A stretch of DNA of 64,000 nucleotides from the NCBI RefSeq assembly GCF_027359675.1, contig NZ_CP114786.1, positions 1 to 64,000 of the forward strand, given 5' to 3'. A model generated the notes under the pieces. The model ran no database searches. It was not told where the DNA came from and worked only from the letters and a program-made list of their open reading frames with translations. Shown piece after piece: positions 1-64,000 of the stretch. The position numbers were made by a program, and so were the translations under genes. How positions within the stretch are numbered: position 1 is the stretch's first letter; each line of letters opens with the position of its first letter. This stretch comes from Roseibium sp. Sym1 (GTDB taxonomy: Bacteria; Pseudomonadota; Alphaproteobacteria; Rhizobiales; Stappiaceae).

Positions 1-1464
1 ATGCAGGTTCAGAACTTAGCCGGTTCGGATCAATGGGACCGTGTCAAAAAGGAACTGAGAAGCGAACTCGGTGACGACGTATTTTCCAACTGGTTCGGCA
101 GAGTCAATCATGAGGAAACCACAGGCGATGCAGTCCGCCTGTCCGTTCCCACCCGTTTTCTGAAAAACTGGATCAAGAGCCATTACGAGAAACAGCTCGT
201 TGGCCTGTGGAAACGCGAGCAGGACGATATCAACCGTATCGAACTGACCGTTCGCGGCGCGTTGCGGCCCCGTCAACTCAATGCAGGTCATGCCCCGAAG
301 GCAATTACCGCGCGGCGGATCAGCGGCCGGCCCGGCCCGTTCAGCAGCACCCCACAATTCGGTTCCACCGCCGGTGCATCCGTCATTCCGTGTCTTGCGG
401 ACACTGGAGAGGACGCCGCGGCGGATTTTCTGAACGGCGCTGCCCTGAACCCGAAACTGACCTTCGACACCTTTGCGGAAGGCGCGTCGAACAGCCTTGC
501 CTGCGCCGCGGTGCGCCAGATGGCCGCCGGCCACGAAGGCACGCTGGATATGCTTTATATCCATTCGGCCACCGGCATCGGCAAGACCCATCTGCTGCAG
601 GCCGCGGCCCTGGAAGCCCGCAAGACCGGGCGCCAGGTTGCCTATCTCTCGGCAGAATTCTTCATGTACCACCTGGTCCCCGCTTTGCGCACGCCGGCCT
701 TCCCGGTCCTGCGCCAGGCGATGCGCTCCATCGATCTTCTCCTGGTGGACGACCTGCAATTCCTTCACGGCAAGCAGGGTCAGGACGAGTTCGCCAAATC
801 CCTCGAGATGCTGATGGAAGCTCCGTCGCAGATCATCATGGCCGCCGACCGGTCTCCGGAAGAGCTCGACACGCTCGGCACCGGGCTGCGCCAGCGTATC
901 CAGAAAGGCGAGGTCGTCGGCATCCAGGCCACGGACTACGCGCTTCGGCACGACATTCTCAAGAAGCGCGTTTCGGCCGCCCGCCGCACCCATCCGGGAT
1001 TTTCCGTGCCGGAGGAAGTTGCGGACTATATCGCCCGCTATGTCATTTCCTCGGCACGCGATCTGGAAGGCGCCCTCAACCGGCTGTTCGCCCACAACCA
1101 GTTGACCAAACAGCCCGTCACGATGGACCTGGCCGAGAAAACGCTTCACGACCTGGTGCGCATCGGTGAACCGCGCTCGATCAAGGTCGAGGAAATCCAG
1201 CAGGTTGTCTGCAAGCATTTCAGCGTGACCAAGGCCGACCTTCTGTCGTCCTGCCGGGCCCGGACCCTGGTCCGCCCGCGGCAGATCGCGATGTATATCG
1301 CCAAGGTGATGACCGGACGGTCCCTGCCTGAAATCGGCAGACGCTTCGGCAACCGCGACCACACCACGGTGCTGCACGCGGTCCGCAAGATCGATGACAT
1401 GGTCAGCAAGGACAAGAGCCTTGCCCAGGAAGTTGAACTTCTCAAACGGCTGGTCCACGCCTGA
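1..1464 (+). CDS. dnaA: Chromosomal replication initiator protein DnaA
   Basis: DnaA binds DnaA boxes at oriC and opens the duplex for replication. The 487-residue product has the full family layout: an N-terminal helicase-interaction domain (about residues 1-85), a variable linker to about 145, an AAA+ ATPase with Walker A GIGKT at 192-196 and Walker B LLLVDDLQF (Asp250, Asp251), and a C-terminal DNA-binding domain with the signature GNRDHTTVLHAVRKI. The ATG is base 1 of the window, so the promoter and ribosome site are not visible. A rho-independent terminator follows at 1633-1658. Length and motifs are normal for Alphaproteobacteria. Confidence 0.97.
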   Translation: MQVQNLAGSDQWDRVKKELRSELGDDVFSNWFGRVNHEETTGDAVRLSVPTRFLKNWIKSHYEKQLVGLWKREQDDINRIELTVRGALRPRQLNAGHAPKAITARRISGRPGPFSSTPQFGSTAGASVIPCLADTGEDAAADFLNGAALNPKLTFDTFAEGASNSLACAAVRQMAAGHEGTLDMLYIHSATGIGKTHLLQAAALEARKTGRQVAYLSAEFFMYHLVPALRTPAFPVLRQAMRSIDLLLVDDLQFLHGKQGQDEFAKSLEMLMEAPSQIIMAADRSPEELDTLGTGLRQRIQKGEVVGIQATDYALRHDILKKRVSAARRTHPGFSVPEEVADYIARYVISSARDLEGALNRLFAHNQLTKQPVTMDLAEKTLHDLVRIGEPRSIKVEEIQQVVCKHFSVTKADLLSSCRARTLVRPRQIAMYIAKVMTGRSLPEIGRRFGNRDHTTVLHAVRKIDDMVSKDKSLAQEVELLKRLVHA

Positions 1465-1867
1465 CCATTTCCCCGGGGACACCCCTCCCCCCGGCAACCT
1501 GCGGCAACGGGTACGCCCGCTGCCGCGATTGCTCTCCCCCATATGGAGCAATCACCACCGCGCTCGACAAGACGCGGCTTGCATCAGGCGGTGGCAGCCG
1601 CCGGGTGTTTCATCTTAACCTCCCTCTCCTTGAAGCCGCCTCGCGCGGCTTTCTTTTTGCCGCGTTGACAGAAACGCGTGCCGGGCGTAAGCCTGTCCGC
1701 GGTTCGAGGGAGCCGGCCGCCCGCGGGCAATGCCCATGGTGAATTCCTTCCCGCGGGACATCCCGCGGACCTGATCGACCTTCACGAGACAGTGCAGGCA
1801 TGATGGTAATGCGGGCCCCATGACGGGCATCCACCCGACCGCCTGCCTTTCTTGGAAAGGTAAAACC
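1465..1867. other. Intergenic spacer downstream of dnaA
   Basis: A 403-bp gap between dnaA and the next gene. It holds the dnaA terminator at 1633-1658 and a purine-rich ribosome site (ggaaagg, 1855-1861) for the gene at 1868. I saw no cluster of TTATCCACA-like DnaA boxes, no tRNA and no convincing small gene. Confidence 0.6.
1633..1658 (+). terminator. Rho-independent terminator after dnaA
   Basis: AAGCCGC (1633-1639) pairs perfectly with GCGGCTT (1645-1651) across a 5-nt loop and is followed by a TCTTTTT tract. It lies 169 bp past the dnaA stop codon on the same strand. Confidence 0.8.
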
Positions 1868-2299
1868 ATGACGCTTCCCAGCGTTGCCCAGCTCAAGTCC
1901 CAGGCCAAGCGGCTCAAGGCCGCGCTTGCCGCGAAAGGACAGGAGCTCAGCCACAGTCAGGCCCTTGAACTCCTGTCGGCCCAATACGGCTTCAAGGACT
2001 GGAACACCGCCTGCGCGACCGCGTCCCGGCCGAACCAGATGGTCTTCGCCGTCGGCGACCGGGTCTCCGGCACCTACATGAAACAGTCCTTCAAGGGTGA
2101 AATCCTCGCCCTGGCAAGGATCGGCGCGTCCGGACAGTACCGAGTCACACTGCAATTCGACAACGCGGTGGACGTGGTCACGTTCGACAGCTTCTCCGCC
2201 TACCGAAGCCGGGTGACCTGCCTCATCCACGCGGACGGGGTCGCGGTCAAACGAACGTCCGACAAAGAACCCTACCTGCGTATGCAGCGGATCGACTGA
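1868..2299 (+). CDS. Glyoxalase-related (GRP) domain protein
   Basis: The 143-residue protein opens with the pattern LKSQAKRLKAALAAKG...SHSQALELLSAQYGFKDWNT. This is the N-terminal signature of the glyoxalase-related protein family (PF20066 type), a short helical module of unknown biochemical role. The second half (residues about 57-143) is beta-rich with VGDRVSGTYMKQSFKGEI and may form a small barrel. I chose the ATG at 1868 because ggaaagg lies 6-12 nt upstream; an in-frame ATG at 1820 would add 16 residues with a poorer site. The gene appears to be transcribed alone. Confidence 0.8.
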   Translation: MTLPSVAQLKSQAKRLKAALAAKGQELSHSQALELLSAQYGFKDWNTACATASRPNQMVFAVGDRVSGTYMKQSFKGEILALARIGASGQYRVTLQFDNAVDVVTFDSFSAYRSRVTCLIHADGVAVKRTSDKEPYLRMQRID

Positions 2300-2468
2300 T
2301 CGCCCCTTTCGGCGATCCGTTTCAGGCCTTGCCTTCGCTCGACCCAACGCCGCCCGGGCCCCGCGCCGGGCGGCTGCTTGACAGACATGCGCCTCTTCCC
2401 CTGTTTCATCTGGCGCGTGCCGTGGCATACTTCGTCGAACGGCCGCGTCCGCTGGAAAGGTCAAGGGA

Positions 2469-4274
2469 ATGAGCGAACAAATTACAAAAGCAGAAAACGG
2501 CACTGTACGCGCCGTAGTGCTGGTCCTTGTGCTGTGTTTCCTTGCGCTTTCGGCTGTGAGCCAGGCCGTCGCAGCGGTGAAACCCGGCGGAAACAGCGGC
2601 TGGCTGGTCGTGGCGAGCCGTGCGGACGCGAACACGGCGATCTCGGTCGCACGCGGTTTCGCCGGCCGGTTCCCGCAGACCACGGTGTTTCAGTCAAACA
2701 ACGGCTGGTACGCCGTCACGCTCGGCTGGATGCGCCAGCCGGGCGGCAATGCCTACAAGAACAGACTGGTTGCCAGCGGTGCCATCCCAGGCGACAGCTA
2801 CATCCATGACGGCCAGCGTTTTCAATATGCCGTCTGGTCGGCGACAGGGGTTACCGGCGGGGCGTCGCAATCGCTCTTCTCCGCGACCGCGATCCGCGGA
2901 GACACCGGCGGACAGGCCGGCGGCTCCAGACCGGCCGCCCAGGCCTATGTGACAGGTCTCAATCCCGGTGGAGACAACTATCTGTCGCTGCGCACCGGCC
3001 CGGGCTCGCGTTACCAGGAAATCGCCCGCATGGGGCCGAATACACCGCTGACCGTTCTGGGACGGCAGGGCTCCTGGATGAACGTGGCGATGCGGGGCGG
3101 CCGCACGGGCTGGGCCTACAGCAGATACATTGCCTCCGTTCCGTCCACGGGCACGCCGCCAACGGTCGCACCTCCCACCACTCCCGCACCGAGCGTCAGC
3201 AGCCGGGCGATCTCGCCCCCGAGAGCGGGTGTGGTTGGCGACCTGAGCGCCAGCGGCGACACCTTTCTTGCGCTTCGCTCAGGCGCGGGCACGGCGAACA
3301 CGGAAATCGCGCGTCTCCTGGAAGGCACAGAGGTGACGATGCTGGCGCAACAGGGTGCCTGGATCGAGGTGGAACTGGGCAACGGCATGCGCGGCTGGGC
3401 CTACGGCCGCTATCTTCAGGCCGCCACCTCAAGGACAAACGGCGAGCGACCTTCCGCCGGCGACGTCCCGATCATCGGACCTTCCGCGTCGGCCGACGGG
3501 CCGAACGAGACGCAATCCGCCGAACCGCCTTCGGAAAGCGCACCCGATCTGCCGGATCTTTCAACCCTGCCGGAAGGCAAACGGGTTGCCCTTGTCATGG
3601 GCAATTCGGCTTATCGGCATGCGCCACTGCTGCCCAACCCGAAAAACGACGCTTCCCGCCTGACGGCAACCCTGAAACGGCTTGGCTTCGAGGTCATCAA
3701 CGGACTTGACCAGGACAAGGTGGCCATGGAAGCCACGGTCCGCTCTTTTGTGCGGGCTAGCCGGGATGCCGACGTGGTCCTGTTCTTCTACGCCGGTCAT
3801 GCCATGCAGATGGGTGGCAAGAACTATCTGATCCCGGTCGACGCCAAGCTCGAGGACGCCACGGCCGTCGACTTCGAAACCATCGAACTCGGCACCATCC
3901 TCAGCTACATGAACGCGCCCGGCCGCCTGTCGATTGCGCTTCTGGATGCCTGCCGGGACAATCCCCTTGCCCGCCGGTTCCGCGGCCTGGGCACCAGCCG
4001 GAGCGGATTTGTCGGGAGGGGCCTTGCGGCCCCGGAGGCCGGTGGCGGCAACGTCCTGATCGGTTTCGCGACGGCGCCCGGCGAGGTCGCGCTGGATGGT
4101 GACGGCGACAACAGCCCGTTCACGACCGCGCTCCTGAAACACATCGAGACACCCGGACTGGAAATCGAGATCATGATGAAACGCGTCAAGGCGGATGTCT
4201 ACGCCGCCACCGGGGGCTCCCAGTCGCCCTGGCACAACTCCGCCCTCAGGCGCGAGTTCTATTTCGTCAACTGA
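2469..4274 (+). CDS. Secreted SH3b-SH3b-caspase (peptidase C14) protein
   Basis: A 601-residue exported protein. An N-terminal hydrophobic segment (about residues 16-36, ending AVAAV) acts as signal peptide or anchor. A SPOR-like stretch follows (about 40-115), then two bacterial SH3 repeats (about 160-220 and 254-318, each ending GWAYxRY), a Pro/Ser-rich linker and a C-terminal caspase-like domain (about 370-600). The catalytic dyad is present: His444 in FFYAGHAM and Cys495 in LLDACRDNP. SH3b modules usually bind peptidoglycan, so action at the cell wall is likely; the substrate is unknown. SD-like aaggga precedes ATG 2469. A second caspase gene is at 34788-36290. Confidence 0.9.
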   Translation: MSEQITKAENGTVRAVVLVLVLCFLALSAVSQAVAAVKPGGNSGWLVVASRADANTAISVARGFAGRFPQTTVFQSNNGWYAVTLGWMRQPGGNAYKNRLVASGAIPGDSYIHDGQRFQYAVWSATGVTGGASQSLFSATAIRGDTGGQAGGSRPAAQAYVTGLNPGGDNYLSLRTGPGSRYQEIARMGPNTPLTVLGRQGSWMNVAMRGGRTGWAYSRYIASVPSTGTPPTVAPPTTPAPSVSSRAISPPRAGVVGDLSASGDTFLALRSGAGTANTEIARLLEGTEVTMLAQQGAWIEVELGNGMRGWAYGRYLQAATSRTNGERPSAGDVPIIGPSASADGPNETQSAEPPSESAPDLPDLSTLPEGKRVALVMGNSAYRHAPLLPNPKNDASRLTATLKRLGFEVINGLDQDKVAMEATVRSFVRASRDADVVLFFYAGHAMQMGGKNYLIPVDAKLEDATAVDFETIELGTILSYMNAPGRLSIALLDACRDNPLARRFRGLGTSRSGFVGRGLAAPEAGGGNVLIGFATAPGEVALDGDGDNSPFTTALLKHIETPGLEIEIMMKRVKADVYAATGGSQSPWHNSALRREFYFVN

Positions 4275-4287
4275 TCCGGAGACACGG

Positions 4288-5166
4288 TCAGCGCAATTGC
4301 GCCATCACCAGGTGACCCGGGACCGGGTCGCCGGCTTCCAGGCGCACCGTGATGGGATCCATGGCCAGAATATCGAAACCGGCGGCATCGAGTGCCGAGC
4401 GGATATAGCCCTCGCCTTGCGCAAAACGATTGTTCGGTCCAACCATGTAGGAGCGCCCGCCCAGTGTCTCCTCGGGCAGGGTCTCGGTTGAAAAGGCGAG
4501 ATAGCCTCTCGGATTGAGCCGCTCCACCGCGCCCGCCAGCAGCGGTTCGACGGCACCGAGATACGGAAAGACATCCGTCGCCGCGACAAGATCCCAACAG
4601 GGCCGCGTGCCATCGTCTTCCTCGAATTCCGTCAGGAATTCGACCGCTTCACCGAGATAAAGATCGTCATAAACCTCCCGGTCATAGGCATGCTCCACGA
4701 TCCGTTCCGACAGGTCGACACCCGTGCGATGCACCGTGCAGTCGGCGAGCGCCATGCCGGTCAGGCCTGTGCCGCAGCCCAGGTCCAGAAACCGGCTGAA
4801 CGGACCGATCTCCAGGTGCCGGATCATGTCGCGCAGCAACAGCGGCACGCAATAGCCGAGCTCGTCGACAAGGATATCGTCAAACACATCGGCATGCTGG
4901 TCGAACAGGGTCGCGACATAGGCATCGGGCATTTTCTCCGGGGCTTGCTCCGCCCCGATCGCTGCAAGTCGGATGCTGGCTCCCCCCGTATCGTCCGGGT
5001 CGAGCGCAAGCACCTCGCGAAAAGCCACCTCGGCGCCCTTCAGGTCACCGGCTTTCTGCAGCTCCAGACCCCGGTTATAGGCCTCGGCCAGGGCATCGTC
5101 TTCCGTCTCGTCCTCGTGCCCGTGCTCCCGTTCGTGCTTTGGGGGATGCTTGTCGTCTTCGATCAT
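4288..5166 (-). CDS. TPR-containing class I SAM methyltransferase
   Basis: The 292-residue protein has an acidic, His-rich N-terminus (residues 1-25), a TPR-like pair of helices (AYNRGLELQKAGDLKGAEVAFREVL) and a Rossmann methyltransferase domain with motif I LDLGCGTGLTG. The substrate cannot be read from the sequence; it resembles proteins annotated as putative TPR-repeat methyltransferases. I start at ATG 5166 (MIEDDKHPP), where ggga precedes the codon; a further 46 upstream codons are open but look non-coding. It converges on the caspase gene with a 13-bp gap. Confidence 0.85.
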   Translation of the reverse strand: MIEDDKHPPKHEREHGHEDETEDDALAEAYNRGLELQKAGDLKGAEVAFREVLALDPDDTGGASIRLAAIGAEQAPEKMPDAYVATLFDQHADVFDDILVDELGYCVPLLLRDMIRHLEIGPFSRFLDLGCGTGLTGMALADCTVHRTGVDLSERIVEHAYDREVYDDLYLGEAVEFLTEFEEDDGTRPCWDLVAATDVFPYLGAVEPLLAGAVERLNPRGYLAFSTETLPEETLGGRSYMVGPNNRFAQGEGYIRSALDAAGFDILAMDPITVRLEAGDPVPGHLVMAQLR

Positions 5167-5310
5167 GGTCGTGTCCCGGCGGTTATGCCCCTGCCCTACA
5201 GTGGCAAACGATGATTTGCACGCCAAATCTGATCCGGCACGGCATTCGCCATGGTGACAATTCAGGGTTTTCTGGGATTGGCAGCGCCGCCTGACAACTG
5301 TCACGGCAGC

Positions 5311-6069
5311 CTAGAACAGATCGAGCTGGTTGTCCTTTGCCGCCGTTTCCCGGGTCTTGCCGGCGTCACCGACCTTCTTGAGCGGCACCGCCATCTCGTC
5401 CTCGGAGATTTCCCGCTGCACGTCCGGATCGTCATTGGCAACCTTGTTGACACGGGTCGAGACCGGAGAGGCCACAAGGAAGTCGTCTTCTACGGGGACC
5501 AGCAGCTTTTCCGCCTCCCGCCGGTCGACATTGGCGACATCCAGCCAGGTCCCGAAATTTTCCGGCTTCAGGATCACCGGCATGCGATGATGGATCGCGG
5601 ACATCATCCTGTTCGATTCAATCGTCAGGATCGCACCGGTGTCCATGTCACCGCCATCCGGGTCCGACCAGGTCTCCCACAAGCCGGCCAATCCCATGAG
5701 GTCGCCCTCCCGTGGCCGGATCCAGAACGGCTGCTTGCCCTCGGGTGTACGCCGCCACTCGTAGAATCCGGAGGCAGGCACGAGACAGCGATGGTGGCGC
5801 ATGGCCGTGCGAAAGGACGGTTTCTGGGAGGCGGTCTCCGCACGGGCATTGATCAGAAGCGTGAAGCTCGACGGATCCTTCACCCAGGCGGGGATCAGCC
5901 CCCAGCGCACCAGGTGAAACCGGCGTGTACCGTCGAGCGTCTGGCGAACGATCGCGAGCGGCTGTGTCGGCGCGATGTTGTAGCGCGGCGGAAAATTCGG
6001 CTGGTCGACATAGTCGAAAAAGCTGCGCACGGCGTCGGGCGGTGTCGTGAGGGCAAGGCGGCCGCACAT
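5311..6069 (-). CDS. SRAP/HMCES-type abasic-site processing protein (YedK family)
   Basis: SRAP proteins bind abasic sites in single-stranded DNA and form a stable thiazolidine crosslink through Cys2. The start MCGRL gives the required Cys2 once Met is removed. The other family residues are visible: the Asn of INARAET, the Glu of GFYEW and the His of HHRMP. At 252 residues the length is typical. The extreme C-terminus reads QLDLF, an exact match to the bacterial sliding-clamp-binding consensus, which suggests docking on DnaN. The gene stands alone and is convergent with nothing close. Confidence 0.93.
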   Translation of the reverse strand: MCGRLALTTPPDAVRSFFDYVDQPNFPPRYNIAPTQPLAIVRQTLDGTRRFHLVRWGLIPAWVKDPSSFTLLINARAETASQKPSFRTAMRHHRCLVPASGFYEWRRTPEGKQPFWIRPREGDLMGLAGLWETWSDPDGGDMDTGAILTIESNRMMSAIHHRMPVILKPENFGTWLDVANVDRREAEKLLVPVEDDFLVASPVSTRVNKVANDDPDVQREISEDEMAVPLKKVGDAGKTRETAAKDNQLDLF

Positions 6070-6185
6070 GGCGTGTCACTCCCTTTCGGATCGGCCCAAT
6101 TTCGTACATCGGATTCCGCGAAGTTAGGCAATTGGAAACAAAAAAGAAGTAGCTTAGGAGACGAGTCAATAACAGGGGGACAGGT

Positions 6186-6698
6186 ATGGAATGTTTGCAT
6201 CCAGTATTGGGCGCCGGAGAACTGGCAGCCGATCGGCTGGAGGAGGCAAACATCAACCCCCAGACCGGGCTTGCCACCGATTACCTCAATCATTTCAATG
6301 AAGTCATGATGCTTCTCGAAATGCTGCCAGACATGCCGGATTGTGCCGAAGATGTCCTGGAGTGGGCTCCTCTGGACTATGAGGGCCATTTCGAGAATTC
6401 GAGCTTCAAGGACAAGAACCTCGCCATCCAGGCCTATCACGCGGCACCGAATTTCCTGCGGGAGCATCTGGAAGCGCAGGTTTCCGGCATCAACGCACTT
6501 GTCGGGGAAATCCAGGATCAGTTGCGACAGGCGGCCAACCCGGCCGAGGTCGCCGCGGTCATTGCCGACAAGGCAACCCACGAAATCAAGCCGCTGATCG
6601 CCATTGCCGGTGCCGTCATTCACGGTCACGTCGAACCGGAAGCAACCCAGCACGAGGGCGAAGGCGCTCAGGCGGAAATCGACGCGCTTTTCGCCTGA
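6186..6698 (+). CDS. Conserved hypothetical protein with C-terminal EIDALF motif
   Basis: A 170-residue acidic, mostly helical soluble protein with no signal peptide or recognised domain. Residues about 33-60 (FNEVMMLLEMLPDMPDCAEDVLEW) and 95-150 look amphipathic. The last ten residues, AQAEIDALFA, resemble the short switch/CheY-binding peptide at the N-terminus of FliM, an unusual place for it. A ggggacaggt stretch just upstream supports ATG 6186. I do not recognise the family. Confidence 0.75.
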   Translation: MECLHPVLGAGELAADRLEEANINPQTGLATDYLNHFNEVMMLLEMLPDMPDCAEDVLEWAPLDYEGHFENSSFKDKNLAIQAYHAAPNFLREHLEAQVSGINALVGEIQDQLRQAANPAEVAAVIADKATHEIKPLIAIAGAVIHGHVEPEATQHEGEGAQAEIDALFA

Positions 6699-6757
6699 AA
6701 CCTTCCGGCATAATATCGATCCATCGCACAGCCCCCATTCCAGCTGCCGAGGCCTGA

Positions 6758-7189
6758 ATGTCCAGGTTCTACCCAGATTTGCCGCGCGCCGGCGTCAGCG
6801 TGCTTTGTCACCGGGACGGGCATGCCCTTTTGATCAAGCGCGGCAAGCCGCCCTACAAGGACCATTGGAGCCTGCCGGGCGGGCTGATCGAACTCGGCGA
6901 AACGCTGCGGGAGGCCGCCATGCGCGAACTCCTTGAAGAAACCGGCGTGACGGCCGCGCTCGATCTGCCCGTTGAAACCTTCGATTCCATCCAGCGCGAC
7001 GACGACGGCACGGTGGCGACCCACTTCATCCTGACGGTCTTCTGCGGCGCCTATGTGTCCGGCACGCCGCTTGCCGCAGACGACGCGGCAGCCCTGGACT
7101 GGGTCCGGCCGGAAGACCTGGCCGATCGGCAGACAACGCCGGGAACACCGGAGCGGATCCTGCGGCTGCTGGGAACCGCCCGCGCCTGA
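6758..7189 (+). CDS. Nudix hydrolase
   Basis: A 143-residue Nudix protein. The catalytic box fits Gx5Ex7REUxEExGU exactly: GLIELGE, seven residues, then RELLEETG. Nudix enzymes hydrolyse a nucleoside diphosphate linked to a variable moiety; the small size and PPYKDHWSLPGGLIE context resemble ADP-ribose or (deoxy)nucleoside-diphosphate hydrolases, but the substrate is not determined. It follows the preceding gene by 59 bp on the same strand. Confidence 0.9.
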   Translation: MSRFYPDLPRAGVSVLCHRDGHALLIKRGKPPYKDHWSLPGGLIELGETLREAAMRELLEETGVTAALDLPVETFDSIQRDDDGTVATHFILTVFCGAYVSGTPLAADDAAALDWVRPEDLADRQTTPGTPERILRLLGTARA

Positions 7190-7326
7190 TCCCCGCGCCG
7201 GCCGGAAGGCCTCCTGGTTCCGGCATCGAGCCCGGGCATGTCTTGCTTGCCGGCCGAACGCTCAATTCTTGGGATCACCTTGCCATGGCGCTTGCAGAGG
7301 AAGCAGCGGATCAGCATGATCGGCCC

Positions 7327-7737
7327 ATGAGCAAACGCCGTCTGCAATCCGCCGCACTCCGGGCCGTTACCGTCCTGGCACTTGTTTCGATCTGGCCGGC
7401 GCAGGTTGTATCCGCGCAGCAGGTTTCATCGGACGAACCGCCTTACGAGCAGCAGTTGATGCGCCTCTCGGAGATCTTTGGCGCGCTGCATTTCCTCAGG
7501 CCGCTGTGCAAGGAGACGGACAGCCCGAGCTGGCGTGACCAGATGGAAGACTTTCTGGATGCCGAAACGCTCGACGAGAATCGCCGCCGGCGGTTCATCG
7601 AGCGATTTAACCAGGGTTATCGTGGATTCTCAGTTGCTTACAGAGAGTGCACGGATGCGGCGCGTCTCGCAATGGGACAGTATCTGAGCGAAGGCGAGAC
7701 CATCATCACCGACGTCACCAGCCGCTACGGCCGATGA
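7327..7737 (+). CDS. TIGR02301 family secreted protein
   Basis: A 136-residue protein with a signal peptide (about residues 1-30, cleavage after VVSA). The mature body has LSEIFGALHFLRPLCKE...SWRDQMEDFLDAE, RRRFIERFNQGYRGFSVAYRECT and a C-terminal Tyr-rich end, the layout of TIGR02301, an uncharacterised family largely confined to Hyphomicrobiales. I chose ATG 7327 because it places the signal peptide at the N-terminus; in-frame ATGs at 7243 and 7285 are possible. It follows the Nudix gene in the same direction. Confidence 0.8.
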   Translation: MSKRRLQSAALRAVTVLALVSIWPAQVVSAQQVSSDEPPYEQQLMRLSEIFGALHFLRPLCKETDSPSWRDQMEDFLDAETLDENRRRRFIERFNQGYRGFSVAYRECTDAARLAMGQYLSEGETIITDVTSRYGR

Positions 7738-7928
7738 TTTCTGCAGAATTGTTCAATTCGTTACGAGTTGGTTAACCTTTTGCATCAAATTTGTGGGTGG
7801 CCGTTAAGTTTGCGTTCACGGTTGCTTTTCAGCGCGGTCCGCCGTGCTAGGATCATGGAACAAGATTCGGGGCAGGAACACGCGAAGGTTGTCTCCTTTG
7901 CGTACGGGAAGAACCGGTAAGGAAGCGA

Positions 7929-8201
7929 ATGATCAACGACGACTATGCTGACGCGGCAATGGAAGCGGAATTTGCCGAGGACGAGGACATCAGGCGCGCC
8001 GCTCTCGGGTTCATTTCCGATGCCTGGGCCGAAGCGATTGCCAACGGCGTCGATGCCGATGCCGTGGCCCATGCCGCGATGTTCACCGCCCTGGCAGACC
8101 TTGTCGCCGCCTATGGTGAAGATGCCGTCGCCAAGCTGGCAGAAGGCCTTCCGGACCGTATCCTGCAGGGCGACTACACGGTGAACCGCGTTCTGCAGTG
8201 A
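7929..8201 (+). CDS. Small conserved hypothetical protein
   Basis: A 90-residue acidic helical protein, preceded by ggtaaggaagcg. It has no signal peptide, membrane segment or cysteine. Ala/Asp-rich helices such as AEAIANGVDADAVAHAAMFTALADLV suggest a small helical bundle. A strong terminator follows 31 bp after the stop, which supports it as a real monocistronic gene. Function unknown. Confidence 0.75.
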   Translation: MINDDYADAAMEAEFAEDEDIRRAALGFISDAWAEAIANGVDADAVAHAAMFTALADLVAAYGEDAVAKLAEGLPDRILQGDYTVNRVLQ

Positions 8202-8231
8202 CGCGTGGCGGAACCCGGTGGAACACTTGTG

Positions 8232-8256
8232 AAAGGCCGGTTTTCCGGCCTTTTTT
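8232..8256 (+). terminator. Rho-independent terminator
   Basis: AAGGCCGG (8233-8240) pairs with CCGGCCTT (8245-8252) across a TTTT loop and runs into TTTTTT. It ends the gene at 7929-8201 and lies before the convergent LysE gene. Confidence 0.88.
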
Positions 8257-8286
8257 GATTCAACGTCCTGCGAATGCGGCCGCCGG

Positions 8287-8925
8287 TCAGAGGAGCAGTT
8301 CCAGCGCCAGTTTCAGATAGATCAGCACCCCGAATGCGGTCAGCAGAAACCCGGCAATGTGGTTTGCCCGGTCCAGCCAACGGTCATCGATCCGCGCCCT
8401 GAAGTGCGACACCGCCGCGGAAACGATCACCCACCAGCTGGTCGCACCGCCGGCAACCCCCGCCACCATGACCAAAGCCCCGAGATGATCGCCATGCGCC
8501 GGCCTGAACTCGCCCAGACCGCCGAAAATGGCAATGAAGGCCAGCACCGCGCCCGGATTGGTGATGGCCATGAAAAAGGCGGCCGTGGCATCACCGATGA
8601 AGCCGTGGTCCCGGCCGTTGCCGTCCGATGTCAGGTGGGGATGGGTGTTCCAGATCTTGATGCCGAAGACGATCAGCAGGGCGCCGCCGACGATCTCGAT
8701 CAGGTCGAACTGGCCTTCGACAAACGTTGTCACCGCTGACACGCCGAAAATCGCGACGGCTGCGTAGATCGTGTCGGCGACGACAGCCCCGAGGCCCACA
8801 TAGACACCCTGGCGGAAGCCGCCGCGCACCGCATGCTGTATGGCCATGATGTTCACCGGGCCGACAGGCGCCGTGGTGAGAATGCCCACGACATATCCGA
8901 TCAGCACATATTCAAGAAATGTCAC
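8287..8925 (-). CDS. LysE/RhtB family exporter
   Basis: A 212-residue inner-membrane protein with about six hydrophobic segments. The N-terminal GYVVGILTTAPVGPVNIMAIQ carries the family pattern around a conserved Pro-Gly-Pro, followed by a Gly-rich second helix. LysE/RhtB proteins export amino acids and related metabolites by proton antiport; the cargo here is unknown. The start is GTG at 8925 with gaagga 7-12 nt upstream. No regulator is adjacent. Confidence 0.85.
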   Translation of the reverse strand: MTFLEYVLIGYVVGILTTAPVGPVNIMAIQHAVRGGFRQGVYVGLGAVVADTIYAAVAIFGVSAVTTFVEGQFDLIEIVGGALLIVFGIKIWNTHPHLTSDGNGRDHGFIGDATAAFFMAITNPGAVLAFIAIFGGLGEFRPAHGDHLGALVMVAGVAGGATSWWVIVSAAVSHFRARIDDRWLDRANHIAGFLLTAFGVLIYLKLALELLL

Positions 8926-9134
8926 AACGGGTCCTTCTCGCCGGCCCTGTCAAAACCGCCATTTCAACAGGCGCCGGGCCACTGAAATCCTTGAAGTGGG
9001 CATCCGCCATTCGATAGCGGCCCGGAGGTTTCCTGACAAGAACGAGAAATTCTCCCGGCGGCTGTTTTCACCTTCCCATGAATTGTTTAAGGAAAGACCC
9101 AGCGCGAGGGGGCGCAAGTCTGGAGAATGTCTTG

Positions 9135-9788
9135 ATGGGACGGATAGGTGCTGCCGCAATCGCGATTGCGTGTCTCCTGCCAGCGGCGGGGACGGCCAAG
9201 ACGGTTGAAATCGAAACCATCCCGGTCACGCCTGTGCAGGAAAGCCCCGTTCTTCCGGACGAGGAGACGGTTCTTCCCGTGACGGATGCTGCGGAAACAC
9301 CTCCGGCGCTGCAGACGCAGGACCGGCCACAGGTGCTTTACAACACCGCGGTGCTGCCGAAACCGGTCGCGCGCATGCATGCCCAGCTTAAGGAAGCTGC
9401 CCTCAACGGTGACCTGAAGCGGCTGCGCATGGTGCTGGAAAGCAACGAGATGCCGCCCACCCTGTCCTTCGGCGAGGTTGGCGACCCGATCGACTTCATC
9501 CGCCAAAGCTCCGGCGACGGCGAAGGCTACGAGATCCTCGCGATCCTTGCCGACATCCTGGATGCGGGCTTCGTGCATGTGGATGCCGGCACGCCCCAGG
9601 AAATGTATGTCTGGCCCTATTTCGCCCGCTATCCGATGGACGGCCTGACCCCGGACCAGAAGGTCGAGCTCTACCGCATCGTCACCGCCGGCGACTTTGC
9701 CGAGATGCAGGCCTTCGGCGCCTGGAATTTCTACCGCCTCGGCATCGGCCCGGACGGCACGCTGCATTATTTCGTGGCGGGGGACTGA
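9135..9788 (+). CDS. Secreted hypothetical protein; 3' end is the island insertion site
   Basis: A 217-residue protein with signal peptide MGRIGAAAIAIACLLPAAGT, an acidic Pro-rich linker (about 22-65) and a globular C-terminal part (about 70-217) ending GPDGTLHYFVAGD. The C-terminal half resembles small helical domains of rhizobial secreted proteins, but I cannot name it. ATG 9135 is preceded by ggag at 9122-9125; an ATG at 9078 would place 19 residues before the signal peptide. Its last about 80 bp plus the stop recur at 16750-16836 with one substitution (Asn to Lys codon), so the 3' end probably was the target of an insertion that restored the reading frame. Confidence 0.78.
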   Translation: MGRIGAAAIAIACLLPAAGTAKTVEIETIPVTPVQESPVLPDEETVLPVTDAAETPPALQTQDRPQVLYNTAVLPKPVARMHAQLKEAALNGDLKRLRMVLESNEMPPTLSFGEVGDPIDFIRQSSGDGEGYEILAILADILDAGFVHVDAGTPQEMYVWPYFARYPMDGLTPDQKVELYRIVTAGDFAEMQAFGAWNFYRLGIGPDGTLHYFVAGD

Positions 9789-9793
9789 GGCGG
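9707..9793 (+). repeat. Left copy of 87-bp direct repeat (island boundary)
   Basis: This stretch holds the last codons and stop of the gene at 9135-9788 plus 5 bp. It matches 16750-16836 at all but one position by my alignment (T at 9728, A at 16771). Similarity stops abruptly on both sides: gatg|cag versus tgcg|cag at the left and ggcgg|a versus ggcgg|g at the right. Confidence 0.95.
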
Positions 9794-9952
9794 AGAAAAC
9801 TGCCGGGACCACCGGAAGCGCGCTCTTCCCAGCCGGAGCTGACGGGTCCGAAGGACCACTTCGTCCCCTGTCCGCATCTTTAGCCTTCATCGCGGGGCCA
9901 GCGCGCGCATCATGTCCCATGACCTTAGCCACTCCCGCTCTGGCAGACCGTC

Positions 9953-12900
9953 TCAATCCTCCACGCTTTGACGTTCCGCCTCGTCCTGCACATCGCGGAT
10001 GCGCACGACCTCAACGCTGTGACCGTTGCGCTTTGCCATGGTCAGCGCCGACATCAGGAGGCGCTTCGCGGACGCAACCCTGCGGCGGGCAAGCAGGACG
10101 TGCGCATAATCCGTCATGATGGTGTTGAGCCTCAGGGTCATGTCGTTCCGCCGCGCAATCGCCATAGCCTTCGTCATCAAGCGCCCTGAACTGGAAAAAT
10201 CGCCCGCCGCCAAAAGCATCATGCCCTGGGCATGCAGCGTGTCCACCTTGAGCGAGTACAGCCCCATCATGTCCGCATAGTGCTGAGCCTCGCGCAGCTT
10301 GACCCGGTCGGAGAGCATCTGCTTCCAAGGTTCATCTTCATATGTCTGGGACACCCAGACTTCGCTGACCAGAATTCGGTGGCGAACGTCTTCATGCCCG
10401 CCTTTTTCGGCATAGTCACGCGCGCGCAACAAGTGCTTCCTGGCTTCCTTGGCATCGTCATGCGCGACGATCAGGGCGAGGTGCTCGATCATGATTGCCA
10501 GCGCGCGGTCTTCATTGTCCTTTTCGAGAAAACCAACAACCTCCTTGAGGGTTTGTCTGGCTTCCTTCCGGCGGCCCTGAAGTTGCTCGAGAACCGCCAG
10601 ATAACCTTTGGCCAGCCACCCGACGCGTTTGAAGGGTTCGGGTTCGCTGTCCAGAATGGTGCGCAAGCGTTTCTCGGCGCTTTTCAGACGCCCCCGTTCT
10701 ATCTGAATGATGGCAAGATTGAGCGAAAGCATGTTGTGCATGCGTCCGCTATCCGCCAGCCCCTCGATCTGCCGATTGAGAAAGATCGCCTGGCGTTGAT
10801 GGCCAATTGCCTCGATCAACGCGCCCTGGACCAGGCATGTCACCGCGACCTCATTATAGAGCCAGACAATCTCGTCGAGATAGAGCGCGTTGACGCGGTA
10901 TTTGTCCGGCCCGGTGCCGTAGGTCTCGGCCTCGATGTCGTTGTCGTTGTCGCTACGCGGCTCGTGTACCTCCCATGCCTTGCGCAGGATCCACCGCAAT
11001 CGAACACGATATGTCTCGAAGTATCCGCGCTTGCGAATGAAATCGATGCCGGTCGATTCATCGTCAAACCGGGATACGGCGGCGATGGAAAAGCAGGTCC
11101 GCGCTAGCGACAGGCCGGCACGCAGCGCCTGAACCCGAGTCACGACGTCGTCGTCGTTGAAGATCGGCATGGCCCGGGCGGCGTCCTCGTGCCGGATATC
11201 CGGGTACTGGCTCAGACCCAGCAACAGACGCCTGAGAAACAGGTAGCCTTCCGCGGACAACCGCACAACGCGTGAAGGCATAGACGCAAAGAGTGTTGGT
11301 GAAAAACTGTTCGCTGATATCGGCGGCGCGGTCAAATGACCCAATCGCTCGAAGCAATAGCCCTGGATCTGCCGATGCAGGGCGTAGCGGCATTCGCGTT
11401 CAGCAGGCCACTCGTCGAAGGATTTCCGGAGTTTTTCCCGAACCTCGTCAGGCATTTCGGGAACAGGAAGGGCTTCCACTTCCTCGAGCCAATCGCAGAC
11501 CTCATCAGGCGTGTTGGCCTTGTTCACAAAGTCATTTATTACCAACCAAGCGCGAACCTCGGACGGCATGGGCGCTTGAGAGCGTGCCGACACCCTTCCA
11601 TACCAGTCACTCGGGAAATTGAGCATTTCGGGTTGAGGGATTTCCTCTTTCAGCTTGCTGAGCCAGTCGTAAATCGCTGGTGGTACGCCGATCTCAGGCA
11701 ACCTTGATTCACGATCAAGCCACAACAGTTTGGGATGCGGGCTCAGGCGAAAGATCAGGCCACGTTCACTGAGGGCTGCCAGGGCGCGGGCGACCATCCG
11801 CCGGCGGCTCAACCGTCCGTCGAATTGCACCTTGTTGAAATAGTCGCGGATATCGGGAAGCCGAACCAGCACATTCGGGCTGACCGGACACCCCAGAACG
11901 CTGACATTCCGCAACAAGAGCATGTGCAGTTCGCGATCATTGTCCGGATCACCAATGATCGATGTCCGGCGGTAAACCGACATCACGGCCTGAAGGACGA
12001 CATTCTCGCGTTGGCTGACACTCGTATTGCGCAGATCGGTGACCACGTTCTTGAGCAGCCGATCGGCGGCGGTACCGCCGTCTACAAATTTCTGGCTCAA
12101 AAAAATTAGGTGTTCCGCGGCCGCCAGCAGGATCGTCAGACAGAATCTGTTTCCGGCGAGCAATTGCTTGAGATCCGTCCAGTCGCGGTCGTCCTCGGAG
12201 TCGCCCTCGGGCTTTGCTATTTCTGAGAGTTCGCCCTGAAAGTTATGATAGTTTTCCGTGTCAATCGTCTCTGAGATAGACATTGCCCAGAGATCACCCG
12301 CCTTCGCTCGAAAAGCCTCGGCAACGGCGACATGGAATTCCTGACGGGACTTCAGATAGGCCTCACTGACGTCGGGAGGCATATCACCTTTCCAAAGCCT
12401 GTCTCTCGTCTTCCAGAGCGTTTCATAGGCGTGCCGTATTGTGTCGTTAAGGTCATCGGACAAGACCTGATTGCGCTGCGAGCGCGACTTGCGGGACACC
12501 AGGAGGGCCAGGGCCAAGATCGGAAAATTGTCGACCAGAAACTGGAGCGGATCGATGTCCCGGGCAAAGTGAACATGGTTGACTGCATTCAACAAATTCG
12601 ACGGGCGGTTCTCGCAATATTGTATTTTCCGGTCGCTTGCCTTCTTCCAGGCAAGAGCCCGTTCGTCCTCGGCGAGTCTGTCCGGAACGCAGCTTATGCG
12701 CTCCAAACGCTCATCATCCTTCCAAAAGGCCCCCATCTGGTCGAGCGCGCCAATGGCGATGAGATCGAACGGCATAACCGCCGCTTCCTTTGAGGAGAAG
12801 AACTCCAGATAGTCCAGGATTTCGAGGTTTTTTGGCCGCTTAAGATCGTCGAAGAGCAGTTCCACCGCGTTGATGCAGAAGAGAAGGCGCGGGCGGACCT

Positions 12901-15900
12901 CCAGCCCGAATTTGTTGCGCTGCGCGAATTTGTCCGCCGCAAGCTTGTATCGCCTCATCAGGTTGCGGAATTTTTCCGTTCGCTGAAGCTTGTCAATCCG
13001 AGGCTCGATTTTTTTACGTATATGTTCCGTGACCGCGTCTTGAAAATCGGGGCATTTCGGTGACACTTCCAACCGGCCGTTCAAGAAGTCTTCGAACTGC
13101 CGGGCCGGGTTGCTGGACACCGTGAAGCGGTATTTGTCGCAGATGGCGATTTCCAGGTGGGCGACCGCAATCTTCAACTCCCGTACCAGCATGTCAAAGA
13201 CCGACGCAATTTCGGTTGCGAAGCTGAGATTGATGTAAATGCAGGACGTGAAACAGGGCGGTTTCGACTTCGCTTGTCCCTTGCCCCAAAAGGACGGGTT
13301 ATGCGCTGCCTGGATATAACTTGAGAGACCCAGCAAGGTGCTGAGAGTGGAAAAGAAAATGCCTTTTCCCTGGCCTCTTTCCGCCGCCACCGTATGAACC
13401 AGCCGCCCGCGTGCAACCGCGGGCGAACGGCTGAATACGGCGATGTCGTAAATGAACTTGTCGAACACACGTACGCCGGTCAGAAACTTTTTGGAAAACG
13501 CGGCCTGCTCATCGTGAGCTATATCAGGCTCGGGCGCCGTCAGCCCGCCGCACTTTCGCAAGTCCGTTATGACGCTTTCAACCCGGTGGCGGACCACGCG
13601 CCGCGGCAGCACGAACGCCGCGCGCTGTTCTTCTTCAGCCACGAGCGGATCTGCCGGGATCTGGCGTTTGTCAAATTTGGGCAATGCCGCAGGTGCGGGC
13701 AGCTTTTCGAATCGCGGCTCTCGTTCGGGCGGTCTGGCCTGCCAATCCTGCCACCACGCGTGCCATTCCTGCTCAAGGCCATCAAGCGCCGCGTTGAGGT
13801 TTGCAGTCAGCAAGGCACCCTTGACACCGTTGAGAGCCGTTTTGAGCGCATTGAGGCTACGCCGCATGCGCTCCAGATCTCCATCCCGAATTTTTTCGCC
13901 AAGGGCCAATCGCATCAGGTGGGTCAGAAGCTCAACATAAAATCCTGTGTACTTTTCACCGTCGATGTCAATGCGGCGGTGGGCACTGCTTTGCTCGATA
14001 TTCTGGTGCCGGTAGCTCGTGTAGGAACAACTCCTGAGCGTGAGTTCATTAAGTTCGATTTTCCCCAAATTCTCGTCGCGAAAATCCTCCTGCGTCCTCC
14101 CGAGAAGGATAGGCAGGGCATAGGTATCTTTTTCCTTCTGCTCATGTAACAGGAGGTCATTGCCCAGCTTGCCGACCTTCTCCCGCAGGGTCTTCAGGTC
14201 GATGATGGCCTTTGCCCGATCCGCAATCTCACTTTCGTTCAGCTCTCCCACGTCCTTTTTGAAAAGTTCCAGGCGTTCGTCTGCCGCCTCCGAAAGCGTG
14301 CTGATCAGCAAACTCATGCGATGCAACCAATCGATGGATTGCGGCGTTGAACGTTTTTCGCCGCCTTCGGCAGGCACGTCGATTTCGCCGCCGCCGTAAA
14401 AGATCGTGTGAGCGCCGTAACGCAGGTAGAGCCCGGCCGCCATTTTGGCCCGGGATTCGAAATCCTTGCTTCCGGGCAGAAGCACGATCGAGCGGTAGCC
14501 GACCGACCGATCCTGATCCGACATGAACTGCCGGAGCGGGCGTAAAACATCCGATTCCTCCATGCCGAGGCCGAGAAACAGGATCGGCGTAGCCGCGAAA
14601 GCCATCAGAATGCTCTCGTCGACGACTGCCCTGTCCGGATCGTTGCGTAAATAGAGATCCATATAGTCGCGTTCGGTCGCGACGATGTCGTCGGTTTCCG
14701 TCGCCCGGCCGTGAAGATGGAACACCGACACGTCCGCACCTGTGCCACCGGCCGAAAACGCGACAAGGTCCGTTGCGGTGCTGCTCTTGAACGTCATGTC
14801 GTGCATGACGCCGCCCAGACCGTCGGTCCGGAAACTCTTCGGATCCGACGCCGGATCATCGACGTTGTCGACCGACGCCTTGTGGGGATCAAACCGCCGG
14901 TAGCCCTTGTCCTGAAACAGGCGCTCAATCTCGAAATCGTAATTGGTTGTCAGATACCGGCTGATCCGGAGCCGTTCACTGACCTTTTCAAGCGGATCAA
15001 ACCGCCGGGCCATAATCGACCGCCGGGATGTGAAATCAGAGGAACCCGGCGGGTGCAGGTCTTGTTCTTCGTCAAATGAGTCGAATGGCCGCTCCAGCAG
15101 CTTGTAGATGACCGGAACCAGAAACCGCGACGTCGGGGTGAGGAACACTCGCCTGGTTTCCAGCGGCGCCGAACTGTCCTTTTCTTCGTCAAGGTTCGTT
15201 TCAACCGTTTTCAGCAATTTCTTCCAGTTTTCCGGAACGCGGCTTTCGGTACGGTGTATAAGATTTAGCAGCCGTTCAATCTTGAAAGGTGTCAACACCT
15301 TGTAACGGTTCTTGTTTTCACGAATTCCGTCAATGTCACGCTTGAGGTTGTTTTCATTGGTGTAAGAAACAGTTTTCCGAAGCTTTTCGGTTCTCACGTC
15401 TGTTTGTTTGGCGACGCTGTGCCGACCCGATCCCTGGTCGCACTCAAACCCGGACAGAAGCAGGCTCTCCGCGTGAGCGCACTCGTCCACCAACAGGTTT
15501 TTGGCGAGTTGATCGAAATCGTAGCCCGCCTCCGGACGGCTCGCCTTGCTGCTGTATGCGGCAAGCGCATTGCGGAATTCAATGAAGGTTTTTTTTAACT
15601 TCGCATCTATCTTTTTTTGTGCAATGGCAAAATCAAAGCACTGTGCCAGTTCAGCCAGAGGCGCTCCTTCAGACGCGCAAACTCTGGTGCCGAAAAACAG
15701 CTTTGGCTTCCTGTGCCTTGTTTTTTTTGAGTTCCCCAAAAAATCGTCTTCACCTTCAAAAAGGTGCCTGTGGCGCACCAGGAGATCATGCAGTTTCTTG
15801 CCGATCTCGAACAGGATGGGGAGATCTTCGCCACCAGGGAAGTTCCCGTTCTTGCTGTTGGCGGCGTCAAATGTGCGTTTAAGGTTTTCTATATCCCACC

Positions 15901-16321
15901 GCGCGCGCGTGATGATCTGGCGGCGGTGCCGCAGCCATCTTTGAGACAGGCGAACGGCCGTTTTCGTGTTTTCGCAATCCGTCAGTTCGGTATCAATCTC
16001 GGTAAGTTCATCGATATGTTTTATCGAGAAATTGGCGACCTCAAGGAAAGACTTCGACAGATCCCGGACATATTCGAGTTGCGCATCCTTCCAGGTGTTC
16101 CAGTCCATCCGGCCATAAGCCGCTGAGATGCCCGAGCCGATAAATGCCGTCAGCGAACGTGAATTCAGCGCCTGGAACAGGAGCTGCTTGGCGCGGCCCT
16201 CTATCAGCGTGCTGTCGAGCGTATCGTCTATCTGATGGATGGTGTACGGCCAGTAGCGTAGTTCCTCGGTAATATTCTTCAAGTTGTCCTTATGGCGATT
16301 GGTTGGGTCGCTGCTCATCAT
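9953..16321 (-). CDS. Giant SIR2 - STAND-like - TPR protein (candidate anti-phage NADase)
   Basis: The 2122-residue protein has an N-terminal SIR2-like core with every expected motif: GSGIS (62-66), TTNYD (458-462), HLHG (535-538) and GLGMEESD (584-591). About 390 residues sit between the first two motifs, far more than usual. A P-loop region follows: AERGQGKG (980-987), with Gly where Ser/Thr is expected after Lys986, and a Walker-B-like LLFCINAVELLFDD with Asn1151 where Asp is expected. A winged-helix-like part (about 1465-1545) and TPR-like helices (about 1800-2110) complete it. This is the layout of SIR2-STAND defence proteins (Avs5- and DSR-like), in which TPRs sense a phage product and SIR2 depletes NAD+. 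Function is inferred. No Shine-Dalgarno is seen before ATG 16321 (second ATG 16318). The reading frame is intact. Confidence 0.85.
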   Translation of the reverse strand: MMSSDPTNRHKDNLKNITEELRYWPYTIHQIDDTLDSTLIEGRAKQLLFQALNSRSLTAFIGSGISAAYGRMDWNTWKDAQLEYVRDLSKSFLEVANFSIKHIDELTEIDTELTDCENTKTAVRLSQRWLRHRRQIITRARWDIENLKRTFDAANSKNGNFPGGEDLPILFEIGKKLHDLLVRHRHLFEGEDDFLGNSKKTRHRKPKLFFGTRVCASEGAPLAELAQCFDFAIAQKKIDAKLKKTFIEFRNALAAYSSKASRPEAGYDFDQLAKNLLVDECAHAESLLLSGFECDQGSGRHSVAKQTDVRTEKLRKTVSYTNENNLKRDIDGIRENKNRYKVLTPFKIERLLNLIHRTESRVPENWKKLLKTVETNLDEEKDSSAPLETRRVFLTPTSRFLVPVIYKLLERPFDSFDEEQDLHPPGSSDFTSRRSIMARRFDPLEKVSERLRISRYLTTNYDFEIERLFQDKGYRRFDPHKASVDNVDDPASDPKSFRTDGLGGVMHDMTFKSSTATDLVAFSAGGTGADVSVFHLHGRATETDDIVATERDYMDLYLRNDPDRAVVDESILMAFAATPILFLGLGMEESDVLRPLRQFMSDQDRSVGYRSIVLLPGSKDFESRAKMAAGLYLRYGAHTIFYGGGEIDVPAEGGEKRSTPQSIDWLHRMSLLISTLSEAADERLELFKKDVGELNESEIADRAKAIIDLKTLREKVGKLGNDLLLHEQKEKDTYALPILLGRTQEDFRDENLGKIELNELTLRSCSYTSYRHQNIEQSSAHRRIDIDGEKYTGFYVELLTHLMRLALGEKIRDGDLERMRRSLNALKTALNGVKGALLTANLNAALDGLEQEWHAWWQDWQARPPEREPRFEKLPAPAALPKFDKRQIPADPLVAEEEQRAAFVLPRRVVRHRVESVITDLRKCGGLTAPEPDIAHDEQAAFSKKFLTGVRVFDKFIYDIAVFSRSPAVARGRLVHTVAAERGQGKGIFFSTLSTLLGLSSYIQAAHNPSFWGKGQAKSKPPCFTSCIYINLSFATEIASVFDMLVRELKIAVAHLEIAICDKYRFTVSSNPARQFEDFLNGRLEVSPKCPDFQDAVTEHIRKKIEPRIDKLQRTEKFRNLMRRYKLAADKFAQRNKFGLEVRPRLLFCINAVELLFDDLKRPKNLEILDYLEFFSSKEAAVMPFDLIAIGALDQMGAFWKDDERLERISCVPDRLAEDERALAWKKASDRKIQYCENRPSNLLNAVNHVHFARDIDPLQFLVDNFPILALALLVSRKSRSQRNQVLSDDLNDTIRHAYETLWKTRDRLWKGDMPPDVSEAYLKSRQEFHVAVAEAFRAKAGDLWAMSISETIDTENYHNFQGELSEIAKPEGDSEDDRDWTDLKQLLAGNRFCLTILLAAAEHLIFLSQKFVDGGTAADRLLKNVVTDLRNTSVSQRENVVLQAVMSVYRRTSIIGDPDNDRELHMLLLRNVSVLGCPVSPNVLVRLPDIRDYFNKVQFDGRLSRRRMVARALAALSERGLIFRLSPHPKLLWLDRESRLPEIGVPPAIYDWLSKLKEEIPQPEMLNFPSDWYGRVSARSQAPMPSEVRAWLVINDFVNKANTPDEVCDWLEEVEALPVPEMPDEVREKLRKSFDEWPAERECRYALHRQIQGYCFERLGHLTAPPISANSFSPTLFASMPSRVVRLSAEGYLFLRRLLLGLSQYPDIRHEDAARAMPIFNDDDVVTRVQALRAGLSLARTCFSIAAVSRFDDESTGIDFIRKRGYFETYRVRLRWILRKAWEVHEPRSDNDNDIEAETYGTGPDKYRVNALYLDEIVWLYNEVAVTCLVQGALIEAIGHQRQAIFLNRQIEGLADSGRMHNMLSLNLAIIQIERGRLKSAEKRLRTILDSEPEPFKRVGWLAKGYLAVLEQLQGRRKEARQTLKEVVGFLEKDNEDRALAIMIEHLALIVAHDDAKEARKHLLRARDYAEKGGHEDVRHRILVSEVWVSQTYEDEPWKQMLSDRVKLREAQHYADMMGLYSLKVDTLHAQGMMLLAAGDFSSSGRLMTKAMAIARRNDMTLRLNTIMTDYAHVLLARRRVASAKRLLMSALTMAKRNGHSVEVVRIRDVQDEAERQSVED

Positions 16322-16749
16322 AAATATTCAATCCATGAACGGCCCTCGCGCAGATCTCGGAGCCGTCTAAAAAATCAGCCTGAAACACGCTTGGCAGCTG
16401 CCCCCTGCGAAGCCGGATTAATTCTTTGAGTGAAGCCTATAATGCCCGACGGTACAAGCCATGGTGGGCTTTGAGGCGTTTTCACACCAGAGAAGCGAAC
16501 CGCCGACGCTGCCAGCCCGACAACCTACGGCCCGCCTCAAGACACCTGCTTACAGCGACTGTTCTTCGTCCCCTTTGACTGCTGACAGGCACCAGATTTC
16601 GAAATCGCCGAAGATTCGAAATCACTGTTTCATTGAGCGGGCTAAGGCATTCCACCACGAAAGTTCCATCATCAGCCAACCGCATGGGAAGAAACGTTAC
16701 CTTCGAAAATACTTTTCGCAGTAGACGGGTCGAACACCGTCAACCTTGC
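16322..16749. other. Unassigned right part of the island
   Basis: About 430 bp upstream of the giant gene. It holds a 12-bp palindrome GATTTCGAAATC (16595-16606) and a near-copy GATTCGAAATC (16613-16623), about 270 bp from the giant gene's start, and two overlapping short open frames on opposite strands (16482-16685 minus, 67 codons; 16461-16724 plus) that I do not recognise. It probably contains the promoter of the giant gene. Confidence 0.4.
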
Positions 16750-16836
16750 GCAGGCCTTCGGCGCCTGGAAATTCTACCGCCTCGGCATCGGCCCGGACGG
16801 CACGCTGCATTATTTCGTGGCGGGGGACTGAGGCGG
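16750..16836 (+). repeat. Right copy of 87-bp direct repeat (displaced 3' gene end)
   Basis: This repeats 9707-9793 with one substitution, so the frame reads QAFGAWKFYR...HYFVAGD-stop without any start codon upstream (an in-frame TAA occurs about 100 bp before). A perfect palindrome CTGCCGCGCGGCAG follows at 16838-16851 and may be part of the original terminator. It is best read as the displaced native 3' end of the gene at 9135-9788. Confidence 0.9.
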
Positions 16837-17031
16837 GCTGCCGCGCGGCAGGATGGGATGTCAACCGGCTTGCGGCCTGTCCAATTGCGAATGAAACCTG
16901 ACCGGCCGCATACCGACTATTGCAGCGTCCGGGAAAATCATGATTATTGAAGTGTGCCAACCTGAAACTTCAACCCTTGTTTGTTCAGAAACCGCATTTG
17001 TCCGTGCACGGTCTGCGAAAGGTTTTCGGCA

Positions 17032-17247
17032 ATGAAAATGATCGTCAAACATGCATTTCCTACACTTTTGCTAGCACTTTTCACCCTGGGGGGATGCCAA
17101 TCGAACAATTCATCGGGGGCCGGCCTGGAAGACGGCAGCGCCGCACCGGGCACGGATCTGGTCGTCGCCAATCAGGGACCGGACGGGCCACCCGACGAAT
17201 GTGATGCAATGTCCGAAGGCACATCGACGACGCTCGACTGTCCTTGA
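17032..17247 (+). CDS. Small lipoprotein
   Basis: A 71-residue protein with a classical lipoprotein signal: MKMIVKHAFPTLLLALFTLGGC, lipobox LGGC. The mature part is short, Ser/Gly/Asp-rich and ends with a Cys-Pro. The aaagg at 17018-17022 supports ATG 17032. Function unknown; it lies just outside the island. Confidence 0.7.
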   Translation: MKMIVKHAFPTLLLALFTLGGCQSNNSSGAGLEDGSAAPGTDLVVANQGPDGPPDECDAMSEGTSTTLDCP

Positions 17248-17451
17248 TGGCAAGCGGATGGTCTCTGCCTCACCTGTTCCGACCGCCCTGCCCTTTCCCG
17301 GCTTGGACATGGAGGCCTCGACAGCCCGCTTGACCAAATGACGAACCATCCGGGAAATGGTGAGGTTGCATTGGGTACGTCGAGCGAATGGTTCGTCCCG
17401 AACAGGTGCGGGACGGACAGCCCTGAAGCCAAGACGCGAAAGGCCTGTGCC

Positions 17452-18450
17452 ATGCGTTCCATGACTTTTGCCCACCGGCTTGGAGCCGCTATCACAGCAC
17501 TTGTGTTCCTAAGCTCCCTCGCGGTTGCCCAATCGGACCCGCTGCCCTCCTGGAACGACGGTGCCAGCAAGCAGGCCATTGTCGAATTCGTCGAAGCCGT
17601 CACCACGGAAGGCGGGGCAGACTATGTGGCTCCCGGCGATCGCATCGCGACCTTCGACAATGACGGCACGCTCTGGGTCGAGCACCCGATGTACACCCAG
17701 CTCGCCTTCGCCCTCGACAGGGTCAAGGCGATGGCCCCGGACCATCCGGAATGGAAGACCACCCAACCGTTCAAGGCGGTTCTGGACAATGACCTTGAAA
17801 CCCTCGGCGAGGCCGGCGAAAAGGGGCTGATGGAAATCGTCGGCGCCACCCATGCCGGCATGAGTGCAGCAGAATTCGAAAAAATCGTCAGCGAGTGGAT
17901 CGCAACGGCCAAACACCCGACGTTCGACAAGCCCTACACCGATCTCGTCTACCAGCCGATGCTCGAGCTTTTGGCCTATCTCCGGGCAAACGGCTTCAAG
18001 ACCTTCATCGTGTCCGGCGGCGGCATCGAGTTCATGCGCCCCTGGACAGAAGAGATCTACGGCATCCCGCCGGAACAGGTCGTCGGCTCGTCCATCCAGA
18101 CGGACTACAAGGTCATCGACGGGGTCCCGACCCTGCAGCGCTCCGCCAGGATCGCCTTCATCGACGACAAGGAAGGCAAGCCGGTCGGCATCCTCACCCA
18201 TATCGGCAAGCGCCCCCTCGCCGCCTTCGGCAATTCCGACGGTGACTACCAGATGATCGAGTACTCGACCGCGGGCGACGGCAAACGGCTTGGCATGTTC
18301 GTTCATCACGATGACGCCGACAGGGAATATGCCTATGACCGGGACACCCATTTCGGCAAGCTGGACAAGGGGCTGGATGACGCTTCCAAGGAAGGCTGGC
18401 ACATCATCAGCATGAAAAAGGACTGGAAGCAGGTCTTTCCCAACGAATAA
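17452..18450 (+). CDS. Secreted HAD-family hydrolase
   Basis: A 332-residue HAD phosphatase with a Sec signal peptide ending SSLAVAQ. HAD motif I is DNDGTLW with nucleophile Asp69 and acid/base Asp71; motif II is the Ser of IVSGGG; motif IV is GNSDGDYQM. The fold and periplasmic location suggest a nonspecific acid phosphatase or phosphoserine-phosphatase-like enzyme; the substrate is unknown. ATG 17452 follows aaagg with 8-nt spacing and places the signal peptide at the start. A cytochrome gene follows after 50 bp in the same direction. Confidence 0.88.
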   Translation: MRSMTFAHRLGAAITALVFLSSLAVAQSDPLPSWNDGASKQAIVEFVEAVTTEGGADYVAPGDRIATFDNDGTLWVEHPMYTQLAFALDRVKAMAPDHPEWKTTQPFKAVLDNDLETLGEAGEKGLMEIVGATHAGMSAAEFEKIVSEWIATAKHPTFDKPYTDLVYQPMLELLAYLRANGFKTFIVSGGGIEFMRPWTEEIYGIPPEQVVGSSIQTDYKVIDGVPTLQRSARIAFIDDKEGKPVGILTHIGKRPLAAFGNSDGDYQMIEYSTAGDGKRLGMFVHHDDADREYAYDRDTHFGKLDKGLDDASKEGWHIISMKKDWKQVFPNE

Positions 18451-18500
18451 GCTCTCGAAAGCCACGTCCCCATCGACCGCTTACCAACCGGACACGCCAC

Positions 18501-20456
18501 ATGCTGTTGCCCAGATGCCTGCTCCCCGCCCTTCTTTGCCTTTGGGCAGGCATCGCCGTAGCGCAAGCCCCCTCCACCGGGACCAGCAGTCCCGACTACG
18601 TGGGAACCGCAACCTGTTCCGGCTGCCATGTAAACGAAACAGCCGCCTGGAAAACCTCCCACCACGCACAGGCCTGGATGGAGCCGGGGCCGGACACGGT
18701 GGACGGCGACTTCGGCAACGCGGACTTCACCGCCCGCGGCCGCACCACGCGGTTCTTTACCGAGAACGGCGATTATTTCATCGAAACGGAGGACGCGCCG
18801 GACGGATCCAGGACCTTCAAGGTCATCGGTGTCGCCGGCATCGCGCCGCTGCAGCAATACCTGGTCGAGACCGAACCCGGCCGGATCCAGTCCTTTGACG
18901 TGGTCTGGGACCAGGAAGAAAAGCGCTGGTATCACCTTTACCCGGACCAGGAGCTGAAACCGTCGGACGGGTTGCACTGGTCGGGTCCCTACAAGAACTG
19001 GAACGCCCGCTGCGCCGAATGCCATGCGACCGGATTTCAGAAGAATTACAGCCAGAGAGAACGGAATTATTCCAGCAGGCAGGCGGAAATCGGTGTCGGC
19101 TGCGAGGCCTGTCACGGTCCCGGCGAGGCGCATGTGGCCTGGGCCCGGGACAGGGAAACCTACGCGGCTAGTCCTTTTCCCGGCACGGGCGAGAGCGGTC
19201 TCCTGATCGGCTTCACAAAAGCGCTTCCCGAGACCGAAATCCAGCAATGCGCCGGCTGTCATTCCAGGCGCGAAGCGTTCGAGGACGGCAATCCGTTGCC
19301 TGGAACGCCCTTTCACGATGCCTACCGGCTCTCCCTGTTGCGCAACGGGCTCTATCACGCCGACGGCCAGATCCAGGACGAGGTCTATGTCTACGGCTCG
19401 TTCCTGCAGTCGAAAATGTATGCGAAAGGCGTGCGCTGCACGAATTGCCACGAGCCACACAGCGGTCAGCTCAAGGCGGAAGGCAACGCCATTTGCACCC
19501 AGTGCCATTCCCCGGCCGGCAACGACGCGTTTCCAACCCTGTCAAAGAAGCCTTATGACAACCCGTCCCACCATTTCCACGAGACCGGCACGGCCGGTGC
19601 CGAGTGCAAGTCCTGTCACATGATCGAGCGGACCTATATGGGCATCGACGGGCGGCGCGATCATTCCTTCCGCGTGCCGCGCCCGGATCTTTCGGCAAGG
19701 CTCGACACGCCGAACGCCTGCAACGACTGCCACGCGGACAAATCCGCCTCCTGGGCGGAGGCCGAACTCGAGAAGCGCTTCCCGGACAGCCCGCACCGGG
19801 GATCTCACTTCGGCGAGGTCCTTGCCGAAGCGCGGCAGAACACCGGAGTGAGGTCCGACGATCTGCTGGCGATCGCACAACAGACGTCCCTGCCGGGTAT
19901 CGTGCGCGCGTCTGCGCTGGAACTGCTTCTGCCCTCCGCCACGCCCGCTCTCGCCGGAGACGCGGCCGCGCTCATTCAGGATCCGGATCCCCTGGTGCGG
20001 GCCGCAGCCGTCGCCTTGCAGCAGCACGCACCGACGCCGGAAAGAATACAACGGATAAGCCCTGCCTTGAGCGATCCCGCCAAGGCTGTCAGGCTCGCGG
20101 CAGCCCGCCTGGTGGCCACTGCCAGGATTTCCCACATGCCGGACGCGCTGTCGCAGGCGGCAGCCAGGGCGACCGGCGAATGGCAGCAGTCGCTGGCCAA
20201 CAAGGCCGACTTTCCCGAAATCCATCTTGTGCTCGGCGGGACAGCCCTGGTCATGCGCAACGCGCAGGCTGCCGTCGCCGCTTTCGAGGAAGTCACAAGG
20301 CTGGATCCGCAGATGGTCAACGCCTGGGTCATGCAGGTGCGCATCAAGCTGGCGATCCGGGACATTGCCGGCGCTCAGCTTTCCCTGCAGAAGGCCTTGC
20401 TGGCAAATCCGGGCGATCCGACCCTTGAACAGTACAGGCAACAATTCGCGCAATGA
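18501..20456 (+). CDS. Octahaem c-type cytochrome with HEAT/TPR C-terminus
   Basis: A 651-residue exported protein (signal peptide to about residue 22). Eight CxxCH haem-attachment motifs run from CSGCH at residue 39 to CNDCH at 407, including CAECH, CEACH, CAGCH, CTNCH, CTQCH and CKSCH. The first part resembles the cytochrome c554 family. The last 230 residues form alpha-helical repeats (HEAT-like, then TPR-like: ALVMRNAQAAVAAFEEVTRLDPQ). It should act in the periplasm as an electron carrier or multihaem reductase; the partner is unknown. It follows the HAD gene and converges on a LuxR gene. Confidence 0.9.
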   Translation: MLLPRCLLPALLCLWAGIAVAQAPSTGTSSPDYVGTATCSGCHVNETAAWKTSHHAQAWMEPGPDTVDGDFGNADFTARGRTTRFFTENGDYFIETEDAPDGSRTFKVIGVAGIAPLQQYLVETEPGRIQSFDVVWDQEEKRWYHLYPDQELKPSDGLHWSGPYKNWNARCAECHATGFQKNYSQRERNYSSRQAEIGVGCEACHGPGEAHVAWARDRETYAASPFPGTGESGLLIGFTKALPETEIQQCAGCHSRREAFEDGNPLPGTPFHDAYRLSLLRNGLYHADGQIQDEVYVYGSFLQSKMYAKGVRCTNCHEPHSGQLKAEGNAICTQCHSPAGNDAFPTLSKKPYDNPSHHFHETGTAGAECKSCHMIERTYMGIDGRRDHSFRVPRPDLSARLDTPNACNDCHADKSASWAEAELEKRFPDSPHRGSHFGEVLAEARQNTGVRSDDLLAIAQQTSLPGIVRASALELLLPSATPALAGDAAALIQDPDPLVRAAAVALQQHAPTPERIQRISPALSDPAKAVRLAAARLVATARISHMPDALSQAAARATGEWQQSLANKADFPEIHLVLGGTALVMRNAQAAVAAFEEVTRLDPQMVNAWVMQVRIKLAIRDIAGAQLSLQKALLANPGDPTLEQYRQQFAQ

Positions 20457-20478
20457 TCATTGTGATCCAGAAGCGATG

Positions 20479-21189
20479 CTACTTCCCGCAAATCGCGAAC
20501 AGGCCCGCCCGCGAGGTCACCCCGAGCTTGGCATAGGCCCGCTTGCGATAGGTGATCGCCGTGGAAGTGGCCACACCCAGATCGGCGGCGATGGCCTCCG
20601 CCTTGCGGCCGGACAGGATGCCGAGGCAAACGGATTGTTCACGTTCGCTGAGCGCGGCAAGCGGCGAAGGTATATCCGTTTCTTCCGCGCGCTCGAAATG
20701 CAGGAGCGCAAGCCGTCCGGCCAGCCTGGCAAGATCCGCGTCCACCGGCACTGCGTCCGCTTGCGTCTGGTAGAGGCTTACGAACAGACGCAGGCTCTCC
20801 CCCGCCGCCAGGGCGGTGGTCTTGGCGGCCATGCCCGGCGTTTCGAAGAAGATGCGCCTGTAGTCCTCGTTCATGCCGGCGTTGATGTCGTCGAGCCGGC
20901 GCAGGGACACCGTGTTGTCAGGTGCGGAAAGCAGCTCCGGAAGTAGCGGGTCCCGCCGGTACCAGCCATCCAGATATTCGGCGGCAAGTTTTCCGGCCAT
21001 GGCGGCGTTGCCGAAATGCCGGGACATCAGGCACCTTGCCGAGTCTCTCTCTATCGAGAAAACCATGATCTGGTCGACACCCAGCGTCTCGGCGAAATCG
21101 GCGAAAAGGGGCAGGAAGGCGTCCTTGCCCAGCTGTGCCAGGCAGGCATCGAGATGAGAGGCGATGGATCCCATGCCTCCAGATAGCAT
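20479..21189 (-). CDS. LuxR-type transcriptional regulator
   Basis: The protein has an N-terminal sensory part (about residues 1-160, GAF- or autoinducer-like, not assignable) and a C-terminal LuxR helix-turn-helix (about 165-236: LSEREQSVCLGILSGRKAEAIAADLGV...AYAKLGVTSRAGL). The start is uncertain: ATG 21189 has ggagg only 2 nt away, a TTG at 21201 and an ATG at 21174 are in frame. It diverges from the FAD monooxygenase gene with about 70 bp between, so it probably controls that pair. Confidence 0.85.
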   Translation of the reverse strand: MLSGGMGSIASHLDACLAQLGKDAFLPLFADFAETLGVDQIMVFSIERDSARCLMSRHFGNAAMAGKLAAEYLDGWYRRDPLLPELLSAPDNTVSLRRLDDINAGMNEDYRRIFFETPGMAAKTTALAAGESLRLFVSLYQTQADAVPVDADLARLAGRLALLHFERAEETDIPSPLAALSEREQSVCLGILSGRKAEAIAADLGVATSTAITYRKRAYAKLGVTSRAGLFAICGK

Positions 21190-21263
21190 GTCCTCCCACA
21201 AAGGGGACAGACGGGCCGCGCAGCTTTGCGTAACCTCTTTTTCAAAATAAGGAGGTAACGCAG

Positions 21264-22871
21264 ATGAGACCAGCCGGACGGGCAGATACGGACTCGCTCT
21301 ATTTCACTTACCCGCATTTCGACCCGCCAGCGGACAGGTCGAAGCTGTCGGCCCCGGTACCCGTTGCCATCGTCGGCGCCGGGCCCGTCGGCCTGACGGC
21401 GGCACTGGCCCTGGCGCGCGAGGGGGTCCCTTCGGTCCTTCTGGATGCCAAGGCCACCTTCAACGACGGCAGCCGCGCCATCTGCGTCGCACGGCAGAGC
21501 TATCACATCCTGGACCGTCTCGGTGCCGTTGCACCTTTCCTTGAGAAGTCGCTCGGCTGGACCACCGGGCGCAGTTTCTACCGCGGCCGGCAGATCCTGG
21601 AATTCCGGATGCCGGACAGTCCGCGCGAAAAGTTCCGCCCGATGTACAATATCGAGCAGCAATATATCGAGCAGTTCCTGTGGGACGCCGTGGCGCGCGA
21701 ACCGCTGATAGATGCCCGGTGGCAAAGCCGGGTGACGGGGCTTGAAGACCTCGCGGACGGCGTCTCGCTGACAGTGGAAGATCCGTTCGGTTCCTATCAC
21801 CTGAAGGCTGACTGGCTGCTGGCCGCCGACGGCGCGCGCAGCACGATCCGGGGATTGCGCGGCCTGCGCCTGAAGGGCGAGAACTTCGAAGGCCGCTACG
21901 TGATCGCCGACGTGCAGATGGCGCATGACTACCCCACCATCCGCCGCGCCCTGTTCGACCCGGACTGCCGCCGGGGCGGCACGATCCTGGTGCACCGGCA
22001 GCCGGACAATATCTGGCGGATCGACTATCAGCTGCGGGACGGCGAGGACGAGAAGGAGGCCGTCCGGGAAGAAACCGTCCGGGCCTCCGTTGCCGCGGTG
22101 CTGGACGAGATCGGCTATTCCGGTCCCTGGGAGCTGGAATGGTGGAGCGTCTATTCGGCGAACACGCTGGCATTGGACGATTATCGTGACGGCCGGGTTT
22201 TCTTCATCGGCGACAGCGCCCATATCGTTCCGATTTTCGGCGTGCGCGGACTGAACAACGGCCTTGCGGACGCCCACAACATCGCCTGGAAACTGGCGCG
22301 GGTGCTGCAGGGCAAGGCAGGAGAAGCGCTTCTGGACAGTTACACGCCGGAGCGGCGCGGGGCGACCCTGGATGTCTTCACAAACGCTTCCAGATCGGCC
22401 CGCTTCATGACCCCGCCGACGGCCGGATGGCAGCTCATGCGCGATGCCGCACTGAACCTGGCACTCAGCCACCCGTTTGCGGGCGCGCTCGCCAACCCGC
22501 GGCAAATGACACCCTATACCTATGCCGACAGCCCAATCGTCGCCGGCGATGATCCGGAATTCGATGGCGGCCCCAGTCCGGGCGCAGCGCTGCCCGAGGC
22601 TCGCGCAGGCGACGGCTTTCTGTCCGACCTGCTTGGCCCCGGTTTCACGCTGATCACCTTCGGGTCAGACCTCGCGGCCACTCTTGAGGATCTCGACATC
22701 ACCCATGTGGACCTTCAACCAGGATCGGAAGCCGCAGAAGTGCTGGCGGCCAAACCGACAACCGCCTATCTCGTGCGTCCCGACCTGCATATCGCGGCCA
22801 GATGGTACGACGCCAGACCCGAGGGTATCCGGCAGGCGCTGACCCATTCGCTCGCAGGAGGCGCAGAATGA
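21264..22871 (+). CDS. FAD-dependent aromatic-type monooxygenase
   Basis: A 535-residue flavoprotein hydroxylase of the PheA/TfdB/MhpA type. It has the dinucleotide-binding GAGPVGL near residues 38-44, the DG motif LLAADGARS and the second FAD motif GRVFFIGDSAHIVPIFGVRGLNN, plus a thioredoxin-like C-terminal part. Such enzymes hydroxylate phenolic rings with NAD(P)H and O2; the substrate is unknown. A near-perfect Shine-Dalgarno aaggaggt sits 7 nt before ATG 21264. The stop overlaps the start of the DUF2783 gene by 4 bp. Confidence 0.9.
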   Translation: MRPAGRADTDSLYFTYPHFDPPADRSKLSAPVPVAIVGAGPVGLTAALALAREGVPSVLLDAKATFNDGSRAICVARQSYHILDRLGAVAPFLEKSLGWTTGRSFYRGRQILEFRMPDSPREKFRPMYNIEQQYIEQFLWDAVAREPLIDARWQSRVTGLEDLADGVSLTVEDPFGSYHLKADWLLAADGARSTIRGLRGLRLKGENFEGRYVIADVQMAHDYPTIRRALFDPDCRRGGTILVHRQPDNIWRIDYQLRDGEDEKEAVREETVRASVAAVLDEIGYSGPWELEWWSVYSANTLALDDYRDGRVFFIGDSAHIVPIFGVRGLNNGLADAHNIAWKLARVLQGKAGEALLDSYTPERRGATLDVFTNASRSARFMTPPTAGWQLMRDAALNLALSHPFAGALANPRQMTPYTYADSPIVAGDDPEFDGGPSPGAALPEARAGDGFLSDLLGPGFTLITFGSDLAATLEDLDITHVDLQPGSEAAEVLAAKPTTAYLVRPDLHIAARWYDARPEGIRQALTHSLAGGAE

Positions 22872-23050
22872 TGACACCTGCCGGTCTCGAAACTGTCTAT
22901 GAGACGATGGCCGAACAGCTCGACGCAATCGCTCCCGACAAGCGGGAGCTGTTCATGGCCAAGCTTGTCCTGCTGCTGTCACACGATCTCGCCGACGCGG
23001 CCAGGGTCCGCAGCCTGATCAGGGAGGCGGCGGAAAACCTCGATGCCTGA
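22868..23050 (+). CDS. DUF2783 domain protein
   Basis: A 60-residue helical protein (MAKLVLLLSHDLADAARVRSLIREA) that matches the DUF2783 family, small proteins usually encoded directly after FAD-dependent monooxygenases. It overlaps the monooxygenase stop (ATGATGA), so the two are translationally coupled. A role as a small partner or stabiliser of the hydroxylase is inferred from this linkage. Confidence 0.85.
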   Translation: MMTPAGLETVYETMAEQLDAIAPDKRELFMAKLVLLLSHDLADAARVRSLIREAAENLDA

Positions 23051-23093
23051 GGCGGCGCGTGGTTTTCCGTCGGCACGAATGAGGGCCGCCGGA

Positions 23094-23444
23094 TCAGCCG
23101 GCCGCCGCAACGATGATGATCTCGACCGTGTAGTCGGGCGTTGCCAGCCTGCTTTCGCCGCAGGCGCGCGTCGGCGGGTTGGCCGGATCGACCCAGGCAT
23201 CCCAGACCGCGTTCATTTCCGCAAAATCGTCCATCGAAGCGAGCCAGATCGTCGCCTGCAAGATGCGCGACTTGTCGCTGCCGGACCGCTCCAGCAGGGC
23301 TTCGACGCGCTCCAGGATGGTTATTGTCTGATCCGTGACGCTGTCACCGGGATTGCCGACCTGGCCGGCAAGCCAGACCAGACCACCATGAATGACGGCC
23401 TGGCTCATGCGCGGGCCACTGTCGAGCCGTTTGATATCGGACAT
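23094..23444 (-). CDS. RidA family reactive-intermediate deaminase
   Basis: A 116-residue protein of the RidA/YjgF/UK114 family, which hydrolyses reactive enamines and imines released by PLP enzymes and amino-acid oxidases. Family features include GLVWLAGQVG...DSVTDQTITILERVEALLERSGSDKSRILQATIWLASM and the final CGESRLATPDYTVEIIIVAA. ATG 23444 follows aaagga with 7-nt spacing. It is the last gene of the polyamine-type operon, where it would clear imines made by the upstream FAD oxidase. Confidence 0.9.
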   Translation of the reverse strand: MSDIKRLDSGPRMSQAVIHGGLVWLAGQVGNPGDSVTDQTITILERVEALLERSGSDKSRILQATIWLASMDDFAEMNAVWDAWVDPANPPTRACGESRLATPDYTVEIIIVAAAG

Positions 23445-23476
23445 GCATATTTCCTTTGGTTGGGAAGGGCGGCGGC

Positions 23477-24577
23477 TCAGGCGAGACGCGCCGGATTGAG
23501 TGCCTTGACGACTTCGTCCGACAGTTCGGACGGACGCTTCAGGCAAAGATCGGCGACAAGCCGCGAGAGGGCGGGCGCCGTTTGTACCCCGTAACCGCCC
23601 TGCCCGGCCAGCCAGAAAAAACCTTCCGTGTCAGGTGCAAAACCGGCAACCGGGGTCCGGTCGGAGACGAAGCTCCGAAGTCCCGCCCAGTTCCGCTCGA
23701 CCCGGGTCACCGGCATGGTGACCGCCTGCTCGAACCGGTAGAGCCCTTCGGCCAGCACCATGTCGTCGGCCCAGGCGTCGTGCGGGTCGACCGGGTCCTC
23801 GTCGGCGGGCGAGACCATGAATTTGCCGGCGTCCGGCTTGGCGTACCAGCTTTCCGAAGCACTGGCGACCAGAGGCCAGCCGGTAATGTCGATACCCTCG
23901 GGAGGCGGCACGATGGCCGCCGATCTTCGCATCGGCACGAGGCCGACTTTCCTGACCCGTGCCAGAACGGCAATTTCGTCGGCCCAGGCCCCGGCGGCGT
24001 TGATCAGGACCGGCGCCTCGAACGCGCCCTTAGGCGTTTCCACCCGCCAGACACCACCCGTCCGGCTAATGCGTTGCGCCGGCGCATCCATGACGAATTG
24101 CGTGCTGTGCCGCCGGGCAAGACGCGCAAATCCCTGCAGCAGCCGGTCGACATCGATGTCACGGGCGTCTCGCTCGATCGCGGCCGCGGCGATGCCTTCC
24201 TTGCGTAGGAGCGGAAACAGGTCGACCGCTTCGTCCGCGCTCAAGGTCTCCATGCCCTCGGCACCGTTCAGGTAGCTCTCGAAGGCCTCGAGTTCGTCTT
24301 CCGTGGCAATCAGCATTTCACCGCGCGGCGACAGCAGGCTGTCCTCGGCAATGCCCTCCGGGGTTTCCAGGACCGGCTCGGAAGCTATGTTCAGCGCGCG
24401 CAGGGTCTGGTTGCCGTAGTTGCGGATAAAGATCGCCGCCGAGCGGCCCGTGGCATGGCGGCCGAGCGCATCTTCCATCTCCAGAACGGTCACGGAGGCA
24501 TCCGGGGCAAGACGCGCTGCGGCTCCCGCGCCGGCGATGCCGCCACCGATGACCAGGAAGTCGGAGGTTTCGGTCAT
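23477..24577 (-). CDS. FAD-dependent amine/amino-acid oxidoreductase (DAO family)
   Basis: A 366-residue flavoprotein with FAD-binding GGGIAGAGAA at residues 11-20, the Glu33 that contacts ribose, and a C-terminal FWLAGQGGYGVQTAP. This is the D-amino-acid oxidase/glycine oxidase fold, which oxidises amines or amino acids to imines. Its start ATGA overlaps the stop of the amidohydrolase gene. Together with RidA it suggests imine chemistry late in the pathway; the substrate is unknown. Confidence 0.9.
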   Translation of the reverse strand: MTETSDFLVIGGGIAGAGAAARLAPDASVTVLEMEDALGRHATGRSAAIFIRNYGNQTLRALNIASEPVLETPEGIAEDSLLSPRGEMLIATEDELEAFESYLNGAEGMETLSADEAVDLFPLLRKEGIAAAAIERDARDIDVDRLLQGFARLARRHSTQFVMDAPAQRISRTGGVWRVETPKGAFEAPVLINAAGAWADEIAVLARVRKVGLVPMRRSAAIVPPPEGIDITGWPLVASASESWYAKPDAGKFMVSPADEDPVDPHDAWADDMVLAEGLYRFEQAVTMPVTRVERNWAGLRSFVSDRTPVAGFAPDTEGFFWLAGQGGYGVQTAPALSRLVADLCLKRPSELSDEVVKALNPARLA

Positions 24578-25596
24578 GCGTCCTGGAACCCTTTCAGGAA
24601 GCTGGTGAGATTCTGGCCGAGCTCTTCGGAGAGATAGCCACCTTCCTGCACCATGAGTGTCGGCAGACCCAGCCCGGCAATCGCCGCGCCGATGCGGCCG
24701 AACCCGGGTGTCGTGATCGCCAGGCCCTTGAGCGGATCCTTTTCATAGGCGTCCAGGCCGAGCGCGACAATCAGAACATCGGTACCGAAGGCGCGAATGT
24801 GATCAAAGGCCGTCTGAAGCGTCTTCAGGTAATCGTCGTCGCCGGTGCCGCGCACGAGCGGCAGGTTGAGATTGCAGCCGCGCCCGGCACCCTCGCCGCG
24901 CTCGTGGCCATGGCCCCAGAAGAACGGATAGAACCGCACCGGATCGGCATGGAGCGACACGGTCAGCACATCGCCGCGCTCATAGAAGATGCCCTGCGTG
25001 CCGTTGCCGTGATGGACGTCGACATCCAGGATCGCGGGCCGTTTTCCGGCCTTCAGGAGCCTTTCGGCCGCGAGCCCCGAATTGTTCAGGAAACAGAAGC
25101 CGCCGGCGAGATCGCCGAAGGCATGGTGGCCCGGCGGGCGCGAGAGCACATAGGCCGCCTGCTCGCCGGCAGCCAACAGGTCTGCGCCATGGACCGCGCT
25201 CTGGGCGGACCAGTAGGCGGCCTCCCAGGTGCCGGCCGCGATCGGGCAGCTGGTATCGGCCTGGTGAAACCCGGCCTGGCCGACCGCCGAGCGCGGGTAG
25301 CTCGCCGTGCGCCGGTCGGGATGGATGTTGGGAATGACCTCGTCCGATGCCCCTTCGATGCGCGACCAGCGTTCGTGGATCGTCTGCAGGAAGACCAGAT
25401 ACTCCGCCGAATGCAGCGCCGCGATCGGACCGAGGCCATGATCTTCCGGAGCCTCGAAACGGGCTCCGGCCGCCTCGGCTCCCGCTTTCAGAACCTCGAT
25501 GCGGCGCGGCTGTTCCGGGTTCGCCAGACGCGTTCCATTGGCCATGAAATGTTTTGGGTCATGCGCCCATTGGCGCTCGTCGAATACCGCTCTCAT
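24574..25596 (-). CDS. Acetylpolyamine amidohydrolase-like deacetylase (HDAC family)
   Basis: A 340-residue zinc hydrolase. RPPGHHA carries the two catalytic His, DVDVHHGNGTQ and LGLDAYEKDPL carry the zinc Asp/His ligands, and QEGGY the transition-state Tyr. Length and motif spacing fit bacterial acetylpolyamine amidohydrolases, which remove acetyl groups from N-acetylputrescine and related amines. The neighbouring PotABCD-like transporter and aminotransferase support a role on an imported acetylated amine. It overlaps both neighbours by 4 bp. Confidence 0.9.
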   Translation of the reverse strand: MRAVFDERQWAHDPKHFMANGTRLANPEQPRRIEVLKAGAEAAGARFEAPEDHGLGPIAALHSAEYLVFLQTIHERWSRIEGASDEVIPNIHPDRRTASYPRSAVGQAGFHQADTSCPIAAGTWEAAYWSAQSAVHGADLLAAGEQAAYVLSRPPGHHAFGDLAGGFCFLNNSGLAAERLLKAGKRPAILDVDVHHGNGTQGIFYERGDVLTVSLHADPVRFYPFFWGHGHERGEGAGRGCNLNLPLVRGTGDDDYLKTLQTAFDHIRAFGTDVLIVALGLDAYEKDPLKGLAITTPGFGRIGAAIAGLGLPTLMVQEGGYLSEELGQNLTSFLKGFQDA

Positions 25597-26075
25597 GGGC
25601 GTTTCCTCAATTTGTCCAGCGCCGGCCCCTTGAGATCCAGGACGGTTTCGTCCTCCCGGGGCTCGAAGCCCAGGCGCTCGTAGAACCGGCGCGCGTCCGG
25701 ATTGTCGTGATAGACGGCGAGTTTCAGGAAGGTGACGGTCCAGCTTTCCGGTGCATGGTCCAGGGCTGCCGCCAGAAGCTTCGGTCCGAGCCCGGCCCCG
25801 CGCGCCTCCTCCGCCACCCAGAGATCCGAGACATAAAGCCCCGCACCGCCGCGTGTCGTGGAAAACACCGGCGAGGCAATCAACGCGCCGACGGTCTGCT
25901 CGTCCCGCAACGCCAGCAGGCCGAAGAACGCCGGTGTTTGCGAAAACCCGTGCCGGATCAGGCTGTCAGAACCTGTGGCATGCACGTCGCCCATGTCCGC
26001 GGACAGCCGCTTCAGCGCAAGGTGAAGCCGGTCCGCATCCTGGCGCTCCGCCTGTTTGATCAGAATGTCGCCCAT
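25593..26075 (-). CDS. GNAT family N-acetyltransferase
   Basis: A 160-residue GCN5-type acetyltransferase with the acetyl-CoA motif VAEEARGAGLGPKLL and the C-terminal YERLGFEPRED. It transfers an acetyl group to an amine. Its position beside a polyamine-type deacetylase suggests it may act on a pathway intermediate, or protect the cell from excess amine; this is inference. It starts 2 bp after the BKACE stop and overlaps the deacetylase start by 4 bp. Confidence 0.88.
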   Translation of the reverse strand: MGDILIKQAERQDADRLHLALKRLSADMGDVHATGSDSLIRHGFSQTPAFFGLLALRDEQTVGALIASPVFSTTRGGAGLYVSDLWVAEEARGAGLGPKLLAAALDHAPESWTVTFLKLAVYHDNPDARRFYERLGFEPREDETVLDLKGPALDKLRKRP

Positions 26076-26077
26076 GG

Positions 26078-27007
26078 TCAGAACGCCGTCTTTTCAGCAC
26101 CTTTGAGACCCAGCATCTCCCGGGCCTCCCGGGGAGACGCGACGGTTCGGCCGAGTTCCTCGACGATCCGCCTGATCTTGGAGACCTGCTCCGCATTCGA
26201 ACGGGCAAGCTCCCCCCTGGCAATGAAGAGGTTGTCCTCCAGTCCGACGCGGACATGGCCGCCCATGCCGGCCGCCATGGTGGCGAAGGGGATCTGCTGA
26301 CGCCCGGCGGCCAGGACGGAAAAGATGTAGTCATCGCCGAACAGCTTGTCGGCGATGCGCTTCATGTGCTGGAGGTTTTCCGGATCGGCGCCGATGCCGC
26401 CCAGGACACCGAAGACGAACTGGATGAAGAAGGGCGGCTTGATGAGGCTCCGGTCGGCAAAATGGCGCAGCATGTAGAGATGGCTGACGTCATAGCATTC
26501 GAATTCGAACCGCGCGCCGCGCTCCTGGCCCAGACTGACGAGTACCCGGGCGATGTCCCGGGGTGTGTTCTTGAAGACAAGATCGTCGGAATTTTCCAGG
26601 AACGGCTTTTCCCAGGCGTGCTGCCAGGTGTCATAGCGGCTCGCCAGCGGGTAGAGCGCGAAATTCATCGTGCCCATGTTGAGCGAACACATTTCCGGCT
26701 CGGCCGCGAGCGGTCCCTCCAGGCGCTGCTCCAGGCTCATCACAGCGCTGCCGCCGGTGGTCAGGTTCAGCACCGCATCGCAGCCGGCCTTGACCTGCGG
26801 CAGGAAGGCCATGAAGTCCCTCGCGCTGGCGGACGGCTGGCCGGTCTCAGGGTTGCGGGCGTGCAGATGCAGGATCGCGGCCCCGGCCTCGGCCGCACCG
26901 ATCGACTGGCCGGTGATCTCCGCGGCCGTGACCGGAAGGTGCGGCGACATGGTGGGTGTGTGAATGGAGCCCGTGATCGCACAGGTTATGATGATCTTGT
27001 CTGTCAT
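26078..27007 (-). CDS. Beta-keto acid cleavage enzyme (BKACE, DUF849)
   Basis: A 309-residue TIM-barrel enzyme of the BKACE family. It cleaves a beta-keto acid with acetyl-CoA to give acetoacetate and an acyl-CoA; the founding member cleaves 3-keto-5-aminohexanoate in lysine fermentation. Zinc and active-site motifs include HLHARNPETG, NLTTGGS and the glycine-rich AAGMGGHVRVGLEDN. It sits between aminotransferase and acetyltransferase genes, so a beta-keto acid carrying an amino group is a plausible substrate. Confidence 0.92.
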   Translation of the reverse strand: MTDKIIITCAITGSIHTPTMSPHLPVTAAEITGQSIGAAEAGAAILHLHARNPETGQPSASARDFMAFLPQVKAGCDAVLNLTTGGSAVMSLEQRLEGPLAAEPEMCSLNMGTMNFALYPLASRYDTWQHAWEKPFLENSDDLVFKNTPRDIARVLVSLGQERGARFEFECYDVSHLYMLRHFADRSLIKPPFFIQFVFGVLGGIGADPENLQHMKRIADKLFGDDYIFSVLAAGRQQIPFATMAAGMGGHVRVGLEDNLFIARGELARSNAEQVSKIRRIVEELGRTVASPREAREMLGLKGAEKTAF

Positions 27008-27016
27008 TTTCAGTGT

Positions 27017-28372
27017 TTAACTGGCTTGAGCGCGCTGCTGCGAAATCCGGTCGAGAAGCTGGCGGAGCGAGGTATCGAGTCCGTCGATGATCTCGGCCAC
27101 ATGGTCGGCGTTCGATATCATCGGCGGCGCGATCAGGAAATGATCACCGCTGTAGCCGCCCCGGGTGCGGCGGGAATAGATGATCAGGCCGTTGTCATAG
27201 GCAATGTCGACCAGAAGGTTGAAGGCATTGAGTTCGCGAGGCAATGGCTGCATCGTCGTGCGGTCGTCGACCAGCTCGAAGGCCAGCAGCAGCCCCTCGC
27301 CGCGAACGTCGCCGATGATCGCGTAGCGGTCCATCAGCTTCTGCAGTTCGCTTTTGAGAAGCGCTCCCGTGGTGGCGGCCTTCCTGCACAGGTTTTCACG
27401 CTCGATCTCGTTCAGAACGGCCAGCCCGGCGGCACAGGCGAGCGGGTTGCCGGCATAGGTGAACCCGTGCAGGAAACCGCCGGCGTCGAGCACGTTTGCA
27501 ACGATGTCCCGGTGTGCCACCATGGCGCCAAGCGGTGCATAGCCGGCGGCGAACCCCTTCGAGATCACCAGGATGTCCGGCTCGACGTCCCAGTGTTCGG
27601 CGGCAAAGAACTTGCCGGTGCGGCCACCGCCGGACATGACCTCGTCATGGATCAGCAGCACGCCGTATTGGCTGCAAATCTCGCGGATGCGCTTCATGTA
27701 GCCTTTCGGGGGCACCAGAGCGCCGGTGGACGCGCCGCCGATCGGTTCGACGATGAAGGCCAGCACCGTTTCCGGCCCTTCGGCGAGAATCTTCTCTTCC
27801 AGCATGTTGGCATAGTGCTGCCCGGTTGCCAGATCGTCCGGGTCGAGCCCGTCGAGATAGGCGCGCGGTGCCGGGATCTTCGGCATCGGCCGCATCATCG
27901 GCTCGAACGGCGCGGTCAGCGGAGCGTAGCCCGTCAGCGCCAGCGCACCGAGCGTGCAGCCATGATAGGACGGTTCACGCGAGATGACCTTCGTGCGCTG
28001 TGCCTCGCCAATGGCAATCGCGTTCTGGCGCGCCAGCTTGATGGCACTTTCCACAGCTTCCGAACCGCCGGACACGAAGAAGACCTTGTCGAGGCCTTCC
28101 GGTGCCAGGCTGGAGGTCTTGGCGGCAAGCTGTTCGGCGGGCTCCGTCTCGAAATGCAGCCGGTAGCCGAATGTCGACTTGTCCATCTGCTTGCGCATGG
28201 CCTCCAGAACGCGTGGATTGGAATGGCCGATATTGCAGACCATGGCGCCGGAGGAGCCGTCGAGATAGCGCTTGCCGTCGACATCCCACATGTAGACGCC
28301 GCGGGCCTGGTCGAGCACCGGCCGCCGTTGCCGGGACTGGTAAAAGAGATGCGAGGTTTCCGGGCGGCTCAT
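27017..28372 (-). CDS. PLP-dependent class III aminotransferase
   Basis: A 451-residue omega-aminotransferase. The PLP-binding Lys is in VISKGFAAGYAPLG, the Asp of IHDEVMSGGGRTG holds the pyridine nitrogen, and SGGSEAVESAIKLARQ binds phosphate. Class III enzymes act on terminal amines such as putrescine, GABA or beta-alanine. Its start overlaps the transporter ATPase stop by 4 bp. Context suggests it removes an amino group from the imported amine. Confidence 0.92.
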   Translation of the reverse strand: MSRPETSHLFYQSRQRRPVLDQARGVYMWDVDGKRYLDGSSGAMVCNIGHSNPRVLEAMRKQMDKSTFGYRLHFETEPAEQLAAKTSSLAPEGLDKVFFVSGGSEAVESAIKLARQNAIAIGEAQRTKVISREPSYHGCTLGALALTGYAPLTAPFEPMMRPMPKIPAPRAYLDGLDPDDLATGQHYANMLEEKILAEGPETVLAFIVEPIGGASTGALVPPKGYMKRIREICSQYGVLLIHDEVMSGGGRTGKFFAAEHWDVEPDILVISKGFAAGYAPLGAMVAHRDIVANVLDAGGFLHGFTYAGNPLACAAGLAVLNEIERENLCRKAATTGALLKSELQKLMDRYAIIGDVRGEGLLLAFELVDDRTTMQPLPRELNAFNLLVDIAYDNGLIIYSRRTRGGYSGDHFLIAPPMISNADHVAEIIDGLDTSLRQLLDRISQQRAQAS

Positions 28373-29454
28373 GCGGTGGCTCCCGGCAGGGCCGCACAGT
28401 CGCGCGGACGAAACCGCACCGAAACCGCCGTACCTTCCTGGAACGGATGCTGGTCGATCATGTTGACCGCCTGGAGCTGGTGCTCGCCGACCCGGACGAA
28501 ATAACGTGCCGCCTGGCCCTGGTAATCGACCGCCTCGACCACCCCGTCGAACGTAAAGCGATCGTCCTGCGGTGCGGTCTTGTCCGTCAGTAGCAGTTTC
28601 TCCGCGCGGATGACCAGTTGGGCCGGACCGGCCTCGCCGACATTGGGCGCCCGGTCCCTGGGAACGTTGATCTGCCCGAAGTCGGCCAGTTCCAGTTCCA
28701 GACCGCTGCCGTTCACGTCCTTGCAGGTGGCCGGCAGGATATTTGAGATGCCCAGGAACCGCGACACGAATTCGCTGGCGGGCGTGTTGTAGACCTCTTC
28801 CGGCGAACCGATCTGTTCCACGCGGCCATTGGACATGACGACGATCCGGTCCGACATGGCGAGCGCCTCGGACTGGTCGTGGGTGACGAAGACGGTGGTG
28901 ATGCCGATCCGGTGCTGGATGCGCTTCAGCTCGACCCGCATGTCCTCACGCAGATTGGCGTCCAATGCCGAGAGGGGTTCGTCGAGCAGCAGCACGTCCG
29001 GCTCGATCACGATGGCACGGGCGAGCGCTATGCGCTGCTGCTGCCCGCCCGAGAGCTGTTTCGGGTACCGGTCGCTGACATGGGGGAGCTGCACAAGCTC
29101 CAGGGCGTCCTTCACCTTCTTCTCCGCATCCGCCTTTGACATGTCCCTGTACTTGAGCCCGAAAGCCACGTTTTCGGCAATCGTCTTGTGCGGGAAAAGC
29201 GCGTAATTCTGGAACACCAGTCCGAGATTGCGCTTGTGGATCGGCACGTCGTTGATGCGTTGTCCCTTGATGGTGATGTCGCCTTCTGAAGGGTCGATGA
29301 GGCCGGCGATCATCCGCAAGGTGGTTGTCTTTCCGCATCCGGAGGGGCCCAGCAGCGTGACGAAGCTGCCGTCGGGTATCTCCATGCTCATCCGGTGAAC
29401 GGCAGTGAAGCCGCCGAACTTCTTGACGATGTTGGTGAGGGTGACTGCGCTCAC
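28369..29454 (-). CDS. Polyamine-type ABC transporter ATPase (PotA-like)
   Basis: A 361-residue ABC ATPase with Walker A GPSGCGKTT, Q-loop QNYALFPHKT, signature LSGGQQQR, Walker B VLLLDEPLSALD and a C-terminal TOBE domain. It resembles PotA and related spermidine/putrescine importers. I use GTG 29454 because ggag lies 7 nt upstream; an ATG at 29505 lacks a site and adds 17 residues. It is separated from the binding-protein gene by a palindromic repeat (29525-29635). Confidence 0.93.
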   Translation of the reverse strand: MSAVTLTNIVKKFGGFTAVHRMSMEIPDGSFVTLLGPSGCGKTTTLRMIAGLIDPSEGDITIKGQRINDVPIHKRNLGLVFQNYALFPHKTIAENVAFGLKYRDMSKADAEKKVKDALELVQLPHVSDRYPKQLSGGQQQRIALARAIVIEPDVLLLDEPLSALDANLREDMRVELKRIQHRIGITTVFVTHDQSEALAMSDRIVVMSNGRVEQIGSPEEVYNTPASEFVSRFLGISNILPATCKDVNGSGLELELADFGQINVPRDRAPNVGEAGPAQLVIRAEKLLLTDKTAPQDDRFTFDGVVEAVDYQGQAARYFVRVGEHQLQAVNMIDQHPFQEGTAVSVRFRPRDCAALPGATA

Positions 29455-29524
29455 GCCAATTCTCCGAATATCTGGACCTGATGACCTCGAAACGAGCGAG
29501 ACCATCCGTGGAGGCTCAATGTCA

Positions 29525-29635
29525 CCTCTCCTTCAGGGAGAGGTCGGAGCAACGCTCCGGGTGAGGGGATCGGACCTCTCGGTCTATACAAGACCTCCAG
29601 CCCCCTCACCCCAGCCCTCTCCCAATGGGAGAGGG
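29525..29635. repeat. REP-like nested palindrome inside the transport operon
   Basis: A composite of three hairpins: CCTCTCC/GGAGAGG (29525-29543), CGGAGC/GCTCCG (29545-29559) and CCCTCTCCC/GGGAGAGGG (29615-29635). GGGTGAGGGG (29559-29568) also pairs with CCCCTCACCC (29602-29611), so the whole can fold as one cruciform-like unit. It has the look of a dispersed intergenic repeat and sits between the binding-protein and ATPase genes. Confidence 0.8.
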
Positions 29636-29660
29636 AGCGAGACTTTGCCTTAAGACGGGC

Positions 29661-30800
29661 TCAGTAGCCCTTCTGGATCCGGCCGAAGGCCTTGGACCAG
29701 TCCGCCTCGTGACCGTTCCAGTAGTCCGGATTGGCGAAGGTCAGGCCGTCCAGGGTTCCGGTCGGGTCGAAGGCCGGCAGGGTCGGGATCTTCTTGCCGA
29801 GATCGACCTTCTGCGGGTCGAGCGCCGGCGGGTAGTTCTGGCCCTCGGCCACCGCGATGGAGGTTTCCGGTGCCAGCATGAAGTTGAGCAGCTCCTCGAC
29901 CTCGGCCATCGGCGAGCCCTTGATCACGAACAGGCACTCCTGCCAGCCGAAGCCGTTGGGCGGATCGATGTAGCCGATGTCGTGGCCCTGCTCCTGCAGC
30001 GCGTAGATGCGGCCGGACCAGCCTTCCGTAACGTAGATTTCCTCTTCGGCGAGCAGGCTCATCAGCTCGGCGCCGGACTGCCAGTATTTCAGGAGCAGGT
30101 CGCGGTTTGTGCGCACGGCGTCCCAGACGGCATCCATGTCGGTGGCGTTGTTCGGGTCCTGACCGGTCTGGAGCGAGGCGTACCAGACGCGTGTGCGCCA
30201 GTCCGACCAGCCGCCGATCTTGCCCTTGTAGGTGGCGTCGATCAGCAGCTTGGCGCCCTTTTCCTTGGCTTCCTCGTCGGAGATGTATTTCCGGTTATAG
30301 GCAATGCCGGTGGTGCCGTAGTCATAGGGCACGCAGGAGAGCTTGCCGTCCGTGACACCGCGGAAGACGTCGGTCAGCTTCGGGATGACGTATTTCAGGT
30401 TCGGGATGTTGTCTTCGTTGAGGGTCGAGTTCAGACCGAGATTGACATAGCGCGCGTAGTCGAAGACGCCGGAAAGGTGCGCAATGTTGTATTCGCCTTC
30501 CTGGCTGGCCTTGACGCGCGAGAGATACTCGTCGCCGCCGCCAAAGGTGCCGTCGACAACCTTGACGCCGGTCTTTTCCGTATAAGGGTCAAAGGCGTAT
30601 TTGCGGAAGGCTTCGGAAACGACGCCGCCCCAGCCGTCGAAACGAACCTCGTCCGCGGCCGCCATGGCGTGGCGCGCGAAAGGTGTCTGCACGCCATAGG
30701 CCAGCCCGGCGGCACCGATGAGGCCGAGGAATTTGCGGCGGTCGAGATCGCCGTTGAGATAACGTTCGCGCAAGCGTTCGTAACGTTTGGTGCTGTCCAT
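29661..30800 (-). CDS. Polyamine-type ABC transporter substrate-binding protein (PotD-like)
   Basis: A 379-residue periplasmic binding protein. The N-terminus has a twin-arginine-like signal, DRRKFLGLIGAAGLAYG. The mature protein has VRFDGWGGVVSEAFRKYAFDPYTEKTG and ends KAFGRIQKGY, typical of the PotD/PotF family. It captures a small cationic or amine ligand and delivers it to the permeases upstream in the operon. ATG 30800 is preferred; a GTG lies 12 bp upstream. Confidence 0.9.
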   Translation of the reverse strand: MDSTKRYERLRERYLNGDLDRRKFLGLIGAAGLAYGVQTPFARHAMAAADEVRFDGWGGVVSEAFRKYAFDPYTEKTGVKVVDGTFGGGDEYLSRVKASQEGEYNIAHLSGVFDYARYVNLGLNSTLNEDNIPNLKYVIPKLTDVFRGVTDGKLSCVPYDYGTTGIAYNRKYISDEEAKEKGAKLLIDATYKGKIGGWSDWRTRVWYASLQTGQDPNNATDMDAVWDAVRTNRDLLLKYWQSGAELMSLLAEEEIYVTEGWSGRIYALQEQGHDIGYIDPPNGFGWQECLFVIKGSPMAEVEELLNFMLAPETSIAVAEGQNYPPALDPQKVDLGKKIPTLPAFDPTGTLDGLTFANPDYWNGHEADWSKAFGRIQKGY

Positions 30801-30852
30801 TTTTCTGTCCACTCTGGTTTCTTGTTCAGGTTTTTGGTTTGGTCGCGCGGTT

Positions 30853-31638
30853 CTAACCGCCGCGCTGCATGGCCATCCGCCGGGCGATTGCCAGCCCCAG
30901 GAGCGGCAATCCGACGGTGAGGAAGATCATCACGGTGCCAAGCGCGTTGATCTCCGGGGAGATCGAATTGCGCAGCATGGCGAAGATCTGGGTCGGCACG
31001 GTTTCCACCCCGCCCGGCTTCCAGAAGAGCGTGCCGGTGATGTCGTCGAAGCTGATGGTGAAGGCGAAGAGCATGCCGGCGAAGACGGCCGGGGCCAACA
31101 GCGGCAGGGTGATCTGGAAGAAGGCCTGCACCGGGCTTGCACCGAGGCTGAGGGCCGCTTCCTCGTAGTCCTTGCGGATGCCGACGAGACGCGCCTGCAC
31201 CACCAGGATCACGAAGGGCAGCGTGAAGATGACGTGGCCCATCAGGAGCAGGAAGAAACTCTTGTTGATGGCCAGGAAATTGAGGAACAGCAGCAGGGCC
31301 ACCGCAAGCACCACTTCGGGCACCAGGATCGGGGCGATCAGCAGTGTCGAGATCAGGTTGCGGCCGGGGACCTCGTAGCGCACCAGGGCAAGGCTGGCGA
31401 GAACGCCGAGGGTCGTCGAGATCACCGCCGTCAGCGCGCCGAGCACGATCGAGGTCTGGAAGGCCCTGAGGATCGCCTCGTTCTGGGCCAGTTCGACGAA
31501 CCAGCGGAAGGAGAAGCCGGTCATCGGGAAGCTGCCGAACTGGCTCGCGTTGAAGCTCAGGAGCACGACCACGGCCACCGGCAGGAACATGAACAGGTAG
31601 ACGAGCAGCGTGTAGATGCGGATCAGGTTCCAGCCCAT
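30853..31638 (-). CDS. ABC transporter permease (PotC-like)
   Basis: A 261-residue inner-membrane permease with about six segments and the ATPase-contact EAA loop YEEAALSLGASPVQAFFQITLP. It pairs with the permease at 31638-32504. Its ATG overlaps the partner's stop by one base (TGATG), so the two are coupled. Confidence 0.93.
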   Translation of the reverse strand: MGWNLIRIYTLLVYLFMFLPVAVVVLLSFNASQFGSFPMTGFSFRWFVELAQNEAILRAFQTSIVLGALTAVISTTLGVLASLALVRYEVPGRNLISTLLIAPILVPEVVLAVALLLFLNFLAINKSFFLLLMGHVIFTLPFVILVVQARLVGIRKDYEEAALSLGASPVQAFFQITLPLLAPAVFAGMLFAFTISFDDITGTLFWKPGGVETVPTQIFAMLRNSISPEINALGTVMIFLTVGLPLLGLAIARRMAMQRGG

Positions 31639-32504
31639 CAGCCAAGCCCCTTCATCAGTTGCGCCATGCCCAGATAGTGGTTGTAGACCAGCACCAGGGC
31701 GCCAAGCACGGCGAGCAGCATCAGCGACAGGGCGGAGCCGAGCGGCCAGTTGAGCTGGGTGATGATCGCCTCGAAGACGAGATTGGCGAACATCGCGTCG
31801 GTCGGACCACCCAGCACCAGCGGCGTGATATAGGTGCCCGCACTCAGGACGAAGCAGAGCAGACCGCCGGCGGCAAGCCCCGGCAGGGACAGCGGCAGGG
31901 TCACTTCCCGGAAGGCCTGCCAGCGGGTCGAGCCGAGCGAACAGGCCGCGTCTTCCAGCGAGATGTCGATGCCTTCGAGCGCGACATAGACATTGAGCAC
32001 CATGAAGGGCAGCAGGAAGTGCACGAGGCCGAGGATCACCGTCGGCTCGTTGTAGAGCATCTGGATCGGCTCATCGACGATGCCGAGGTTGAGGAGCAGC
32101 CAGTTGACCGCGCCGGACACCCCGAGAATGTTGATCCAGGACATGGTCCGGATGATGTAGCTGATCCAGAAGGGCAGCATCAGAAGCAGGAGCAGCAGCA
32201 CCTTGTTGCTGCGCGCACGAGCGATGAAATAGGCGGCCGGATAGCCCATGACGGCGCAGGCGATCGTGGTGATTGCCGCGATCCGGAGCGTGCCGAGAAG
32301 AATGTCCCGATAGAAAGGATCGGTCAGCGCCTCGTTCCAGTTGTCGAGATAGAACCCGGCCTGGTCGGCGCCGGTGGCCGTGCGCAGCCAGAAGGAATAG
32401 ACGACGATAAAGAGGAGCGGCACGAACAGCAGCAATCCGACCGCTGTCAGCGCCGGTGACAGGAGGATCCATGGTTGCCGTCGTTCCCGCGCTTCGACGC
32501 TCAT
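31638..32504 (-). CDS. ABC transporter permease (PotB-like), first gene of operon
   Basis: A 288-residue permease with EAA loop LEDAACSLGSTRWQAFREVTLP and about six membrane segments. I start at ATG 32504 (MSVEARERRQ) after aggga with 7-nt spacing; the open frame continues upstream through the operator region but is unlikely to be coding there. It is the promoter-proximal gene of a ten-gene operon reaching 23094. Confidence 0.92.
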   Translation of the reverse strand: MSVEARERRQPWILLSPALTAVGLLLFVPLLFIVVYSFWLRTATGADQAGFYLDNWNEALTDPFYRDILLGTLRIAAITTIACAVMGYPAAYFIARARSNKVLLLLLLMLPFWISYIIRTMSWINILGVSGAVNWLLLNLGIVDEPIQMLYNEPTVILGLVHFLLPFMVLNVYVALEGIDISLEDAACSLGSTRWQAFREVTLPLSLPGLAAGGLLCFVLSAGTYITPLVLGGPTDAMFANLVFEAIITQLNWPLGSALSLMLLAVLGALVLVYNHYLGMAQLMKGLG

Positions 32505-32567
32505 GCGCTCATCCCTACCCGATCCCCTGTCAAAACTGCTTGACTTCAGCGTTGCAGGCAGGCCTTC

Positions 32568-32613
32568 ATTGATCAAATAGATAATTGAAATTTCAACTAT
32601 AGATCTGATCAAT
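32568..32613. promoter_or_regulatory. 46-bp LysR-type operator palindrome
   Basis: The stretch is an inverted repeat centred at 32590.5 with 19 of 23 positions paired by my count. Outer arms are ATTGATCA (32568-32575) and TGATCAAT (32606-32613); the core ATTGAAATTTCAA(C/T) fits the LysR T-N11-A pattern. It lies between the divergent transporter operon and the LysR gene and covers the LysR start codon, so it is the likely site for autoregulation and control of the operon. Confidence 0.8.
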
Positions 32614-33580
32614 GACCGAGGAATTACGCCCCATCCAGGCAGAACGCCTTGCCCGAGAACTGGACTGGAACCTGCTCAGGACCTTCATCGTGCTCGCCCA
32701 GTCGGGCAGCGTGACCCGGGCGGCCGACCGGCTGAGGCTGAAACAGCCGACCGTTTCAAGTGCCCTGAAACGGTTGGAAGACCGACTGGGCCGCAAGCTG
32801 ATCCACCGCAAGCCGGGTCAGTTCGAGCTGACCGAAGCCGGAGGCCTGCTCTTCAAGGAAGCGGTCGAGATCCAGGGATCGATCCTCAGGCTCGGCACCC
32901 TGATGCGCGACGTCACCGACGAGGTGCGCGGTCATGTCGAGATCGCCATGGCCAGTCACGTGGTCAGCCCTCTGTTCGACGACACCTTGCGCGAATTTCA
33001 CGAGCGCCACCCGGCGGCAACGCTTTCCATCAACGTCTCGGCCAGCAAGGACGCGCTGGAAGCGGTGACCTCGCGCCGGGCCTCTCTTGCCGTCTGCCTG
33101 GTCCGGGACCGCAATCCCAAGCTGGAATATCTGCGCCTCTTCCGGGAATTCTTCGGCCTGTTCTGTGGCCCGCCCCACGCGCTCTTCGGCAAGAGCGACC
33201 TGACCAAGGCGGATCTCGCCGGCCAGTCAGCGGTCAGCTTCGTCACCGACCGGCTGGAAGACGCGCTCAGACCGGTGACGCTGATGCGTGCGGAAGCCGA
33301 CCTGGAGGACCGGGTCGTCGGCACGTCGGCAAACCTGGAGGAAGTCCGGCGCATGATCATCGCCGGTCTCGGTGTCGGCCCCCTGCCGGTTCACGTGGTC
33401 AAGCGGGACGTTGCCGAAGGCCTCCTGTGGCAGTTGCCGCCCTATGACACCCTACCGCAGATCGACGTGCACGTGGTCTGGAATCCGAAGGCCAAGCTCA
33501 ACCGGGCCGAAAAGGCACTGCTGGAGATGCTGCTGACAAAGATCCGCAATACGCCGATCGAGGAGCGGACGTACCGGTGA
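32612..33580 (+). CDS. LysR family transcriptional regulator
   Basis: A 322-residue LysR protein. The N-terminal winged helix (about residues 18-78: LLRTFIVLAQSGSVTRAADRL...QPTVSSALKRLEDRLG) is followed by a periplasmic-binding-protein-like effector domain. It diverges from the polyamine-type operon and is the expected regulator. There is no Shine-Dalgarno before ATG 32612; the palindrome occupies that space, so the mRNA may be leaderless. Confidence 0.9.
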   Translation: MTEELRPIQAERLARELDWNLLRTFIVLAQSGSVTRAADRLRLKQPTVSSALKRLEDRLGRKLIHRKPGQFELTEAGGLLFKEAVEIQGSILRLGTLMRDVTDEVRGHVEIAMASHVVSPLFDDTLREFHERHPAATLSINVSASKDALEAVTSRRASLAVCLVRDRNPKLEYLRLFREFFGLFCGPPHALFGKSDLTKADLAGQSAVSFVTDRLEDALRPVTLMRAEADLEDRVVGTSANLEEVRRMIIAGLGVGPLPVHVVKRDVAEGLLWQLPPYDTLPQIDVHVVWNPKAKLNRAEKALLEMLLTKIRNTPIEERTYR

Positions 33581-33712
33581 CAGGCTGACCCCGACGAGCA
33601 ACCAAATCGCACGCCGCGCATTGCCAAGTTGCATTCGATCAGCAACTTTGTAAAACTTTCATGACGTTAGGGAATCCTGCGGCGATAGTGCTTGGGCTGA
33701 GAGGACTGGACG

Positions 33713-34780
33713 ATGACTGCTTTACGGCCCATCTGGAAAACGCTGTTTTTCGGCCTGTGGATCGCGACCCTGCTCGCCCCGAATGCAGTGGCGCAGGAAA
33801 ACTTCTTCGAAGGCGGCTGGACGCTTCAGCGCGATGCGTCCTCCCTGAGGTTCCAGTCGGTCAAGAACGTTACCAAGGTGGAATCCAGCGGCTTTGCCGA
33901 GTTCGAGGGCACGATCGACGAAACCGGATCAGCAATTGTCCGCGTCTTTCTGGATTCGATCGACACCAAGATCGATCTCAGAAACGTGCGCATGCGTTTC
34001 CTCTTTTTCGAAACGTTCGAGTTTCCCGAAGCCGTCATTTCGGCCCAGATCGACGGTCGGAAACTTGCGGACCTGCGACAGGTCAAGCGGAAGATCATTC
34101 CACTCACGTTCAATCTCGAGCTTCATGGCGTGTCGAAACAGATCCAGGCGGACGTTGCCGTTATCTACCTTAGCGAGGATCTTGTCTCCGTTTCGACGAC
34201 CGCGCCGATCTCGGTTGCCGCGTCGGATTTTGGGCTGGACGGCGGCATCAAGAAGCTGGAAGAGGCCGCCGGTGTCGTCATCATCCCGTCGGCAACAGTC
34301 TCTCTGGACTTCGTGTTCGCACGCAATTCGGCGTTGCAGGAAGCTGACGGTGATGACGAACCGGCGACACAATCCGCCAAGAGCACCGCGCTGGAACCTG
34401 AAGGCAACTTCGATGAAGAAGCCTGCGAAGGCCGGTTCGAGATACTTTCGCGTACCGACAATATCTACTTCCCGAGCGGCAGTGCGCGGCTCGACAAGCG
34501 CAGCGAGCCGTTGCTGAACAGTCTCGTGGACATCATTTCGCGCTGCCCGGAATTGATCATCGAGGTGGGCGGTCACACCGACAGCGACGGCAGCGACGCC
34601 TCGAACCAGCGTCTTTCGGAACGCCGCGCCCAGGCGGTCAAGCAATACCTGATCGGGAAAAAGATACCGGATGGCAGGATTCGAAGCGTCGGTTACGGCG
34701 AGAGCAGGCCTGTGGCCCCGAACACATCGGCCGAGGGAAAGCAGCGCAATCGCAGGATTGAATTTGTCGTTGTCGAATAG
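33713..34780 (+). CDS. YceI-like domain fused to OmpA peptidoglycan-binding domain
   Basis: A 355-residue exported protein. After a signal peptide (to about residue 28) comes a YceI-like beta-barrel (about 34-205: WTLQRDASSLRFQSVKN...FEGTIDETG...VRMRFLFFETFEFPEA), then a linker and a C-terminal OmpA domain (about 240-355) with GGHTDSDGSDASNQRLSERRAQAV and the NRRIEF end. YceI barrels bind isoprenoid-type lipids; OmpA domains bind peptidoglycan. It is 7 bp upstream of a caspase gene, so the two are co-expressed. gagagg precedes the ATG. Confidence 0.88.
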   Translation: MTALRPIWKTLFFGLWIATLLAPNAVAQENFFEGGWTLQRDASSLRFQSVKNVTKVESSGFAEFEGTIDETGSAIVRVFLDSIDTKIDLRNVRMRFLFFETFEFPEAVISAQIDGRKLADLRQVKRKIIPLTFNLELHGVSKQIQADVAVIYLSEDLVSVSTTAPISVAASDFGLDGGIKKLEEAAGVVIIPSATVSLDFVFARNSALQEADGDDEPATQSAKSTALEPEGNFDEEACEGRFEILSRTDNIYFPSGSARLDKRSEPLLNSLVDIISRCPELIIEVGGHTDSDGSDASNQRLSERRAQAVKQYLIGKKIPDGRIRSVGYGESRPVAPNTSAEGKQRNRRIEFVVVE

Positions 34781-34787
34781 GACCACC

Positions 34788-36290
34788 ATGTACCGCTTCG
34801 CGATCGGTTATTTCCTCTGGTGCATGTTGGCTGCCGGATTGCACCCCGGGCAGGCCAGTGCCGAAACCCGGCTCGCCCTTGTGGTCGGCAACAGTGCGTA
34901 CAGCACCGTGACGCCGCTGGACAATCCCGTGAATGACGCGGAGCGGATGGCTGACGCACTGCGCAAGACAGGTTTCGACGTCACACTTGTCCTTGATACG
35001 AACCAGAACGATTTGATCCTTGCCATCTCGCGTTTCGGCAGCCGATTGCGCGCGGCCGGTGCGGATGCCACGGGGCTGTTCTATTATGCCGGTCACGGCG
35101 TCCAGTCCTTCGGCACAAATTTTCTCCTCCCGGTCGACATCGAGCTTCAGGACGCGGCCGACCTCAGCCTTGTAGGCGTTCCGGCGCAAGCCGTACTGCG
35201 TCAGATGTTCTCCGCCCGCAACCGCACCAATATCGTCATCCTGGATGCCTGCCGGAACAACCCGTTCACCTCTGTCCCCGATCTCGGCGACAACGGCCTT
35301 GCCGAGATGAAGGCGCCGCGCGGGACGTTCCTTGCCTATTCAACCGCACCGGGCGAGGTCGCCGTTGACGGCGACACAGGCAACAGCCCGTTCACGCAGG
35401 CACTCGCAAGCCACCTGCAGACCCCCGGCCTGCCCATCGAGACCCTGTTCAAGACAGTCCGCAATGATGTCCTGAAGGCAACCGGAAACATTCAAACCCC
35501 CTGGGACACGTCTTCGCTGACCGTCGATTTCCAGTTCAACCCCCTCACGCAGCCCTCGGCGGAGGAATTGCAGGTCCGGCAGCTCTGGGAATCCGTCAAG
35601 CTCAGCAACGATCCCCTGCAACTGCTGTTGTTCCTGCGTGCGCACCCGGACAGTGCCTATGCTTCCGAAGCCCGGGAACTGATGCAGGTGCTTCTGGCGA
35701 AAGAAATGCAGCCGGCGTCCGACACGACGTCACCCGAGACGCCGAAAACGGAGCGGGTCTCGCCACGGGACAACGAGCGCGAAATGATCGAGCACGCCCG
35801 CCAGGAAGGCACCGCGGAAGCCTACGAGGCCTATCTCGCCACATATCCGGACGGTGCCTTTGCAGAACTGGCCCGGCTCGAGCTGACCACAATCGTGAAC
35901 AATCAACAGCGGACAGATCCCGACGCCGATGAGCGCCCGCCGGAACCACCGGTCGCCGGCGAGCAGACCGCACCTTCGGCAGGGAACAGCGCACTGCCGG
36001 ACACGGTCGCGTTCAATGCCCCTCTTGGCATGGGAGATCCGCAGCTCGCCACCCGCAGCATCTCGGAACTGATCAGGGGATCTCCCCGTTTCGCACCGAT
36101 TGACGGCCTCCCCGAAGCGGTCTGGAAGGACAAGACCTGTGCGGCCTGCCATCAATGGGAACAGGCCAATCTGTGCGAACAGGCCCGGACCTATATCTCC
36201 GACGATGCGCCTGCCGCGGCCAAGCAACATCCCTACGGCGGAGCCTTCAAGGATGCGCTGCGCCTTTGGGCCGAAAAGGGGTGTCCCTGA
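34788..36290 (+). CDS. Secreted caspase-like protein with C-terminal CxxCH motif
   Basis: A 500-residue protein with signal peptide (to about residue 24) and a peptidase C14 domain (about 26-270): catalytic His103 in YYAGHGV and Cys155 in LDACRNNP. A helical repeat-like stretch follows (about 280-390), then an acidic linker. The last 60 residues contain Cys451-Ala-Ala-Cys454-His455, a c-type haem-attachment pattern, with two further Cys. Such a motif in an exported protein may bind haem or a metal. It is co-transcribed with the YceI-OmpA gene. Confidence 0.88.
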   Translation: MYRFAIGYFLWCMLAAGLHPGQASAETRLALVVGNSAYSTVTPLDNPVNDAERMADALRKTGFDVTLVLDTNQNDLILAISRFGSRLRAAGADATGLFYYAGHGVQSFGTNFLLPVDIELQDAADLSLVGVPAQAVLRQMFSARNRTNIVILDACRNNPFTSVPDLGDNGLAEMKAPRGTFLAYSTAPGEVAVDGDTGNSPFTQALASHLQTPGLPIETLFKTVRNDVLKATGNIQTPWDTSSLTVDFQFNPLTQPSAEELQVRQLWESVKLSNDPLQLLLFLRAHPDSAYASEARELMQVLLAKEMQPASDTTSPETPKTERVSPRDNEREMIEHARQEGTAEAYEAYLATYPDGAFAELARLELTTIVNNQQRTDPDADERPPEPPVAGEQTAPSAGNSALPDTVAFNAPLGMGDPQLATRSISELIRGSPRFAPIDGLPEAVWKDKTCAACHQWEQANLCEQARTYISDDAPAAAKQHPYGGAFKDALRLWAEKGCP

Positions 36291-36317
36291 TCCAGGGAAC
36301 CCTTCCGGATCAGGGAC
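36283..36317. terminator. Bidirectional hairpin between convergent genes
   Basis: GTCCCTGATCC (36283-36293) and GGATCAGGGAC (36307-36317) form a perfect 11-bp stem with a 13-nt loop. It overlaps the stop codons of the caspase gene and of btaB. There is no T-run, so termination is likely but not classical. Confidence 0.6.
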
Positions 36318-36993
36318 GGCTTTCCTGAGTTTCCAGCGCTGGTGAGGACGACAGGACCGCATACTCCGCATAGCCACGGTAAAGCGGCCTGAAGGTAAGT
36401 TTCATACCCGTCTGTTTCGCAAGGTGTTCCAGTTCGGCTGCAAGCTCTGCGCGCGGTGAAACGTGGAAGGACGCGAGCCATCTGAACAGAAGCTTGCGGA
36501 ACCATCCGGGCAGCCCTTGCTGCTGACCGAAATCGACCACATGAATCCGTCCGCCGTCCTTCAGACGGGCCGCGCCGGCGGCAAGCGCCTCCCGCCAGAT
36601 CGGGATCATGGAAAGCGTGTAGGAATAAAACACCCGGTCGAAGACGGGCACGTCAAGGCCTTCGGTCGCCGACGGATTGGCGGCATCGCCCTCAATCAGG
36701 GTGATCCGGCCGGACAGGCACGCCTTGTCGATGTTCTTTTGCGCCGTCGCCAGCATTTCGCGGGAGATGTCGAGGCCCAGGAAGCGCGCGTCCGGGTATC
36801 GGCGAGCCGCCTGGATCAGGTTGCGGCCGGTGCCGCAGCCGAGCTCAAGCACCGCGCCCCCGTCCGGCGGCTGCAGCTCATCGATCAGGTGATCGCGGCC
36901 GAGCAGGTAGTATTTCCGGGTCAGGTCATAAAAATGCCGCTGGTGGCGATAGACGGCATCCATCAGCCGGGCCGTTTCGACAGCTTCGCTCAT
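36310..36993 (-). CDS. btaB: Betaine lipid N-methyltransferase BtaB
   Basis: A 227-residue class I SAM methyltransferase with motif I VLELGCGTGRNL and the acidic VDFGQQQG loop. It follows btaA by 32 bp. BtaB trimethylates diacylglyceryl-homoserine to the betaine lipid DGTS, a phosphorus-free membrane lipid made by many marine and soil Alphaproteobacteria when phosphate is low. The call rests mainly on the pairing with BtaA. Confidence 0.88.
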   Translation of the reverse strand: MSEAVETARLMDAVYRHQRHFYDLTRKYYLLGRDHLIDELQPPDGGAVLELGCGTGRNLIQAARRYPDARFLGLDISREMLATAQKNIDKACLSGRITLIEGDAANPSATEGLDVPVFDRVFYSYTLSMIPIWREALAAGAARLKDGGRIHVVDFGQQQGLPGWFRKLLFRWLASFHVSPRAELAAELEHLAKQTGMKLTFRPLYRGYAEYAVLSSSPALETQESRP

Positions 36994-37025
36994 TGTCTGA
37001 TCCGCCCCATGCCTTTCCTGCCCGA

Positions 37026-38288
37026 TCAGCCGTTGAAGACGTAAAGGTGGAAGCCGCCATAGATGGAGGACCGGTCCTGCCGTCCAAGGTCCAGGCTTTC
37101 TTCTTCCTCATAGGTCCAGCGGTCCAGGATCTCGTTGGCGACGCGGCCCGGCAAAAGGGTCGGCTCGGCAGCCGTTCGGAAAATCACGCGGGCGCCGGGG
37201 CGCGCGGTGCGGGTGATCTCGCTCCACAGCGCATTGAGCTGGTGGTCGGTCATCCAGTCCTGGGCATCGAGCAGCACATAGGCGTCGAGCGTGCCTTCGC
37301 CCAGGGTCTGCAGGTGCTCCGTGAAATTCCGGTTGAGCACGCGCACCCGGCCGGCCCGGGCCCGGATCTCCTCGAAATGGTCCCGTTTCAGATAGGGCGG
37401 CAGCGGACCGGATTCCCCGGTCGAGCCGACGGAGCCCGGTGCGTAGCCGCGTCCGAAGGCCTGCCAGGCGAAATAGTTGTCCTGCATGGAGAAGTCGCAG
37501 GCGAGCTTTTCCAGCCGCTGGCGCAGCACGGCGGACATGTCGCCATCGGCATTGGCGGAGACCAGCGCGTCGTATTGCGCGGGCGGAATGCCGAGGCCGT
37601 AGAGCGACATTTTCTTCGACGTCGCCCACCGGACCAGGCGCTTGTCGAACAGCGGCGACAGGGCCGTGTCGAAGAAGCTTCGCTGCTCCTCCAGCGACCT
37701 CGTCTTGACCATGTATTTCGGGTCGATGCCATAGAACTTTGCCACAAGGTGGCCGATGCCGATGAAATAACCCAGCAGGCCGTGGTGATAGAGATCGCGG
37801 GAGAACAGGGTGATGCGCTTGCGGCCCCAGTTGGCGAGGTCCCGGCCTTCCCAATAGGCAACGGTCTCCGGATCCAGATTGTCCTTCAGGAAGCGCTTGT
37901 AGGCGGCGACATTGGCCTTTTCGTCCGCCTCGCCGAAGAAGCGGTAAAAGGTCTCGTAGTTGGGGAGATGCCGGGCGGCCGCCAGTTTCAGCCGGCCGAG
38001 GGCGACATGGGCGCGGTTCAGGTCGACGGCAGTGATCTCCGCCGGGTTGGCCGTCAGGTAGGACATGACGTTGCAGCCGCCCGAGGCGATGGTGATCATC
38101 CGGCTGTCCGAGGTCAGGCGCAGGGCCTTCATGTCGACATCCGGATCTTCCCAGATCTGCGGGTAGACCAGCCCCTTGAAGGCGAAGGTGAACAGGCGCT
38201 CCAGGATACCCTCGCGGGAAGAGGCGTCCGATCGGTGGACGGCGTTCCTGAGCCGTGTCTTCGAAGCCGTCAGCGTGCTCTGCGCCAT
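37026..38288 (-). CDS. btaA: SAM:diacylglycerol 3-amino-3-carboxypropyltransferase BtaA
   Basis: A 420-residue DUF3419 protein. It transfers the 3-amino-3-carboxypropyl group of SAM to diacylglycerol, the first step of betaine lipid synthesis. Visible features include FKGLVYPQIWEDPDVDMKAL, the SAM-binding MITIASGGCNVMSYL and VDLNRAHVALG. ATG 38288 follows gggag with good spacing; a GTG 18 bp upstream is the alternative. Confidence 0.93.
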   Translation of the reverse strand: MAQSTLTASKTRLRNAVHRSDASSREGILERLFTFAFKGLVYPQIWEDPDVDMKALRLTSDSRMITIASGGCNVMSYLTANPAEITAVDLNRAHVALGRLKLAAARHLPNYETFYRFFGEADEKANVAAYKRFLKDNLDPETVAYWEGRDLANWGRKRITLFSRDLYHHGLLGYFIGIGHLVAKFYGIDPKYMVKTRSLEEQRSFFDTALSPLFDKRLVRWATSKKMSLYGLGIPPAQYDALVSANADGDMSAVLRQRLEKLACDFSMQDNYFAWQAFGRGYAPGSVGSTGESGPLPPYLKRDHFEEIRARAGRVRVLNRNFTEHLQTLGEGTLDAYVLLDAQDWMTDHQLNALWSEITRTARPGARVIFRTAAEPTLLPGRVANEILDRWTYEEEESLDLGRQDRSSIYGGFHLYVFNG

Positions 38289-38411
38289 GTCGTTCTCCCG
38301 AGTCACCTGCGCGAATAAACTGCCTTCCGATACGTGAGAGACACGACAGTTTGGTGACGTTCGGAGCTGATTGCGCGCTTGTCCGGAACAATTTCCCTCC
38401 AGGAGCCGAAA

Positions 38412-38442
38412 ACAAAAAAAGCCCCCGCCGGAGCGGGGGCTT
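38412..38442 (-). terminator. Strong rho-independent terminator for the L,D-transpeptidase gene
   Basis: AAGCCCCCGC (38419-38428) pairs with GCGGGGGCTT (38433-38442). On the minus strand the 10-bp stem runs directly into TTTTT, 27 bp past the stop of the gene at 38469. Confidence 0.92.
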
Positions 38443-38468
38443 CTGATCTTGGCCGATCTTGGGAAGGA

Positions 38469-39698
38469 TCAGCGGGTGATCACCACGAAGTCGGTGCCAA
38501 GGCCGGTGTTGCGTTTGAAACTGCGGTCGGTGACCGTCAGCGACGTGCCCGGCGTCAGCATCTTGGAGACCTCGAGAGCAACCTTTTCCGGGATTTCGAT
38601 CCGGTCGAGCACGTCGCGCGGCGCGCCGCCGCGCTCGCCTTCCGCCGAAACCGCGATCCAGTCGACGGCCTCGTCGCCCTGTTCGAAATCCAGGGCCGTG
38701 AAGACATGCGTGCCGATCTCCCGGTCCAGATCCTTGATGGTGACCGGAGCGGAATAGATGTCGCGGAACTTGCGGCGGATGCGCAGCATGGCGTTCTGCG
38801 GCTTTTCATAACCCGCCTCGGCATAGATGCGCGCTTCCAGGCTGTCGGTCATCCTGCCGGTGACCGGAAGGTCCGCGCCTTCCTGGTAAAGGCTGATTGC
38901 CGCACGGGTCTTGCGGCCGGGAACACCGTCCACCGGGCCTGCTTCGAAGCCCATCTGGTTGAGCAGACGCTGCAGCACCATGATGCGGTTCGGTGCCTGC
39001 TGCGGCGTGATGATCATGCGCAGCGGCCGGTCGAAATGCGGGTTTTCCGGCTGTACTGCCGCGACGCCGGCCGGAAGCGCGGCATCCTGGATCGCTCCAC
39101 GAAGCGCCGGGTCGGCGGCAATCGTCTCGCTCGAGAGGCTGGCAACTTCCGTTTCCGGCAGATAGGGCTGCGGCAGCACCGCATGACGCACGCCGACCGG
39201 AACGGCCGCGTCCCTGGTGACGACCACGTGCATGCCCCGGTCCGTCATGCCGTAAAGCGACTTGGCGAACGGGCGCGGCAGGCGGATGCAGCCATGAGAG
39301 GCCGGATAACCCGGCAACTTGCCCACATGCAGCGCAATGCCCGACCAGGTCAGCCGCTGCATGAACGGCATCGGCGCATTGTTGTACAAATTGGAAAAGT
39401 GCTTGCGGCGTTTTTCGAGGATCGAAAAGACACCGGTCGGCGTGCTGTAGCCTCGCATTCCGGAGGAAATCGGCGAGGTTTCAAGCAGCTCCGTGCCGCG
39501 ATAGACCTGTATCTGCTGTTCATTCAGCGACACGAGCATATGCAGCGGCGCTTCGCTTTCCGGACTTTCCAAAGTCTCCGAAGCCGTATCATTCGCTGCG
39601 GCGCCCGACATCGTTGCGACCGAAAGCATGGCGGCACCGGCAAGGCTCGTGAAAGCCCGCGCGCGCCTGTTACGTCCAATATTTCTTACCGAGAACAT
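38469..39698 (-). CDS. L,D-transpeptidase (YkuD) with peptidoglycan-binding domain
   Basis: A 409-residue exported enzyme. After a signal peptide (cleavage near AAAN) comes a YkuD domain (about 50-160) with the catalytic SHGCIRL, His135 and Cys137, which forms 3-3 cross-links or attaches proteins to peptidoglycan. A PG_binding_1-like region (RLLNQMGFEAGPVDGVPGRKTRAAI) follows, then a C-terminal domain of unknown role. ATG 39698 has ggggag upstream; the frame is open 27 bp further. Monocistronic with a strong terminator. Confidence 0.9.
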   Translation of the reverse strand: MFSVRNIGRNRRARAFTSLAGAAMLSVATMSGAAANDTASETLESPESEAPLHMLVSLNEQQIQVYRGTELLETSPISSGMRGYSTPTGVFSILEKRRKHFSNLYNNAPMPFMQRLTWSGIALHVGKLPGYPASHGCIRLPRPFAKSLYGMTDRGMHVVVTRDAAVPVGVRHAVLPQPYLPETEVASLSSETIAADPALRGAIQDAALPAGVAAVQPENPHFDRPLRMIITPQQAPNRIMVLQRLLNQMGFEAGPVDGVPGRKTRAAISLYQEGADLPVTGRMTDSLEARIYAEAGYEKPQNAMLRIRRKFRDIYSAPVTIKDLDREIGTHVFTALDFEQGDEAVDWIAVSAEGERGGAPRDVLDRIEIPEKVALEVSKMLTPGTSLTVTDRSFKRNTGLGTDFVVITR

Positions 39699-39889
39699 CC
39701 CTGAGCTCCCCAACGCATAACCCAATAAGCTCTACTCAAAATCTAACCGAGACCTGTGTAGATCGGGTTAGGAAACACGGTTACTCATTGGTTTCCTTCA
39801 CCCTTTCTCAAATGTCATCGCACATTAGCCAGCTTCGGGATGTTATTCACATCACAAATTGTACGCTACGGTACCGGTCCGTGACCCGT

Positions 39890-41221
39890 TCAGCGTTTCA
39901 ATCCATCCTGAAACAGCACCGCTTCCCCCCGTGACGGCGTCGACAGTTCACCGTCCCACATGACGCGCCGGCCGCGAACCATGGTGCCGACCGGCCAGCC
40001 TGTGACTTCCTTGCCGTCATAGGGCGTCCAGCCGCATTTGGAGGCGATCCACTCGTTGCGGATGGTCTCGGTGCGCTTCAGGTCGACGATCGTGAAGTCG
40101 GCGTCATAACCGACCGCGATCCGGCCCTTGCGCGCGGTCTGGAACAGGCGCGCCGGACCGGCGCTGGTCATGTCGACGAACCGCGCCAGGCTGAGGCGCC
40201 CGGCATTGACATGATCCAGCATGATCGGCACCAGCGTCTGCACGCCGGTCATGCCGGACGGAGACGCGGGATAGGGTTTCTGCTTTTCCTCAAGAAGGTG
40301 CGGCGCGTGGTCGGAGCCGAAAATGTCGAGAATGCCCTGGCTCAGGCCCCACCACAGACGCTCGGAATGCCGCGGCGCACGCACGGGCGGATTCATCTGC
40401 ACCAGGGTACCGAGCCGGTGATAGGCCTCATCGGTCAGGGTCAGATGGTGCGGGGTCACCTCGATCGAGGCCACGTCCTTGTGATCGATCAGGAAGTCGA
40501 CTTCCTCGGCCGTCGACAGGTGCAGGATATGGATCTTGGCACCGGTTTCGCGGGCGATTGAGACGAGACGCTGCGTACAGGTGAGCGCCGCGATCTCGTC
40601 GCGCCAGATCGGGTGCGAGCTCGGATCGCCCTCGACCCGTTCCCCCTGGCGTTCGCGCAGGCGGAACTCGTCCTCGGAGTGGAATGCTGCGCGGCGGCGG
40701 GTGACGGAGAGGATCTCCCTCACGCCCTGGTCGTCCTCGACCAGGAGATCGCCGGTGGACGACCCCATGAACACCTTGATGCCCGCGGCGGCCGGCAGGC
40801 GCTCAAGCTCCGGAATGTCCTTGACGTTGTCGCGCGTGCCGCCGACCCAGAAGGCAAAATCGCAATGCATGCGGTGATGACCGCGCCTGACCTTGTCGGC
40901 GAGCGCGGCCTCCGAGGTGGTCAGCGGATTGGTGTTGGGCATCTCGAAGACCGCGGTCACGCCGCCCATCACCGCGGCGCGCGATCCCGATTCAAGGTCT
41001 TCCTTGTGATCGAGGCCCGGCTCCCGGAAATGGACCTGGGTGTCCATGACACCGGGCAGGACATGCAGGCCCGTGCAGTCGATCACCTCGCCCGCCTGCG
41101 AGGCATCGAAAGAGCCGATGCCGGCAATGCGTCCGTTGCGGATGGCAACGTCGCGAAGCCCCTCCCCGTCCTGATTGACCACGGTTCCGCCTTTCAGGAT
41201 CAGGTCATAGGTCTCGCTCAT
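39890..41221 (-). CDS. pyrC: Dihydroorotase (class I)
   Basis: A 443-residue amidohydrolase that closes carbamoyl-aspartate to dihydroorotate in pyrimidine synthesis. MDTQVHFREPG carries the metal HxH pair, IKVFMGSS resembles the lysine-carboxylation region, and FGSDHAPH holds the catalytic Asp. ATG 41221 follows gaggag. A close hydantoinase-like alternative is less likely because the VHFREPGxxHKED signature is typical of dihydroorotases. Confidence 0.88.
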   Translation of the reverse strand: MSETYDLILKGGTVVNQDGEGLRDVAIRNGRIAGIGSFDASQAGEVIDCTGLHVLPGVMDTQVHFREPGLDHKEDLESGSRAAVMGGVTAVFEMPNTNPLTTSEAALADKVRRGHHRMHCDFAFWVGGTRDNVKDIPELERLPAAAGIKVFMGSSTGDLLVEDDQGVREILSVTRRRAAFHSEDEFRLRERQGERVEGDPSSHPIWRDEIAALTCTQRLVSIARETGAKIHILHLSTAEEVDFLIDHKDVASIEVTPHHLTLTDEAYHRLGTLVQMNPPVRAPRHSERLWWGLSQGILDIFGSDHAPHLLEEKQKPYPASPSGMTGVQTLVPIMLDHVNAGRLSLARFVDMTSAGPARLFQTARKGRIAVGYDADFTIVDLKRTETIRNEWIASKCGWTPYDGKEVTGWPVGTMVRGRRVMWDGELSTPSRGEAVLFQDGLKR

Positions 41222-41405
41222 GGGGCTCCTCCACTCGGATTGGGACAGGGGACTGATTGTTTCGAACGCGCTTATACGCGCCCCCCGGGCAAAGGGCCAG
41301 ATCGTTTAGACCTCAAAGGATCAGGCTTCTTGCCCGCCGTCGCCAAAGCCCCTATGTGGCACAGGGGAAACCTGGCGCCCGCCATCAGCTTTCAAGGAGT
41401 CTTCC

Positions 41406-42296
41406 GTGCCGTCACCATTCTTTGCCCACCTGAGCGACCGCGCGCTGATCCGCGTCGGCGGCCCCGAAGCGCAGCATTTCCTGCAGAACCTGGTGACGGC
41501 GGATATCGACGAAGTCGACCGGGAGGGCGCACGCGCGGGCGCCCTCCTCACGCCCCAGGGCAAGATCCTGTTCGACTTTCTTCTCTACAGGAGCAGTGAC
41601 GGCTATCTGCTGGACACGCCCGCCGCAACCGCCCCCGATCTCCTGAAACGGCTGACCTTCTACCGGCTGCGGGCGAAGGTGGAGCTGGAGCTGCTGGGTG
41701 ACGACACCGGCGTGGTTGCCGTGTGGGGCGGCAGCGCCGACCTGCCGGACACGCTTGCCAGCGTGCACGACCCGCGCCTTGCGGCTCTCGGACAACGGCT
41801 GGCCGGATCCGTCTCCGCAATTCGGGAAGGCCTTGGCGGACCGGATGCGGGGCTCGACGCCTATGACGCGCATCGAATCCGGCTCGGCGTGCCGGAAGGC
41901 CTCAAGGACTTCGACTATTCCGACATCTTTCCCCATGACGCCGATCTCGACCAGCTTGGTGGCGTCTCCTTCACCAAGGGCTGCTATGTCGGCCAGGAGG
42001 TGGTGTCGCGGGTCCAGCACCGGGGCACGGCGCGCAAGCGTTTTCTCCAGGTGGAAAGCACGGGCCCCCTGCCGGCTCAGGGCAGCGACATCACAGCCGC
42101 GGGCAAATCGGTCGGTGTCCTGGGATCCTCCACAAGCGTTGGCGACCGGACCTTCGGACTTGCCTTGCTGCGTCTTGACAAGGCCGCACAAGCCAAGGAA
42201 AACGGCAGCCTTCTTCAATGCGGTGACGCGGAGATTCTGGTCAGGCTGCCCGACTGGGCGACCTTCACATGGCCGGAGCCGGACACCGCGAACTGA
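41406..42296 (+). CDS. ygfZ: YgfZ/GcvT-like folate-dependent iron-sulfur assembly protein
   Basis: A 296-residue protein of the YgfZ family, which supports Fe-S enzyme assembly and some tRNA modification using folate. The hallmark is KGCYVGQE near residue 195. The start is GTG 41406 with aaggag 6 nt upstream. It heads a run of four same-strand genes: ygfZ, HD, phosphatase, nadQ. Confidence 0.9.
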   Translation: MPSPFFAHLSDRALIRVGGPEAQHFLQNLVTADIDEVDREGARAGALLTPQGKILFDFLLYRSSDGYLLDTPAATAPDLLKRLTFYRLRAKVELELLGDDTGVVAVWGGSADLPDTLASVHDPRLAALGQRLAGSVSAIREGLGGPDAGLDAYDAHRIRLGVPEGLKDFDYSDIFPHDADLDQLGGVSFTKGCYVGQEVVSRVQHRGTARKRFLQVESTGPLPAQGSDITAAGKSVGVLGSSTSVGDRTFGLALLRLDKAAQAKENGSLLQCGDAEILVRLPDWATFTWPEPDTAN

Positions 42297-42321
42297 AACC
42301 GCGTTTTTGAACCGAGGCCCG

Positions 42322-42984
42322 ATGCCCGCCGCCCGTTCCGACCAGCCGCCGCGCGCCTGGCAGCGCATGTTGTCCGGAAGACGCCTCAATCTTCTGGATC
42401 CCTCGCCGCTGGACGTGGAGATCTCCGATATCGCCCATGGCCTGGCCCGTGTCGCGCGCTGGAACGGCCAGACCTATGGCGACCATGCCTTCTCGGTGGC
42501 GGAGCACTCGCTGGTCGTGGAAGACATCGCCCTGATGCTGAAACCCGACCTGCCGCCACACTGGCGCCTGGCGGTGCTGCTGCACGATGCTCCTGAATAT
42601 GTCATCGGCGACATGATCTCCCCCTTCAAGGCGGTGATCGGCGAGGCCTACAAGGCGGTCGAGGCACGACTGCAGGGTGCGATCCACCTGCGCTTCGGCC
42701 TGCCGGCGGAAATCCCACTCACGGTCAAGAAGCTGGCCAAGCGCGCCGATATCATCTGCGCCTATTTCGAAGCCGTCGAACTGGCGGGATTCGATGATAA
42801 CGAGGCCGGAAAGATCTTCGGCCGCCCGCGCGGCTTCCCGCTCAACAGCGAAGGCAAATTGCGGTACGGACTGGAACCCCTGCCCGTCAAAATCGCCCAG
42901 GACAGGTTCATGGAACGCTTCGAGGCCATCGAGGCGCTGCGTGAAGCTGGGAACAAAGCAAAAAGCCGTTCCGCAAACGGGTGA
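42322..42984 (+). CDS. HD-domain phosphohydrolase (YfbR-like)
   Basis: A 220-residue HD hydrolase. Metal ligands are visible in DHAFSVAEHSLVV (His) and LLHDAPEYVIGD (His-Asp), with a later Asp in KRADIICAYFEA. YfbR-type enzymes are 5'-deoxynucleotidases; the substrate here is not established. It follows ygfZ by 25 bp. Confidence 0.88.
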   Translation: MPAARSDQPPRAWQRMLSGRRLNLLDPSPLDVEISDIAHGLARVARWNGQTYGDHAFSVAEHSLVVEDIALMLKPDLPPHWRLAVLLHDAPEYVIGDMISPFKAVIGEAYKAVEARLQGAIHLRFGLPAEIPLTVKKLAKRADIICAYFEAVELAGFDDNEAGKIFGRPRGFPLNSEGKLRYGLEPLPVKIAQDRFMERFEAIEALREAGNKAKSRSANG

Positions 42985-43037
42985 CGTTGACGGCGAATAA
43001 CCCTAGTTTACTGGCAGATACAATAACCGGTTCTGTC

Positions 43038-43544
43038 ATGCTGCACGTCTGCTCCCTGTCCAAACTGCCCGAGACGGTCGCTACGACCGGCGCAAAGTCC
43101 CTTGTCACCCTGATCAATGCGGAATTGAACGTGCCGACCCCGGACGGCATCGCTCCCGAGCGGCACCTGAACCTCTCCTTCAACGATATTGTCGACCCCG
43201 TGGAAGGACTGATTCCGGCCAGCGAGCAGCATATCGAGGCCTTTCTTGCCTTCATCCGGGACTGGGACCGGAAGGCACCGCTGATCATTCACTGCTGGGC
43301 GGGCATCAGCCGGTCGACGGCCGGGGCCTATGTCGCTGCCTGTGCCCTAAACCCGGATGCCGACGAGTACCAACTGGCGGCCCTGCTGCGCGAGCGCTCG
43401 CCCTCTGCGACCCCCAATGCCCGCATTGTCGCCATGGCGGACAAGATGCTGGCCAGGGACGGCCGCATGATCGATGCCATCCGCGAAATCGGCCGCGGAG
43501 CGAATGCCTATGAAGGCACGCCATTTGTCATGCCGATCGAATAG
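43038..43544 (+). CDS. Protein tyrosine phosphatase-like protein
   Basis: A 168-residue phosphatase with P-loop HCWAGISRSTA, the Cx5R(S/T) signature of the dual-specificity/tyrosine phosphatase superfamily. The N-terminal MLHVCSLSKLPETVATTGAKSLVTLI fits this alphaproteobacterial family, so I start at ATG 43038. A GTG at 42981 that overlaps the HD stop would add 19 residues and is the alternative. Targets unknown. Confidence 0.82.
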   Translation: MLHVCSLSKLPETVATTGAKSLVTLINAELNVPTPDGIAPERHLNLSFNDIVDPVEGLIPASEQHIEAFLAFIRDWDRKAPLIIHCWAGISRSTAGAYVAACALNPDADEYQLAALLRERSPSATPNARIVAMADKMLARDGRMIDAIREIGRGANAYEGTPFVMPIE

Positions 43545-43561
43545 GGAGACGCGGAGCGACC

Positions 43562-44545
43562 ATGCCCCACAGGCAAGCCAGTATCGAAATCGGACTGAAC
43601 GCGGTCATTGTGTCCGTGGCCGATGGCTTGCCCCAGATCGTGCATGTGAACGACACCGGCGACGGCACACTCGACAGCCTGCCATTCGGCCCTTTCGATC
43701 CCATCCGGCACCGCACTTTTGAAATCGGGCTGCGGACCTGGGTGGAAGACCAGACCGCACTGAGACTGGGCTATGTCGAACAGCTTTACACATTCGGCGA
43801 CAGGGGCCGGCACCGGGTTACGGGAGACGAGGGGCCGCACGTGGTCTCGGTCGGCTACCTTGCCCTGACCCGGCAGACGGCGGACTCGGAAAACATGCTC
43901 GCCCGGCACAACTCCGCCTGGCGGTCCTGGTATGACTACTTTCCCTGGGAGGACTGGCGGACCGGCCGGCCCGGCCTTCTGGACAGGGAGATCCTGCCCG
44001 CGCTCGACCGGTGGGCCGGGGAACCGCCGCAAGCGGGGGAACCGCCCCGGCCGCTCAGCCGCCAGGAACGGATCCGGCTGGCGTTCGGCACCGAGGCTGC
44101 CAGCTGGGACGAGGAACGTGCGCTGGAGCGCTATGAACTGCTCTACGAAGCCGGGCTGGTTGCCGAGGCCCGCACAGACGGCCGGCCCGCGGCGCTGGAT
44201 CGCGGCGCCCTTCCCGCCCTTGGCGTGCCGATGGGGTTCGATCACCGCCGTGTGCTGGCGACGGCGATTTCCCGATTGAGAGGAAAACTGAAATACCGGC
44301 CGGTCATCTTCGAATTGATGCCGGAAGAATTTACCCTGACAGAGCTTCAGACCTCCGTAGAGGCCATTTCCGGACGCCACCTGCACAAGCAGAATTTCCG
44401 CCGCCTGGTGGAAAACGCGGATCTCGTCGAACCGACCGGGGCCACGTCGACGGCCACGGGCGGCCGTCCCGCCGCCCTGTTTCGATTCCGCCACCAGCTG
44501 ATGAGCGAGCGCCCGGCTCCCGGCCTGCGAGTCGGCGGCCGCTGA
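43562..44545 (+). CDS. nadQ: NadQ-type NAD biosynthesis regulator (Nudix-like + winged helix)
   Basis: A 327-residue protein. The N-terminal Nudix-like part (GPFDPIRHRTFEIGLRTWVE, LGYVEQLYTFGDRGRH) lacks the RExxEE catalytic core, so it likely senses a nucleotide rather than hydrolyses it. The C-terminal winged helix (about 235-310: LMPEEFTLTELQTSVEAISG) would bind DNA. This matches the COG4111/NadQ family, described as the repressor of nadABC in Alphaproteobacteria. nadA-nadB-nadC are at the right end of this window. It is the last gene of the ygfZ cluster. Confidence 0.85.
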   Translation: MPHRQASIEIGLNAVIVSVADGLPQIVHVNDTGDGTLDSLPFGPFDPIRHRTFEIGLRTWVEDQTALRLGYVEQLYTFGDRGRHRVTGDEGPHVVSVGYLALTRQTADSENMLARHNSAWRSWYDYFPWEDWRTGRPGLLDREILPALDRWAGEPPQAGEPPRPLSRQERIRLAFGTEAASWDEERALERYELLYEAGLVAEARTDGRPAALDRGALPALGVPMGFDHRRVLATAISRLRGKLKYRPVIFELMPEEFTLTELQTSVEAISGRHLHKQNFRRLVENADLVEPTGATSTATGGRPAALFRFRHQLMSERPAPGLRVGGR

Positions 44546-44756
44546 CCCGGCCAGCGCGGCAACTCCTTCGTATTAGTAACCATAATCAGCATCACAACAT
44601 CGGAATGCTGCACGAAATTCCGCGATTTCTATTCTTATTAACGCTCTTTCAAGGTTAAGCGGACATCTTCAATTTCGACGTTGTCGTTTACACGACGTTC
44701 ACTCTGATCCTCCCGTGTGTCCGGGCAGGTGTGTACCGAGTTGGAGTTGGCTGCGT

Positions 44757-46004
44757 ATGTCTGGCCCTAAGTCCCGCAACAGAAAGCGGTTTTCTTCAAA
44801 AGTGACTCAGGATTACGGCCCGGTCCGCGCGCGCATGCGCCGGATCAGATATGTTCTCATCGCCTGTCCGCTGGCCTGGCTCGGTCTCGGCGGTTCGGTC
44901 GGCAACCAGGATGTCGTCGATCTTGTGAACGCGCGTTCGCAGGAAACGCCGCGCTGGATGATGACACTCGCGCATGCGAGCTACACCTCGACGCTCACGC
45001 CGAACCTGGCGCTCGGATCGACGCCGGTTCCGGACCCCAACACGGCACCGGTTCTGACGCTGAACTCTTCCGACAGGAATTTCGAGGCCCGGCCGGTTGT
45101 CGGACTTGAAGAGGTCGTGCGCAGCTCACGGCCAACCGAGATACCGGACGAGATCGCCACGAACACGAGCGCCAAGGGCGACCGGCTGATCACCATGGCG
45201 CCGGACCGCCAGATGGTCGACCGCGCCTCGGGCAATCTCTACGCCATGTCGAGCCTGATCTCGACGGAAAAGAAACACGAGGACCTGCCCCGCGTCGCCT
45301 TCGTCAAGGCCGAGCCGCTCAATGCCAAGGAAACGTCCCAGCTGGCCAAGGCCCGCAAGGACGGCCTGCTCGAGGATGGGCCGCTCGACCTGCAGAAGGT
45401 GATGATGGCCCGCAACGCGGCGGCCGCCAGTTTCTCCCTTGTCTCCGCCTATGCGCCCGACAGCGTCAAGGAGACGAAGGAGCCGTTCGACGCCCTGTTC
45501 GGGGCAGCCAAGTACGAACAGGAGATGCCGCCTCCGGAAGACCCGGAGAACCCGCACTGGTGGGCGCAGGTGCCCCTGCCGCTCTCCGTCGGCACCAAGA
45601 AGGAACAGCGCTGTCTTGCCGAGGCGATCTATTTCGAAGCCCGCGGAGAAAGCGAGGACGGCCAGGTTGCCGTTGCCCAGGTGGTACTGAACCGGGTCAA
45701 GAACCCGTCCTATCCGGATTCGATCTGTGGCGTCGTCTACCAGAACAAGCACCGGCGCAACCGGTGCCAGTTCTCCTTCGCCTGTGACGGTATCAAGGAC
45801 CGGATTTCCAGCCCCGCCGCCTGGAAAACCGCTCAGCGTCTTGCAAAGGACGTCACCGACGGCAAGCGTTTCTCCAAGATGGTCGACGCCTCGACCCACT
45901 ACCACGCGACCTATGTCAATCCGCGGTGGGCAAAGGCCATGGCCAAGCGTGGCCAGGTCGGGCTGCACATCTTCTACAAGACCTATGCGGGCGGCTGGAA
46001 CTGA
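44757..46004 (+). CDS. SleB-type cell wall hydrolase
   Basis: A 415-residue membrane-anchored hydrolase. A basic N-terminus precedes one hydrophobic segment (about 29-48). A long disordered region follows, then the Hydrolase_2/SleB domain (about 290-410) with AEAIYFEARGESEDGQVAVAQ, where the Glu is catalytic, and CQFSFACDG. It is expected to cleave peptidoglycan glycan strands. ATG 44757 has ggag at 44742-44745 (11-nt spacing). Confidence 0.88.
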   Translation: MSGPKSRNRKRFSSKVTQDYGPVRARMRRIRYVLIACPLAWLGLGGSVGNQDVVDLVNARSQETPRWMMTLAHASYTSTLTPNLALGSTPVPDPNTAPVLTLNSSDRNFEARPVVGLEEVVRSSRPTEIPDEIATNTSAKGDRLITMAPDRQMVDRASGNLYAMSSLISTEKKHEDLPRVAFVKAEPLNAKETSQLAKARKDGLLEDGPLDLQKVMMARNAAAASFSLVSAYAPDSVKETKEPFDALFGAAKYEQEMPPPEDPENPHWWAQVPLPLSVGTKKEQRCLAEAIYFEARGESEDGQVAVAQVVLNRVKNPSYPDSICGVVYQNKHRRNRCQFSFACDGIKDRISSPAAWKTAQRLAKDVTDGKRFSKMVDASTHYHATYVNPRWAKAMAKRGQVGLHIFYKTYAGGWN

Positions 46005-46029
46005 CCGGGACGCCCTGGTCTCCCGGTCA
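46002..46029. terminator. Bidirectional hairpin between convergent genes
   Basis: TGACCGGGA (46002-46010) and TCCCGGTCA (46021-46029) form a perfect 9-bp stem with a 10-nt loop. Each arm contains the stop codon of one of the two convergent genes. No T-run is present. Confidence 0.55.
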
Positions 46030-46530
46030 ATCGCTGGACCTGAACACGTTGGTGACCACGTAGGTCGCCAAGAGGATCAGGTGAAAACCGAAGAGCGCCG
46101 CGACCTGAAGCGGCGACGTCTGCGAAAATTCCAGAAGCTCGCTCAGCACATGGATCGACGAGATGATGATGATCGTCGACACGATCCTGTGTTTCATCCG
46201 CCGGTAGGCCTGTTCCCCCTGCTGGATATAGTCGTCCCCATGCACCGATTTCTTCAGAAGGAATGTGTTGTAGGTGTTGGTCGCCACCATGATCAGCAGG
46301 TTGGCGATAAAGACCATGTCGAGCAGGTTGAGGATCAGCAGGATGGTTTTCTTGCGGTCCAGGAACTCGAAGGTCCGCATGGCATCAAAAATGTCCAGAA
46401 AGAAAGTGAAGAGGAACAGCACCATCGCGATGGCAAGGCCGACCAGCATCGGCACCTGCGCATAACGTGTCAGCCTGATGACCATGTCGGACGACTGGGC
46501 CTTGTCCGGCCCGTTTTGCTGTTCGCTCAT
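46027..46530 (-). CDS. UPF0114 (YqhA) family membrane protein
   Basis: A 167-residue inner-membrane protein with three to four segments (VPMLVGLAIAMVLFLFTFFL, LNLLDMVFIANLLIMVATNT, IVSTIIIISSIHVLSELL and a C-terminal one). It matches the TIGR00645/UPF0114 family, possible ion-channel-like proteins of unknown function. The ATG at 46530 is preceded by an in-frame GTG. Confidence 0.88.
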   Translation of the reverse strand: MSEQQNGPDKAQSSDMVIRLTRYAQVPMLVGLAIAMVLFLFTFFLDIFDAMRTFEFLDRKKTILLILNLLDMVFIANLLIMVATNTYNTFLLKKSVHGDDYIQQGEQAYRRMKHRIVSTIIIISSIHVLSELLEFSQTSPLQVAALFGFHLILLATYVVTNVFRSSD

Positions 46531-46579
46531 CACACCGCCTCTGAACCTGATATCCCAGAGCTAGCATGAGCATGGAACC

Positions 46580-46620
46580 GAAACCAACCGAAACCTCTCG
46601 CGCCGCAGCGTCGCGAGAGG
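46580..46620 (-). terminator. Terminator of the malonate operon
   Basis: On the minus strand CCTCTCGCG (46620-46612) pairs with CGCGAGAGG (46602-46594), a perfect 9-bp stem, followed by the T-rich TTTCGGTTGGTTTC. It begins 13 bp past the stop of the malonyl-CoA synthetase gene. Confidence 0.62.
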
Positions 46621-46632
46621 GATCGGCGGATC

Positions 46633-48150
46633 TCAGGCCGTTTCAAACACATCCTTGAACTGCTCGCGCAGGACATTCTTCTGCACCTTGCCCATGGTAT
46701 TGCGCGGCAGGCTGTCGACCAGGATGAGTTTTCTGGGGTGCTTGAAGCGGGCGAGCGACGCCCCCGCAACCTGAAGAACCGCTGCAAGATCCGGCTCTTC
46801 CCCGGCTTCCGGCACGACAAGGCCGAGGACCGTTTCCCCGAAATCGGCATGCGGCACCCCGACCACGGCGCTTTCCCGGACGCCCGGCTGGGCATCCAGG
46901 ACCAGCTCGATTTCCTTCGGATAGATGTTGTAGCCGCCGGAGATGATCAGGTCCTTGTTGCGGCCGACAATATGGACATAGCCGTCCGCATCGATCTTGC
47001 CGAGGTCACCGGTGATGAAGAATCCGTCCTCCCGCAGCTCCGCCGCGGTCTTTTCCGGCATCTGCCAGTAGCCCGTGAAGACATTCGGGCCGCGGACCTC
47101 GATCTGACCGACGGTTTCCGCCGGCAGCGCCGCCCCCGTATCGGGATCGGTGATCTTGAGTTCCACGCCCGGCAGCGGGAAACCGACGGTCCCGGCGCGG
47201 CGTTCCCCCTCATAGGGGTTGGATGTGTTCATGTTGGTTTCGGTCATGCCGTAGCGTTCCAGGATACGGTGGCCGGTGCGCGCCTCGAACTCCTTGTGGG
47301 TGTCGGCGAGCAGCGGCGCACTGCCCGAAATGAACAGCCGCATGCCGCGTGTCAGCTCGGCGGTGAACCGGTCATCCGAAAGCAGACGTGTGTAGAAGGT
47401 CGGCACGCCCATCATCGTCGTTGCCTTCGGCATCAGTTCGATCATCGCGTCCAGGTCGAATTTCGGCAGGAACAGCATCGCTCCGCCCGCCGCGAGCGTC
47501 ACGTTGGTGGCGACGAACAGCCCGTGCGTATGGAAGATCGGCAGCGCATGCAGCAGCACGTCGCCGTCGGTGAACCGCCACAGCTCCGCCAGCGTTGTGG
47601 CGTTCGAAAGCAGGTTCGCCTGGGTCAGCATCGCCCCCTTGGAGCGGCCCGTCGTTCCGGAGGTGTAGAGAAACGCGGCGAGATCGTCCGGCGCGCGCTC
47701 GACGGTCGGATACTGCGTTGGCATGGCCGCCGCCTGTTCCGTCAAGCTGCCGGTTTCATCGGCGTTCAGCGTCTCGATCCTTGCGCCGAGAGCGTCCGCA
47801 ACAGGTGTCAGCAGGGCCTCGCTGCCGGCGTCGCAGACCACGGTCTTCGCGCCGCTGTTCTCGATGAAGTAGCTCAGCTCGTCGACCGTATAGGCCGTGT
47901 TGAGCGGCAGGAACACGATGCCGGCCTGCGCGCAGGCCGCGTAGAGCGCCAGTGCGGTCGCAGATTTCTGCACCTGTGCCGCCAGCCGGTCACCCGGCTT
48001 CATCCCGTTCCGTGTCAGGACATGGGCGATCTGTGCGGCTCTTTCCAGGAAGGCCGCGTGGGTGAGGACCGACCCATCCTGAAAGATCAGAAAGGGCGTG
48101 TCCTTGCCCGCATGCTGTCCGAACAGCTGGTCGTAAAGAGGATTGCTCAT
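46633..48150 (-). CDS. matB: Malonyl-CoA synthetase
   Basis: A 505-residue ANL-superfamily ligase that joins malonate to CoA with ATP. Motifs: P-loop YTSGTTGRSKGA, YGMTETNM, TGDLGKID and the C-terminal Lys of TMGKVQKN. Length and sequence fit bacterial MatB. It lies 3 bp after the malonyl-CoA decarboxylase gene in an operon with a TRAP transporter, so malonate is a firm substrate call. Confidence 0.93.
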   Translation of the reverse strand: MSNPLYDQLFGQHAGKDTPFLIFQDGSVLTHAAFLERAAQIAHVLTRNGMKPGDRLAAQVQKSATALALYAACAQAGIVFLPLNTAYTVDELSYFIENSGAKTVVCDAGSEALLTPVADALGARIETLNADETGSLTEQAAAMPTQYPTVERAPDDLAAFLYTSGTTGRSKGAMLTQANLLSNATTLAELWRFTDGDVLLHALPIFHTHGLFVATNVTLAAGGAMLFLPKFDLDAMIELMPKATTMMGVPTFYTRLLSDDRFTAELTRGMRLFISGSAPLLADTHKEFEARTGHRILERYGMTETNMNTSNPYEGERRAGTVGFPLPGVELKITDPDTGAALPAETVGQIEVRGPNVFTGYWQMPEKTAAELREDGFFITGDLGKIDADGYVHIVGRNKDLIISGGYNIYPKEIELVLDAQPGVRESAVVGVPHADFGETVLGLVVPEAGEEPDLAAVLQVAGASLARFKHPRKLILVDSLPRNTMGKVQKNVLREQFKDVFETA

Positions 48151-48153
48151 CAG

Positions 48154-49410
48154 TCAGGCTCCCACAGCAAGAGCGTTGTCGGCGACGGCCGCAGACAGCG
48201 ACCGGATTTCGGGGGAAGAGGCGATGGACCGGTTGGAGGCGAAACCTTCGTGGTTCTGCGTCACCTTTTCCAGGTCGTAGAGGTAGTTGACCATCACGCC
48301 CGCGGACTGTTCCTGTCCCTTGTCGGAAAGGTCGGCCCCGGCATGGACCTGATGGACCAGGGCACCATTGCCGAGATGGAAGCGGGCAACCGGGTCAAGG
48401 GGCAGGCCGTCCCTTCGCTTGGCGGTCATCAGGTAACGCGCGGCCAGCCCGCGCATCGTGTCGTTGTCGGCCGGGTCGTAGTCGATGCCTTCAGCCGCCA
48501 GCCAGCGCGTCAGTCCGGGGATCGGCGACAGCGTGACGAAGGTCTTCAGGCCCGGCAGCTCGAGGGCGAGATCGGCGGCCACCTGCTTGATCAGCGAATT
48601 GCCGAAGGAAATGCCCGCAAGGCCGGCCTGGCAATTCGAGATGGAATAGAAGACGGCGGTGTCGGCGGTTTCCGCCTCGATCATCTCCCTGTTTTCGGCC
48701 AGGAGCGCCTGCACCGATCCGGGCACCCCCTTGGTCAGGGCGACTTCGACAAAGATCAGCGGCTCGTCCGGCATGACCGGATGCAGGAACGCGAAGCAGC
48801 GCCGGTCCGCAGGCTCCAGCCGTCTCCTGAGGTCGTCCCAGCTGTCGATGGCGTGAACGGCCTCGTAGACGGTAATCTTTTCCAGAAGCCGGGCCGGGCT
48901 TTCCCAGCTGATTGGCCTGAGCACAAGAAAACCGCGGTTGAACCAGCTGGCAAACAGGTGCCGGAAATCCAGGTCAAGCGCCTGCAACGCGTCCTCTCCC
49001 CCGCTGAGACGCAGGAGGTCCTCCCGCATGCCGACCAGGACTCTGGTGGCGTCGGGCACCTGGTTGAGCCGCCGGATCAGTTCCTGGCGAGGTGGCTCCA
49101 CCGCCGCCAGGAAGCTCCGGTAGCTGGCCTTTGACTGGCCCTGTTCGTAAAGCTCAAGAGCGGACCGGACGTCCTTGGCGGAGACGGCCAGGCCGGTGGC
49201 CAGATAGCGGAAAAAGTCCAGTTTCTCCGCATCCGTCATCGCCTCGTAGCGGCTCAGGATCTGCCGTGCCATGGTCACGCCCGAGACTTCCCCGGTTGCC
49301 CCGATCAGGTCGGTGACGAGGGCCTCGATCGGCCGCCCGTCGACACTGTCTGAAGCTTTCGAACGGTACCTGCGCTCGAAGACGGTCGTCAGCAGGTCTG
49401 CCAGAAACAT
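48154..49410 (-). CDS. matA: Malonyl-CoA decarboxylase
   Basis: A 418-residue enzyme that decarboxylates malonyl-CoA to acetyl-CoA. The N-terminal helical part and the GNAT-like catalytic part (FAFLHPVMPDEPLIFVEVALTKG, AVFYSISNCQAGLAGISFGN, RFHLGNGALVHQV) are typical. Its ATG overlaps the TRAP permease stop by one base. It uses the product of MatB. Confidence 0.94.
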   Translation of the reverse strand: MFLADLLTTVFERRYRSKASDSVDGRPIEALVTDLIGATGEVSGVTMARQILSRYEAMTDAEKLDFFRYLATGLAVSAKDVRSALELYEQGQSKASYRSFLAAVEPPRQELIRRLNQVPDATRVLVGMREDLLRLSGGEDALQALDLDFRHLFASWFNRGFLVLRPISWESPARLLEKITVYEAVHAIDSWDDLRRRLEPADRRCFAFLHPVMPDEPLIFVEVALTKGVPGSVQALLAENREMIEAETADTAVFYSISNCQAGLAGISFGNSLIKQVAADLALELPGLKTFVTLSPIPGLTRWLAAEGIDYDPADNDTMRGLAARYLMTAKRRDGLPLDPVARFHLGNGALVHQVHAGADLSDKGQEQSAGVMVNYLYDLEKVTQNHEGFASNRSIASSPEIRSLSAAVADNALAVGA

Positions 49411-50726
49411 CACACGCGTTCTCCCATGACGACATCCGGCAGCCAGGTCGCAAGCTCCGGAAAGAGGCACAAAAGGACGATCGCCAAAACCATGCAGGCA
49501 ACGAACGGCAACGACCCTGTCAGAATGGTCTTCAGCGAAATGTCCGGGGCAATGCCGTTGATGACGTAGAGGTTGAGGCCGACAGGCGGCGAGATCAGGC
49601 CGATTTCCATGTTGATGGTCAGCACAACCGCGAACCAGATCGGATCGAAACCCGCGGTCGTGATGATCGGCAGCAGGATCGGCGCGGCCATCAGGATCAC
49701 GGCGACCGGCGGCAGGAAGAAGCCGGCGATCAGCAGGAAGACATTCACGGCCACCATCAGCACCCAGCGATTGACGTCGAGCGTTCCGATCCATTCGGCA
49801 ATCGCCTGGGTGATGAACAGCGACGACAACATGTAGGAGAACACCCCGGCAGCAGCGATGATGAACAGGATCATCACGCTTTCCTTGGTGCTGTCGCGCA
49901 GGACGACCCAGAGCGCCGAGGGATTCCACAGCTTGTAGATGACAATGGCGATGAGCAGACACAGAAGCGCACCGACAGCGGCCGTTTCCGACGGGGTCGC
50001 GATGCCGCCATACATGGCGTAGAGCACGCCCAGGATGATCGCCAGGAACGGAAGCACCCGCGGCAGGATCTCGAATTTTTCCGCCCAGGAATAGCTGCCC
50101 GCGCTCAGAACGCCGGCATTGCCGCTTTTCCAGGTCGAATAGAGCGACCAGGCCATGAACAGGCCCATCAGCATGAAGCCCGGGATCACGCCGGCCAGGA
50201 ACAGCCGGCCGATCGAGGTCTCAGTGGAAATGCCGTAGACGATCATGGTGACGGAGGGCGGGATCAGGATGCCGAGCGTTCCGCCGGCGGCGATCGATCC
50301 GGCGGCAACACCGTCCGGATAGCCGCGCTTGCGCATCTCGGGAATGCCCATCTTGCCGATGGCGGCGCAGGTCGCGGGTGACGAGCCGGACATGGCGGCA
50401 AACAGCGCGCAGGCGCCGAGATTGGAAACCACCAGACCGCCGGGCACCCGGGTCAGCCAGCGTTCCAGCGCCTCGTAAAGGTCCGCCCCGGCCCGTGTCG
50501 AGGCAATCGACGCGCCCATGATGATGAACATGGGGATCGACAGAAGTGCGAAGTTGTCGAGCTTGCCGAACAGGATTTCCGGCATCAGCTCAAGGGAACG
50601 GGCGCCGTCGAAGATGATCAGGAAGCCGGCGGAGACGATCAGCAGTCCGATGGCAACCGAGATGCCGGAAAACAGGACCAGGATGGTGGCGACGGCCACC
50701 AGGAGACCGAGAAGAAGCGGATCCAT
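49410..50726 (-). CDS. TRAP transporter large permease (malonate, DctM/MatM-like)
   Basis: A 438-residue membrane protein of the DctM family with about 12 segments and the GTLGILIPPSVTMIVYG motif near residue 150. It is the ion-coupled subunit of a TRAP importer. Start ATG 50726 overlaps the small-subunit stop by one base. Malonate is inferred from the downstream MatA/MatB genes. Confidence 0.93.
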   Translation of the reverse strand: MDPLLLGLLVAVATILVLFSGISVAIGLLIVSAGFLIIFDGARSLELMPEILFGKLDNFALLSIPMFIIMGASIASTRAGADLYEALERWLTRVPGGLVVSNLGACALFAAMSGSSPATCAAIGKMGIPEMRKRGYPDGVAAGSIAAGGTLGILIPPSVTMIVYGISTETSIGRLFLAGVIPGFMLMGLFMAWSLYSTWKSGNAGVLSAGSYSWAEKFEILPRVLPFLAIILGVLYAMYGGIATPSETAAVGALLCLLIAIVIYKLWNPSALWVVLRDSTKESVMILFIIAAAGVFSYMLSSLFITQAIAEWIGTLDVNRWVLMVAVNVFLLIAGFFLPPVAVILMAAPILLPIITTAGFDPIWFAVVLTINMEIGLISPPVGLNLYVINGIAPDISLKTILTGSLPFVACMVLAIVLLCLFPELATWLPDVVMGERV

Positions 50727-51274
50727 TACAGGTCCTCCAGGCCAAAGGGTTTGTCGACGCCCGTCAGGACCGCGATGAAATCGGCGACCAGCTGCAGCAG
50801 CAGCAATCCGAAGCCGATCGGGATCGAGAGGTAGGGGATCCACAGCCGGACACCCCAGACGGTGTCCGAGGTCCAGCCGCGCGAGAAGGCGAAGTGCCAG
50901 TATTCAAAGCCGTAGAAGAGCATCACCGCGATGATCGCAATCGAGGCGGTGAGTGTCAGGACTGCCAATCCCCAGCGCGCGCGCGGCGACAAGGACAGGG
51001 GAAACAGGTCGACATTCACATGGCCACGCAGGCGCTGCACGTAAGGCAGTCCGACCAGCGTTGCCGCGATCACCAGGTAGATGACCGCCTCGGTCTGCCA
51101 GATGGTGGATTCGTTGAGCACGAACCGGACGAAGATCATCTGGCAGGTAATGGCGACCGCGATGACGATCATGGCCGCAGAACACCAGCCCGCCAGCGTG
51201 GAGATCGCCGCGACGGTGCGTAAGAAGGGGTTGTTACCGGCATGCGCAACGGCAGCCGAACTGTGGCCCGCCAT
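50726..51274 (-). CDS. TRAP transporter small permease (DctQ/MatQ-like)
   Basis: A 182-residue membrane protein with four segments and the DctQ-family ESTIWQTEAVIYLVIAATLVG. It bridges the binding protein and the large permease. It is coupled to the large-subunit gene by a one-base overlap and follows the binding-protein gene by 67 bp. Confidence 0.92.
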   Translation of the reverse strand: MAGHSSAAVAHAGNNPFLRTVAAISTLAGWCSAAMIVIAVAITCQMIFVRFVLNESTIWQTEAVIYLVIAATLVGLPYVQRLRGHVNVDLFPLSLSPRARWGLAVLTLTASIAIIAVMLFYGFEYWHFAFSRGWTSDTVWGVRLWIPYLSIPIGFGLLLLQLVADFIAVLTGVDKPFGLEDL

Positions 51275-51341
51275 GGGTCACTCCTTAGAAAACCTGGGGA
51301 ACAAAGCCGGGGCGGCCGAAGCCACCCCGCACTCAAGCTGA

Positions 51342-52331
51342 TCAGTCGACCGACAGGGCCTGGTCGAGCAGTTCCTGCCCGTTGGGGGTCTCGTCGACAA
51401 ACGCCTTGTAGGACGTCTTCTTTGCCAGCTCCCGCCAGGCATCGAATTCGGCCTGGGTCATCTCGGCAATCTCTACGCCGTTCTCGCGGAAGACTTTCGC
51501 CGAGGCCGCGTCCTGCTTCTTGGCCTCTTCGAGATAGTAGGCCTGGGCTTTCGCCGCGCCGTCGCGCAACGCCTGCTGCTGGGCTTCGTTCAATCCCTCG
51601 AAAGTGGACTTGTTCATCAGGAGCGGCTGGTACATGAACCAGAGCGCGTATTCGCCGGCCGGTGTATAGCAGGACACCTGCTCGTAGATGCGGTAGCTGA
51701 CGAAGGACGAGGACGAGGTGTTTGCGGCATCGAGCACGCCGGACTGCATCGCATTGTAGATTTCGGAAGACGCCATGGAAGCGATCGACGCCCCTGCTCC
51801 GGCCAGCATCTGCTCAAACGCCTTGCCGGCGGCGCGCGTCTGCAGGCCTTCCATGTCGTCCGGCGACGTGATGCACTTGTCCTTTCCGGCAAAGCCGCCG
51901 GCCAGGTAGCCATGCACCAGCACCATGACGTCGTCACCGGCCATGATCTCCTCGATCGACTCCATGAAGGGGCTCTCGTTGAGACGCGCGGCGTGATCGT
52001 GGTTCTTCACCAGGCCCGGCATCAGGGTCAGGTTGTAGGCCGGCTGCTGGCCGCCGGCATAGCTGAGCGGCAGAACCGTCATGTCCAAGAGGCCGCGGCT
52101 GAGCGGCTTGTACTGCTCCCGCGGCTTCAGCAGGGATTTTGACGGAAAGATCTTGATTTCGAGGTCGACGTCGGCCGCGGCGACTTCGTCGGCGACCATC
52201 TGCGCCACCTTGTGACGCACGTCGCTGGTGGACCACTGATGCGACAGGCGAAGTTCGGCGGCGCCCGCAGACATGGTGCCGGCAAGCAGCAGCGCGGTGG
52301 CCGCGGCGGAAACGGATTGTTTGATGTTCAT
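51342..52331 (-). CDS. TRAP transporter substrate-binding protein (malonate, DctP/MatP-like)
   Basis: A 329-residue periplasmic protein with a Sec signal peptide (cleavage after GAA). The mature protein begins ELRLSHQWSTSDVRHKVAQ; the conserved ligand-carboxylate Arg is in GLQTRAAG. It is the first gene of the malonate operon. ATG 52331 follows gggagga. Confidence 0.92.
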   Translation of the reverse strand: MNIKQSVSAAATALLLAGTMSAGAAELRLSHQWSTSDVRHKVAQMVADEVAAADVDLEIKIFPSKSLLKPREQYKPLSRGLLDMTVLPLSYAGGQQPAYNLTLMPGLVKNHDHAARLNESPFMESIEEIMAGDDVMVLVHGYLAGGFAGKDKCITSPDDMEGLQTRAAGKAFEQMLAGAGASIASMASSEIYNAMQSGVLDAANTSSSSFVSYRIYEQVSCYTPAGEYALWFMYQPLLMNKSTFEGLNEAQQQALRDGAAKAQAYYLEEAKKQDAASAKVFRENGVEIAEMTQAEFDAWRELAKKTSYKAFVDETPNGQELLDQALSVD

Positions 52332-52371
52332 GTTTTCCTCCCTGGAAAGTCCGGTTTGAGCCCGGAACCCG

Positions 52372-52402
52372 ATCTTACGCTCAAGATATGTTTTTTTGTC
52401 AA
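52372..52402 (-). promoter_or_regulatory. Candidate promoter of the malonate operon
   Basis: On the minus strand a consensus -35 TTGACA (52402-52397) is followed after 19 nt by TAAGAT (52377-52372). The long spacer lowers confidence. The MatR operator palindrome lies 6 bp upstream of the -35 box. Confidence 0.45.
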
Positions 52403-52408
52403 GCGTTT

Positions 52409-52418
52409 TTGTATACAA
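52409..52418. promoter_or_regulatory. MatR operator palindrome
   Basis: TTGTATACAA is a perfect 10-bp palindrome in the 133-bp gap between matR and the malonate operon. From memory it resembles the operator reported for MatR of Rhizobium leguminosarum. GntR/FadR-family dimers typically bind such short TNGTNNNACNA-type palindromes. Confidence 0.8.
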
Positions 52419-52464
52419 GAACGAAAATATTGCGCGCAAAATACCCTTGTGCTAAAGGCGAAAC

Positions 52465-53121
52465 ATGGAGAGAAAACGTTCCGACCGCATTGCGGATGCC
52501 CTTGAAGGTTTGATTTTCGACGGCACGTTCGCCGATGGCGACAGGCTGGACGAAGTTCAGCTGGCAAGCCGTTTTTCAGTCTCGAGAACACCGGTTCGCG
52601 AGGCCCTTCAAAGGCTTGCCCAATCCGGTCTTGTCGAGCAGATCCCGCGCAGGGGCGTGTTTGTCCGCCAGCCGGGGCCGGTGGAACTGATCGAGATGTT
52701 CGAGGTCATGGCCGAACTGGAGGCCGTCAGTGCAAGGCTGGCTGCCTCGCGTATCTCCGACAAGGCCCTTGCCGACCTCCACGCCGCCAACGAGCGCTGC
52801 AAGCTTGCCGTCGAGGCGCTGGACACGGACGGGTATTACCGCGAGAACGAGCAGTTCCACGCCATTTTGTACCGGCAGTCCGGCAACGGCTTCCTGGAGC
52901 AGGAATGCCTGCGTCTGCAGCGGCGGCTGCAACCGTTCCGGCGCGTTCAGCTGCGTGTGCGCGGCCGCATGAAACAGTCGATGTCCGAACACGAGGCCAT
53001 CGTTGCGGCCGTCGAGGAAGGCGACGGCGACAAGGCCGCCAACGCCATCCGTCAGCATGTCTCCGTCCAGGGAGAGAAATTCCACCACCTGATGGCCAAC
53101 CTCCGGCCGGCCGCCGAGTAA
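52465..53121 (+). CDS. matR: GntR/FadR-family regulator of malonate metabolism
   Basis: A 218-residue regulator. The N-terminal winged helix (about 1-70: RIADALEGLIFDGTFADGDRLDEVQLASRFSVSRTPVREALQRLAQSGLV) precedes an FCD effector domain with metal-binding His positions (ENEQFHAILY, SEHEAIVAA, IRQHVSVQ). It diverges from the malonate operon and shares its operator. ATG 52465 follows aaaggcg. Confidence 0.9.
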   Translation: MERKRSDRIADALEGLIFDGTFADGDRLDEVQLASRFSVSRTPVREALQRLAQSGLVEQIPRRGVFVRQPGPVELIEMFEVMAELEAVSARLAASRISDKALADLHAANERCKLAVEALDTDGYYRENEQFHAILYRQSGNGFLEQECLRLQRRLQPFRRVQLRVRGRMKQSMSEHEAIVAAVEEGDGDKAANAIRQHVSVQGEKFHHLMANLRPAAE

Positions 53122-53133
53122 TTTGTTCCCGTC

Positions 53134-53763
53134 CTACCGAGCCTGCAAGGACAGGCTTTCCGGCCTGGATGCACCGGTTTTAGGTGTCCCGCTGCTGCCG
53201 ATCAGCCCGCTCCAGAGAAGCCAGGCCGCCAGCAGGCTCCAGACCGCTATCAGGACATGGAGAACCGTGAGAACCGAGGCATCGGCGGATGCGCCTCCAC
53301 CGGATGCGCGGTAGAGCACGGCAACCCCGAAGAATGCCCCCAGCCCGACAAAGACATGGCCGGCAACCAGCACGAGGAGGGGCACAAAAGCCCCCAGGGC
53401 CCCGATGGCGCCGATTCTGCGCACCGTGCCGTTTCGGTGCAGAAAGGCGATCGACCAGAACAGAACCGCCAGAAGGATCGAAAAGACATAAAGAAGCACA
53501 AAGGCGGACTGGCTGGCACCTTCCGGCCCGAGGCTTGCCTGCAACTTCGCAAAAACCGCAAGCGCCAACGCCAGAAGTCCGGCCCTGTTGAGAGGCTTTC
53601 GGGAGCCCATTTCGTCCGCCAGGCACCATGCGCCAAAGGCGGTTATTCCAAGCGCCAGGAGGTTCAGCGCGGCCAGATCCGTTGAGACTGTCCCGAGCAG
53701 GACCTGTCCAAGGGGTCCGGCAACCAGTGCGCAGGCACCAACGCGTGCATTGAGTGTCGTCAT
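53134..53763 (-). CDS. Multi-pass membrane protein, unknown function
   Basis: A 209-residue protein with about six hydrophobic segments (for example VAGPLGQVLLGTVSTDLAAL, FVLLYVFSILLAVLFWSIAF, VLHVLIAVWSLLAAWLLWSGL). I do not recognise the family. It diverges from a TetR gene (135-bp gap), which probably controls it, and converges on matR with an 11-bp gap. Confidence 0.75.
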   Translation of the reverse strand: MTTLNARVGACALVAGPLGQVLLGTVSTDLAALNLLALGITAFGAWCLADEMGSRKPLNRAGLLALALAVFAKLQASLGPEGASQSAFVLLYVFSILLAVLFWSIAFLHRNGTVRRIGAIGALGAFVPLLVLVAGHVFVGLGAFFGVAVLYRASGGGASADASVLTVLHVLIAVWSLLAAWLLWSGLIGSSGTPKTGASRPESLSLQAR

Positions 53764-53898
53764 GGCTCTTTCCTGTTGTTCGTGTCGCGGGAAAGCTACA
53801 GTATCGGCGCGGCGAAGATCCGGGACGACCGGGGAAGGTTGTCCGGGACTGGACAGAACAGGGCAATTGTCCGGAAGAATTCATTGGAGGCGCGGCGC

Positions 53899-54417
53899 AT
53901 GAACCGACAGACAGCGAAGACACGCGCGGCCATCAGCCAGGCTTTCAACGGCCTGGTGTTTTCAAGGCGTTACGACGAAATCCGCATGACGGATATCGCG
54001 TCGGCGGCAAATGTCGGGCGTTCGACGCTCTATCAGCACTACCCCGACAAGGACTCCATCCTCATTGCAAACATGAACTGGGTCCTGCATGGCCTGCTCC
54101 AGGCAACACGCGGCCCGGCCGGTCACGCGGTCGTCCAGGAGGTCCTCGATCACATCTGGGATCACCGGGCGCAGGCCCGCCACATCCTTTTCGGCGCGAC
54201 GGGCGAGAAACTTGAAAGCGCTCTTGCCGACGCCGTTTTCCAGACGAACGGGACCACATCCGCTGCCGAGATTCCGGCGATCTTCACGGCCAACCAGGTG
54301 GCGGCGGTCGTCTTCTCAAGCTTGCGGTCCTGGCTTCGCGCGGAAGCGTCCTGCCCGCCTTCGGACCTGGCGCAGAACCTGTGCCGAATATCAGTTGCCC
54401 TAACGGGAGCGCGGTAA
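53899..54417 (+). CDS. TetR/AcrR family regulator
   Basis: A 172-residue regulator with the TetR helix-turn-helix near residues 10-52 (YDEIRMTDIASAANVGRSTLYQHYPDKDSIL). The C-terminal ligand domain is generic and shorter than average. Start ATG 53899 follows ggagg; the upstream frame from 53776 lacks a site. Its divergent neighbour, the membrane protein, is the likely target. Confidence 0.87.
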   Translation: MNRQTAKTRAAISQAFNGLVFSRRYDEIRMTDIASAANVGRSTLYQHYPDKDSILIANMNWVLHGLLQATRGPAGHAVVQEVLDHIWDHRAQARHILFGATGEKLESALADAVFQTNGTTSAAEIPAIFTANQVAAVVFSSLRSWLRAEASCPPSDLAQNLCRISVALTGAR

Positions 54418-54438
54418 AACCGCGATCATTTCCGCCGG

Positions 54439-55251
54439 TCACGCCGCCGGTTTCACCGCCACCAGCGCGAACCGGTTGGCAGAGCTCTGGCGCAGGCGGT
54501 CTGCCAGGCCGTGACCGCGCATGCCCTTGCCATAGAGCGGACGCACAGGCAGTTGACCGGCAATATCGAAACCGGCCGCCTGCAGGTCCGAGGCCAGACG
54601 CCCCGCATCCAGACCGTCGCCATAGGGAAGCCGGTCCAGGATCGCCTCGTGGCGCGCCCGGTCGCCCTGCGCCGGCCGCGGAGCCGAAAGCCGATCGGCC
54701 AGCCAGTTCCGCAAGCGTTGATAAAAGCCCTTCGGTGCGCGGAAATTACCGTCGACTACGAGCAGCCGGCCACCGGGTTTGAGAACGCGGAACCATTCGC
54801 CGTAGGCCGTTTGCGGGTTCGTCAGGGTCCAGGCGAGATGTCGCGTGATCGCGAAGTCGAAGGTATTCTCTTCGATCAGGACCATGGCTTCCGCATCACT
54901 CAGCACATAACGCCAGTCCTTGCCGGCGAGTTTCCGGCGCGCCAGTCCCAGCATGGTTTCTGAAAAGTCGAGGCCGGTCACGCTGGCTCCCAGGCTGGTC
55001 AGGACCTGGCTGATCTCACCCGTGCCGCAGGCAATGTCGAGAACCTGCCAGCCGGCCAGATCGCCTCCCGGCGGCAAGGCGCAGGCTCCGCGGACCAGAC
55101 GCTGCCATTCGGGCAAGCCATGGCGGGGTTCGATCCAATGGGAAACCGACTGGTCGAAGGTGGCGGCCCGTCCCGACCAGTAGTCGCAGATCTCGTCCTT
55201 CAGATTGTAGTTCGGCGCGGGAGAAGAAGCGCCGGCAATGTCGAGTGTCAT
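54439..55251 (-). CDS. SAM methyltransferase in the iron-type ABC operon
   Basis: A 270-residue class I methyltransferase with motif I VLDIACGTGEIS and the acidic LDFSET loop. It overlaps the ABC ATPase stop by 4 bp, so it is part of the transport operon. A role on the imported chelate, or on its release inside the cell, is inferred from this coupling only. Confidence 0.87.
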   Translation of the reverse strand: MTLDIAGASSPAPNYNLKDEICDYWSGRAATFDQSVSHWIEPRHGLPEWQRLVRGACALPPGGDLAGWQVLDIACGTGEISQVLTSLGASVTGLDFSETMLGLARRKLAGKDWRYVLSDAEAMVLIEENTFDFAITRHLAWTLTNPQTAYGEWFRVLKPGGRLLVVDGNFRAPKGFYQRLRNWLADRLSAPRPAQGDRARHEAILDRLPYGDGLDAGRLASDLQAAGFDIAGQLPVRPLYGKGMRGHGLADRLRQSSANRFALVAVKPAA

Positions 55252-56027
55252 TCGTGTGTGTCCAGTGTAGCGTCTACGAAAAGGGAGCCCTTGCGTGTCG
55301 TCTCCAGCGAGGTGTTGACCCGATAGGTTTCACCGATCTCCCGAAGGCCGAGCACCTCTCCCGGTGTCCCGTCGGCCAGGATGCGACCCTGATTGATCAG
55401 GATCAGCCGGTCGCAGAACTTCGCCGCGAGATTGAGGTCGTGCAGTGCGGCCATGACAATGGTGCCGCGCGCCTTCATCTGCGCGCGCACCGACCCCAGG
55501 ATCGACAGCTGGTGATGCAGGTCGAGGGCGCTGGTCGGCTCGTCGAGCAGCACCATGCGCGGCGCGCGTACAAGGGTCTGGGCGACGGCCACCATCTGGG
55601 CCTGCCCGCCCGAAAGATCCGAGATCCCCCTGTCGGCAAGGTGAGACAGCCGCAGGGCGGACAGCGTGGCCGACACCTGGTGCAGGTTGTCCGCCTTGAC
55701 CCGCCAGCCCGAAGTCTGCTTGAGCGCCAGCAGCACGCTTTCGAACACCGTCAGCAAGGCGTTGCAGCCATAGGCCTGGGGCATATAGGCAATTGCCCGT
55801 GCCCGATCCCGGCGCGACAAATGCGTGAGCGGCCCGCTGTCGAGATGGACCGCTCCGGCCAACGGCTTGATCAACCCGGCGATGGTTCTGAACAGCGTCG
55901 ACTTTCCGGCCGCGTTCGGTCCGATGACACCGACGAAGGATCCGGGTGCAATTGCCGGGACCGAGACATTTTTAAGGACGATTTTCCGGCCGTATCCGGC
56001 CGTGAGTTTCCTGATTTCAAGCGTCAT
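55248..56027 (-). CDS. Iron/siderophore-type ABC transporter ATPase
   Basis: A 259-residue FecE/FhuC-like ATPase: Walker A GPNAAGKST, signature LSGGQAQM, Walker B MVLLDEPTSALD, switch His in ALHDLNLA. Start and stop overlap both neighbours by 4 bp (ATGA). Confidence 0.92.
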   Translation of the reverse strand: MTLEIRKLTAGYGRKIVLKNVSVPAIAPGSFVGVIGPNAAGKSTLFRTIAGLIKPLAGAVHLDSGPLTHLSRRDRARAIAYMPQAYGCNALLTVFESVLLALKQTSGWRVKADNLHQVSATLSALRLSHLADRGISDLSGGQAQMVAVAQTLVRAPRMVLLDEPTSALDLHHQLSILGSVRAQMKARGTIVMAALHDLNLAAKFCDRLILINQGRILADGTPGEVLGLREIGETYRVNTSLETTRKGSLFVDATLDTHE

Positions 56028-57082
56028 GACAGCCGCTCCCGGCGGGTGGTCAGGATGATCGAGATGAACACCGGCACACCGATCAGCGCCGTGATGATGC
56101 CGATCGGATAGATGACACCGGGCGTGATCGACTTGGAAATGATCGAGGTCAGCGAGAGCACGAGGGCTCCCACCAGCGCCGAGAGCGGCAGGAAGAAACG
56201 CTGATCCTCGCCAACCAGAAGCCGGGCAATATGCGGCCCGACAAGGCCGACGAAGCCGACGGCACCGACGAAGGACACTGCCGTGGCTGCCAAAAGGGAG
56301 ATGGAGATCAGCATCTCGATGCGCAGCCGGGCAACATCGACCCCCATGCTCTCGGCCGTCGCCTCGCCCATGCGCAACGCGGTCATGGACCAGGTCCGCA
56401 TCAGCCCGAAGGGGACGGCAACGGCGAGCAACGCCGCGCCCAGGCCGATCTTCTCCCAGCTCGCCCGGCTGAGCGAGCCCATCATCCAGAAAACGATCCG
56501 GGCGAGCTGGTCCTCGCTTGCCATGTATTGCATCAGCGACAGCAGCGCGGAAAAGGTGAAGAAGATCGCGATGCCGAACAGGATCATCGTTTCCGATCCC
56601 ACGCCCTTCAGCCGCGTTGCCGTGAGGATGATCGCGCAGGTGCCAAGCGCGAACAGGAAGGAATTCAGCGTCACCAGCAGACCGCCGACGGCCGGAAGGA
56701 TCGAGATGCCCAGCACGATGGCGAGCGACGCACCGAAGCTCGCGGCTGCCGAAACGCCCAGCGTGAACGGCTCGGCGAGCGGATTGTTGAGAATGGTCTG
56801 CATCTGCGCGCCGGCGGTCGCCAGCATGGCCCCGACCAGAACCGCGGTCAGCGCCACCGGAATGCGGTAGTCCCAGACGATGACCTTGAGCCGCGCGCCG
56901 TGAACGAACGGGTCTGCAAGAACCTCGGCGACCGTGCGAAGCGAATAACCTCCGGGACCGGTGGCGCAATCGAACACGAAACTCGCCAGCAGCAGAACGC
57001 CCACGCCCACGAGAATGGCCATACGGCGATAGGAGCGGCTGGCATAACCGGCCTGCGGGGTGTCCGCAGTCAACTCACTCAT
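56024..57082 (-). CDS. Iron/siderophore-type ABC permease (FecCD family)
   Basis: A 352-residue permease with about ten segments. Family motifs: LAGAMLATAGAQMQTILNNPLAEPFTLG-like stretch near residue 90 and GAVGFVGLVGPHIARLLVG near 270. ATG 57082 is preferred over a TTG 12 bp upstream. A single permease gene implies a homodimer. Confidence 0.92.
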   Translation of the reverse strand: MSELTADTPQAGYASRSYRRMAILVGVGVLLLASFVFDCATGPGGYSLRTVAEVLADPFVHGARLKVIVWDYRIPVALTAVLVGAMLATAGAQMQTILNNPLAEPFTLGVSAAASFGASLAIVLGISILPAVGGLLVTLNSFLFALGTCAIILTATRLKGVGSETMILFGIAIFFTFSALLSLMQYMASEDQLARIVFWMMGSLSRASWEKIGLGAALLAVAVPFGLMRTWSMTALRMGEATAESMGVDVARLRIEMLISISLLAATAVSFVGAVGFVGLVGPHIARLLVGEDQRFFLPLSALVGALVLSLTSIISKSITPGVIYPIGIITALIGVPVFISIILTTRRERLS

Positions 57083-57155
57083 TCGAACTGCCAATCGAAA
57101 TTCGGGAAAAGGAAATGCGCGGCCCGGACACCGGACCGCGCCAGCGTGATCCGGC

Positions 57156-58307
57156 TCAGCTGCCCTTGTTCAGGCTGCCCCAGAAGACGCCGGAATAGCC
57201 GATCGGCAGGAAGCGCTCGTGCAGTTCGTGCATGGTCGCGTCCGGATCGAGATCCTCAAACAGGTCCGGATGCAGCCATTTGGCAAAGGCCTGCATCGCC
57301 ACGAAGTGATACGGGCTGTTGTAGAACTGGTGATAGATGCTGTGGAAACGGCCGTTCTTCACGGCCTGCAATTCCGGCCAACCTTCCCGTTCCGCCAGCG
57401 CGGACAGGCGCTGCTGCACGGCTTCCTCGGTGGCTTCATAGCCGAACAGCACGGCCGTGGTTTCCGGATTGGCTTCCGCCCAGTTGGCGCCGGTACCGAT
57501 GATCACCGCCGGATCGTCGGCGAAGACGGCCTCGAGGCTGACATTGCCGCCAAAGCCCGGGAACTTCCTGGAGCCCCAGTTGAGGCCGCCCGCCAGCTCG
57601 ACGAGACGGCCGAGATTGGCCGATCCGAAGGTGCCGCAGCACTTGTTGGGATTGTACCCGGCCGCCCGCTCGATGAAGACGACCGGGCGGTCTTCCACCG
57701 GGATCCGGTCCACCTTGGCATAGATGCGTTTCATCTGCGCGTTGTAGAAGTCGGTGAACGCGTCGGCATTGTCGCGTTCATCCAGAATACGGCCGAGCAG
57801 CTGGATGGACGGCACGGTGTTCTGGGTCGGGTCCTGGCGGAAATCGACAAAGATCGTGGCGACACCGGCTGCCTCGAGTTTCTCGATGATGCCGCTTTCC
57901 TGGGCCTTCAACAGGTTGCCGAGATTCATGAAGACCACTTCGGTCCCCGAAGAAATGACGGCTTCCAGGTTCCACTCGTCGGAATAGGGACTTCCGAGGC
58001 GCTGGATGTCATTGGCACCGGGAAAGACTTCCTCGTATTTGCGCCAGGCATCCGGATCGTAAAGGATCATGTCGTCCTTCCAGCCCACGACCCGTTCAAA
58101 CGGATTGTCGCGATCCAGAAGCGCGAGGGAATAAATCATCCGGCCTTCGCCGAGCACGATGGCGGACGGGTCTTTCTCGACCTCGACGGTCCGGCCGGCG
58201 ATGTCGGTTACAGTAATAGTTTCTGCAAGTGCGGACGGGGCTGACGCGAAAACTGCGCTGGCTGCGAGTGCAAGGCAGAAACCCCGGGTCACTTTCATGA
58301 GGGACAT
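57156..58307 (-). CDS. Iron/siderophore-type ABC substrate-binding protein
   Basis: A 383-residue periplasmic protein of the FepB/BtuF fold with a Sec signal peptide (cleavage after SALA) and no lipobox. VTDIAGRTVEVEKDPSAIV and VFMNLGNLLKA are typical. An adjacent Cys pair (NPNKCCGTFG, about residue 220) is unusual for the family and may help hold a metal or cluster. ATG 58307 follows aggaga. Confidence 0.9.
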   Translation of the reverse strand: MSLMKVTRGFCLALAASAVFASAPSALAETITVTDIAGRTVEVEKDPSAIVLGEGRMIYSLALLDRDNPFERVVGWKDDMILYDPDAWRKYEEVFPGANDIQRLGSPYSDEWNLEAVISSGTEVVFMNLGNLLKAQESGIIEKLEAAGVATIFVDFRQDPTQNTVPSIQLLGRILDERDNADAFTDFYNAQMKRIYAKVDRIPVEDRPVVFIERAAGYNPNKCCGTFGSANLGRLVELAGGLNWGSRKFPGFGGNVSLEAVFADDPAVIIGTGANWAEANPETTAVLFGYEATEEAVQQRLSALAEREGWPELQAVKNGRFHSIYHQFYNSPYHFVAMQAFAKWLHPDLFEDLDPDATMHELHERFLPIGYSGVFWGSLNKGS

Positions 58308-58354
58308 AGGGTTCTCCTGGTCTGCACAGGGATTGGGTATCCCTGGGTGGCGGG

Positions 58355-58383
58355 ACCGTATTTAACATGAGTTTTAAAGTCAA
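58355..58383 (-). promoter_or_regulatory. Candidate promoter of the ABC operon
   Basis: On the minus strand TTGACT (58383-58378) and TACGGT (58360-58355) are separated by 17 nt, 48 bp upstream of the binding-protein start. The AT-rich spacer stands out from the surrounding GC-rich DNA. Confidence 0.5.
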
Positions 58384-58430
58384 GTTATAACGGGACCGTC
58401 ATTCGGTTCCAGGTTGGGGGATCGTGCCGC

Positions 58431-59459
58431 CTACACCTTGACGTTCCTTGTCCGCCCTCTGGTCTGCCGGTCCCAGGCCGGGCTGTTGCCATGCGCCGCG
58501 CGATAGCGGTTGGAGAAGTGGGAGGCGCTTGCAAAGCCGCAGGCAACGGCAATGTCGATCATGCGCATCGAGGTGCGACACACGAGCTGGCGGGCAATAT
58601 CGATTCGAATCTTGTTGTAATGCTCCTGCGGCGAGCAGTGCAGGTATTTCTGGAAGTCCCGCTGCAATTGCCGCGGACTGACGTTCAACATCTCCGCAAT
58701 CCGCTGCAGGGACAGCGGTTCGCTGACATTTTCCGTCATCAGCGCGATCGAACTGCGCACCCGCAGCGGCACCATGTCGAGATCTTCGCGCAGCAGCGTA
58801 TGCTGGCGCTCACTGCCGGTGCGCCTGTCGTGATGCAGCGCGATTTCGGCGACATCGCACGCGACGGCCCCGCCATGCACCTTTGCGATGAAGCCGATCA
58901 TCAGGTCCAGTGCCGCGGTTCCTCCCGCGCAGGTCAGATACTTGCCGTCCGTCTGGATAAGGCTGTCGACCAGCTGCGCCTTCGGATAAAGCTCCCTGAA
59001 CAGGTCGGCATATTCCCAGTGGATGGTGCAGTTTCGATTGTCGAGCATGCCGAGTTCCGCCAGCACATAAGCGCCGGTGCAGATCCCCGCGACGCTGCCG
59101 GACTGCTTGGCGACCTTCCGCATCAAGGCCTTTTGCGCCGGGGTCACTGCGACCCGCTCGACGTCGTCACTGCTGCACACGGCCAGCAGATCCGGACGGC
59201 AGGCCTCATCGAGCGCGCCGTCGGTGCGCACGGTTCCGCCGTTGCTTGCAACCGCATCCTCCCCGTTAAGTGTCCGGCAGCTGTAGATGAAAGCCTTGCG
59301 CTTCAACACCTTGTTGGCGATACGCAGGGGCTCGATTGCCGAGGCAAAGGACAGCAGGGAAAAATTCTTCAGCAGCAGGAAGCAGATCTCGACGGTGTCC
59401 TGGACCGCTTTGCCCTTCTGTCCGGCCAAGTCCCGAGTCGCGCGCGTTGTGTCGGTCAC
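58431..59459 (-). CDS. GlxA family AraC-type regulator
   Basis: A 342-residue regulator with an N-terminal DJ-1/PfpI-like domain (about 22-200; nucleophile-elbow region AGICTGAYVLAELGML) and a C-terminal AraC double helix-turn-helix (about 235-335). GlxA proteins often control quaternary amine, amino acid or arginine catabolism. It lies upstream of, and on the same strand as, the ABC operon. Start is GTG 59459. Confidence 0.88.
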   Translation of the reverse strand: MTDTTRATRDLAGQKGKAVQDTVEICFLLLKNFSLLSFASAIEPLRIANKVLKRKAFIYSCRTLNGEDAVASNGGTVRTDGALDEACRPDLLAVCSSDDVERVAVTPAQKALMRKVAKQSGSVAGICTGAYVLAELGMLDNRNCTIHWEYADLFRELYPKAQLVDSLIQTDGKYLTCAGGTAALDLMIGFIAKVHGGAVACDVAEIALHHDRRTGSERQHTLLREDLDMVPLRVRSSIALMTENVSEPLSLQRIAEMLNVSPRQLQRDFQKYLHCSPQEHYNKIRIDIARQLVCRTSMRMIDIAVACGFASASHFSNRYRAAHGNSPAWDRQTRGRTRNVKV

Positions 59460-59736
59460 CAGTTGCGAGCCTTCCTCTCGTTCCCCTTCCCGTCCGGCGA
59501 GACCCTTTTTCCACCGGCACGTCTATCAAAGTCTACGCCGATCGGAGCCTTTCAATGGCGGTCATGTCACACCGAATGGCCTGTCTGCGACACAGCCGGG
59601 CGCTGCGCGGGCAAATCATGCGCATAATTTACAGGGGTCGGGAATCGGTGATAGGGCTTTCCTGTCCCAAGAAGACATTCGTGATCGGCGCGACCCATAC
59701 CGGGGCGCCGGAGTGACCAACCGAAGGATCGTTTTC

Positions 59737-60330
59737 ATGATTACCCGTTTTGGCCTTGCGGCCATTGCCATGGCCCTCACCGCGTCCCCCGCTCTTGCCC
59801 ATCTGGATCCCGCCGACCACGGTTCCTTTGCCGCCGGCTTCACCCATCCGTTGTTCGGCACGGACCATGTGCTGGCGATGATTGCCGTTGGCCTGTGGGC
59901 GGCGCTTCTGGGCGGCCGTGCCGTCTGGGCCCTTCCGACGGCTTTTGTCGGCGCCATGCTTGCCGGTTTCGCACTGTCGCTCGCCGGCATGCCCTTGCCC
60001 TATGTCGAGCCGTTCATCCTGGCCTCGGTTGTGATCCTCGGCGTGGTCGTCGCCCTGGCCCTGCGCCTGCCGCTCGGCCTGTCCGCCGCCCTTGTTGCGA
60101 CCTTCGGCATCTGTCACGGGCACGCCCATGGCGGCGAGATCGGATCTGCCGGCGAACTCGGCTATGCGGCCGGCTTCGTGCTCGCGACCGCCCTGCTGCA
60201 CGCGGCCGGCCTCCTGATCGGCTACGGCGCCAACATTGCAACGCGCAATGACCCGCAATGGGCCAGCCGGATCATCCGCGCCCTGGGTGTGGTGACAGCG
60301 CTCGGCGGTGTTTACCTGGCTGCGGGCTGA
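59737..60330 (+). CDS. HupE/UreJ family metal permease-like protein
   Basis: A 197-residue membrane protein with signal sequence (cleavage after ALA) and about six segments. Metal-binding motifs: AHLDPADHG, GTDHVLAM and GICHGHAHGGE. HupE/UreJ proteins are nickel or cobalt permeases or accessory proteins; no urease or hydrogenase gene is nearby, so it may be a stand-alone metal transporter. ATG 59737 follows gaagga. Confidence 0.9.
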   Translation: MITRFGLAAIAMALTASPALAHLDPADHGSFAAGFTHPLFGTDHVLAMIAVGLWAALLGGRAVWALPTAFVGAMLAGFALSLAGMPLPYVEPFILASVVILGVVVALALRLPLGLSAALVATFGICHGHAHGGEIGSAGELGYAAGFVLATALLHAAGLLIGYGANIATRNDPQWASRIIRALGVVTALGGVYLAAG

Positions 60331-60443
60331 GCAACAGCCAAGCAACCTCACCACAATTACACCCGTCATCCTGAGTGCCTGGCCCGAAAGTGAACCAGGA
60401 CGCAGTTTTCATCGTTCCTGTCACGAACTCGCCCCCTCCCTGT

Positions 60444-60547
60444 TGTCATCCCCGCGAAAGCGGAGACCCAGTAACCTCATGAAACCGCTCTATAAATTTA
60501 GACCTTACCTCACGGGGTCCTGGTTTCCCGCTTTCGCGGGAATGACA
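60444..60547. repeat. REP-like palindrome, family A
   Basis: Outer arms TGTCAT (60444-60449) and ATGACA (60542-60547) with inner CCGCGAAAGCGG versus CCGCTTTCGCGG. The AT-rich centre is unlike the arms. It resembles the dispersed 'CCCGCGAAAGCGGG' intergenic repeats of Hyphomicrobiales. Confidence 0.8.
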
Positions 60548-60589
60548 AATGTGAGTGAAAGATTCGCCCCGGCCATCACTTTCGGGCCA

Positions 60590-60700
60590 GACACCGAGGA
60601 GGCGCGCCAGCGCCGTCTCGAAGGATCCGCTACAAGCTCCAGAGCAAGTGGCCCATCCTTCGAGACAGCGCTAAAGCGCTTCCTCAGGATGACGTTTTTT
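60590..60700. repeat. REP-like palindrome, family B, copy 1
   Basis: GTCTCGAAGGAT (60615-60626) pairs with ATCCTTCGAGAC (60655-60666). It is followed by AGCGCTAAAGCGCT and TCCTCAGGATGACGTTTTTT, the same tail as in copy 2 at 60957-61062. Confidence 0.8.
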
Positions 60701-60784
60701 GGGTGTTGCTCGCTCGGTTTCCGGGTGTTGCAAGCTCAGATTTATTGTGTGGCGAGCGCTGCGAAAAGAAAGGTCGGGCCAGGC

Positions 60785-60931
60785 TCAGCTCATCTCGATA
60801 TCGAGCCCGAGATCCAGAACCGGCGCCGAGTGGGTGATCCAGCCCGAAGAAATCAGGTCGACCCCGGCTTCGGCCACGGCCCTGACCGTGTCGAGTTCGA
60901 TGCCACCGGAAGCTTCCTGGAGTTGCTTGCC
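60785..60931 (-). pseudogene. Truncated duplicate of the nadC 3' end
   Basis: 60782-60931 matches 61101-61250 over 150 bp with seven mismatches by my count. In frame it encodes the last about 49 residues of NadC including [18 protein letters not shown] and the stop, but no upstream coding region or start. It is a dead 3' fragment separated from the live gene by 169 bp that contain a REP-like palindrome. Confidence 0.9.
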
Positions 60932-60956
60932 CCTTGAGATCTCCGCAAATACCATC

Positions 60957-61062
60957 GTCATCCTGAGGAGCGCGCTTGCGCGCGTCTCGAAGGATCCGCT
61001 GCACGCACCGGAACAAGTGGCCGCTCCTTCGAGACGGACCTGACGGTCCTCCTCAGGATGAC
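60957..61062. repeat. REP-like palindrome, family B, copy 2
   Basis: Arms GTCATCCTGAGGAG (60957-60970) and CTCCTCAGGATGAC (61049-61062) are fully complementary, with GTCTCGAAGGA and TCCTTCGAGAC inside. It lies between the live nadC end and its truncated duplicate. Confidence 0.88.
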
Positions 61063-61103
61063 GTTTTTTGTGTAGCTGTCGCTGTTGGAAATAAAGAAAC
61101 GGC

Positions 61104-61967
61104 TCAGCTCATCTCGATGTCGAGTCCGAGATCCAGAACCGGCGCCGAGTGGGTGATCCAGCCCGAAGAAATCAGGTCGACCCCGGCTTCGGCCACGGCC
61201 TTGACCGTGTCGAGTTCGATGCCACCGGAAGCTTCCAGGAGCACCTTGCCACCGGCGATGGCAACGGCCTCTTTCAGTGTTTCCGGTGGCATGTTGTCGA
61301 GCATGACCACGTCGGGTCCCGCGGCAAGCGCCTCTTCCAGCTGTTCCAGCGTGTCGACTTCCACCTCGATCTTGACGAGATGCCCGGCGAAGGCCTTGGC
61401 CGCTTCAATTGCCTGTGTCACACCACCGGCCACCGCGATGTGGTTGTCCTTGATCAGGATGGCGTCGTCGAGGCCGAAACGGTGATTGCTGCCACCGCCG
61501 CATTTGACCGCGTATTTTTCAAACGCCCGCAGGCCCGGCGTCGTCTTGCGGGTGCACACGATATCCGCCTTTGTATGGGCGATCAGGTCGGCAAAGGCGG
61601 CCGTGGCCGTGGCAATGCCGCAGAGATGGCCGAGATAGTTGAGCGCCACCCGTTCGGCCGCCAGCAGGGCCCGCGCCGGGCCCTCGATCCGGGCGACGAC
61701 GTCCTTCGGGGACAGGCGGTCGCCGTCCTTCAGGACAGGGTCGAAGGTCAGCGCGGCGTCGGTCTGGCGAAAGGCACTCTCGGCAAGGGCCAGTCCGGCA
61801 AGCACGCCCGGTTTGCGGGCCGCGATAACGGCTGTCGCGCGGGCCTCGGGCGGCAGGGTGGCCTGACTGGTGACATCGCCTGCCCGCCCCCAATCCTCCA
61901 GCAGCGCGGACTTGACGGCCTCGTCGACCATCAGGCGCGGCAGCTCCGGCAGAAAGTTGCGGCTCAT
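61104..61967 (-). CDS. nadC: Nicotinate-nucleotide pyrophosphorylase (quinolinate phosphoribosyltransferase)
   Basis: A 287-residue enzyme that converts quinolinate and PRPP to nicotinate mononucleotide, the third step of de novo NAD synthesis. Motifs: [43 protein letters not shown] and [13 protein letters not shown] 61967 follows gaagga; a TTG lies 15 bp upstream. It is the last gene of the nadABC operon. Its 3' end is duplicated downstream. Confidence 0.95.
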
Positions 61968-61978
61968 GCGAACATCCT

Positions 61979-63580
61979 TCAAGCGGTTTCCAGGGCCTCG
62001 GCGGTGACCGCCTGAACCTCTTTCAAGGTGGTGTAGGAGCGGGTTGCCATCGCCGGGTTTTCCTCCGGGAAGTCCCTGCGGAAGTGGCCGCCGCGGCTTT
62101 CCTCGCGCTTGAGGGCCGCAGCGGCGATGATCTTGCCCGCGATCATCATGTTCTTGATCGACTGACGGACGCAGACCTTTTCGACCTCGGTTATGTCAGC
62201 GAGCGCCTGCTTCAGTCCGGCCGCGTCGCGCAGCACGCCGACATTCTTTGCCAGCGTCTTGCGAAGAACGGAAATACCGTCACGCTCTTCGACGTTTCGC
62301 TGGCTCGGCAGGCCCGGAGCATCGTCCATCTCGTTCCAGTAGGCGCTGCGCGGCGTCGGCATCAGGCCCTGGATATCCTCGGCGATGCGGGCGGCAAAGA
62401 CCACCGCCTCCAGCAGCGAGTTCGATGCCAGCCGGTTGGCGCCATGGGCACCGGTGGAGGCAACCTCGCCCGCGGCCCAGAGCCCGTCCAGCGAGGTGCG
62501 GCCATTGGCGTCGGTCAGGACGCCGCCCATATGATAATGCTCTGCTGGGGCGACCGGCAGCAGGTCCCTGGACGGGTCCAGTCCCGCGGACTGGGCGGCG
62601 GCAAAGACCGTCGGGAAATCGTCCTTGAAACGCGCACCGATTGCCGTCCGGCAATCCAGGAAGGCCCCCCGCCCCTCCGAAACCTCCTTGTGGATCGCCC
62701 GGGCGACGATGTCGCGCGGCGCCAGTTCAAGGTCCGGATGCACGCTCTCCATGAAGCGCTCGCCGGCGCTGTTCACCAGGGTCGCGCCTTCACCGCGCAG
62801 GGCCTCGGTCGCCAGTGGCGCCGGGTCCTTGCCGAGATCCAGTGCGGTCGGGTGGAACTGCACGAATTCGGCATCGGCAATCACGGCGCCGGCGCGCGCC
62901 GCCATGGCAAGACCATGGCCATTGGTTTCATGCGGATTGGTTGTCATGCCGTAGAGATGGCCGACCCCGCCGGACGCAAGCACGACCGCCTTTGCCGGGA
63001 AGGCCAGGCGTTCGAGACCGCCGCGCTTACGCGCAAGCACGCCGGTGACATAGCGGCCTTCTCCGAGAAAGCTTTCCCCGAGATAGCCTTCCAGAATGCG
63101 GATGGAGGGGGTCCTGCGGACAGCGGCGATCAGCGCGTCCATGATGGCGCGCCCGGCCATGTCACCGCGCACGCGCACCACCCGGCTCTGGGAATGAGCT
63201 GCTTCGCGGGAGAATTTGAGACGGCCCTCCAGGTCCTGGTCGAAGGGAACGCCGTAGGACAGGAGATCGTGCACCCGGTCGCTGCCCTCCCGGGTCATCT
63301 GCTCGACGATCTTCTCCTCGCAGATGCCGCAACCGGCGGCCAGCGTATCGTCCCGGTGCTTTTCAACGGAATCCTGTTCGGAGATCGCCGCGGCAATGCC
63401 GCCCTGCGCCCAGGCGGAGGACGCCCCCTGCCCGATCGGTGCATTGGTGATCACGGTGACCGGCCGGGGACTGAGTTTCAGTGCACAGAAAAGGCCCGCG
63501 AGGCCTCCTCCAAGAATGACGACGTCATCGACATCCTTGCCACTATGGGCAGGTGCAAAATCCTCAACCGACACGGCCAT
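61979..63580 (-). CDS. nadB: L-aspartate oxidase
   Basis: A 533-residue flavoenzyme that oxidises L-aspartate to iminoaspartate. FAD-binding [10 protein letters not shown] is at the N-terminus; [12 protein letters not shown], the catalytic region [10 protein letters not shown] and [24 protein letters not shown] are conserved. ATG 63580 follows aggaag. It lies between nadA and nadC. Confidence 0.95.
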
Positions 63581-63622
63581 GGGAAACTTCCTGGAACAGA
63601 CGGGGCAATGCCCTAGAAGGTG

Positions 63623-63647
63623 CTCCGGGCCGAAGGCCGGCCCGGAG
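63623..63647. other. Stable hairpin between nadA and nadB
   Basis: CTCCGGGCCG (63623-63632) and CGGCCCGGAG (63638-63647) form a perfect 10-bp GC-rich stem with a 5-nt loop in the 99-bp gap. No T-run follows on the minus strand, so it may tune or process the operon mRNA rather than end it. Confidence 0.6.
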
Positions 63648-63679
63648 AAGACGCTTGAAGCGGTTTAGACCGAAGACGG

Positions 63680-64000
63680 TCAGATTTTCAAGTTGATCAT
63701 CCGCTCGACCGCGATGCGGGCCTTTTCGGCGACCGCCGGATCGACAACCACTTCCTCTTTCATCTCAAGAAGCGAGTCGAGGATCTTGTTCAGCGTGATC
63801 CGCTTCATGTGCGGGCACAGGTTGCACGGGCGGATATAGTCGACGCCCGGCGTCTCGCTGGCCACATTGTCGGCCATGGAGCACTCGGTGACCATCATCA
63901 CCTTTTCCGGCCGCTTCGTCTTGACCCAATCGATCATGTGCGCGGTCGATCCGGCAAAATCGGCCTCAGCGACCACGTCCGGCGGGCATTCCGGATGAGC
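63680..64000 (-). CDS. nadA: Quinolinate synthase, 3' part (cut by window edge)
   Basis: The last 106 codons of NadA, which condenses iminoaspartate with dihydroxyacetone phosphate using a [4Fe-4S] cluster. Visible: [10 protein letters not shown] and [14 protein letters not shown], carrying two of the three cluster Cys regions, and the C-terminal helix ending MINLKI. The start lies beyond 64000, so the operon promoter and any NadQ site are not visible. Confidence 0.93.

Follow-up and report, generated by a model that had tools for sequence, protein, structure and literature searches.

Giant gene and its insertion site

The window analyzed here is a 64,000-nucleotide stretch of DNA from Roseibium sp. 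Sym1. Positions 9953..16321 of its minus strand hold a gene for a protein of 2122 amino acids, identified from the ORF, profiles and alignments; the preliminary description had given this ORF with the same length and boundaries, and it is real. From the N- to the C-terminus, the protein consists of a split SIR2 domain, a P-loop region, a helical linker, and a TPR superhelix.

This giant gene is the sole evident gene of an inserted unit (9794..16749) with a GC content of 0.563. The core gene at the insertion site (9078..9788, plus strand) encodes 236 amino acids, is intact, has no Pfam family, and has a match in all 45 genus genomes. The unit is flanked by 87-nt direct repeats, the left one (9707..9793) comprising the 3' end of the core gene with the stop codon and 5 further nucleotides, and the right one (16750..16836) being a truncated copy of this 3' end. 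From repeat to repeat, the low-GC unit measures 7,043 bp. A second match to the core gene, covering residues 209-236, is present only in G000 among the 45 genus genomes. Of 11 other genomes compared at the site, one, the nearest relative (G019), has an empty site running on into the downstream flank; in the remaining genomes the match is limited to the repeat region. The unit is foreign and probably horizontally acquired, and the earlier claim of a compositionally distinct, repeat-bounded element holds.

No integrase or transposase of its own is evident in 9794-16749, where the giant gene is accompanied only by antisense and short ORFs (not profiled), and a Pfam scan of ten window genes brought no known defence gene to light. 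An Rfam scan of positions 9000-17500 gave no match at E ≤ 0.1, and sites resembling promoters or terminators occurred less often than in shuffled sequence.

We found 94 proteins of this family, including the window protein; where the source gives a label, the relatives are called SIR2 family or TPR proteins. Within the genus, the gene is patchy, with matches in 4 of 45 genomes, two full length and two more distant. Hence it is not a fixed housekeeping gene, an outcome that the preliminary description had named as speaking against its reading. A phage-borne gene is also unsupported, as nothing matched among phage records and the 75 stretches retrieved by a pattern search of IMG/VR included no relative. 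Plasmid matches were limited to two, both partial (35% and 29% of the query). Among the papers listed from open-access PMC (preprints absent, subscription papers scarce), none names this family in its title or the opening of its abstract.

Domain structure

The N-terminal part is modeled as a SIR2 domain interrupted by a helical insert of ∼375 residues. The first part of the fold (approximately residues 36-73; 16103..16216, minus strand as for all domains below) carries the GSGIS motif and is defined by the structure model and fold alignment. The second part (approximately residues 451-859; 13745..14971) carries TTNYD, HLHG, and GLGMEESD and is defined by the model, profile and alignment; both boundaries were read from the model, as was the insert (approximately residues 74-450; 14972..16102). 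The SIR2_2 profile (PF13289) scored 42.8 bits in the window protein against the curated cut-off of 24.5, and all 20 members scanned matched it at E ≤ 0.01. The catalytic residues N460, D462, and H537 are identical in all 90 aligned members. Comparison of the predicted structure recovered a SIR2 Rossmann-like fold, so that both the complete motif set and the fold claimed earlier are borne out by profile, model and alignment, and the absence of such a fold, the other outcome named against the claim, does not apply. Fold matches were mostly immune effectors, SPARSA among them; for both the SIR2 and the TPR parts, families missing from the match lists are not counted as absent. The profile of the insert matched nothing in PDB below E 0.5.

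A P-loop NTPase-like region follows at approximately residues 940-1290 (12452..13504; structure model and alignments), with the P-loop and strands visible in the model. Its Walker A motif is the variant RGQGKGIF (residues 982-989; 13355..13378), conserved in the family as RGxGKG: in all 90 aligned members glycine replaces Ser/Thr, and G983, G985, and G987 are kept, K986 being present in 85 and replaced by Arg in the other five. Alignment A8 is without L044; A6 and A7 contain a wrong-strand ORF of that locus. Neither Pfam NTPase families (20 members) nor, below E 1, PDB entries matched the region. STAND profiles matched 0 of 20 members at E ≤ 0.01, and nSTAND3 (PF20720) was found neither in the window protein at E ≤ 1 nor in the 20 members at E ≤ 0.01, although these are sequence profiles and a distant fold is possible. 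Of the P-loop NTPase-like region and the STAND logic described earlier, the P-loop is borne out by model and alignment, and a recognised STAND NTPase is unsupported.

Model secondary structure places a helical linker at approximately residues 1291-1540 (11702..12451), including, between the NTPase-like region and the repeats, a winged-helix-like helix/strand pattern (approximately residues 1482-1526, from the model only). The TPR-like C-terminus was confirmed by profile, model and fold search as a MalT-like superhelix (residues 1815-2121; 9959..10879) with structural matches 1hz4 and 6mfv.

Comparison with known systems

As had been noted, the protein is far larger than known members of similar families: solved chains of Avs5 (SIR2-STAND, AVAST type 5) have 764 and 833 residues, and DSR2 chains ∼940-1000. 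The suggested membership in Avs5 or DSR did not withstand comparison of profiles, Walker A alignment and PADLOC models. The giant protein shares C-terminal TPR/Sel1/PPR-type repeats with Avs5; however, its SIR2 is split by ∼375 residues, it has no nSTAND3 or other STAND profile, and its Walker A is RGxGKG rather than GxxxxGK[S/T], the form that PMC12931631 gives for PaAvs5-1 (GPAGSGKT). Compared to DSR1 and DSR2, it has additional P-loop and TPR regions, and its similarity to the Dsr1 model is confined to two short SIR2 stretches (E 2.7e-4; the best covering profile positions 15-48 of 1227). PADLOC scores were weak in general, the best being ThsA with E 3e-7, again in short stretches only. Thoeris ThsA chains have ∼470 residues with a SLOG sensor, whereas the giant SIR2 is followed by the P-loop and TPR region. 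Proteins of the MalT/PH0952 STAND type have the C-terminal TPR superhelix in common with it; unlike them, it has an N-terminal SIR2 effector and no STAND NTPase recognised by profile. Judged by sequence, the giant protein seems to belong to no known defence family among those compared.

Neighbours of related genes

Of 29 related loci scanned (excluding L041, L046, and L049, and with L028 and L030 near-identical), 10 have a gene for an AAA ATPase directly beside the giant gene; Stappia is among the carriers. Therefore, the "single-gene" label of the preliminary description is true of only some members: it stands for Roseibium sp. Sym1, where no partner gene was found elsewhere in the genome and whose clade lacks the AAA partner, and fails for these ten loci.

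Among 18 neighbourhoods of relatives, only 3 yielded a clear defence neighbour, and control windows also yielded seven PADLOC families at E ≤ 1e-15. The neighbours include a PtuB-type gene (Septu) near L039 and an AbiU-like gene. One strong match, a helicase at L038, may be a housekeeping one of the Lhr type. Profiling used 115 of 134 ORFs, leaving out nine AAA partners, four more ORFs of the near-duplicate locus L028, L029:18019-23265, L039:12834-15194, three ORFs of L040, and an antisense ORF of L033; a large ORF beside the L039 PtuB-type gene is outside the profiled set, and PtuA-type matches were not traced to loci. The family results comprise 25 of 55 and 25 of 117 families, among the matches listed.

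Repeat-bounded units at other loci

The geometry of a repeated core-gene 3' end was also found around two distant relatives, L033 and L057, next to dsbA-like and ccrM-like genes, making 3 of 25 loci with the window; the truncated copies in the three units are 87, 184, and 292 nt long. The other 22 loci have no comparable flanking repeat. The count comprises 24 loci and the window, without L040 (interrupted gene), L041, and L045-L050 (short, partial or distant). None of 27 control stretches was positive; they comprised five window segments and 22 loci, of which some lie at the orthologous core site. Controls covered 3.3 kb of flank and tests up to 10 kb, with the three main repeats within 3 kb; the flanks of L023, L032, and L036 are cut by contig ends. 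For L057, one of five relatives (G040) has an empty site with ∼420-446 nt unaligned in between. Secondary repeat pairs of 65-83 nt lie further out at L033 and L057.

Outside the count, L040 has a 91-nt repeat (71%, E 3.8e-6), and L050 a 56-nt repeat (80%, E 2.6e-8) whose copies lie 808 and 1,626 nt away from the stretch that matches; the L050 pair is strong enough to exceed the threshold set by the controls and might be a fourth example. We judged weaker repeats in L027, L037, L038, L042-L044, L029, L045, and L047 to be due to chance. Shared end sequences were absent among the units compared: the matches, with E 0.01-0.9, were 11-13 nt long, apart from a single 31-nt match at 81%.

CIMEs and integrase-less genomic islands are a known class of elements. 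The units resemble them in direct repeats derived from a core gene 3' end and in having no evident recombinase inside, but differ in the one- or two-gene cargo, in different target genes for related cargo, and in the lack of shared ends.

Possible function

We favor, with a probability of about 0.6, the interpretation that the giant protein is a horizontally acquired SIR2 NADase immune sensor. The split SIR2 domain would be the effector, hydrolyzing NAD+ once triggered and thereby halting phage replication or the cell. The TPR superhelix, perhaps together with the helical insert, would be the sensor binding a phage protein, and the P-loop region between them a switch that holds the protein inactive until a bound ligand triggers assembly. 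Nucleotide binding is a likelier means of control than fast hydrolysis, because the Walker A Ser/Thr is glycine in every aligned member. Since no STAND family matched in 20 of 20 members and Arg takes the place of the Walker A Lys in 5 of 90, this predicted switch may even be dead. In part of the family, the adjacent AAA ATPase probably shares in control. Phages are the presumed target, a few relatives adjoining known defence genes. Against this reading stand the Pfam scan of window genes without a known defence gene, the weak PADLOC scores of the protein itself, and the small number of neighbourhoods with a clear defence neighbour, together with the PADLOC families in the control windows.

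The same sensor logic could instead be directed at plasmids or other mobile elements, which we consider a rather improbable alternative: the architecture would be the same, and the fold matches include SPARSA, a system that acts on plasmids. Against it, the defence genes located beside relatives belong to types commonly regarded as anti-phage, even if R-M and Septu can act on plasmids too. The absence of relatives from phage records and IMG/VR says nothing about the trigger. Somewhat less probable is a selfish unit, with the SIR2 protein serving the element by excluding competitors or killing upon loss. The unit is cassette-like, with no other evident gene, its direct repeats could allow excision by RecA, and two other relatives share the repeat geometry; against this, no antitoxin-like partner is evident in its ORF list (short ORFs not profiled), and 22 of 25 loci have no comparable repeat. 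A role outside immunity, in housekeeping or stress, as a regulator of the MalT type or as a modifying enzyme of the SIR2 type, is improbable. Domain III of MalT is similar to the TPR part, and the order of P-loop, winged-helix-like stretch and TPR occurs in regulators too; however, the gene is patchy, lies on a foreign unit, and has SIR2 matches mostly to immune effectors.

Returning to the immune sensor, we tentatively suggest, as a possibility that is more doubtful than the sensor itself, a family defined by the split SIR2 and the Ser/Thr-less P-loop throughout, and carried in recombinase-free one- or two-gene units inserted tail-to-tail behind core genes with a truncated 3'-end copy at the far side. 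This could be a distinct mode of defence-gene capture, leaving the core gene intact and reversible by RecA. The three units pose the question of how defence cassettes without their own recombinase enter at core-gene 3' ends, one such entry site being the end of a ccrM-like methyltransferase gene. If the immune reading is true, NAD-depleting immunity would gain a large and conserved branch, as yet uncharacterised, whose P-loop is unusual and whose AAA partner is optional.

Structure of the giant protein and its family

The giant gene occupies positions 9953–16321 on the minus strand, where, as the preliminary description stated, an open reading frame of 2122 amino acids runs uninterrupted by a stop. 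In a Pfam scan, SIR2_2 was matched above its cut-off at residues 456–624; at the C-terminus, TPR_19 barely exceeded its cut-off, and TPR_MalT and TPR_12 fell below theirs. PADLOC scores were weak (ThsA, 3e-7; PDC-S25, 1e-6; LmuA, 2e-4; Dsr1, 2.7e-4). A single-sequence search of solved structures gave no meaningful match, and a profile of 20 members matched a ThsA-type chain (7uxt, 6e-4) across 49 positions only.

A sequence search of a large protein set yielded 94 relatives, including the giant protein itself; those with a database name are called "SIR2 family protein" or TPR protein. Ninety members exceed 1,700 aa, 87 of them falling between 1,900 and 2,450 aa, and in the alignment T458, N460, D462, H537, and G538 are invariant in all 90. 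The P-loop has the consensus R-G-x-G-K-G, with G983, G985, and G987 present in 90/90 members, R982 in 84/90, and position 986 occupied by Lys in 85 and by Arg in five. In a canonical Walker A motif, Ser or Thr directly follows the Lys. Since the family consensus lacks this residue, ATP hydrolysis may, judging by the alignment, be altered or lost. By contrast, PaAvs5-1, an Avs5 protein, has the Ser/Thr-type Walker A GPAGSGKT (PMC12931631).

None of 20 members matched Pfam NTPase or STAND families at E ≤ 0.01, and a profile of the P-loop region (18 rows) had no match in PDB below E 1. Of the SIR2-STAND logic proposed earlier by analogy with Avs5 and DSR, a similar working mode is likely, whereas membership is not supported: by the tests made, the giant protein is outside both Avs5 and DSR2, although it resembles each in the way it would work.

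The full-length gene is present in two of the 45 genus genomes (the window's own genome and G022); two others, G014 and G043, carry distant relatives of ∼1,780 aa each. Counting the window's genome, matches were found in 8/87 genomes at the family level and in 2/199 drawn genomes at the order level (E ≤ 1e-30). Most relatives with a name belong to Alphaproteobacteria (Labrenzia sp. OB1, Stappia, Rhodobacteraceae, Hoeflea, and Aquibium); Granulosicoccaceae, Mesoflavibacter, and a few other labels are each attached to one locus. The giant gene of an uncultured member of Rhizobiaceae is broken by two minus-strand ORFs of 258 and 502 aa (L040:10880-13161), which are IS21-like in their layout.

Insertion behind core genes

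The giant gene is flanked by two 87-nt direct repeats (86/87 identical), the left copy being the 3′ end, with the stop codon, of a 236-aa core gene (9078–9788, plus strand). This core gene was matched in 45/45 genus genomes, and only the window's genome has an additional, C-terminal-only copy. In G019, the nearest relative by the core gene, the sequence beyond the window's right copy directly abuts the core gene, and thus G019 has the empty site of the unit; in the other ten genomes compared, the alignment stops at the repeat region. The GC content of the 7,043-bp unit is 0.563, versus 0.615 in the lowest other stretch of this length in the window, and no second plausible gene was evident among its ORFs, which bears out the earlier view of a gene alone in a compositionally distinct, repeat-bounded unit.

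The window begins with dnaA, near which a caspase-domain protein (Peptidase_C14, 1.3e-40) with bacterial SH3 domains is encoded (2469–4274, plus strand). A gene to the right of the insertion (18501–20456, plus strand) encodes a multihaem cytochrome-like protein, for which HEAT/TPR matches were weak, and is adjoined by a HAD phosphatase gene; in G008, relatives of both lie no more than 9 kb from the 236-aa core gene, and in the compared G019 stretch they were not found.

Repeats formed by a core-gene end surround the giant gene in three of 25 loci tested, the window included; such repeats occur in 0/27 comparable control stretches. At L033 of Aquibium sp. ELW1220, the repeat (184 nt, 98.4%) comprises a DsbA-family gene's 3′ end, and a second, C-terminal copy of this gene is present in that genome. 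At L057 of G014, the repeat (292 nt, 97.9%) is likewise a 3′ end, here that of a gene for a DNA methyltransferase, which is read as ccrM on account of its sequence and its occurrence in 45/45 genomes; the extra C-terminal copy occurs in G014 alone among the 45, and a colinear empty site was seen in one relative (G040) out of five. In all three cases the core gene is intact and the giant gene is oriented tail-to-tail towards it; the truncated copy is on the promoter side of the giant gene, in L033 farther out than the AAA gene. L050, not among the 25 loci, has a weaker repeat. The inner sides of the unit ends had no convincing common sequence among the units compared. The units may have arrived by site-specific integration, through a recombinase that acted in trans or has since disappeared; by a single crossover of a circle bearing core-gene homology; or by duplication during illegitimate recombination. 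The copies are highly identical, which points to donors from within the species or a very close one, or to the host itself as their source.

AAA ATPase partner

A gene for an AAA ATPase of ∼700 aa adjoins the giant gene in 10 of the 29 related loci that were scanned; it is upstream and co-directional in eight and divergent in L031 and L103. Its Walker A (GPPGAGKS-type) and Walker B are intact in the alignment. The N-terminal half of the partner (L033:7475-9571) has conserved GDxxxD and GGV motifs, reminiscent of PfkB-type kinases; five partners scanned gave no PfkB-type Pfam match up to E 0.1. No partner gene was found in G000, the window's genome, or G022. On the tree, the window groups with L024 and L023, then with L032 and L025, all lacking the partner. 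Its presence requires five changes, at least four forced by supported branches, versus a shuffled mean of 8.1; therefore, the partner was gained or lost several times.

In G083, a genome of the same family, decayed pieces of a second partner gene (G083:C1:1982579-1983005) lie ∼12.5 kb from the intact copy. In G014, a partner homologue lies away from the giant gene. Its neighbours are a gene for another AAA protein and a Cap17-like gene (PF18178, 4e-92), and the cluster (L087:6476-14042), which also has a 585-aa ORF with no family above the cut-off, is possibly a separate defence system.

Defence neighbourhood and function

Among 115 neighbour ORFs from 18 loci, 55 PADLOC families were matched at E ≤ 1e-15, and among 99 ORFs from 12 control windows, seven (PycC cyclase models, PDC-S07, mad3, and RT-Protease_XI), these counts being inflated because one ORF is matched by many models. 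A defence neighbour was traced in at least 3/18 loci: a type II R-M system near the giant gene, starting 1.1 kb off (L027), a Septu PtuB-type gene ∼1.1 kb off (L039), and, among the 25 of 55 families listed, an AbiU-like gene ∼3.3 kb off (L026). The neighbourhood lends modest support to a defence role. Labrenzia sp. OB1 also has an AbiU-like gene (G280:C6:43436-43945), on a different contig from its giant gene.

The most likely function of the giant protein, at a probability of roughly 0.6, is immunity by a SIR2 NADase in which the TPR part serves as sensor and the P-loop region as switch. Of most interest is the pairing of a P-loop devoid of Ser/Thr throughout the family with recombinase-free insertion behind core genes.
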